Part shown: in pieces, positions 1 through 48,603 of the stretch
Layout: the number at the start of each line of letters is the position of its first letter
Numbering within the stretch: the first letter of the stretch is position 1
Virus record (IMG/VR): IMGVR_UViG_3300032282_002316
Location: 1-48,603 of that record
Direction: 5' to 3' (one strand)
DNA length: 48,603 bases
DNA from: a virus
Notes under the pieces: model-generated
Seen by the model: the letters and a program-made list of their open reading frames with translations, nothing else
Databases searched by the model: none
What the model was told of the DNA's origin: nothing
Translations under genes and position numbers: made by a program

Positions 1-1
1 C

Positions 2-122
2 ATTAGTCCATCTATTACTCCTAGTATAAGTCCTAGTATGACTCCTAGCATTAGTCCATCTATTACTCCTAGTATAAGTCCTAGTATGACTCCTAGCATT
101 AGTCCATCTATTACTCCTAGTA
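2..122 (+). repeat. 48-bp perfect tandem repeat (about 2.5 copies) inside the fibre gene
   Basis: Bases 2-49 and 50-97 are identical, and 98-122 repeats the first 25 bases of the unit. The period is 16 codons, so changes in copy number keep the frame. The array probably continues past the left edge. Confidence 0.9.
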
Positions 123-946
123 TTAGTCCTACTATCAGTATAAGTCCTAGTATTACTCCTTCTAGAACCCCTAGTTTAACTCCTAGTATTACTCCTTCTA
201 GAACCCCTAGTTTAACTCCTAGTATCAGTATAAGTCCTAGTTTAACACCATCTATTACTCCTAGTTTAACACCTTCTAGAACTCCTAGTTTAACTCCTAG
301 TCCTAGTCCAAATGTAACTGGAGGGGCTATTAATCTTGGTGGCACCTCTTATTTGACATTATCGGCAAGTTCGGATTGGGCGGTTGGTACTGGTGATTTT
401 ACTATTGAGTGGTTTCAATATCAAACAAATAGTGGTACTGAAAACTTTATTTTTGATTTAGGCACTGTGGATAATTTATCAGCATCAATTAAATCGGGGG
501 GTAAAGGAATGAACGTATATTTAAATGGTACTAGAGTTTTTTCTCCATCAATTACAAATAATAATAATGCGTGGTATCACGCCGCAATATCAAGAGTTTC
601 AAGTACCATGCACATATATTTTAATGGTACTAGAGTTGCTACAGGTGCAAATTCATCAAATATAACAGATAGTACATCATCGTTTTATATTGGTTGTGAG
701 GATCCCGCAACCCCAACAGGGGATAATTGGTCTGGATATTTAACAAATTTTAGATTTATTAAGGGAGTCGGATTATATTCGGGAACAACATTAACAATAC
801 CAACTCAACCATTATCTAGTACCGCGGAAACTAAATTATTATTGAAAGTAACCGATTCCGCTTCATTCTTAACGGATTCTAGTGGTTTGAATAAAACAGT
901 TACAAATAGTGGAACCGCGGCATTTATTGATTCGACTCCTTTTTAA
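2..946 (+). CDS. Tail-fibre-like protein with Ser/Pro/Thr/Ile repeats and a C-terminal LamG-like domain (5' partial)
   Basis: The reading frame is open from the left edge, so the true start lies outside the window; 314 residues are visible. The first ~100 residues are a degenerate repeat of the type TPSISPSITPS, which looks like an extended stalk or linker. From about base 310 the protein becomes a beta-rich globular domain with the look of a LamG/concanavalin-like fold: a GGAINLGG start, a WYHAAISRVSSTMHIYFNG core, then YLTNFRFIKGVGLY and LLLKVTDS. Such domains commonly bind glycans, so a receptor-binding or virion-decoration role is reasonable but inferred. A similar low-complexity stretch occurs inside the 2041-residue hub-like protein at 23780-29905. 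The stop (944-946) is followed after 20 bases by the next gene, suggesting co-transcription. Confidence 0.7.
   Translation: MSPSITPSISPSMTPSISPSITPSISPSMTPSISPSITPSISPTISISPSITPSRTPSLTPSITPSRTPSLTPSISISPSLTPSITPSLTPSRTPSLTPSPSPNVTGGAINLGGTSYLTLSASSDWAVGTGDFTIEWFQYQTNSGTENFIFDLGTVDNLSASIKSGGKGMNVYLNGTRVFSPSITNNNNAWYHAAISRVSSTMHIYFNGTRVATGANSSNITDSTSSFYIGCEDPATPTGDNWSGYLTNFRFIKGVGLYSGTTLTIPTQPLSSTAETKLLLKVTDSASFLTDSSGLNKTVTNSGTAAFIDSTPF
152..223 (+). repeat. 36-bp perfect tandem repeat (two copies) inside the fibre gene
   Basis: Bases 152-187 and 188-223 are identical and encode a 12-residue Ile/Thr/Pro/Ser/Arg unit twice. The repeat is in frame and belongs to the same low-complexity stalk as the 48-bp array. 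Confidence 0.9.
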
Positions 947-954
947 CAATCTAA

Positions 955-962
955 TATTTATA
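955..962 (+). promoter_or_regulatory. TATTTATA element upstream of the BppU-like gene
   Basis: Exact TATTTATA, 4 bases before the ATG at 967. The same octamer recurs before several other, mostly structural, genes in this window. Its role as promoter or translation-start element is inferred. Confidence 0.35.
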
Positions 963-966
963 ATAT

Positions 967-1335
967 ATGGAATTTTTTATTAGACAAGGTGCAACTGACC
1001 CAATTTTAAAAATGAGGCTAATTGACGATGGAAAAAATGATAAATCATCATTTAATGATTTATTAGAAAATTCTGATATAAAATTTGAAATGTTTGATGT
1101 AAAAACACAAGAATATCACATATTAAATGGAATTTGTGATATTACAACTAGAACAAAAAAATTTAATAATACAACTGAAGAATATTACATAATTTATAGG
1201 TTTACAGAATCAAATACCTCAGTTAAAGGTAGATACGAGGGAATAATAACAATACAATTTTTAGATAATTTATCAAATCCAACGAATAAATTAATTGTTC
1301 CAATCAAGGAAAAATTATTTATTAACATAATTTGA
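967..1335 (+). CDS. Small structural protein resembling the N-terminal domain of BppU-type baseplate proteins
   Basis: This 122-residue protein begins FFIRQGATDPILKMRLIDDG, continues with a predicted strand around IKFEMFD, and ends with a beta-rich segment (YEGIITIQFLD, LIVPIKEKLFINI). That pattern of an 'xRQGxTxPxLxxxLxDxG' start followed by alternating strands resembles the small beta-sandwich domain at the N-terminus of baseplate upper proteins, which anchors receptor-binding proteins. The match is by eye only. It sits 20 bases after the fibre gene, which fits a partner of that fibre. No signal peptide or membrane segment is seen. It could equally be another small beta-sandwich tail protein. 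Confidence 0.6.
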   Translation: MEFFIRQGATDPILKMRLIDDGKNDKSSFNDLLENSDIKFEMFDVKTQEYHILNGICDITTRTKKFNNTTEEYYIIYRFTESNTSVKGRYEGIITIQFLDNLSNPTNKLIVPIKEKLFINII

Positions 1336-1378
1336 CGGTCACCATTTTTTTTATTATATTAGTGGGTATAAAGACTAA

Positions 1379-1408
1379 TTGTGTTTGACACACAAGATAA
1401 TTTGTCAA
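1379..1408 (+). promoter_or_regulatory. Overlapping hairpins in the DNA polymerase leader (candidate autoregulatory operator)
   Basis: Two mutually exclusive stems lie just upstream of the polymerase start at 1423. The first is TTGTGT (1379-1384) with ACACAA (1390-1395), 5-base loop. The second is TTGACA (1385-1390) with TGTCAA (1403-1408), 12-base loop. In T4 and RB69, gp43 represses its own translation by binding a leader hairpin close to its ribosome binding site. That these stems do the same is inference. They could also be part of a promoter region. Confidence 0.3.
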
Positions 1409-1422
1409 CCTAAAAAAAAATT

Positions 1423-4329
1423 ATGGAAAATATTATTTCTCAAGAAATAATTGAAAGTTTCTTGAATGGAGGGGATTCTGAGGAATTCATTGTTGGTGTT
1501 GAGTATGACTACCAAAGTAATAAAATCTTTAAAATAATTCAAGACCCAGAAAAGGGAAAAATAGTCAAAGAGGATACATTAACTCCTTTTTTGTGGGTTA
1601 CCGATTTGTCTGGATTAAACTTCTATAACAATTCAAAGATGTTGCAGAAGAAAAAAATGGCCGAATTTGGTATTTTAATTGATAAGTTAGATACTCACGG
1701 AAATGAAAGACTTGAAATGGGTATGCCTTATTTAGTTAAGAGCATAAAAGGGTATGGTGAATTAATTAATTTTTTCCGATTTGGTGGATTAGACCCGTGG
1801 GGTGAGAAAACTAAACAATATTTTACTGTATTGTCTCCTGTGGAGCAATACTTAGTTCAAAAGAAAAAAAGATTATTTAAGGGTATTGATGATTATTCTG
1901 GTGTTTATCGATTTGTGTTTGACATTGAAACCACTGGTTTAAATCCTGAAACAAATAATATTATTTTAATTGGGGTAAAGGATAATCGTGGTTTACAAAA
2001 AACCATATCGGCATTTGGTGAAGATGGTGAAAAGAAATGTATTGAAGAATTTTTTGGATATATCCGAGATTTAAAACCAACAATTATTGGGGGTTATAAT
2101 TCGGCATCATTTGACTGGCCATTTATATTAAAACGTGCCGAAATTTTGGGTGTAAATGTGGGTTCTTTAACTTCAATATTTACATCACACGGAATGAAAG
2201 AAAAAGAGGGGATGTTAAAATTGGCAAATGAAATTGAGCCTTACACTCAACATATTATCTGGGGATTCAATATTATTGATATTGCCCATTCGGTTCGTAG
2301 AGCACAAGCTATAAATTCAGAAATAAAATCGTGGGGATTAAAATACATAACGAAATATTTGGAAAAAGAAAAACCAAATCGAGTTTATGTGGATGGTGCA
2401 TACATATCTAAAATTTATCTAGATAATGAAAGTTACTATGTTAATCCTAAAACTGGTAATTATAAAAAAATTGGTGAACCTGGTACCGAAGAATTATTAG
2501 AAAAATATCCAGGGAAATTCCAAATATGGACAGGTCGTAAAATTGTGGAACAGTATTTGGATGACGACTTATTTGAGACTATGGTCGTTGACGATTCTTT
2601 TAGTCAATCAACTTTCTTATTGTCAAAACTTGTTCCGACGACTTATGAAAGAATTGCAACAATGGGAACCGCAACATTATGGAAAATAATAATGTTGGCT
2701 TGGTCTTATGAGAATAATTTAGCAATTCCTGCAAAGGATGAGAAAAGAGCAATTACGGGTGGGTTGTCAAGATTACTTAATGTTGGTTACGCAAAGAACA
2801 TTGTTAAGTTTGACTACGCTTCTCTATACCCATCAATACAATTAGTTTATGATGTATTTCCTGAATGTGATGTTATGGGTGTACAGAAATCGATGTTGAA
2901 GTATTTCCGTAACATTCGTATACAATATAAGAGATTAAAGGAACAACATGAGAAGACAAACCCTCAGTTATCTGAAATGTATGACCGTAAACAGTTACCG
3001 ATAAAAATATTCATTAACGCGTACTTTGGTTCTTTATCAGCTCCACAAGTTTTTCCGTGGGGTGATATGAATATGGGTGAAACGATTACATGTGTTGGTC
3101 GTCAATGTCTTCGTATGATGATTATGTTCTTTATCAAAAAAGGATATAAACCACTCGTAATGGACACTGACGGTGTAAACTTTGAAACACCTGAGGATAT
3201 AGAGAGTCACACATATATTGGTAAAGGTTTAAATGAATTAGTTGAGAAGGGTAAAGAATATAAAGGAATACCGGCGGATACTGCAGAATTTAATGATATT
3301 TTCATGAGAAATGAAATGGGTTTGGATATTGACTATGTTGCAAACGCCTGTATAAATGTTTCAAGAAAAAATTATATCATTAAAATGGTGAAAAAAGGTA
3401 AGGAAAAAATTAAACTTACAGGAAATACCATTAAATCTAAAAAATTACAACAGTATATTGTCGAATTTTTAGATGAAGGTTTAAAGTATCTTTTAGATGG
3501 TGATGGTCATTCATTTCTTGAGTTATATTATTCCTATGTTGAAAAGATTTATAATAAACAGATACCACTCTCAAAGATTGCAAATAAATCTAGAGTAAAA
3601 CAAAGTATCGAAGAGTATAAAAAGCATATAAAGAAAACAACAAAATCAGGTTCCTTAATGTCAAGACAAGCACATATGGAATTAATTATTATGAATGATT
3701 ATCCTGCGACATTAGGTGAAACAATATATTACATTAATAATGGTACTAAAAAAACTTCTGGTGATGTTGAAAGAAAGTCGAAATGGACAAAAAAAGAAAC
3801 TGAAGAATACTTTATAAAAAATGGTCGTCGTATGCCTTCAGATTATTATGTTTTGAATGTTAATTGTTATATGATATCAGAAAAAGATATACAAAATAAT
3901 CCTGATATGACTGGTGATTATAATGTTGCTCGTTACTTATCAAATTTCAATAAACGTATTGAACCATTATTGGTTGTGTTTAAACCTGAGATAAGAGAAG
4001 ACATCTTAATTGAGAATCCGAGTGAGAGACAATTCTTTACAAAAAAACAATGTGAATTAACTAGTGGTTATCCTTTAAAAGAAGAAGGTCAAGATAAATT
4101 TGAGGAAGTTATGACTTTATCTGATAGTGAGGTTTTGTTTTGGAATAGAGTTGGTAGAGACCCATTCTTCATGTATGTTGAGGACAGTATAAATTTAGTT
4201 GACCAATATTGGGTTGAACAAAATAGAAAAGTTGTTTCTTTCCAGGCAAATAGTATTAAGAATAATGAAGATGAAGAGATAATAGAAACGAATGGTAACG
4301 ATTATGCTCTACACGCTGTGGAATCTTAA
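1423..4329 (+). CDS. 43: Family B DNA polymerase with 3'-5' exonuclease (T4 gp43-like)
   Basis: Replicative DNA polymerase of 968 residues (T4 gp43 has 898). The exonuclease domain shows Exo I FDIETTG (D167, E169) and Exo II NSASFDWPF (D231). The polymerase domain shows motif A DYASLYPS (D464), motif B K528 in KIFINAYFG, and motif C MDTDG (D581, D583). All catalytic acids are present, so the enzyme should be active. Motif C has DTDG where most family B enzymes, including T4, have DTDS. The start at 1423 follows an A-rich stretch without a Shine-Dalgarno sequence, and an 87-base leader with overlapping hairpins precedes it. The 3' end overlaps the convergent minus-strand gene by four bases. 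Confidence 0.97.
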   Translation: MENIISQEIIESFLNGGDSEEFIVGVEYDYQSNKIFKIIQDPEKGKIVKEDTLTPFLWVTDLSGLNFYNNSKMLQKKKMAEFGILIDKLDTHGNERLEMGMPYLVKSIKGYGELINFFRFGGLDPWGEKTKQYFTVLSPVEQYLVQKKKRLFKGIDDYSGVYRFVFDIETTGLNPETNNIILIGVKDNRGLQKTISAFGEDGEKKCIEEFFGYIRDLKPTIIGGYNSASFDWPFILKRAEILGVNVGSLTSIFTSHGMKEKEGMLKLANEIEPYTQHIIWGFNIIDIAHSVRRAQAINSEIKSWGLKYITKYLEKEKPNRVYVDGAYISKIYLDNESYYVNPKTGNYKKIGEPGTEELLEKYPGKFQIWTGRKIVEQYLDDDLFETMVVDDSFSQSTFLLSKLVPTTYERIATMGTATLWKIIMLAWSYENNLAIPAKDEKRAITGGLSRLLNVGYAKNIVKFDYASLYPSIQLVYDVFPECDVMGVQKSMLKYFRNIRIQYKRLKEQHEKTNPQLSEMYDRKQLPIKIFINAYFGSLSAPQVFPWGDMNMGETITCVGRQCLRMMIMFFIKKGYKPLVMDTDGVNFETPEDIESHTYIGKGLNELVEKGKEYKGIPADTAEFNDIFMRNEMGLDIDYVANACINVSRKNYIIKMVKKGKEKIKLTGNTIKSKKLQQYIVEFLDEGLKYLLDGDGHSFLELYYSYVEKIYNKQIPLSKIANKSRVKQSIEEYKKHIKKTTKSGSLMSRQAHMELIIMNDYPATLGETIYYINNGTKKTSGDVERKSKWTKKETEEYFIKNGRRMPSDYYVLNVNCYMISEKDIQNNPDMTGDYNVARYLSNFNKRIEPLLVVFKPEIREDILIENPSERQFFTKKQCELTSGYPLKEEGQDKFEEVMTLSDSEVLFWNRVGRDPFFMYVEDSINLVDQYWVEQNRKVVSFQANSIKNNEDEEIIETNGNDYALHAVES

Positions 4330-5444
4330 ATCACATTAATTGGTGAAATCATTGGTCTGTACTTAAGAGCTCCATTCAAGTTTTCTGCTTCCATTTTCTT
4401 TCTTTCTATCATCTTGTCTGGTCTTAGTCTTTCTAGTCTTGCCATTAATTCTTCAATTAATTTTAATTTTTCATCTTTAGCTTCAGTTAATAAAGTAGAA
4501 TAATCTAATTTAACTGTACTATCAGGTACTTGTAATTCGCCCGAAAATTTACCCCATATTCTTGCCAATCCTTCTTTAGAATAGGCTATAAGACATTTTC
4601 TTACCCAGTTTTGTGATGGTTTATTTAAATCACCCCACGTCAATGGCATTGTGTCAACATCTGATGGTAGTTTAACAATATCTTTATTTTGTTCTAAACA
4701 TTCATCCCTATTTGATGTGGTTTCATAATACCAATACCAAACTTTGTAATTATTTTGTGATATCGAACCAAAATCAAATCTACCACCTGGAACGTTATAT
4801 AAGTGTACAAGTTTTGTTCCATTAGGACCCGCAGTAATTCTATAAGTTAATTCACCACCAATTAATCTGTTTTTAATACTTCTATCTTGCATTCTTAATA
4901 ATAAATCGAATGCGGGTAACATAAAATATGAACCTGAAGTACCAACCTGAGCAAAACCACCTACACCACCAAATCCAACACCTCCAAGACCTCCAAAACC
5001 GCCTAAAAATGGGTCAACTATTGAGTCTGTTAATTCTGCTCTAGTAAACCATAATAATTCATTTATTTCTCTTCCTGCGGGAATCGAATAAACCTGTGTT
5101 CCTCCACTCAATGTGAAAAAGTCTTTTTTAAGTTCACTATTACCACCAGCTTGTAAACCAACTATTTTAGAATATGAATGTGTTATTTGTGTTTCATAAT
5201 CCAAACTTCTTGTTGTAAATGCCCTAGAAAGAGACTGTGTATCCACATCAATTCCAATCAAAGAAGACCATTGTGATTCAATCAACCAATCACTAACATA
5301 TTGTTCGTATTCAGATAAGGAAAGTTCTAAGAATGTATCCATTTGTTCTTCCGTGAGTTCTATACCACGGACTGGCATACCCAAAACATGGAAAATTTGG
5401 GTATATAGTTTATCTTTATCTTCTTGTGTAATAATTGTGCTCAT
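4326..5444 (-). CDS. Virion structural protein, probable neck/head-completion protein (gp13-like)
   Basis: The protein has 372 residues. The N-terminal ~50 residues are helical, with the pattern 'LYTQIFHVLGMPVRGIELTEEQMDTFLELSLSEY' in two short runs typical of phage head-tail connector and neck proteins. A beta-rich middle follows, with a glycine-rich insertion at about residues 145-170 (repeated GGFGG, GGVGFGG). The C-terminus is helical (LIEELMARLERLRPDKMIERKK). Its position, immediately before gp14-like, gp15-like and sheath genes, matches T4 gene 13. It lies on the opposite strand, convergent with the polymerase and overlapping it by four bases. The assignment to gp13 rests on architecture and gene order, not on a computed alignment. 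A TATTTATA element lies 4 bases before the start. Confidence 0.6.
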   Translation of the reverse strand: MSTIITQEDKDKLYTQIFHVLGMPVRGIELTEEQMDTFLELSLSEYEQYVSDWLIESQWSSLIGIDVDTQSLSRAFTTRSLDYETQITHSYSKIVGLQAGGNSELKKDFFTLSGGTQVYSIPAGREINELLWFTRAELTDSIVDPFLGGFGGLGGVGFGGVGGFAQVGTSGSYFMLPAFDLLLRMQDRSIKNRLIGGELTYRITAGPNGTKLVHLYNVPGGRFDFGSISQNNYKVWYWYYETTSNRDECLEQNKDIVKLPSDVDTMPLTWGDLNKPSQNWVRKCLIAYSKEGLARIWGKFSGELQVPDSTVKLDYSTLLTEAKDEKLKLIEELMARLERLRPDKMIERKKMEAENLNGALKYRPMISPINVI

Positions 5445-5448
5445 GCAA

Positions 5449-5456
5449 TATAAATA
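5449..5456 (-). promoter_or_regulatory. TATTTATA element upstream of the neck protein gene (minus strand)
   Basis: Reads TATTTATA on the minus strand (TATAAATA on the plus strand), with a 4-base spacer to the start codon ending at 5444. Spacing matches that before the gene at 967. Confidence 0.35.
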
Positions 5457-5504
5457 TCTGTCATGTTATTATGAATTTAAAAAAAATATCGATATATTCT
5501 AAAC

Positions 5505-6596
5505 ATGTTATCGACAGATGTATTAAGTAGGTTAAATATAGGATATGACGCGATAAACCTTGATACGTATCAATCCCTATTATATTACGAATATGAGGGT
5601 AAAACTTTCTATTTGAGGGTTTCTGATACAATAAACCATATTATGAAGAAGGTTCATGAACCTTTAGGTAATTGGAGACAAAATCCTCATCCAAAATCTA
5701 ACTCCATTCAAATGGGGGTTGTTTTTAACGGTCGTTGGGGAAGGGAAAATACGTGGAATACGAATAGGTCTGGTCAACGTAATTTATTTGTGTATTGTAA
5801 CAAGTTTTTAGAAAAGTTAAGGAGAAAAGGTAACAAAACATTTAAACTCCGTAACGGTAAGGAGATATCAACAGATAAAATTTATATTGATGATAGTTGG
5901 GAGAATGATGTAAATCTCGCGTATAAAAAATTACAAACTCTTTTATGGATTATTGATGAAAATTCTAATGAATGGTTTGTTCGTGGAAATAAAGTTTGTG
6001 ATGAAACAAATAACATTTGTAGAGAACAAATGATTAAAGGAGATACCGCGGAAAGGATTTTTGAGATTTATGATCATCATTTTTTTAATAATTGTATAAA
6101 AGAATATTCAACTGGATTAGGTGACCCAAGAGATATATCTGAAGGCGCCGATTTGTGGATACATTATGAAGATAAAGAGGAAAAATGTCAAATAAAATTT
6201 GATAGATATCGTATAGTTGAAAATAATGTGGTTACAACGGGTAATTTTAGTGCAAAATCAAAATGTGACTATTTTATAATTGTATCCCCCGAAAATATTA
6301 TTCTTATGAAAAATAAGTATAATGGATACAAAATAAAACATAAATGGTATTTTCCTATAAATAACATTATAAAAGAAATAAAAATAATAGACATGTTTGA
6401 GCATCTTAAAGAAATTATGGCTCTTGTTGAGAAGCAAGGTTTAACTTTAGAAATAACAAAAGAAGGTGAAAAAAATGGGGTAACTTACAATCCTGAAACA
6501 AAAGTTATTAACATAAACTTCATAGAAAATAGTGATGAAGATATAAACCTTCTTTTAAAAGAACAATTAGAAAAATTAAAAGAGAGATTTAATTAA
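5505..6596 (+). CDS. Unknown protein with a candidate PD-(D/E)XK nuclease core
   Basis: I do not recognise this 363-residue protein as a known family. Its middle carries a pattern typical of restriction-endonuclease-like folds: a helix with Glu (GDTAERIFEIYD, about residue 178), then GADLWIHYEDKEEKCQIKFD (about residues 212-231). This gives an Asp on one strand and QxK on the next, a known variant of the D...ExK active site. The N-terminal ~170 residues are Trp- and Arg-rich (NWRQNPHP, WGRENTWNTNRSGQRN) and could bind DNA. The C-terminus has a short coiled-coil tail. It is divergent from the neck gene with a 60-base gap, and its last 21 bases overlap the convergent SNF2 helicase. Nuclease function is inference. 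Confidence 0.6.
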   Translation: MLSTDVLSRLNIGYDAINLDTYQSLLYYEYEGKTFYLRVSDTINHIMKKVHEPLGNWRQNPHPKSNSIQMGVVFNGRWGRENTWNTNRSGQRNLFVYCNKFLEKLRRKGNKTFKLRNGKEISTDKIYIDDSWENDVNLAYKKLQTLLWIIDENSNEWFVRGNKVCDETNNICREQMIKGDTAERIFEIYDHHFFNNCIKEYSTGLGDPRDISEGADLWIHYEDKEEKCQIKFDRYRIVENNVVTTGNFSAKSKCDYFIIVSPENIILMKNKYNGYKIKHKWYFPINNIIKEIKIIDMFEHLKEIMALVEKQGLTLEITKEGEKNGVTYNPETKVININFIENSDEDINLLLKEQLEKLKERFN

Positions 6597-8324
6597 ATCT
6601 TTACTGAACGATTCTGAATATTCACCGTCACCCATAACTTGGTCGATTATATTCTTTTTCTTTTGTAGTATATTATAAACAATCATCTCAACAGTATTTT
6701 CAAAAACTGGATAATAAACTAATACATTATTTTTTTGTCCATATCGATATGCTCTATCTTCCGCTTGTGAATGATGGGCAGGAACAAAAGATAAATCATT
6801 CATAATAACAGTTTCTGCTGCGGTTAACGTGATACCTACACCACCGGCAACAATGTTAGATATAAAAATTTTAATCTTATCTTCATTTTGAAATCTGTCA
6901 ACACTTTCTTGTCTTTTATCTTTTGACATTCGTCCGTCCAATACAACCGATTTCTTTTTGTATTTTTCGTGTATCATATCTAAACTTGATGTAAAATTTG
7001 TAAAAACAATTACTTTTTTACCTTGTTCAATGAACTTATCAATTAGTTCACAAGTATATGGTACTTTTTCTATTGCGATAAGTTGTCTAATTTTCATTAA
7101 ACGATTTATTGTCACACTTATACTTTCTTTATCTTTATTTTCTTTAGTTATTCTCATAAATTCCTCTAATTCTTCATCATAAAAAGTACTTTTTAATTCA
7201 AGGAAGACTGGAGTTATTAATTTTTCGGGTAAATCTAATATATCAGTTTTCATTCTTCTTAAAACCAAATTTTTAGTTCTTTCCCTCAATTCGTCTAAAT
7301 TACTAGCGCCGCTAGTGTTCCATACTTTTCTACCACCAACCCTAAATTGATAACCCGCACAATATCTTCTAACATAACCTTGCCAATTTAATGTCAATGG
7401 AGAATTTACAATTTTTAATAAATTAAAATAATTGATTGGTCGAGATGTCATTGGTGTTCCAGTTAATAACCAAACTTTTGGTATTTTTTCCAATACATCA
7501 TTTAATAATCTGGTTCTATTGGCGGTGGTGTTAGATATGTAATGTGCTTCGTCAACTATTGCCAAATCAAATCCCGCGACCAATAATTTATAATCGTCAC
7601 TATCTTCACTTTTATCGGTCGAATGGTAATTTTTTATAATGTCATAATTTATAATATAAAAATCAAATGTTGACCCCCATCTTCTACCCTCAACAATTAA
7701 TATTTTTCTATCTGTGTAATTTTTTATTTCACGTTCCCAATTTATCTTTAATGATGCTGGACATACAATTAATACTTTTTTAGCCCCACTTTCTAATGAT
7801 GCTATAACTGCGGAGGTAGTTTTTCCCAGCCCCATGTCATCAGCTAAAATAAATTTATCATTAGCTAATAATTTTTCGACAGCAACTTTTTGATGTTCCA
7901 TCGGAGGTCTTTTATGATAAGGAGAGTAATCAATAACTCTATTTAGTTTTTTTTCTTCTTGTAAAATGGCCGTTTTAGGTACCCATATAGGGTGATTTTG
8001 TTCGGAATCTAAAATTTTACCCCATAAATGATATGCTTTTTCTGTTTCACATAATAATTTTTCACACCATATCTTATCTGGTGCTTTAGGTAAAAGTTTA
8101 TCTTCCATTATTTTTTCACCAAATGATTCAACTATTTTTAAGTATTTTTTAGCGACTTTTGGTGTGATATTATGATATTTTAAAACATAATCAGCTTGTG
8201 ACCTTGTTAATTTAAAATTTCTTATATCTGTAAATTTTCTTTTCCAATCCAATAATTGATTATTTGACCCCTCATAATTTAATAAAATATTTCTAGCCTC
8301 AATTTCGGGAATTTTAGTTTCCAT
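6576..8324 (-). CDS. SNF2-family DNA-dependent ATPase/helicase
   Basis: The protein has 582 residues with both RecA-like lobes of an SNF2/SF2 enzyme. Lobe 1 shows the Q-like MEHQ, Walker A ADDMGLGKTT (about residue 161), Ia VCPASLKINWEREI, DEAH (about residue 258) and LLTGTPM. Lobe 2 shows KVIVFTNF, a SNIVAGGVGITLTAA block, and the arginine finger motif QAEDRAYRYGQ. The spacing and short insertions resemble SMARCAL1/HARP-like bacterial and phage enzymes that remodel forks and anneal strands. It may take the place of T4 UvsW in recombination-dependent replication; that role is inferred. The first ~130 residues are a phage-specific region. It is divergently arranged with the gp14-like gene, and convergent with the candidate nuclease gene. 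Confidence 0.93.
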   Translation of the reverse strand: METKIPEIEARNILLNYEGSNNQLLDWKRKFTDIRNFKLTRSQADYVLKYHNITPKVAKKYLKIVESFGEKIMEDKLLPKAPDKIWCEKLLCETEKAYHLWGKILDSEQNHPIWVPKTAILQEEKKLNRVIDYSPYHKRPPMEHQKVAVEKLLANDKFILADDMGLGKTTSAVIASLESGAKKVLIVCPASLKINWEREIKNYTDRKILIVEGRRWGSTFDFYIINYDIIKNYHSTDKSEDSDDYKLLVAGFDLAIVDEAHYISNTTANRTRLLNDVLEKIPKVWLLTGTPMTSRPINYFNLLKIVNSPLTLNWQGYVRRYCAGYQFRVGGRKVWNTSGASNLDELRERTKNLVLRRMKTDILDLPEKLITPVFLELKSTFYDEELEEFMRITKENKDKESISVTINRLMKIRQLIAIEKVPYTCELIDKFIEQGKKVIVFTNFTSSLDMIHEKYKKKSVVLDGRMSKDKRQESVDRFQNEDKIKIFISNIVAGGVGITLTAAETVIMNDLSFVPAHHSQAEDRAYRYGQKNNVLVYYPVFENTVEMIVYNILQKKKNIIDQVMGDGEYSESFSKDLIKSLF

Positions 8325-8335
8325 AATATATAAAA

Positions 8336-8343
8336 TATAAATA
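8336..8343 (-). promoter_or_regulatory. TATTTATA element upstream of the SNF2 helicase (minus strand)
   Basis: Minus-strand TATTTATA within a longer TATTTATTTATA, 11 bases before the start ending at 8324. The divergent gene at 8377 carries its own copy. Confidence 0.3.
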
Positions 8344-8363
8344 AATAGAACATAAAACTAAAC

Positions 8364-8371
8364 TATTTATA
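8364..8371 (+). promoter_or_regulatory. TATTTATA element upstream of the gp14-like gene
   Basis: Exact octamer with a 5-base spacer to the ATG at 8377, in the 52-base divergent gap. Confidence 0.35.
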
Positions 8372-8376
8372 TAGGT

Positions 8377-8889
8377 ATGGATAAGAGGCTACCAATTACT
8401 AGATTATCAAAATTCTTTTCACAAGATGATTTTGACATAAATGTCACAATGGGTCAAGAATATCTTCATGGGGATATAAACATGAAATTGGTCCTTTATC
8501 GTGTGGATAGTAGTAAAACAGACATTGATTCAGTATACGCTGAAGTTGGTAAAGATGAAATTAAGTTTTTCCCACCAATTGAATTTAATGCATTAGTAAA
8601 AATTGACGAACCTAAAAATAGTTCATATAAAAATGGGTTGGTTAGGTACAACGAACCTGGTAATTTAAATTTTTCTGTATATATAAAACATTTAGAAGAA
8701 TTGAATATTGATATAAAATATGGTGATTTTATTGGGTATCCTGATACAGAAAACAGAGTTAGATTTTATAGTGTAACTAATGATGGTAAAGTAGTTTCTG
8801 ATAATAAACATAAAATGTTTGGTTATAAACCACATTATAGAACGCTTTCTTGTTCATATGTACAAGAAACAACATTTAGAGGAATTTAA
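8377..8889 (+). CDS. Probable neck protein (gp14-like)
   Basis: The protein has 170 residues, mostly beta-strand, with no membrane segment. The C-terminal half has a pattern shared with the T4 neck protein gp14: a strand describing a low-lying interface (DIKYGDFIGYPDTENRVRF) followed by a Tyr-rich close (FGYKPHYRTLSCSYVQE). T4 gp14 is longer (256 residues), so this would be a reduced version. The strongest support is position: it directly precedes the gp15-like gene and lies near a gp13-like gene, as in T4 (13-14-15). Its stop is one base before the next ATG, indicating translational coupling. Assignment is by gene order plus weak similarity. Confidence 0.55.
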   Translation: MDKRLPITRLSKFFSQDDFDINVTMGQEYLHGDINMKLVLYRVDSSKTDIDSVYAEVGKDEIKFFPPIEFNALVKIDEPKNSSYKNGLVRYNEPGNLNFSVYIKHLEELNIDIKYGDFIGYPDTENRVRFYSVTNDGKVVSDNKHKMFGYKPHYRTLSCSYVQETTFRGI

Positions 8890-8890
8890 T

Positions 8891-10147
8891 ATGGGATTAC
8901 CGAAAAGAAAAAATAATATTAATGTTTATGGTACTAGTGAAACCTATCTAGGAAAACAATCAATGGATAGAAGACAAGAATTATTGGACCAAATAACCAA
9001 ATCAGATTCTTTCCTACCAGATTCTATTTTACATGATGATTTAGATTTGGGTATGTTGGAGTTTGTTAAGAAAAATTTTGTTGTTATATCCGATGGTGAA
9101 CAAATTCCCGTAATTCCAAAAATATTAACAGTACAAAGATGGGGTGAATTCACAAATAACTGGCAATTTTCTGATGAGGATGGTAATGTTAAATTACCTT
9201 TTATTTCAATAATAAGAAGACCCGATGTTCAGCCGGGAACTCATCCTGTTACTCAAAGAACAATACCTGATAGAAGTACATTTTATTATGCGTCGGTACC
9301 TGTATGGAACGGAACTCAGTTAGGGGCGGACATATACAAGATACCCCAACCAGTTGCAATTGATATAAGTTTTGAAGTTTCAATTGTTTGTACAAAATTT
9401 AGGGATTTAAATAAATTTAATAAAATTGTTTTACAGAAATTTTCATCAAGACAAGCTTACACTATCGTTAAAGGTCATTACATACCAATAATTTTAGAAA
9501 CTATAGATGATAATACTCCTATGGATACTTTAGATGGCCGTAGATTTTATATGCAAAATTATAAATTTACTATGCTTGGATTCCTAATTGATAGTGAAGA
9601 ATTTGAGATTAAACCCGCGATAAGTAGAACTTTTATAACTACTGAAATTGCGGAAACTGAAACATTTACAAAACAATATGTGAACAAAAGTATTAATATT
9701 ACAATTGTAAGTTTTACTGGTGATGGTGTTCAGACGGTTTTTTCTGTTGGTGAAAGTATAAATGTACTGTTTGGTGTAACGATAAATGGTTTATTACAAG
9801 AAAGGGATATTGATTATTACCACGTGTCAAATACATCTAGAATAACATTTGTTACTCCTCCATATGTAAATTCAATAGTTACCATAAAATATTATAAAGG
9901 TAAGAAGAACAATTATCTTATTAATTCATTTGGTAATCCTGTTTATTTGGCTAATCAATATTTTGTATATAATGGTTCATCTTTATCGTTTCATGTTAAT
10001 AATCCGATAAGTGATGTTATTTCTTTTGATATAAATGGTTTACCACAAGAAGAGGGTTCTGATTATAATATTACTGGAACTAATGAAGTTAGTCTAACTT
10101 CTGCACCTGTTCTTGGTTCTAAAATCGGGGTGACATATCTTTATTAG
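8891..10147 (+). CDS. 15: Tail sheath stabiliser/terminator (gp15-like) with two added C-terminal beta repeats
   Basis: The protein has 418 residues, against 272 for T4 gp15. The first ~250 residues carry the gp15 signature: a PQPVAIDISFEVSIVCTKFR strand block, a helix (LNKFNKIVLQKFSSRQAYT), an IPIILETI strand, and RRFYMQNYKFTMLGFLID. This protein caps the tail end and joins it to the neck. Residues ~275-340 and ~355-418 are two copies of a module found in phage fibres (GDGVQTVF...VTINGLLQERDIDYY; then NGSSLSFHV...FDINGLPQEEGSDY). I chose the ATG at 8891, preceded by AGAGGA. An in-frame upstream ATG at 8819 would overlap the previous gene by 71 bases and adds an unlikely N-terminus. Order before the sheath gene supports the call. 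Confidence 0.8.
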   Translation: MGLPKRKNNINVYGTSETYLGKQSMDRRQELLDQITKSDSFLPDSILHDDLDLGMLEFVKKNFVVISDGEQIPVIPKILTVQRWGEFTNNWQFSDEDGNVKLPFISIIRRPDVQPGTHPVTQRTIPDRSTFYYASVPVWNGTQLGADIYKIPQPVAIDISFEVSIVCTKFRDLNKFNKIVLQKFSSRQAYTIVKGHYIPIILETIDDNTPMDTLDGRRFYMQNYKFTMLGFLIDSEEFEIKPAISRTFITTEIAETETFTKQYVNKSINITIVSFTGDGVQTVFSVGESINVLFGVTINGLLQERDIDYYHVSNTSRITFVTPPYVNSIVTIKYYKGKKNNYLINSFGNPVYLANQYFVYNGSSLSFHVNNPISDVISFDINGLPQEEGSDYNITGTNEVSLTSAPVLGSKIGVTYLY

Positions 10148-10305
10148 TCACCATATATATCTCTTTTCTTTAATTTACAAAACTCATCTATCCATTTCTC
10201 AACAACTCGGTATACTTTAAGACCGTTTTTATCACAGTACTCTTTTAGTATTTCGTGATGTTTTTCACTTATTTTTATATTCTTTTTTTTGATTTTATTG
10301 TCCAT
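10144..10305 (-). CDS. Small ribbon-helix-helix-like protein
   Basis: A 53-residue minus-strand frame starts at ATG (10303-10305) and stops at 10144. It begins MDNKIKKKNIKISEKHHEIL, a basic strand then helix, followed by KEYCDKNGLKVYRVVEKWID and a basic tail. This strand-helix-turn-helix layout, with a conserved-looking 'NGLKVYRVVEKWIDE' second helix, is typical of small ribbon-helix-helix DNA-binding proteins common in phages. It fills a gap of about 280 bases that otherwise has no gene, and overlaps the stop of the gp15-like gene by four bases. A repressor or regulator role is inferred. The frame could be spurious, but its coding-like composition argues against that. Confidence 0.65.
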   Translation of the reverse strand: MDNKIKKKNIKISEKHHEILKEYCDKNGLKVYRVVEKWIDEFCKLKKRDIYGD

Positions 10306-10381
10306 AGATATTAAAAGATACTTTTAGATAAATAAATATCTAATATTAAATTTATTGTGAAATCTTTGGTAAAATAAATGA

Positions 10382-10389
10382 TATTTATA
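10382..10389 (+). promoter_or_regulatory. TATTTATA element upstream of the tail sheath gene
   Basis: Exact octamer, 37 bases before the ATG at 10427. The copy before the gene at 45464 has the same 37-base spacing. A leader of this length would fit a true promoter -10 position. Confidence 0.35.
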
Positions 10390-10426
10390 TGAAAGAAATA
10401 AAATTTTAACTAAAAAATATTAATCA

Positions 10427-13294
10427 ATGGCAAATTCAAACAGAGTTTTCGTGTCGCCTGGTGTATACACATCAGAAAAAGATTTAACATTTGTAGCTCA
10501 AAGCGTTGGGGTTACAACATTAGGTTTAGTGGGTGAGACTTTAAAAGGTCCCGCATTTGAACCAATTTTAATTGGTAGTTTTGATGAATTTAGGACATAC
10601 TTTGGTAATACGTCTCCGAGTAAAGATGGAAACGGTAATCCTAAATATGAATTACCCTATTTTGCGAAATCATATCTACAAGAATCTAATCAATTATTTA
10701 TAACAAGAATTCTTGGTTTAACTGGTTATAAACCATATAAATCATATGGAATTAAAACACTAGGTGGGGTTGTTGTTGATACTACTTCATATGATACAAC
10801 TACAGATTCTTTGGATCCAACAAGTAGTGGAATTACAGGAAGTACATTTTACCCGGATTTATCAGGTAAGACATCATATGATGGGACTTCAATAACTGAT
10901 TATATGGTTTATACTTTTAGTGGTTATACCACAGGTGAAACTAATAATTGGTTTGTAATCGGTTATGTTGATGATATGGAAATATCGGGTTTAACAGGAA
11001 CTGAAGTTGTTTCACCTTTCACTGGAAAATTGAATGTCGATAACAATAACGGTAAAGAATGGTACAATACATTTGTATCACTTTCTGGTCAAACGGTAGT
11101 TGGTGTTTATTCTTATCTATTTGTTTGGAATGGAGTGTCTTTTGATGTTACACAATATCTTTATGACGCAACAACAAATAACGATTACGATAATATTGTT
11201 ATTGCATCTTTAAGATCTAGAGGTAGATATGTTGGTGAAACATTAACACTTGAAATTGAAAATAACACAAACATATCGATTTCTAATGCATCTGGATTTG
11301 ATTTGAGTTCAAATCCATTAGGTGAGTTTGTTGTTAGTGTAACAGGATTAACAGGAGGTGCGAAAGAATATACATGTTCAATGGACACCACTTCAACAAA
11401 ATATATAACAAAAGTTCTAGGTTCAGAGGTTTTTGATAAACCATATTCAGATTATCCTGTTTATGTTTTTGAAAGTTATTCTAACTTATTAAAAAATGCT
11501 TTTCAACAAGGACTTGTTAGAGGTTTAAGTTTAGATTTATCATATAATTTAGAAGGTGACGAGTTTCTTGGTGAATGGGATACTGCGGCATCTCCTATAG
11601 TTGTTTCTGAAGTTAGGGGTGGTAAAGTAAGTGATCTTTTCCAAGTCGTAACAATTTCAGATGGTGAATCATCTAATAATTTAGTCAAAATAATGATTCA
11701 AAATATCAATTTAGATAGTGGAGAATTTGATTTAATCGTTCGTGATTTTAATGATACTGACGATAACATCGTTGTATTAGAGAAATTTACAAGATGTACG
11801 ATGAATCCTGAATTACCTGGATATGTTGGAAGAAAAATTGGTACATCTGATGGTGAATATGAATTACGTTCAAAGTATATTATGTTGACATTGTCAGATA
11901 ACCACCCGATAGATGCTTTCCCAGCTGGTTTTAAAGGATTTACAAGTAACGATGATTTTAGTGGTTCAACTTTAGGTAGTTTATTTTACAAAACAAAATA
12001 CTTTACCGCAGGTGATACTATATATTACGAATCAGACGGAACACCTGTAACATCTAATGGTGATAAAGTTAGAAAAGTATCTTTAGGTTTATCTAGTCAA
12101 GATGGATTCAAATTCGATTCTGATTTATTTAAATTTAAAGGTAAGAATGCTGGTGGTTCATCATATGGTTTCCATTTATCCGTAAATGCACAATCAATAA
12201 CTGGTTCTACTCCATCTGGTTATCAATTTAAAACTACTTCTTATGATTTAGAAGGAGATAATAAAGGTGATTTATCAAACATTAATTACAGAAAATTCAC
12301 ATTCGCAGTTGCAGGTGGATTTGATGGATGGGATATATACAGAGATGTTAGAACATATGGTGATGGTTATATTTTTGGAAAAAATATATATGTAAGTGGA
12401 CATACTACAAATGGTGGTGTTTTCAGTTCTAGTGTTGGTAACTCCGATTATTATTCATATCTAAAAGGAATTACAACATTCTCCAATCCTGAAGCAGTTG
12501 ATATTAACATATTCTCTACTCCAGGTATTAACTTCTTCGACCATAGTTCATTGGTTGCACAAGCAATTGATATGGTTGAGAATGATAGAGCAGATTCTCT
12601 ATACATAATTAACTCACCGAATCTTACTTCATCTTCTGAAATAGTCGCTAGCTTAGATGATGTGGCGATAGATTCAAACTATTCAGCAACATACTGGCCT
12701 TGGATACAAGTTCGTGATACAGATAACTCAACTCAATTGTATCTACCTCCAACTGGTGAAGTTCTTAAAAACATTGCGTTAACTGATAACGTATCATATC
12801 CATGGTTCGCTGTGGCAGGATACTCAAGAGGATTGGTTAATTCAATAAAAGCATATAAGAAGTTAACATTGGATGAAAGAGATGAATTATACAAAAATAG
12901 AATTAATCCAATTGCAACATTCTCTGATACTGGAACAATTATCTGGGGTAATAAAACCTTACAGGTTAGAGAATCCGCTCTAGATAGAATTAACGTAAGA
13001 AGATTGTTATTAAGAGCTAGAAAATTGATTTCAGCAGTTGCAGTTAGATTGTTATTTGAACAAAATGACGAACAGGTTAGAAATGAATTCTTGAGATTAG
13101 TTAACCCTATTCTTGAATCAATTAAGAAAGAAAGAGGATTGACTGACTTCCGTGTAACAGTATCGAATGATCCAGAAGATATAGATGCAAATACACTTAG
13201 AGGTAAGATTTATATCAAACCTACTCGCTCACTAGAATTTATTGATGTGGAATTCATTATCACACCTACCGGTGCATCTTTTGAGAATATTTAA
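10427..13294 (+). CDS. 18: Tail sheath protein (gp18-like)
   Basis: The protein has 955 residues (T4 gp18 has 659). It opens with the sheath signature VFVSPGVYTSEKDLTF, then VGVTTLGLVGETLKGPAFEP and FDEFRTYFGN. The C-terminal ~200 residues hold the conserved sheath core: an SLYIINSP segment, YPWFAVAGYSRGLV, a DELYKNRINPIATFSDTGTI run, LQVRESALDRINVRRLL, and the last strand FRVTVSN...RGKIYIKPTRSLEFIDVEFII. This strand-handshake core drives contraction. The extra ~300 residues lie in the middle and are beta-rich, likely surface domains. The gene is followed by a strong intrinsic terminator, so it may be expressed as a single unit at a high level. Start at 10427 gives the expected MANSN-type N-terminus. 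Confidence 0.96.
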   Translation: MANSNRVFVSPGVYTSEKDLTFVAQSVGVTTLGLVGETLKGPAFEPILIGSFDEFRTYFGNTSPSKDGNGNPKYELPYFAKSYLQESNQLFITRILGLTGYKPYKSYGIKTLGGVVVDTTSYDTTTDSLDPTSSGITGSTFYPDLSGKTSYDGTSITDYMVYTFSGYTTGETNNWFVIGYVDDMEISGLTGTEVVSPFTGKLNVDNNNGKEWYNTFVSLSGQTVVGVYSYLFVWNGVSFDVTQYLYDATTNNDYDNIVIASLRSRGRYVGETLTLEIENNTNISISNASGFDLSSNPLGEFVVSVTGLTGGAKEYTCSMDTTSTKYITKVLGSEVFDKPYSDYPVYVFESYSNLLKNAFQQGLVRGLSLDLSYNLEGDEFLGEWDTAASPIVVSEVRGGKVSDLFQVVTISDGESSNNLVKIMIQNINLDSGEFDLIVRDFNDTDDNIVVLEKFTRCTMNPELPGYVGRKIGTSDGEYELRSKYIMLTLSDNHPIDAFPAGFKGFTSNDDFSGSTLGSLFYKTKYFTAGDTIYYESDGTPVTSNGDKVRKVSLGLSSQDGFKFDSDLFKFKGKNAGGSSYGFHLSVNAQSITGSTPSGYQFKTTSYDLEGDNKGDLSNINYRKFTFAVAGGFDGWDIYRDVRTYGDGYIFGKNIYVSGHTTNGGVFSSSVGNSDYYSYLKGITTFSNPEAVDINIFSTPGINFFDHSSLVAQAIDMVENDRADSLYIINSPNLTSSSEIVASLDDVAIDSNYSATYWPWIQVRDTDNSTQLYLPPTGEVLKNIALTDNVSYPWFAVAGYSRGLVNSIKAYKKLTLDERDELYKNRINPIATFSDTGTIIWGNKTLQVRESALDRINVRRLLLRARKLISAVAVRLLFEQNDEQVRNEFLRLVNPILESIKKERGLTDFRVTVSNDPEDIDANTLRGKIYIKPTRSLEFIDVEFIITPTGASFENI

Positions 13295-13315
13295 GAAAAA
13301 CATAGTTATTTAACT

Positions 13316-13344
13316 AAAACCCCCTTTAACCCAGGGGGTTTTTT
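13316..13344 (+). terminator. Intrinsic terminator after the sheath gene
   Basis: A 10-bp stem (AAAACCCCCT at 13316-13325 with AGGGGGTTTT at 13333-13342), 7-base loop, then T residues to 13344. It starts 22 bases after the sheath stop. It is GC-rich for this genome and convincing. Confidence 0.93.
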
Positions 13345-13358
13345 ATTTAATAAAAATT

Positions 13359-13396
13359 AACCATTTGGTTTTTAAATAAACCGTTTGGTTTCTAAA
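13359..13396. repeat. Two 18-bp near-identical direct repeats, 20-bp period
   Basis: Bases 13359-13376 and 13379-13396 differ at two positions. Each contains an AACC-N4-GGTT dyad. They lie between the sheath terminator and a palindrome-rich segment. They could be protein-binding sites or remnants; no function is assignable. Confidence 0.6.
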
Positions 13397-13432
13397 AAAG
13401 TGTTGGGGTTTTAAATTTTAAAAAATTCCTTA

Positions 13433-13493
13433 CTAGTATTATACTAGCTATATATATTTATTATATATTATTAGTAATAATATTCTAGAATAT
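13433..13493. repeat. Cluster of perfect AT-rich palindromes downstream of the homing endonuclease gene
   Basis: Three dyads lie within 61 bases: CTAGTAT-T-ATACTAG (13433-13447), 9-base arms around 13474 (13465-13483), and ATATTCTAGAATAT (13480-13493). CTAG occurs at 13433, 13444, 13485 and 13495. The rest of the 13345-13541 gap is AT-rich without a recognisable gene. Confidence 0.7.
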
Positions 13494-13541
13494 ACTAGCA
13501 TAGAAAAAATATAAAAAAAAAATGACAAAATCAAGTATCTA

Positions 13542-15092
13542 TTAATAATTCTTTTCAAATTTTTTATTTCCCGCATCATATATTCTCAAATAACCTAATT
13601 TAGACATTAATTCTTTTTCAGTTGAATTTATATCTAATCCCAATTTAACTAACCTATCTTTTCTAAAATTAAATCTATTATACCTTTTTATTTCATTTTG
13701 CTTTATATAGAAATAATTAGGTTTTGTTATTTTAACTAGTTCAAATCCCATATCAATGTAGGATTTACCATTAAAATATCTATTGTCACAATAAGTCGTA
13801 ATTTTATTGGGTTTAAAATTCTTCTCAAAGTAATTCAATAATTTATTTGCCCCACCAATTATTCTATATTTTAATATACTACAAAGTCTTATCATTTCAT
13901 AATTTCCGTCAATACTTTGTGAACCAAGAGATTTTCGGTTGGAAGAAAAAGACATGACTTGTACCAATTCATTTTCATAAAATAATCCCAATCTTATTTT
14001 TGCTGCGGAATATCCTTGTATATGATATTTCTCAACAAAGTACTTGTATGTGTTATTATCTATTAAATGGACTTGACATTTTCTACCATAAATTGATTCT
14101 CTTTTTGAATTAATTTTATTCAAAACTATTTCTTTTATAATGTCTTTTTTATTTTTCCATTCATCTTCAAAAATTTGAATCAAATTTATCTTTTTAGAAA
14201 TACAGTTTTCCCATTTGGATTTGTGGTAGTCATTATCCAAAAATTTTTCAGAATGATAATATAAACCATTCATTTCAAACCCAATATTCAAAGATTCTAG
14301 ATAAAAATCAATTTCTTTGGGTGCAATCAATGTTCTATTGTGTCTTGTATATGGTACCCCAATTTCATTTAAAAAGTTTTCAAATTCAGATTCAATAGAT
14401 GATTGATACGGTGGAACGCAAGTTTTACAAAGGTCAATATTTTGTTTTGTTCTATAGTTAAAACTGTTATAATCATGAATAGAAACGGTTTCACAATTCG
14501 GACAATTAAAAATAATATCACTATCATTTTTCGATATATTCACATCTTTGTATTTTTCTTCGTATCTGATTTTCATCTTTTTTCGATAATCATCAGTTTT
14601 GGTAAAAAACTTCTCACCGTATTTTTTTTCCATTTGAGACTGTATATAGTCTTTTTTCTCAAAAATATTTTTAACACCATATCGGTCTAAATTTGTCTTT
14701 GATATTTTATCTCTAACATATAAAGATGACATTGGGGACACTCCCCCATATTTTTTAATATTAGTGGACTTAGATTTGTTTATATGTGATTCCGATTTAT
14801 TGGTACATTTAATTGAACAATACTTACCGTAACCCTCATTTAAAGACCTTTTAAACTTCAATTTTTTATTACAAATCGGACATTCCGGAATCTCGATTAA
14901 TTCGTTTACGTAATGGTATAATTGATTAGTAAACGATAATTCCCCCAGTTTATTACTTATTACAAAATCGTCAATGTCCTTTAATACCAGAGGTAAATTT
15001 TTTTTGTAAAAAGTTCTTTTTGTTTTATATCCAGATTTATTTTCTGATAATATAAATTTTTTCAATTCTTCTTTACTTTTTTCCATGACCAT
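13542..15092 (-). CDS. Homing endonuclease, Vsr/EDxHD-like with zinc fingers
   Basis: The protein has 516 residues. The N-terminal part has a treble-clef-like zinc site (CPICNKKLKF...YCSIKC) and repeated 'K...N...YG' DNA-contact motifs (NIKKYGGVSPM, NLDRYGVKNIF). A second CxxC pair follows (CPNC...CKTC). The nuclease core begins SSIESEFENFLNEIG and continues APKEIDFYLESLNIGFEMNG, YHSE, and LIQIFEDEW. This is the arrangement of Vsr-like EDxHD homing enzymes. The C-terminal half (CQVHLIDNNTYKYFVEKYH to YFYIK) is the usual companion domain in such phage proteins. It lies antisense between the sheath and tube genes, a typical free-standing mobile gene position. Start is ATG at 15092; a second ATG two codons later is equally possible. 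Confidence 0.85.
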   Translation of the reverse strand: MVMEKSKEELKKFILSENKSGYKTKRTFYKKNLPLVLKDIDDFVISNKLGELSFTNQLYHYVNELIEIPECPICNKKLKFKRSLNEGYGKYCSIKCTNKSESHINKSKSTNIKKYGGVSPMSSLYVRDKISKTNLDRYGVKNIFEKKDYIQSQMEKKYGEKFFTKTDDYRKKMKIRYEEKYKDVNISKNDSDIIFNCPNCETVSIHDYNSFNYRTKQNIDLCKTCVPPYQSSIESEFENFLNEIGVPYTRHNRTLIAPKEIDFYLESLNIGFEMNGLYYHSEKFLDNDYHKSKWENCISKKINLIQIFEDEWKNKKDIIKEIVLNKINSKRESIYGRKCQVHLIDNNTYKYFVEKYHIQGYSAAKIRLGLFYENELVQVMSFSSNRKSLGSQSIDGNYEMIRLCSILKYRIIGGANKLLNYFEKNFKPNKITTYCDNRYFNGKSYIDMGFELVKITKPNYFYIKQNEIKRYNRFNFRKDRLVKLGLDINSTEKELMSKLGYLRIYDAGNKKFEKNY

Positions 15093-15134
15093 ATATTTAT
15101 TAATAAAATAAACAAAAACAAATATAATATAAAT

Positions 15135-15623
15135 ATGGCAGACTTACTAATGAAAATGCCGGTTCCGTATGAACCGAAAAGACAAAATAGATTTATACTT
15201 AGATTTCCATCAAGTCTTGGTATTAACGAATGGTACGTAACCTCATCAAAAAGACCAAGTGCTAAGATAAATTCAGTTGAAATTCCCTTTTTAAACACAT
15301 CAACCTTCGTTGCGGGTAGATTTAACTGGGACACAATTTCGGTTACATTTAAAGACCCAATTGGTCCATCAGCATCACAGGCCCTTATGGAATGGTTCCG
15401 TTTACACGCAGAATCAGTTACTGGTAGAATGGGATATGCTGCGGGATATAAGAAAGACGTTGAATTGGAAATGTTAGACCCAACAGGAGTTGTGGTTGAA
15501 AAATGGATTATACAAGGTTGTTTCTTAACAGATTTAAATTTTGGGACATTAGATTACAATCAAGATGGTTTGGCCACAATTGAAGCAACATTAAGAATGG
15601 ATCGTTGTATACTAGTTTATTAA
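15135..15623 (+). CDS. 19: Tail tube protein (gp19-like)
   Basis: The protein has 162 residues, almost the length of T4 gp19 (163). It shows the tube-protein pattern: PYEPKRQNRFILRFPSSLGI, then YVTSSKRPSAKINSVEIPFL, WDTISVTFKDPIGPSAS, ALMEWFRLHAES, and a final strand TIEATLRMDRCILVY. Hexamers of this protein stack to form the inner tube. It follows the sheath gene as in T4, but a minus-strand homing endonuclease gene separates the two. The start codon is directly preceded by TATAAAT, with no Shine-Dalgarno sequence. About 100 bases of AT-rich sequence with a weak dyad around 15645-15663 separate it from the next gene. Confidence 0.95.
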   Translation: MADLLMKMPVPYEPKRQNRFILRFPSSLGINEWYVTSSKRPSAKINSVEIPFLNTSTFVAGRFNWDTISVTFKDPIGPSASQALMEWFRLHAESVTGRMGYAAGYKKDVELEMLDPTGVVVEKWIIQGCFLTDLNFGTLDYNQDGLATIEATLRMDRCILVY

Positions 15624-15727
15624 CAAATATTCATATATTTTATTAAAAGTAGAATTCTATTTTGGATTCTCCTTTTTATTTTTAGTTAAAATTTACATTA
15701 TGATAATTATTGATTATAATAGGTAAT

Positions 15728-16477
15728 ATGGATGAATATAAAATAGACCCGTCAATTGCATATGATGTTGTTGAATTACCTAGTAGAGGTATACATTATC
15801 AAAATAATAAAAAATCATTAAGAGTTGCGTATTTAACTGCGGCGGATGAGAATATAATAACATCCCCTAATTTAATACAGTCAAATAACGTAATTCCTGA
15901 ATTATTAAAAAGAAAAATATTAGATAGAGATATTCAATTTGATGAAATTGTTGAGGACGATAAAAGAGCGGTTTTAATATTTCTAAGAAATACATCATTT
16001 GGTACTGAATATACTGTAACATTAACCGACCCCGGAACAGGTAAAGATTTTACAGTTAAGGTAGATTTATCAACATTAAGTTTTAAAGATTTTAATTTAA
16101 AATCAGATAGTAATGGTGAATATCCGTATTTTATGGAAAAAACTAAATCAGACATAACTTTTAAGTTTTTAAATCAAAAACAAGAAAATGAAATTAAAGA
16201 AATTGAAACTAATTGGAATGGTAACGGAGCTCCTCCTATTATAACAAAACAACTTGAGTTTATGATTAAGTCTGTTAAGGGTAATAGGGATATTATGGGT
16301 ATACATAATTTTATTCAAAATTTACCAATCAAAGACTCTCAAGATTTTAGAAAATATGTATTAGAAAATAAACCAAGTATTGATTTTAGTAGAAAAGTAA
16401 TCGCCCCTTCAGGAGAAGAAGTCCAATTTAATATTGGATTTGGGGTTGAGTTTTTTCGCCCTTTCTACGGATTATAA
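15728..16477 (+). CDS. 26: Baseplate hub assembly protein (gp26-like), possible tail assembly chaperone
   Basis: The protein has 249 residues from ATG 15728. A TTG six codons upstream (15710) is in frame but less likely. The N-terminus has the gp26 family pattern: YDVVELPSRGIHYQN, then LRVAYLTAADENIITSPNLI, and PELLKRKILDRDI. The centre has LTDPGTGKDFTVKVDLS and TFKFLNQKQENEI. The C-terminus ends FGVEFFRPFYGL. In T4-like phages this gene is followed by a small gene 51 that overlaps it, and the same seems true here. The position between tube and tape measure is where other tailed phages carry frameshifting tail assembly chaperones. T4 gp26 is 208 residues. Function is from family knowledge; the frameshift idea is listed as a finding. 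Confidence 0.82.
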   Translation: MDEYKIDPSIAYDVVELPSRGIHYQNNKKSLRVAYLTAADENIITSPNLIQSNNVIPELLKRKILDRDIQFDEIVEDDKRAVLIFLRNTSFGTEYTVTLTDPGTGKDFTVKVDLSTLSFKDFNLKSDSNGEYPYFMEKTKSDITFKFLNQKQENEIKEIETNWNGNGAPPIITKQLEFMIKSVKGNRDIMGIHNFIQNLPIKDSQDFRKYVLENKPSIDFSRKVIAPSGEEVQFNIGFGVEFFRPFYGL

Positions 16478-16607
16478 AAAAAATCAACTTACTGAAATTC
16501 TTTTTTTAATTAAAAGGGGATTTACATATAATGATGTATTGACAATGCCAGTCTATGTTAGAAGGTACTATATTGACTTTCTTATGGAATTATCTAAAGG
16601 AAAGTAA
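16434..16607 (+). CDS. 51: gp51-like small segment in the +1 frame, overlapping the gp26-like gene
   Basis: The frame is open from 16401 to the stop at 16605-16607 and has no ATG before its conserved part. It encodes LSFFALSTDYKKNQLTEILF, then LIKRGFTYNDVLTMPVYVRR and YYIDFLMELSKGK. The 'F.Y.D....MP..xRR.fid.L' pattern resembles small gp51-type baseplate hub assembly proteins and the T part of frameshifted tail chaperones. Expression needs either a TTG start (16434, 16440 or 16446) or a +1 shift from the gp26-like frame, for which TTT|C at 16454-16457 lets one Phe tRNA slide from UUU to UUC. AGGAG lies at 16411, rather far from the TTGs. The listed start is the first TTG and is tentative. Confidence 0.6.
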   Translation: MDLGLSFFALSTDYKKNQLTEILFLIKRGFTYNDVLTMPVYVRRYYIDFLMELSKGK

Positions 16608-16627
16608 ATTAAATAATATTTATCAAT

Positions 16628-18592
16628 ATGGCCGATATTACTCAAGAACAGTTTGGAAAGATGATTTCTGCTGTAGGTGGAAATGAAGTTAATTTTCGAA
16701 GCAATCTAGATTCTTTATTAAAAAAAGAAAATAGAGAATTAACCTCAAAGGAAAAGACTAATCTTTACAAAGCCTGGATGACTTATGGAAGTAATAAGTC
16801 AAGAGGTAATACTGGAGGATCAACAACTGGAATGTATGATTTTTTAAGGGCTGAAGAATCTGGGGGATATTTTCGTAGTGTACAGGAAGAATATGTTAAA
16901 TCATCTACACTTTTAAAGGAAATACAAAACATAAATAATCAAAATATAAGTCAGGAAGAAAAGAAAAATCAAATAGCCGAATTATGGAACGCAAAACTAA
17001 TTGATAATTTTAATCAATATCTTGATGATCAAAAATTATTATTAGAAGAAATAAATGTTAAAGCCGGAATGACCGGTAAATTATCTGAAGAATACAGAGA
17101 AAATATAACTAAAGTACAACCAGAATTATTAAGGATTGGTATTGGTTATGGGGATTTAGCATCATCCGCGGTAAACCTAATTGACCAAACAGGTAAGTTT
17201 AATTTAATGAGTACTGATTCATTTTATAAAATGGGAGAAGTTACTAAATTGTTTGGTGGTTCATTAGAATCATTAGTATCAATGTTTCCCGAATTTGAAA
17301 AAATTGGTGTTGGTGCAATAGATGCAACTCAATCAATAAGAGAGGCTAGTAATAGTTCATTATTGTTAGGACTACAAGCAAAAAAAACAGTTAAAGATTT
17401 ATCGGATAATGTGGGTAAATTAAACGAGTATGGTTTTAAAAATGGAATAAAAGGACTAACTGAAATGGTTCAGAAATCTACTCAATTTAGAATGAATTTA
17501 GAAAATGTTTACACAATCGCAGAAAAAGTTATGAATCCAGAAGGGGCAATTGAATTAACAGCTAATTTACAAGTATTAGGTGGGGCAATAGGTGATTTTA
17601 ATGATCCACTTAAATTAATGTATATGGCAACTAATAATGTTGAAGGATTACAAGATGCTTTAATTGGTGCCGCAGGTGGATTAGCAACATATAATTCAGA
17701 ACAAAAAAGATTTGAAATTGCTGGGGTAAATCTTAGAAGGGCAAGAGAAATGGCATCACAACTAGGTATTTCATATCAAGATTTAAATAAAGGTGCAATA
17801 GCGGCGGCTGAAAGAATGGCTGCAACAAATGATTTGATGTCTAGAGGTCTTACTTTTGAAAAACCAGAAGACATGGAATTTATTAAAAATATTGCACAAA
17901 TGAAAGGTGGTAAAATGGTAATAGATATTGGAGGAAGCACCGCACTTCAATCATATTTTAAAAGAAGCGAAGTTGCACTTGACACTTTAACTGATAACGA
18001 AAAAGAAAAAATATTACAATTTAAAAAAGATTTAGAAAAAAAAGATGAAAGAGATATTATAAGAGGTCAAGCCACAGCAGTTGAAAATATAAATAGAAAT
18101 CTTAGTTTTGTCGCAGCATCTATGAGACTCGCGGGTGGAAAAGCAGCTGAAACCGCAGCAGAACTGACTGGATTCAATCTTATTAAAGATTTGTTTACAA
18201 AAAATGTTGAAGAAGGTTCAACTGAAATTGGTGATTTTTTAAAATCAACTACACAATACATACAAAATTTAAAAACAGATGATAATGATACTAAAACTCT
18301 TTTTCAATCTGAATTAAATAAATTGATGGGAAAAGTAACTAAAGAGCCAAATATTGGAGAAGTTTCTAAACCACAAAATACAATTACGGAAGAAACATAT
18401 AGAAAAACAGAAACCTCAACAACAAACATGTCAACTACCCCAAAGGAGACCAGCACACAGAAAGTACAAGTAGAATATATATGGAAAACAGATCCCGCTG
18501 CAGATGAAATATCTCGAATGATGCAAAAATATCCACATTTATTTGTGGATTGGGAAAACCCAAATTCTTACACAAAAACAAAACAAGGATAA
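16628..18592 (+). CDS. 29: Tail tape measure protein (gp29-like)
   Basis: The protein has 654 residues (T4 gp29 has 590). It is largely helical, with long heptad-like stretches: EEYVKSSTLLKEIQNI, LLEEINVKAGMTGKL, RREASN-type helices, and a Gly/Ala-rich middle (LIGAAGGLATYN, RRAREMASQLGISYQDLNKG, AAERMAATNDLMSRG) like that of tape measure proteins. The C-terminus is a Thr/Ser/Lys-rich linker followed by a short ordered end (DEISRMMQKYPHLFVDW) that may contact the baseplate. It follows the tube and gp26/gp51-like genes. The length would suit a tail of roughly T4 size if the usual residue-to-length relation holds. A TATTTATC variant of the recurrent element lies 3 bases before the start. Confidence 0.82.
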   Translation: MADITQEQFGKMISAVGGNEVNFRSNLDSLLKKENRELTSKEKTNLYKAWMTYGSNKSRGNTGGSTTGMYDFLRAEESGGYFRSVQEEYVKSSTLLKEIQNINNQNISQEEKKNQIAELWNAKLIDNFNQYLDDQKLLLEEINVKAGMTGKLSEEYRENITKVQPELLRIGIGYGDLASSAVNLIDQTGKFNLMSTDSFYKMGEVTKLFGGSLESLVSMFPEFEKIGVGAIDATQSIREASNSSLLLGLQAKKTVKDLSDNVGKLNEYGFKNGIKGLTEMVQKSTQFRMNLENVYTIAEKVMNPEGAIELTANLQVLGGAIGDFNDPLKLMYMATNNVEGLQDALIGAAGGLATYNSEQKRFEIAGVNLRRAREMASQLGISYQDLNKGAIAAAERMAATNDLMSRGLTFEKPEDMEFIKNIAQMKGGKMVIDIGGSTALQSYFKRSEVALDTLTDNEKEKILQFKKDLEKKDERDIIRGQATAVENINRNLSFVAASMRLAGGKAAETAAELTGFNLIKDLFTKNVEEGSTEIGDFLKSTTQYIQNLKTDDNDTKTLFQSELNKLMGKVTKEPNIGEVSKPQNTITEETYRKTETSTTNMSTTPKETSTQKVQVEYIWKTDPAADEISRMMQKYPHLFVDWENPNSYTKTKQG

Positions 18593-18650
18593 AAAAACCA
18601 AATTAGATAATATTTTTACTTACAATCTATTTATTATTAAATAAGAAATA

Positions 18651-21600
18651 ATGCCAAGTTATTTAGATTTCGATAATACAAAAAGTTTTAGGAATTTCAT
18701 TTTAGGAAAAACACTACAAAGTCCTGAAGGTCCTCAAAATTCATCTCAAAGTACATATACTTACCAAAATCTAAGTAATTTATCAAATACTGACCCTGGA
18801 TCAGTAGATTCAAATAGACAAGACGACTTAAACAAGGGTTTATTTGGAAATACATATAAACCAACCGAACAAGTAACGATATATGACGAATTACAAGTAA
18901 TTCCAAGAATAAATAATTTAAGGTTATATTCCGATAATAGTGGTAACCCATATTTTAATTATACAAATCACACTATGATTGGTATAATTGGTGGGAATGA
19001 CAAATATGAAAATGAATCTGAATTATTTAAATTCGCAGCATATAATATAAAAAATAATTCAAGGGGACCTTTTTTCGCTAGAATACAACAAAATTTAGAA
19101 GCGGCTACTGTTGGTAGATTTAGATTATTAGACGCTTTAACTGGAAACATCGCAACTGCAACAAATATCGTTAGTGGAAGAGAACCACTAATTGAATCTA
19201 ACAATAGAATAACCGTAGCAAAAACCGCACCTGGTAAAGCTATCGATTTAATAGAAAGAATAACTGGTGTTGATATACCAATGTCACAAATACCAGGGGA
19301 TTATCTTACCAACCCATTAAATCCAATTAATTATAGACCAGTCCCGGATAGTACTGCAGGTGCAATAGGTCAAGATATGACTGGTGCATTAGGTTCATTA
19401 ATTGGAATACAGAGACGACCATTACCCACAAGAAAACCATCTGATTTGTTTATCGAATATATGGGTAGTGGACCAAAACAAAAGTTATTTAATTTATTAT
19501 CATTATCAACTTACGCACCTGATTACACAACTACCGCAAGATCACAACAATCTTCAAAAATATTTTCATTTGCCGACCAATTTGCTCAAGGAATAAAAAC
19601 ATTGTTAGATACGGAAGCACCAAAAGGAAAGTCATATATTGGCGATGATAGAGGTGTAGATGTTATTGATGTAATGACCGATTCAAACGGTATAGTTATA
19701 AGGAGTAATTACTATTTAAGTTTATTATTTGACCCAATACAATCCCAATTATTTGAGAGAAGAAGCAATATTAGTGAGGGTGGACAAATAAGTGGTAAAT
19801 TAACTTGGGTAGGACAAAATTCAAAAAATAAATTAGGAGCAAATAATGATCAGTATAGTTCACAAAGTTCAAAACTTCAAGATTCATTATCAACAAAATA
19901 TGGATTTAGAGAAGATTCTTTATTAGGATATACCCAAGCAATTTTAAATGCAATGCCAAAAGATGGGCAAGCAAGAACACATATTGGTAATGTTATTGAT
20001 CAAACATCTAGAGTTTTTAAAGAAGGTGAATCATTTTTATCTAGAGGATCTGCAGTTAAATACGTAGATAAATTTGGTGTTGAGAGTGGTGTTGAATATT
20101 GCAGAACATGGACAAAAGACAGGCCATATTTTTCATTATCGGATACAATGAAAAAAGGAATGAACTTAAGAAAATTTGAATCATCCGTAATGTCAAATCC
20201 GTGGAACTTAAATATTGGGCCAATGTCAAATGGTAATAAAGGATTTGGTAATTCAACTAATATTTCTGATAAAGATTATAAGTTTGGGGTGGACTCAAGT
20301 GGAAATAGTTTTTATGCTAAAAAATATATGTTTTCAATTGAAAACTTGGCTTGGAGAACATCATCAACACCTGGATTCACTGTATTAGATTTACCATTTT
20401 GTGAGAGAGGTCCAAATGGTGGAAGAGTTATGTGGTTTCCTCCATATGATTTAAAAGTTAATGAAAGTAATTCTGCTAAATGGGAAGAAAATACATTCTT
20501 AGGTAGACCTGAACCGATATACACATATCAAAATACATCAAGGTCAGGACAAATAAGTTTTAAAGTTGTTGTTGACCATCCAAGTATTTTAAATTTATTA
20601 GTCAGAGAATATTTTAAAAACATGTCGGATGAAGAAGCTGATAATTATATAAATGCATTTTTTGCTGGATGCGAAGAACTAGATTTTTATGATTTAATTA
20701 GAAGATTCACAACAATAGACGCGAGTGACGCGGAATTAATCACTCAGTATCTAAACGCGGGTAAAAAAACTGAAGAAGAAATTAAAAAATATAAAACACT
20801 TGTCCAACCTGTAACTGATAATAATCCAGGAAATAATGATAAGGTATCAGTTATACCAAATGAAAATAGTAACACTTCGTCACAAAAAAATATTAGTGTA
20901 AGACTAAATTATGATGATCCACAACCAAATGGATTTAAAGATGATACAACATCGGTAACATCTAATTTAGATTATTCAAAACTTTATAATTCGTATATTA
21001 CTAAAAAAGATAGTTATAAAAATGAATTAGGTTCAATAATACCTAATTTATTAACCGACATCACTTCTAGTGGAATTCAAGATTTAAAAACATATTTTTA
21101 TGGTGCAATTCCTAGTGATGATTTAGTTATCGGTGATATTGTTAATTACCAAAAACAAAAATTAGGTGATTATTTTGATACTTTATCAATACAGTATAAC
21201 AAATTCACAGGAATAACAAATACATTATTAAATGATTTATCAGGTAAAACAGTACAAACAATAACATTAGAAATAGATTCAGGCACCTCATCAATCGCCT
21301 CACCCGATTTAAATAGAAAGTTATCATTAAGAAGAAGTCATAGTGTCATAAGAGACATGTTTACTAAAATATCGAATGGTAAAACCCCAACAATAAAATG
21401 GAAAACATTAGAAGAAGTTAATGCTCTTGACAAAAATTCACCAATTGAAATTAATCAAGAATATGATTTAAAAGATTTTGGGTGGGAAATAAATGGTGGA
21501 AAATTGATAGTTAAATCAAAAAATTACGGAGAAGACTCAACAGGGACGGGTGTTGACACAGATTGTAAAAATAGAGATTTTAAAAAATACACAAGATTAA

Positions 21601-23465
21601 ATGTTGTTTCCCCTATTTCTTTCTATTGTAGAGTAAGTCAAGTTAGACTAAGTTATAATACAACATCAGAGACAATATCACCAGTACCAACTTCACTACC
21701 AGAAAATAATTCATTAAAAACAACGATAGTTGAAGATGGAAAATTTACAATTGAAAAAATTGCAAAAAAACCACCAATTGATGTTATGAAAAGAATCATC
21801 ATGAAAACACTTTCAGAATGTTATTATTTTAAAGTTTTGGAAAATGATTCACCTATTGTATTTGATTCACTTAGAGAAAAATTAAGATATTTTCACCCTG
21901 GATTTCATTCAACAACACCAGAAGGATTAAATTCTAGACTTACATTTTTACAACAATGCATAAGACCGGGAGACACAATTCCAATTAAAGGGGACAATAA
22001 GAGTTCCGATATAAACGCATCCAATTCGACTTTTGGACCACCACCAATTTGTGTTTTAAGAATTGGTGATTTTTATCACTCTAAAGTAGTGATAAGAGAT
22101 GTGAATTTTACATTTGATGAAACAACATGGGATTTAAATCCCGAAGGAATTGGTGTACAACCAATGATTGCGAATGTATCATTACAAGTTAGTTTCATCG
22201 GAGGACAAGGTTTAGAAAAGCCGGTTGAGAGACTTCAGAATGCATTATCATCTAATTTTTATGCTAACACAGAAATGTATGATGAAAGATCAGAATCTAC
22301 TAATACAAAAATTAACGGAAAAGATGCTACTGTTTTTACAAAAGAAATATTAGAAAATTTTAATAAATCAGCAATAAAAGAACCAGATTATATTAAAGGT
22401 GACAACTCATCAAAAATATCTGAAGAAAATTATATTGGAACATTGTCTAATTCAACATTAGATTATACAAATCAGATAAATGAAATTTATACAGAAGTTA
22501 ATAATTATTTTGAAAAATATGACTCAGTATTTAATACGTTATATAAATCATATGGTTTAAAGATAGCTTCTTTATTATTGTCACCAACTTATCGAACTAT
22601 AAATCAATACGACGTATACACATCAACTAGTATGAGTCCTGGCGATACTATAAATATTTTTGGACTATATGGTAAGGGAAAAGAATTACCCGTATTGATT
22701 AGAGGAATAAGAATTGCGATGGATAATCAATTAGAATTAGAGTATAAAAATGTAAATCTTCCAAAAATTTTTAATTTTGATAAAGAATTAAGTAATAAAA
22801 AATTACCAAGAACAAATGAATTATTATATAGAGAAATTAAAAAAATTTTACAAGAAATTTTTGACCGTCTTTCCGAATTAAATTCATTAACTTATTTTGA
22901 GGAAAATAGAAATAAATTAATTAAATCAATTGATTCATTAAATTTTGTTGTTAAATATGGTAAAGACGGTAAATTAGGAAAAGATAACACTAAATCAACA
23001 TCAGCATTGTTATCCGGATTTACATACAATTTATTATATAATGAATATAGTGATTGTTTTGATAATATTAAAAACAACACACCAAAAATGTATGATAAAT
23101 TGGACGAATCAATTAATTTTATAAATCTAAATATTAACCCAACAATAGATACAAATACATTTTCTGAAATCCTTTCTTATTTCTTAATAGATAATTTTAA
23201 TAGAATTATGGCATTATTTTATAATGAATACGATGAAAAAACTAATGAAAAATTAAATAATAGATTAAAAGATTTTATCGCAAAACCAAAAACCATTAAT
23301 TTAAAATTTAAAAATTTACGTAATAGAAAAAATGGTAAAACAATAAAATTCCCGATATCAGTCGAAGAAAATATTACAGATAATACAATGTTAGATGATT
23401 TGAAAAAATTAAACACCACACCAACTTTAGTAAAAGAAAAATTAAATTTTTATAAAATAAAATAA
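18651..23465 (+). CDS. Large baseplate/tail structural protein, 1604 residues, with a degenerate OmpA-like region
   Basis: I do not recognise the whole protein. The first ~470 residues are specific to this phage type (RGPFFARIQQNLEAATVGRF, LDALTGNIATATNIVSGREP). A beta-rich block around residues 560-650 (YMFSIENLAWRTSSTPGF, ISFKVVVDHPSILNLLV) and one around 1080-1190 (VLRIGDFYHSKVVIRDVNF, ANVSLQVSFIGGQGLEKPV) look like tail tube/baseplate folds. Between them, about residues 865-1005, EIDSGTSSIASPDLNRKLSL with RRSHSVIRDMF, then NYGEDSTGTG and SFYCRVSQVRLSY, resembles a degenerate OmpA C-terminal peptidoglycan-binding domain. The C-terminal end (MSPGDTINIFGLYGKG, IRIAMDNQLELEYKN) may be another small beta domain. 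Position after the tape measure and before the gp53-like gene argues for a hub or tube-initiator role. Confidence 0.75.
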   Translation: MPSYLDFDNTKSFRNFILGKTLQSPEGPQNSSQSTYTYQNLSNLSNTDPGSVDSNRQDDLNKGLFGNTYKPTEQVTIYDELQVIPRINNLRLYSDNSGNPYFNYTNHTMIGIIGGNDKYENESELFKFAAYNIKNNSRGPFFARIQQNLEAATVGRFRLLDALTGNIATATNIVSGREPLIESNNRITVAKTAPGKAIDLIERITGVDIPMSQIPGDYLTNPLNPINYRPVPDSTAGAIGQDMTGALGSLIGIQRRPLPTRKPSDLFIEYMGSGPKQKLFNLLSLSTYAPDYTTTARSQQSSKIFSFADQFAQGIKTLLDTEAPKGKSYIGDDRGVDVIDVMTDSNGIVIRSNYYLSLLFDPIQSQLFERRSNISEGGQISGKLTWVGQNSKNKLGANNDQYSSQSSKLQDSLSTKYGFREDSLLGYTQAILNAMPKDGQARTHIGNVIDQTSRVFKEGESFLSRGSAVKYVDKFGVESGVEYCRTWTKDRPYFSLSDTMKKGMNLRKFESSVMSNPWNLNIGPMSNGNKGFGNSTNISDKDYKFGVDSSGNSFYAKKYMFSIENLAWRTSSTPGFTVLDLPFCERGPNGGRVMWFPPYDLKVNESNSAKWEENTFLGRPEPIYTYQNTSRSGQISFKVVVDHPSILNLLVREYFKNMSDEEADNYINAFFAGCEELDFYDLIRRFTTIDASDAELITQYLNAGKKTEEEIKKYKTLVQPVTDNNPGNNDKVSVIPNENSNTSSQKNISVRLNYDDPQPNGFKDDTTSVTSNLDYSKLYNSYITKKDSYKNELGSIIPNLLTDITSSGIQDLKTYFYGAIPSDDLVIGDIVNYQKQKLGDYFDTLSIQYNKFTGITNTLLNDLSGKTVQTITLEIDSGTSSIASPDLNRKLSLRRSHSVIRDMFTKISNGKTPTIKWKTLEEVNALDKNSPIEINQEYDLKDFGWEINGGKLIVKSKNYGEDSTGTGVDTDCKNRDFKKYTRLNVVSPISFYCRVSQVRLSYNTTSETISPVPTSLPENNSLKTTIVEDGKFTIEKIAKKPPIDVMKRIIMKTLSECYYFKVLENDSPIVFDSLREKLRYFHPGFHSTTPEGLNSRLTFLQQCIRPGDTIPIKGDNKSSDINASNSTFGPPPICVLRIGDFYHSKVVIRDVNFTFDETTWDLNPEGIGVQPMIANVSLQVSFIGGQGLEKPVERLQNALSSNFYANTEMYDERSESTNTKINGKDATVFTKEILENFNKSAIKEPDYIKGDNSSKISEENYIGTLSNSTLDYTNQINEIYTEVNNYFEKYDSVFNTLYKSYGLKIASLLLSPTYRTINQYDVYTSTSMSPGDTINIFGLYGKGKELPVLIRGIRIAMDNQLELEYKNVNLPKIFNFDKELSNKKLPRTNELLYREIKKILQEIFDRLSELNSLTYFEENRNKLIKSIDSLNFVVKYGKDGKLGKDNTKSTSALLSGFTYNLLYNEYSDCFDNIKNNTPKMYDKLDESINFINLNINPTIDTNTFSEILSYFLIDNFNRIMALFYNEYDEKTNEKLNNRLKDFIAKPKTINLKFKNLRNRKNGKTIKFPISVEENITDNTMLDDLKKLNTTPTLVKEKLNFYKIK

Positions 23466-23466
23466 T

Positions 23467-23793
23467 ATGAGTAGAAATTATTTAGATAGATATCAGTTTT
23501 TTATTGAAGACGGTAATTTTAGGATTGTTCCAGGAATTGAGATTCCACCCAAAGGAACGGATAAAGTTCTACAATATAAAAAAGGTAAAACTAGATTAGA
23601 TAAAATATCACAAGATTTTTATGGGACACCCGTATTTGGATGGTTAATATTACTTGCAAATCCATCAGCAGGGAGTATTGAGTTTGAAATACCAGATAAT
23701 TATGTTCTAAGAATACCATTTCCATTAATTTCCTCTTTACAAGATTACAAAAGAGGGGTAGAATTATATAGTTTATACTATGGTGAGAACTAA
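23467..23793 (+). CDS. 53: Baseplate wedge protein gp53-like (LysM-like fold)
   Basis: The protein has 108 residues. It contains the LysM-like pattern of gp53-type baseplate proteins: KGKTRLDKISQDFYGTPVFG, then WLILLANPSAG, and a closing strand FEIPDNYVLRIPF. T4 gp53 (196 residues) joins the wedges around the hub. This version is the core domain with short tails. It starts one base after the stop of the preceding gene and its end overlaps the next start by 14 bases, so the three large baseplate genes form one tightly coupled unit. The alternative is a gpX/LysM-type tail protein; both would sit in the baseplate. Confidence 0.82.
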   Translation: MSRNYLDRYQFFIEDGNFRIVPGIEIPPKGTDKVLQYKKGKTRLDKISQDFYGTPVFGWLILLANPSAGSIEFEIPDNYVLRIPFPLISSLQDYKRGVELYSLYYGEN

Positions 23794-26700
23794 ATTAGAT
23801 GATAATGAAAACATTTTAGTTAAAGTAGATCAAAATAACTTAATTTATATTGATCCAAATAGTGTTATTGACAATGATGGAAATATCCAACAAAGAAACG
23901 TAAAACAAGAAAATTTAGTTATTTACGTAAATTTGGAAGCGGATATAATACCTAGGTCAATTCTAGCGTCAACAAATGATTCAAATACGTTAACCTCTAT
24001 AGCTAAAGGAACTTTAAATTTTTTAAAAAATCAAGATGGTAAAGATTATGACACTACTTGGACAAATTCATTTAATGGTAGTGATTCATTAGGAAATTCA
24101 AAAAACGAAAATAGTTTTTTTGTAAAAAACGAAGATTTTGATAGTAGTGGACAAACTTTTGGTATTGAAGGTATTCAAATAGTAATAAGGGGATTTAATG
24201 CTATTCCAACAATAAACATAAATTTTGTTGATGTTAGGGGTAAAACATTATTTGAATCACCAGAAAATTCACCATATCAATCATTCTTCCATATACCTTG
24301 GCCAATATATTATTTAACAGTAAAAGGGTTTTATGGTAAAGCTATAAGATACAGACTTCATTTAGTAAAATGGAGTTCTAGATTTAGTGAGACGACGGGA
24401 AATTTTGAGATATCAACAACATTTGTTGGGTCAACATTTGCTTATCTAAGTGATATTCCCTTGAAAGGTATTTTAAATGCACCATATATGTATCTTATCG
24501 AAAATACTTCCGATACTGATACAAATAATAATACAAATAAAACAGTAAGAAAAGTATCGAGGTCCTCAAGAGGATATTCAATTTTAAAATCGGTATATTC
24601 TGAGTATAGACAAAAAGGATTTATACCTAAAGATTTCCCTGTAAAAACATTAAGAGAATTAATTGTTGCTGCCGAGACTTTAGATAAAATTTTAGAATTA
24701 CAAATTTTAGACCACAAAGTAGATAAAAATTTATTTGTTGGATTAAGAGATTTTGAAAAACGAATTGAGGATTTTAGAACATCAGTCGATTCGTGGGCAA
24801 TAAAAAACTTATCAAAAATCTATGTTACCGATTATTTTGATGAAAACAACCCAGTAAAATATTATGAATTGTCGGCTAAGGGAACTACTAATGTTAGTGA
24901 TTTAATATATGGACAACAAAATGGTTCATTAAATTTTTTATTAGAAAAGTATAAAAAAGAAATAGAAAACAGTTCGTTGTTTAATGATAAAATAATTAAA
25001 ACTGCGGGTGTTGAATTTAGTAAAGAAAAGATTGTCACATCATCTATAAAAGACATAAATTTAAATAAATATGTTAAAAATTCTAACCAACAATATCAAG
25101 TAGCTATTGAATTAATTTTTGATGACATAAATAAGATAATAACGACATATAGCATCCAGAAAGAAAAACTTATAAAAGTCATCGAAGAACAAATGAACAA
25201 CATTATTAAGGACAAAACCAATAAAGATAGTATTGGTTTTGAACCGACAATACGAAATATCGTGGCAGTAATTTTAGCAAATGCTGACACATATATAAGA
25301 TTATTAAAAGAAGTTCATTTTAATGCATTTAAAAAGGCGGAAGAAAGAAAAAGTAAATTAAAAGGATTATCTAATGAAACAAAAGGAGACAACTCAATTT
25401 ATCCGTGGCCAGAAATAAAAAAATATGCGGAAGGTGAAAAAAGAAAAGTAATAGCGTATCCTGGTGATGCCGATTTAATAAAACAATTAGGTTCAGACGA
25501 TATTAGTTTGTGGCCTGAAGTTGACTTTATTGAAAATTATATCGAGATATCTACAAATAGAATTGATAGTAACGTAGATAAAGAAGGTGGTGTTAATAAT
25601 CTCACTTTTATTTTTGATGATGACGTTGACCCAAATAATATAATAAATATAAGTACACTTTCTGTTGTTGATGAAACCCAACCATACATTGACAAAACAC
25701 CATCCTCATTTTTATACGAAATTTGGGAGAGAGCGCTAAATTTCACAACATTAGACTCTTTTAATAATCTAACCTTAAACGAAATGGCTTCTGCCGAATT
25801 TAAAACAATTCAAGAAGTTATTAAAGACAATGATGAACTAATTGCAATTTTAAAAAATAAAATAAAAAGTGAAACAGATTTAAGAGATTTTCTTAAATCA
25901 TATTCACCATTTGAAAGATACCCGTATTACCAAGATCAAATACCTACCATACCTTATTTAAAATCGGCATTAGAATATCCGTATAAGATTGAACAATATA
26001 TTGTAGACCCATTAAAGTTATCGGCACAAACAACAACACCAATTAAAAAGAATGCGATATATGACTTTACTAATTTAAAAAAACAACTTTCAGACTATAA
26101 ACCCGAGTCGTATAGAAAAAATATTTATCCGTATAACTCAACTACTTATCTTTCTTATATAAATAAGGATAATTTTACGGATAATGAATTAACTTTTAAT
26201 AACATATATGAAATAGATAATGCCGAGGGATTTATAAGAACACCAATAAATGGACAAGATTGGGTTAAGGAAGAATATAAAACAATTTCATCCAATAATG
26301 AATTAAAAGAAATCAAACTTCTTGGACAAAAATTAAAGTTTGAAACAACAGAGGTCAATATATTAAACACCCCATATTTCCATAAACAACTTTTTAACGA
26401 TTTTAATAAGATAGGAATAACTTCAAAATATACTGGTTCCGCGTATTTGTTACTTAATTCTTTACCATTTTATGATTTGGAAGATAAAATTAAATTTAGT
26501 GATGATAAATCCAGAAAAGAAGTTAGAATTTCATCATTGTTTACCGAAATTGGTGCAAGTCATTACATTCCGTATCATTTAATACTTAAATGGGGGTCAA
26601 TTTATCATAGATATAAAAAATATTTATTAGATGGTGAGGATATTATAGATTCTTTTTTAACGACCGGAAACACCACAACAGACATTGATGGATATTTGTT

Positions 26701-29700
26701 TTTTAATAACTATGACACCAATTATGATAATACATTTTTTCAAATTGGTAGTGGGGGAGAAACTATTACATACAAATATGCTGTTGCACCAACTCCAACC
26801 CCATCTATATCCATAACACCATCAATTAGTATTAGTCCTAGTATAACTCCTACCATTAGTGTAAGTCCGACTAATACACTATCGGCAACACCTAGCGCAA
26901 GTGTTAATAGTTCACCATCACCTACACCATCAAATACATTAACACCTACACCAACTCCATCAATAACAATCAGTTCAACACCAATACCATCTATAACACC
27001 AACACCTTTAAATTTAGATGATATTGGAATACATCCATTTTATGATGCCATATTTCATCAAATAATAAATGGATATAGTCACTACGCAGTACAATCCGGA
27101 AACACTTCCTTTTCAAAAAATGTTGATGATAAAGCAATAATTGCGAGAAAAAGAATTGAATCAAATGGAATAAGATATTGGACTAGTTTTGTTGATAATT
27201 CAAAATTTGATTCATTAGATTTAAGATATACGTGTTTACCATCAGATGGTGGTAATAAATTTATAAATAAAAAAACAGTCCAAAGTAACACATCTAGTAC
27301 ACAACAAATAAGTAATGAGGATTATCCGACAGCATTACAAAATAATTTTAGACCTTATTGGGTTGATGATGATTATATAAACAATAAGTTTAGCGGTCAA
27401 ACATTTCCATCATATGACCAATATAATAGAAGTTTAAACACAACAGATAGAACAATTGACAATCAATTTTCATTAACAGGTAACTACAGAAAAGTTATAG
27501 ATTTAATTGGAACATTTAGTCCAAAAATTTTAGATGAATTTGAATCAATGTTTATTGATTTTTCAAATGAAAAAATAACACAAACATATGAATCAACAAA
27601 TTATAATTCATATCCATCGGTTAAGTATACAAAATTTCAAGATTTATTAAAAGAAATATGTAGTGTTGAAAAAATGGATAAAGATTTACTTTCTTATCCA
27701 AGTACAGATACGATGATTGAAGAAATTAAATTAAGACAATATAAAAAAGTAAATGAATTTGTTTCTAAAAATATAGTATCTAATTATAATTTAATAAAAT
27801 TAACATTAGGTAATCCTAAAGAAATTAATTTAAATACATTTTATGGATTTTCTGAAATGGATGATGTTAACACATTCACATATAATGAATTTGATAACTC
27901 ACAAGTAACAGATGAAACATTAAAATTAATAAAACTATATATCGGGGAAGATATTGACGGATACTATCAAGATTTCTTTAGTTCAAATAATGTTGAGTTA
28001 AGTGAAGAAAATATATTATTGTTTAGACCATTAATATTAATTTATGGCGGTTATATAAAATCTGGCGGAGTAAATAGTAAAACTGATTTCCAAGAATATA
28101 TTAAAAATAATATTTTATTAAAAAATATAGACCAAAGTAGTGGAGTTTCCGGGTCAACATCCAGACTTTCTTTTTTCTTAAATCGATTAATTTCTAAATT
28201 AAATAAAGAATTAGAATTAACTACTCCAACACAATCATTAAAAATCACCTCAGGATATAATAATATTGGTACAAAAATAGAATTATATAACTTTTTTAAA
28301 TCATTTAACGATAAGTGGATTGCGGGAAATTCAATAGGTCAAAGATTATTAATCGAAGAATTTTTATTCTTAGATAAAGCTAATAGAGATATTGGTGATA
28401 AATTTTATTTGAATTTAGATAGATTAATTGATTTAAAAGACCCTAGAAATGATAAGATAGACTTGTATAGTGTAATTGGTTCGATATTAATAAAAGATAC
28501 GGGACTAGATATGAGAGCTCTACCCGCATATGTTAATTTCTATGGAACCAATATTAGTAATAAAACAAAAATAACTCCTTCACGTAAAGTTGCTAAAAAT
28601 TTATTTGGTACATTCTTAGATGTAGATTATGAAGAATCGTCCCCGAAAGTAATATTACAATTAGCTGGACAATCATCAAAACATTTAGCGGACACTAATA
28701 AAAAAACATATAAATTTTTAGATGATAGTTTTGATTTTTCTAATGTAAATAATCACCCATTAATTATAACTACCCCTGAAGTTTTTAATACAGGTGATTT
28801 ATATAAATCAAATAGAGTTGTTGCGTTTGAAGTTAGTTTTGGTGACCAAACTCAGGGAATATTTAAAGGAATACAATTAGACCAAAATAGCATAAAAAAT
28901 ACTTCTGAGGCGTTTGTTGTTTTAGAAAATTTAGCAAGATCAGAATCGGGAGCGGCGACATATAACGTAGACATAGGATTGTATGAATATTTTAGACAAG
29001 CATCATATACTTGTGAAGTAACTTGTATGGGTAATGTCATGATTCAACCAACTATGTTCTTTTACCTAAAAAATGTACCAATGTTTAGGGGGTCGTACTG
29101 GATTACTGAAGTATCACATAATATTAAGAATAATAATATTGTAACAACATTTAAAGGATCAAGGATACCTTATGAATCATTACCAGACCCTAAAGATTCA
29201 TTTACCTCAAGTTATAGAACATTATTTGATAAGTTAATGCAAAAAGCAATTGCAATAATTGACGAACAATTTAAATCATTGACACCAACAACAATTAGTA
29301 TATCTAATACTAGTGGAACAAATGTTTATACTGACCCAGGAGCAAGTCAAGGAGAAGATTTATCTAAAAATATTGTACAATCATTTGGAATTACAGAATT
29401 TGGAATTCCATTTAATGGTGCACTTAATGAGAAATACATACAAAAAGTAAAATATACTTTACCGGGTAATTCAAATACTGAATGGTTAAGAGTTAGGGTT
29501 GTTGAAATGGGTGGTACCAAACTACCACTTTCTGACAGTACAATATTTGGTGTTATTAGTAATTTACCAAATACAGAAAAATTATTGTGGTCTGAAATAA
29601 AAAATATAAGTGAAAATGTTGATTTTTATAGTACAAAATTTTTAATTAATCGTCCAGAAGGGTACTCCGAAGAAAAAATCAGAAATTCTATAACCACATT

Positions 29701-29905
29701 TATTAATCCAAGGTTAAACCCACCAAAACCTATTATTGTTGATAGCACATTATCTGGAAGTGTGGGTCAAAGAATCGTTACTGGTCCAATAGGGTTAAAT
29801 GGGGGCATAAATGAATATTCTATGTCCATGTCAAAGTCCTTAATGTTGAAATTAAAAGTAAATGATGGTGATGTTGTTTATTTTCAAATGCATCTAAAAA
29901 ATTGA
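23780..29905 (+). CDS. Giant baseplate hub-like protein, 2041 residues, with an internal Pro/Thr/Ser-rich linker
   Basis: The N-terminal ~200 residues have a beta-rich hub-like fold (FGIEGIQIVIRGFNAIPTIN, FVDVRGKTLFES, IPWPIYYLTVKGFYGKAIRY). A long helical and mixed region follows. Residues ~1003-1077 are a low-complexity linker of PTPSISITPS type. Residues ~1590-1830 hold a hub signature: VVAFEVSFGDQTQGIFKGIQ, YTCEVTCMGNVMIQPTMFFY, and MFRGSYWITEVSHNIKNNNI. The last resembles the domain of gp27/gpD hub proteins that closes with '.G.Y.Itev.H'. No lysozyme or peptidase motif was seen. ATG at 23780 overlaps the previous gene by 14 bases; a GTG follows immediately. T4 gp27 is only 391 residues, so this is much expanded. 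Hub role is inferred from the C-terminal region and position. Confidence 0.75.
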   Translation: MVRTKLDDNENILVKVDQNNLIYIDPNSVIDNDGNIQQRNVKQENLVIYVNLEADIIPRSILASTNDSNTLTSIAKGTLNFLKNQDGKDYDTTWTNSFNGSDSLGNSKNENSFFVKNEDFDSSGQTFGIEGIQIVIRGFNAIPTININFVDVRGKTLFESPENSPYQSFFHIPWPIYYLTVKGFYGKAIRYRLHLVKWSSRFSETTGNFEISTTFVGSTFAYLSDIPLKGILNAPYMYLIENTSDTDTNNNTNKTVRKVSRSSRGYSILKSVYSEYRQKGFIPKDFPVKTLRELIVAAETLDKILELQILDHKVDKNLFVGLRDFEKRIEDFRTSVDSWAIKNLSKIYVTDYFDENNPVKYYELSAKGTTNVSDLIYGQQNGSLNFLLEKYKKEIENSSLFNDKIIKTAGVEFSKEKIVTSSIKDINLNKYVKNSNQQYQVAIELIFDDINKIITTYSIQKEKLIKVIEEQMNNIIKDKTNKDSIGFEPTIRNIVAVILANADTYIRLLKEVHFNAFKKAEERKSKLKGLSNETKGDNSIYPWPEIKKYAEGEKRKVIAYPGDADLIKQLGSDDISLWPEVDFIENYIEISTNRIDSNVDKEGGVNNLTFIFDDDVDPNNIINISTLSVVDETQPYIDKTPSSFLYEIWERALNFTTLDSFNNLTLNEMASAEFKTIQEVIKDNDELIAILKNKIKSETDLRDFLKSYSPFERYPYYQDQIPTIPYLKSALEYPYKIEQYIVDPLKLSAQTTTPIKKNAIYDFTNLKKQLSDYKPESYRKNIYPYNSTTYLSYINKDNFTDNELTFNNIYEIDNAEGFIRTPINGQDWVKEEYKTISSNNELKEIKLLGQKLKFETTEVNILNTPYFHKQLFNDFNKIGITSKYTGSAYLLLNSLPFYDLEDKIKFSDDKSRKEVRISSLFTEIGASHYIPYHLILKWGSIYHRYKKYLLDGEDIIDSFLTTGNTTTDIDGYLFFNNYDTNYDNTFFQIGSGGETITYKYAVAPTPTPSISITPSISISPSITPTISVSPTNTLSATPSASVNSSPSPTPSNTLTPTPTPSITISSTPIPSITPTPLNLDDIGIHPFYDAIFHQIINGYSHYAVQSGNTSFSKNVDDKAIIARKRIESNGIRYWTSFVDNSKFDSLDLRYTCLPSDGGNKFINKKTVQSNTSSTQQISNEDYPTALQNNFRPYWVDDDYINNKFSGQTFPSYDQYNRSLNTTDRTIDNQFSLTGNYRKVIDLIGTFSPKILDEFESMFIDFSNEKITQTYESTNYNSYPSVKYTKFQDLLKEICSVEKMDKDLLSYPSTDTMIEEIKLRQYKKVNEFVSKNIVSNYNLIKLTLGNPKEINLNTFYGFSEMDDVNTFTYNEFDNSQVTDETLKLIKLYIGEDIDGYYQDFFSSNNVELSEENILLFRPLILIYGGYIKSGGVNSKTDFQEYIKNNILLKNIDQSSGVSGSTSRLSFFLNRLISKLNKELELTTPTQSLKITSGYNNIGTKIELYNFFKSFNDKWIAGNSIGQRLLIEEFLFLDKANRDIGDKFYLNLDRLIDLKDPRNDKIDLYSVIGSILIKDTGLDMRALPAYVNFYGTNISNKTKITPSRKVAKNLFGTFLDVDYEESSPKVILQLAGQSSKHLADTNKKTYKFLDDSFDFSNVNNHPLIITTPEVFNTGDLYKSNRVVAFEVSFGDQTQGIFKGIQLDQNSIKNTSEAFVVLENLARSESGAATYNVDIGLYEYFRQASYTCEVTCMGNVMIQPTMFFYLKNVPMFRGSYWITEVSHNIKNNNIVTTFKGSRIPYESLPDPKDSFTSSYRTLFDKLMQKAIAIIDEQFKSLTPTTISISNTSGTNVYTDPGASQGEDLSKNIVQSFGITEFGIPFNGALNEKYIQKVKYTLPGNSNTEWLRVRVVEMGGTKLPLSDSTIFGVISNLPNTEKLLWSEIKNISENVDFYSTKFLINRPEGYSEEKIRNSITTFINPRLNPPKPIIVDSTLSGSVGQRIVTGPIGLNGGINEYSMSMSKSLMLKLKVNDGDVVYFQMHLKN
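26786..27009 (+). repeat. Low-complexity Pro/Thr/Ser/Ile linker in the hub-like protein
   Basis: About 75 codons encode imperfect TPSISITPS, SISPSITPT and SPTPSNTLTPTP units. The style matches the stalk of the fibre-like protein at the left edge, although the DNA units differ and show no perfect tandem copies here. Confidence 0.75.
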
Positions 29906-29916
29906 TATTTTCGATA

Positions 29917-29924
29917 TATTTATA
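29917..29924 (+). promoter_or_regulatory. TATTTATA element upstream of the 67-residue gene
   Basis: Exact octamer, 9 bases before ATG 29934, in the 28-base gap after the giant hub gene. Confidence 0.35.
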
Positions 29925-29933
29925 TAATAAAAA

Positions 29934-30137
29934 ATGGAAAATAATAAAGTAAAACAAACCATTGACCAATTCTTAAATCCCAAAAAAGTTAAAAATATAA
30001 CTAATGATGGGATGGAAAGAGAAGAATGTGATTTACAGACAGGGGAATGTTATGTAATAAGGTCAAAAGACGGAATAGTTGAAAGAATAAATAAAAAGTA
30101 CATTACCGATGACGGTAGACAATTATTACAAGATTAA
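29934..30137 (+). CDS. Small hypothetical phage protein, 67 residues
   Basis: No family recognised. The sequence is charged, with a central pair of cysteines in EECDLQTGECYVIRSKDG, followed by a short beta hairpin-like piece (IVERINKKYITDDGR). No membrane segment or signal peptide. It stands between the hub-like gene and the Pro-rich head or tail protein, with a 4-base gap to the latter's ATG. It has the TATTTATA element upstream. The composition looks coding, and the short spacing supports a real gene. Confidence 0.6.
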   Translation: MENNKVKQTIDQFLNPKKVKNITNDGMEREECDLQTGECYVIRSKDGIVERINKKYITDDGRQLLQD

Positions 30138-30141
30138 AGTT

Positions 30142-30768
30142 ATGTTAGAAAAAAAATTACTCGAAGAATTAAATCGTTATAAGTCCATAAATAATTATAA
30201 TTATGGAAAAAGAATAATATCAGAACAAGACGTTCCACCAGCACCAGTAGGAGATATTCCTGCTGCACCTGGAGGAGACGTTCCACCCCCACCTGGAGGA
30301 GATATCCCACCAGCACCCGTAGGAGATACACCACCTGTGGATACCGATACAACTGAGGAGATTGATATAACAGATTTAGTCAACATGACTAAAAATATCA
30401 AAAAAGAAATTGATAAAAATAAAGATGAACATGGAAATGTCATATCAAAAATGGATGATGTTTTCACAAAATTGAATGATTTAGAAACTAAATTATCACA
30501 AATGGATTCTTTATTATCTAAAATAGATCAATTAAGTTCTAAAGTTGAAACAATGAAAGAACCATCAGCAGTTGAAAAACTTGAGATGAGATCTTTAGAT
30601 TCATATCCATTTAGTCAAAATCCACAACAATTTTTTGCAAAAAAACAAGACGAAATGAAGGCTAGTGGTAAGAATCAATATGTTTTAACAAAGGATGAAG
30701 TTGAAAATTACTCAAAAGACGAAATAAGAAAGACATTTAACCCAGAAGATAATGAATTTACCATCTAA
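30142..30768 (+). CDS. Probable virion protein with Pro-rich octapeptide repeats and a coiled coil
   Basis: The protein has 208 residues from ATG 30142. An in-frame ATG at 30109 would overlap the previous gene by 29 bases and is less likely. It starts with a basic helix (LLEELNRYKSINNYNYGKR) ending IISE at residues 25-28. Four copies of an eight-residue Pro/Gly/Asp repeat follow (VPPAPVGD, IPAAPGGD, VPPPPGGD, IPPAPVGD). Next is a heptad-pattern coiled coil (MTKNIKKEIDKNKDEHGNVI, LNDLETKLSQMDSLLSKIDQ), then an acidic tail. I/L-x-E is the cleavage motif of T4-type prohead protease gp21, so residues 1-28 may be a removable propeptide. The protein could then be a head or internal protein; this is inference. 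Its last 17 bases overlap the ferritin-like gene. Confidence 0.65.
   Translation: MLEKKLLEELNRYKSINNYNYGKRIISEQDVPPAPVGDIPAAPGGDVPPPPGGDIPPAPVGDTPPVDTDTTEEIDITDLVNMTKNIKKEIDKNKDEHGNVISKMDDVFTKLNDLETKLSQMDSLLSKIDQLSSKVETMKEPSAVEKLEMRSLDSYPFSQNPQQFFAKKQDEMKASGKNQYVLTKDEVENYSKDEIRKTFNPEDNEFTI
30232..30327 (+). repeat. Four imperfect 24-bp repeats coding for a Pro-rich octapeptide
   Basis: Four consecutive 24-base units encode xPPAPVGD-type octapeptides. The copies have diverged at silent and non-silent positions, unlike the perfect repeats at the left edge, so this array is older or under selection. Confidence 0.8.
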
Positions 30769-31123
30769 CATAAATCTATTCCTAGGAATACAAAATCAAA
30801 TAAGAATAAATCATTGGCAAACTAAAAGTTATGCTAGACACCAAGCATTTGGTGGTTTCTACAGCACATTAGATGGATTAATCGATACCTTTGTTGAAAC
30901 AGCAATGGGTAAATACGGTAGATTCACTCTAGATGATGAAACAAAAAATATAGAACTTAAAAATCTTTCAGAGTTAGATTTAAAAAGTATGATTAAAACT
31001 TTGAGAGACGCATTAGTGCAAATGTCAGATAGTCTTGACCCAATAGACACTGACTTATTAAATATCAGAGATGAAATGTTGGGAGAATTAAATAAACTAT
31101 CATATCTTTTAACGTTAGAATAA
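30752..31123 (+). CDS. Dps/ferritin-like four-helix protein (DUF5856-type)
   Basis: The protein has 123 residues, all helical. The N-terminal helix pair QIRINHWQTKSYARHQAFGG and FYSTLDGLIDTFVETAMG follows the Dps/ferritin-like layout, in which HW...H and LDxLxDxxxE supply metal ligands. The C-terminal helix (LLNIRDEMLGELNKLSYLL) completes the bundle. Phage proteins of this kind are known as DUF5856. It is shorter than bacterial Dps and may lack some ferroxidase ligands. Role unknown: a DNA-associated or metal-binding protein, or a structural one, given its neighbours. Its start overlaps the previous gene by 17 bases, so the two are probably translationally coupled. Confidence 0.75.
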   Translation: MNLPSNINLFLGIQNQIRINHWQTKSYARHQAFGGFYSTLDGLIDTFVETAMGKYGRFTLDDETKNIELKNLSELDLKSMIKTLRDALVQMSDSLDPIDTDLLNIRDEMLGELNKLSYLLTLE

Positions 31124-31137
31124 AAAAATTATAGAAA

Positions 31138-33246
31138 ATGATATCAGGTTCACAAGCAGCACAATTATCAAATACCGTAACAGGTTCATTAAGTTATATT
31201 ACTAATCTTATAACAGGAGCAACTGACCAAGGATTATATCAAGTATGGGTTTCAAATCGTTATATTAATGATACGATGATGAACCAACTTATAAAAACAT
31301 ATAGATATAATGTTACTAAGAGATATAGTGATATGGGGACAAATGCGGATTATCTAATTGATTGGACACCACAAACATCAACACAACTTGGACAATCAGC
31401 TATTTTTATATCATCTGACGTTGACGGTGGAGCAAGATGGTTTTTTGGTCTATTAGATTTTAAAAACGTAACCCCTGTTGGTTTAATTGACACAAGTTTA
31501 AATATTTCGGATTATTATATCTATGATGTGTATCCATTACAAAATAATGGATACATGGTAATATTCTATCCTCAAACAGGTGATACCACACAAGTATTCT
31601 TTATTGCCTCAGATGGAACTATTGTCGAACAATATAGTGGATCAACAAACTTTAATTATAACTTATTAGATGGTAAGTGGTGTTATTTTGAAGATAATGG
31701 TAATGGAGTAGTTAAAGCATTTAACGGAACGTTAATTTACACATTAAATTACGACCCAGGTTACCAAGATTTCTATATTGATTTTGATTGGGATGGTGCG
31801 ACAAATAATGGATCATTCCAATATACACTATACGATGACAATTCTGTAACGGATTCAATTGTAATTGTTAGACCTGATGCCACATCTATTGAGATAGAAA
31901 ATCTCGATGTGACAGCATATTATCATGATTGTTTTATATACATGGATTCAATCTGTTTATTGACCTATGAAAGTGGTAGTGGAAATGTAGTAAGTTTAAA
32001 ATATTATGATTATTTAGGTAATTTAGTTAAAACGATAAATACTTCTTCATATTCGTTGCAATCTTGGAGTTTCCGTGGATTTAGTGATAGTAAAACATCA
32101 ATAGTTCTATATGATGGTGGAGATGTTAATGTAAATTATAGAGTAATAACTTATGATTTTAACAATGATATTTTAATAAATGAAAGCGTAACTAGAGGTT
32201 CTGAGTATGAAAGTTTCAACACCTATTATGACGCCAAAGGAGTATATCAAGAAAATTATATAGAAACAGAGAATATATATTACATGTTTTATGGTAACTC
32301 AAATAGTACCGATTTAGGTTTCTATGAATTTGATTACTGTAAATTTTATTATATCGAAGATGGTGATGTATCAGGAAATACATACACATTTATAGATGAT
32401 GGTTCATATACAAAGAGTATTCAACTTTACAGTATTCAAACATGTATAAAATTAATGATGCCAATCAATAATGGAGACGGTAATTTGAAATTTTTAATAA
32501 TTGATAAAAATGGTAATAAAATAGTAAATCCAAATATTTCATTATCCGACTTAAATGATTGTGGATGGTCTAATTCATTTGGTAAGTATTATAAATATGT
32601 AACAGAGGATAATACATTGTATCAGTATGTTTGTCATATTTTTGATAGTACTGGTGATTTGTATTATCATAGTGATCCATTAGTTTATAATAATATTAAC
32701 ACATATTATAATATACTTCTAATAAATTCTGATAGTGATGTCTATTATTATTTTAATGAGACGACAACGGGAGTTACATTCCTAAGTAGTGGAATTACTA
32801 TGAATACATATAATCCGAATTGGTATTATAATTCAGATAATATAATGAGAGAAAAATTGGTTTTACATTATCCTACTATTAATCAATGTTATGTCTTAAA
32901 ATCAAATTCACTCTCAAGTGTAATTAATTTATCCACAAATACGGGTACTTATGACATAGAAGTTATGAAAGACTTTTTTGTATATTTGTATATGGATAGT
33001 GGAACCAATAATTTAACCGCAAAGGCATATAAATTTACTGGAACGTTAGTTAACACACTTAACACGAATATAAGTCAATTTGCTGATGAAATTCAATCTG
33101 CAGAAAACAGGTTCTGGTTTTCACAATATACCGATACCAACATGTTAACATATTACGCTTTTAATACAACAGATAACTTTTCCGTAACCTTATCAAATGA
33201 AAATACAGATTATCAATATATGGATGATTATATTTGGTGGGATTAA
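31138..33246 (+). CDS. Large structural protein, beta-propeller-like, 702 residues
   Basis: No family is recognised for the whole protein. The N-terminal ~75 residues (MISGSQAAQLSNTVTGSLSY, QVWVSNRYINDTMMNQLIKT) look like an attachment domain. From residue ~80 onward there are repeated short strands with Asp/Gly/Tyr turns (YMVIFYPQTGDTTQVFFIAS, GKWCYFEDNGNGVVKAFNG, FLIIDKNGNKIV), the pattern expected of a beta-propeller or similar repetitive beta fold. No enzyme motif was seen. The protein probably decorates the virion or tail and might bind host surface polymers. It starts 14 bases after the ferritin-like gene, and the downstream small gene closes the unit before the terminator. Confidence 0.6.
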   Translation: MISGSQAAQLSNTVTGSLSYITNLITGATDQGLYQVWVSNRYINDTMMNQLIKTYRYNVTKRYSDMGTNADYLIDWTPQTSTQLGQSAIFISSDVDGGARWFFGLLDFKNVTPVGLIDTSLNISDYYIYDVYPLQNNGYMVIFYPQTGDTTQVFFIASDGTIVEQYSGSTNFNYNLLDGKWCYFEDNGNGVVKAFNGTLIYTLNYDPGYQDFYIDFDWDGATNNGSFQYTLYDDNSVTDSIVIVRPDATSIEIENLDVTAYYHDCFIYMDSICLLTYESGSGNVVSLKYYDYLGNLVKTINTSSYSLQSWSFRGFSDSKTSIVLYDGGDVNVNYRVITYDFNNDILINESVTRGSEYESFNTYYDAKGVYQENYIETENIYYMFYGNSNSTDLGFYEFDYCKFYYIEDGDVSGNTYTFIDDGSYTKSIQLYSIQTCIKLMMPINNGDGNLKFLIIDKNGNKIVNPNISLSDLNDCGWSNSFGKYYKYVTEDNTLYQYVCHIFDSTGDLYYHSDPLVYNNINTYYNILLINSDSDVYYYFNETTTGVTFLSSGITMNTYNPNWYYNSDNIMREKLVLHYPTINQCYVLKSNSLSSVINLSTNTGTYDIEVMKDFFVYLYMDSGTNNLTAKAYKFTGTLVNTLNTNISQFADEIQSAENRFWFSQYTDTNMLTYYAFNTTDNFSVTLSNENTDYQYMDDYIWWD

Positions 33247-33271
33247 TAATTTAATTTAAATAATTTAGAAA

Positions 33272-33538
33272 ATGAGATATACCATACAGTCAAAAATATT
33301 AAAAGAAGTAAACGAGAATTATAAAAAAACACTATCAAATTATGTGACAAGTTATAATTCAGATAAAGAATTAACCGTTGGAGAAATTAAAACTATGGTG
33401 AAAGAATCACAATCGTTATTACCAACAAATTGGGAAATATCCGAAGAAAAGTTATATGTTGGAAATAGAGAAATGAAAGATAACAATATAATCTTAAAAG
33501 ATTTACACGGATTAGAATATAATTTGATTTATAAATAA
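33272..33538 (+). CDS. Hypothetical protein, 88 residues
   Basis: No family recognised. It has an N-terminal helix (MRYTIQSKILKEVNENYKKT), a KELTVGEIKTMVKESQSLLP helix, and a small C-terminal beta piece (EKLYVGNREMKDNNIILKDL). It is the last gene of the structural block: a strong terminator starts 24 bases after its stop. The gap to the preceding gene is 25 bases. Composition and position support a genuine gene. Confidence 0.55.
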   Translation: MRYTIQSKILKEVNENYKKTLSNYVTSYNSDKELTVGEIKTMVKESQSLLPTNWEISEEKLYVGNREMKDNNIILKDLHGLEYNLIYK

Positions 33539-33562
33539 AAAAAGTTTTTTTAAAAAAAAGTG

Positions 33563-33591
33563 AACCTAGATTTTTTAATCTAGGTTTTTTT
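33563..33591 (+). terminator. Intrinsic terminator between the structural and replication blocks
   Basis: Perfect 10-bp stem AACCTAGATT (33563-33572) and AATCTAGGTT (33577-33586), TTTT loop, then a T run to 33591. It isolates the SSB gene from upstream structural transcription. Confidence 0.93.
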
Positions 33592-33625
33592 ATTTATCTT
33601 TTATCTATAATTAAAACAATACATT

Positions 33626-34462
33626 ATGTCAATTCATGAATCAGTTCTTGCTCAATACGAGAAGAACAAACAAGCCACAAGTGGCGCCAAAGTATCACAA
33701 GAAGAGAGGATGAAGAAATACTTCACCACACTTCTCCCACCCAAATCAAAAGGAGAGGAAAGAAGGATTAGAATCCTACCTACTAAAGATGGATCTTCAC
33801 CATTCGTAGAAGTAATGTTCCATGAAGTCCAAGTAGACGGAAAATGGTATAAGCTTTATGACCCAAAACAAGAGGGTAAAAGATCACCATTAAATGAAGT
33901 CTATGAAGGATTAATGATGAGTGGTTCTGAACAAGATAAGGAACTTGCTCGTCAGTATCGTTCTCGTAAGTTTTATATTGTTAAAATAATTGACCGAGAT
34001 AACGAACAAGATGGTGTTAAATTTTGGAGATTTAAACACAATTCTAAAGGAGATGGTATTCTTGATAAAATATTCCCAATTTTCCGTAATAAAGGAGATA
34101 TTACCGAAATTAAAAAGGGAAGAGATATTATCCTATCTTTAGGATTAACTAAAGCCGGAACAGGAAAAGAATATACAACAATCACATCGGCAATTCCTGA
34201 AGACCCATCACCACTACATACCGACGCAAAGGTTGTAAAAGAGTGGATGGACGATGAGTTAGTATGGTCAGATGTTTATTCCAAAAGAGGTGAAGATTAT
34301 TTAGAAATGGTTGCAAAAGGAGAACTTCCTCGTTGGGATTCAGTTACCGGAAAATGGGTTTCAAACTCAGTAAATGAAGAGAATATTGGTAATGAAAAAC
34401 AATCAACACCAATTTCAGATCCACAGAGTGAGGACCCATCAGACGATGACCTTCCATTTTAA
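33626..34462 (+). CDS. 32: Single-stranded DNA-binding protein (gp32-like)
   Basis: The protein has 278 residues (T4 gp32 has 301). The N-terminus is basic (MSIHESVLAQYEKNKQATSG, EERMKKYFTTLLPP), as needed for cooperative binding. An OB-fold core follows: KGEERRIRILPTKDGSSPFV, EVMFHEVQVDGKWYKLYDPK, a SRKFYIVKIIDRD strand, and DIILSLGLTKAGTGKEYTTI. The C-terminus is a long acidic tail ending SDDDLPF, like the tails through which SSBs recruit partners. The zinc-binding cysteines and histidine of T4 gp32 are absent. It heads the replication block right after a terminator, so it should have its own promoter in the 33592-33625 gap, which contains TATTTATC. A hairpin follows the stop. Confidence 0.9.
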   Translation: MSIHESVLAQYEKNKQATSGAKVSQEERMKKYFTTLLPPKSKGEERRIRILPTKDGSSPFVEVMFHEVQVDGKWYKLYDPKQEGKRSPLNEVYEGLMMSGSEQDKELARQYRSRKFYIVKIIDRDNEQDGVKFWRFKHNSKGDGILDKIFPIFRNKGDITEIKKGRDIILSLGLTKAGTGKEYTTITSAIPEDPSPLHTDAKVVKEWMDDELVWSDVYSKRGEDYLEMVAKGELPRWDSVTGKWVSNSVNEENIGNEKQSTPISDPQSEDPSDDDLPF

Positions 34463-34476
34463 TACATAAAAAAAAT

Positions 34477-34514
34477 AGCATGGACACTCATATAAAAATG
34501 GTGTCCATGCTTTT
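34477..34514 (+). terminator. Hairpin between SSB and UvsX genes (terminator or attenuator)
   Basis: Perfect 11-bp stem AGCATGGACAC (34477-34487) with GTGTCCATGCT (34501-34511), 13-base loop, followed by only a few T residues before AAAT. The short T run suggests partial termination or an mRNA-stabilising end for the abundant SSB message. Confidence 0.7.
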
Positions 34515-34526
34515 AAATATAAAAAT

Positions 34527-48603: not shown

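Follow-up and report, generated by a model that had tools for sequence, protein, structure and literature searches.

A probable +1 frameshift at a conserved UUU_CGN site links two tail assembly chaperone products in relatives of phage T4

In the IMG/VR virus record IMGVR_UViG_3300032282_002316, of which a stretch of 48,603 bases was analysed (hereafter, the window), a 249-aa gene next to the tail tube gene is overlapped at its end by a 50-residue open frame in the +1 register. The question raised by this locus is whether the two frames are joined into one protein, and by what means. A sequence-only reading had proposed that a Phe tRNA moves from UUU to UUC at a TTTC in the overlap, giving a fusion of about 292 residues, with a TTG start for the second frame as the alternative. 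From comparison with several hundred relatives, we consider it highly likely that the gene yields two tail assembly chaperones, a short TAC-N (249 aa) and a long TAC-NC (292 aa), via a +1 slip of tRNA-Phe. The features discussed are collected in Table 1.

Table 1 Features of the tail assembly chaperone (TAC) locus and its neighbours, in window coordinates.
Feature	Position	Strand	Basis or remark
Tail sheath gene	10427..13294	+	phrog_23 tail sheath, E 2e-63; upstream of tube
Tail tube protein gene	15135..15623	+	phrog_4542 tail tube, E 7.4e-26; upstream neighbour of 249-aa gene
Frame-0 gene, short product TAC-N, gp26-like, 249 aa	15728..16477	+	PF12322, phrog_150, AlphaFold2/Foldseek
Predicted long product TAC-NC, 292-aa fusion (...GVEFF-ALSTDYKK...)	15728..16607	+	Translation across shift
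Candidate upstream hairpin	16403-16408 (GCCCCT) and 16441-16446 (TGGGGT)	+	5 pairs in window itself
TTG, candidate alternative start of +1 ORF (rejected)	16434..16436	+	Not kept in relatives
Predicted shift site TTT_TTT_CGC	16451..16459	+	E-site TTT (TTC tolerated), P-site TTT, A-site CGC
Slippery TTTC, tRNA-Phe UUU to UUC	16454..16457	+	Sequence; step fits all TTT_CGN relatives
TAC-C coding segment, +1 frame, 50 aa	16455..16604, stop 16605-16607	+	pN/pS, AlphaFold2, residue pattern
Probable tape measure gene, 654 aa	16628..18592	+	Position and gene order; downstream neighbour of TAC gene

The gene order of tail tube, TAC gene and 654-aa gene was kept in all 116 loci compared, and the position between the tube and the putative tape measure gene is the one expected of a gpG/gpGT-like chaperone gene. 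The 654-aa product is probably the tape measure protein, judged mainly by its position; it had no family match in profile searches and no significant match to the annotated tape measure of Flavobacterium phage immuto. Two large ORFs further downstream (1604 aa, 18651-23465; 2041 aa, 23780-29905) were also without a family match. A 516-aa antisense ORF (DUF7487; 13542-15092, minus strand) lies between the sheath and tube genes; it is absent from most relatives, one relative (L001) has a copy at the same place with 57% identity, and it looks like a homing-endonuclease-type insert. Elsewhere in the window, the gene for the ribonucleotide reductase large subunit (39408-42923) is split by an intein that carries Hint and LAGLIDADG domains. 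The window has a GC content of 29.6%, no tRNA genes were found in it, and a Shine-Dalgarno-like motif precedes only 1 of its 28 genes. The near absence of these motifs and a relative that infects Flavobacterium together suggest a host in the phylum Bacteroidota.

By profile, the N-domain matches the T4-type tail assembly chaperone family, both as Pfam PF12322 (T4_baseplate; E 2.6e-5, 24.5 bits, exactly at the curated cut-off) and as phrog_150 (baseplate hub; E 3.4e-6), and intermediate family members score far better. TAC-N and TAC-C were modelled as two separate parts of the fusion. With Foldseek, the AlphaFold2 model of TAC-N (pLDDT 89) retrieved T4-type hub assembly and baseplate hub proteins (E 1e-8 to 1e-15) and a gp26, and a fold search against solved structures returned no match. 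That of TAC-C (pLDDT 92.6) comprises three helices; among viral models it resembles a 'baseplate protein' of Klebsiella phage KPV15 at a TM-score of 0.87, with a non-significant E-value. The residue pattern Y..L..EI..L...GF...D...MP...R of TAC-C is conserved over 75 diverse relatives.

The 249-aa gene ends in GAG TTT TTT CGC CCT TTC TAC GGA TTA TAA, whereas the +1 frame reads FALSTDYKKNQLTEILFLIKRGFTYNDVLTMPVYVRRYYIDFLMELSKGK. Several statements of the sequence-only reading were borne out directly by the letters of the window: TTTC stands in frame with the 249-aa gene, no ATG precedes the 50-residue segment in frame (only TTG codons and one ATA do), and joining the frames as TTT TTT followed by GCC gives exactly 292 residues. 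A 57-codon ORF in the +1 frame is unremarkable alone at 29.6% GC, and the window has many chance ORFs.

Relatives were more informative. In a first scan of viral contigs, 80 loci had the same 249-aa frame, and all 80 keep TT[TC]_TTT_CGN_CCT_TTC_TAY followed by a +1 segment of 49-51 residues, with a single exception that is ended by the contig edge. A wider scan yielded 121 readable loci from close relatives (56 after dereplication), and TTY_TTT_CGN and the +1 segment are kept in every one of the 121. Over the 32 codons 3' of the frame-0 stop in the 56 dereplicated relatives, the +1 frame has no stops in any sequence and a pN/pS of 0.37, whereas the other two frames are interrupted in 53 and 56 sequences and have pN/pS of 1.14 and 1.02, respectively. 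Because the +1 frame is open with a low pN/pS, unlike the other frames, the segment is, by this measure, a protein under purifying selection.

Codon choice at the junction is constrained as well. Among the 56 dereplicated relatives, the P-site codon is TTT in all and the first Phe codon is TTT in 55, so that the pair is fixed as TTT TTT although TTC is synonymous and used elsewhere in the genome family. The A-site arginine codon varies at its third base only (CGC, CGT, CGA, CGG); CGC itself accounts for 4 of 14,479 codons in the window (0.28 per 1000). This pattern of Phe-codon and CGN conservation fits a P-site slip from UUU to UUC, and a P-site UUU, an A-site CGN and a conserved +1 frame were found together at 126 TTT_CGN loci. 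The proposal that a +1 shift at TTTC joins the frames is thus supported by conservation of both the site and the +1 frame in relatives, and very probably holds.

One rival holds that the +1 segment forms a small gene of its own, with TTG 16434 or another weak codon as its start. TTG codons do lie in frame upstream in the window, 8 of the 121 close relatives have an upstream ATG, and two products are annotated in cyanophages and some isolates, the cyanophage 'gp51', a short C-terminal piece only, being annotated with its own ATG. However, in 30 of the 121 the +1 frame, from its last stop before the shift site up to that site, contains none of ATG, GTG, TTG, CTG, ATT, ATC or ATA, mostly owing to a TAG (within GTA GAG in frame 0) two codons before it, and the ALST.YK residues just after the site stay conserved even in these start-less relatives. 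Start positions are not conserved in the family, the first in-frame ATG usually lies 28-30 codons inside the segment, no Shine-Dalgarno motif is present, and the synonymous conservation of TTT TTT would not be expected of a separate gene. The predicted fusion would contain the junction peptide GVEFFALSTDYK. Because so many relatives are without any start and still conserve the residues after the site, independent initiation cannot, by this comparison, account for the whole family. The TTG start is accordingly rejected, and a separate gene appears improbable.

Three other routes would lead to the same or nearly the same protein. RNA polymerase slippage on the T run, leaving the mRNA one T short, would give an identical product and could draw on T6 in the window and T7 in many wider relatives, but the longest T run is at most 4 in 65 of 334 sites and the frames join there unchanged, as at TTC TTT CGC in one relative (L002) and TTT CTT TGG in the clade of Flavobacterium phage immuto, which leaves this route about as improbable as a separate gene. 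A real shift of -2 instead of +1 would enter the same frame with one extra residue; it is very improbable, since a tRNA could not re-pair at -2 on TTC TTT CGC or CTT TGG, whereas +1 re-pairing from UUU to UUC or from CUU to UUU fits nearly all sites. Homopolymer frameshifts are common errors, and a single sequencing or assembly indel could have split one gene, but isolate genomes and hundreds of contigs with assemblies of their own show the same split; the relatives refute this explanation, whose probability is negligible.

The predicted +1 slip extends beyond the close relatives. Further scans, run with three more distant members, raised the number of analysed loci to 344, and in about 330 of these a long +1 frame is again open from the Phe-Phe point; the P-site codon there is TTT or CTT and the next base T or C. 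The sites are TTT_TGG (n = 156), TTT_CGN (n = 126), CTT_TGG (n = 38), TTT_TAC (n = 6) and a few others, and the codon 3' of the A site is nearly always CCN. Wider relatives have TGG or TAC as the A-site codon, so stimulation by a rare arginine codon is not general. Isolates with such sites include Microcystis phage Mel-JY01 (TTT_TGG), Flavobacterium phage immuto (TTT_CTT_TGG), Streptococcus phage vB_SagM-GXN1 (TTT_CGT) and, less clearly, Listeria phage LIS04; their annotations omit the +1 segment or list a separate hypothetical protein. Relatives L138-L141 have a different junction, GTT TTC CTC AAT ATC, at which the +1 frame is open although both TTT_CGN and TTT_TGG are missing.

In some relatives the Phe-Phe point, here T_TTT_TTC or T_TTT_TTT, is followed by the segment in the -1 frame instead. 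These are cyanophages P-SSM2, S-SM1 and P-HM1, and likewise Vibrio phage vB_ValM_R11Z and Pseudomonas phage pf16. The arrangement in Stenotrophomonas phage RAS14 resembles -1 too. On this evidence, the direction of the shift appears to have changed within one gene family. In two further loci, L340 (TTC TTG TAT) and L346 (TTC CTT TGG), the open frame was classed as -1, not +1, which may reflect misassembly or a real switch.

The RNA upstream of the site may also contribute. Synonymous change is suppressed over codons 221-249 (the last ~28 codons), an effect that sets in long before the overlap does, and the codon for Gly-239 is GGG in 56 of 56 relatives. CCCC (16404-16407) and GGGG (16442-16445) are invariant and could pair. 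The closing pair of this candidate hairpin is A-U in 23, G-C in 9 and unpaired in 9 of 45 sequences, so that covariation concerns one pair with two-sided changes in 9 sequences, and the window is mismatched at that pair. The pattern is suggestive of a CCCC/GGGG hairpin upstream of the shift site. An invariant TC-GGAGA also lies upstream, and the conservation of all three motifs exceeds the protein's needs. Shine-Dalgarno-like stimulation by GGGG or AGGAG is unlikely, given that such a motif occurs in 1 of 28 genes. Downstream, folding of the window stretch was no better than that of shuffled sequences (z -1.0).

In the mechanism that we favour, most ribosomes would stay in frame 0 and produce TAC-N, while some would pause at UUU_UUU_CGC because CGC is almost unused in the genome. 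The P-site tRNA-Phe could then re-pair one base forward, from UUU to UUC, the better match for a GAA anticodon, and reading would resume in the +1 frame with GCC CUU UCU, so that the three helices of the 50-aa TAC-C are appended to give TAC-NC. If the analogy with lambda gpG/gpGT holds, the tape measure protein of the adjoining gene would be coated by TAC-N, TAC-C would recruit tail tube subunits, and the ratio of short to long product would be set by the efficiency of the shift. What the comparison of relatives itself points to is a +1 frame that is translated, that is not independently startable in many of them and that adjoins a conserved site.

Phage T4 realises the same pair of products differently. 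T4 gp26 and gp51 are both full-length PF12322/phrog_150 proteins, and gp51 is ~50 residues longer at its C-terminus. That extension aligns collinearly but weakly with TAC-C (hhalign P 5e-4; compared alone, 13% identity and a probability of 30%, low because the segment is short), and gp26 ends in ...KEFFELL, just beyond the shift point of the relatives. Because both are full-length family members, we regard gp51 as the counterpart of the whole long form and not of the C-segment alone, and gp26 and gp51 as divergent paralogues standing for the short and long products. The T4 chaperones and those of the window phage belong to one family, with a shared N-domain and probably a small helical C-terminus on the long form, but T4 uses two genes and the window phage one gene with a predicted +1 shift. 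The sequence-only reading had described this locus as a gp26/gp51 junction and, should the shift be real, as the T4-lineage version of gpG/gpGT; the second part stands, whereas the junction picture fails for T4 itself, in which genes 26 and 51 are divergently transcribed and are not neighbours in a shifted register. The gp26/gp51 pairs of the cyanophages, Schizotequatrovirus and pf16 share with the window the gene pair, the Phe-Phe join and the C-segment pattern, but their C-segment is in the -1 frame, after a T_TTT_TTC or T_TTT_TTT that stands just before the stop, which would call for a -1 shift; an ATG occurs near the beginning of the segment in some of them.

Lambda gpG/gpGT likewise adjoins the tape measure gene and makes a short and a long product by frameshifting near the end of the short frame, a feature that the window phage shares on comparative evidence, and the TAC gene occupies the place that G and T have in lambda, where they lie between V and H. 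The lambda shift is -1 on a lysine site, and the likeness is one of position and of a short plus a long product; the fold search of TAC-N against solved structures gave no match that would extend it to homology. The site itself has its nearest likeness in PA-X of influenza A and in amalgaviruses (PMC3498833; PMC9559581), which also combine a P-site UUU_C and an A-site CGN with a +1 shift. Slippage on UUU_C before a rare CGN codon is an established route to +1 (PMC3498833): at UCC_UUU_CGU of PA-X, the slip on UUU_C is aided by the rare CGU, and a wider class of such sites was predicted (Firth et al., PMC3498833). Those are eukaryotic RNA viruses, however, and PA-X has UCC in the E site. The present site has UUU there, belongs to a DNA phage and is preceded by a fixed GGGG. 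In bacteria, +1 P-site slippage also occurs in Listeria phage PSA (CCC_UGA) and RF2 (CUU_UGA), in different genes; the CTT_TGG sites of the immuto clade resemble CUU_U.

The tail assembly chaperones of T4-like phages were reportedly identified by Vladimirov, Gautam and Davidson in 2022 (Virology 566:9-15). One passage of PMC10885494 cites that work for T4-like phages with one short and one fused long gene, and a passage of PMC12846349, which counts poly-T slippery sequences among -1 signals, cites it for these. Thus gp26/gp51 as the T4 chaperones are already published, and the system is known in kind. In the literature searched, which excludes Vladimirov et al. (2022), we found no description of a +1 shift or a UUU_CGN site for T4-like chaperones, and it is possibly the +1 direction and this site that remain new.

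More tentatively, and with slightly more doubt than belief, we propose that a large lineage of phages related to T4, whose hosts are probably Bacteroidota that do without Shine-Dalgarno pairing, has a bacterial form of the UUU_CGN +1 class predicted by Firth et al., aided by the upstream CCCC/GGGG hairpin, and that the solution at the Phe-Phe point has switched among +1, -1 and, in T4, gene duplication. G-T frameshifting has been described as conserved in long-tailed phages 'except T4' (Atkins et al. 2016, PMC5009743); the present comparison indicates that T4's cousins kept a shift. The +1 version would be common to hundreds of environmental relatives, mostly unannotated, and in present annotations the C-terminal domain is often absent or given a wrong start. 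For one putative +1 site in bacteria, natural variants are now at hand by the hundreds. The same codons would serve a +1 or a -1 shift depending on lineage, and the two genes of T4 would be paralogues that provide the two products.
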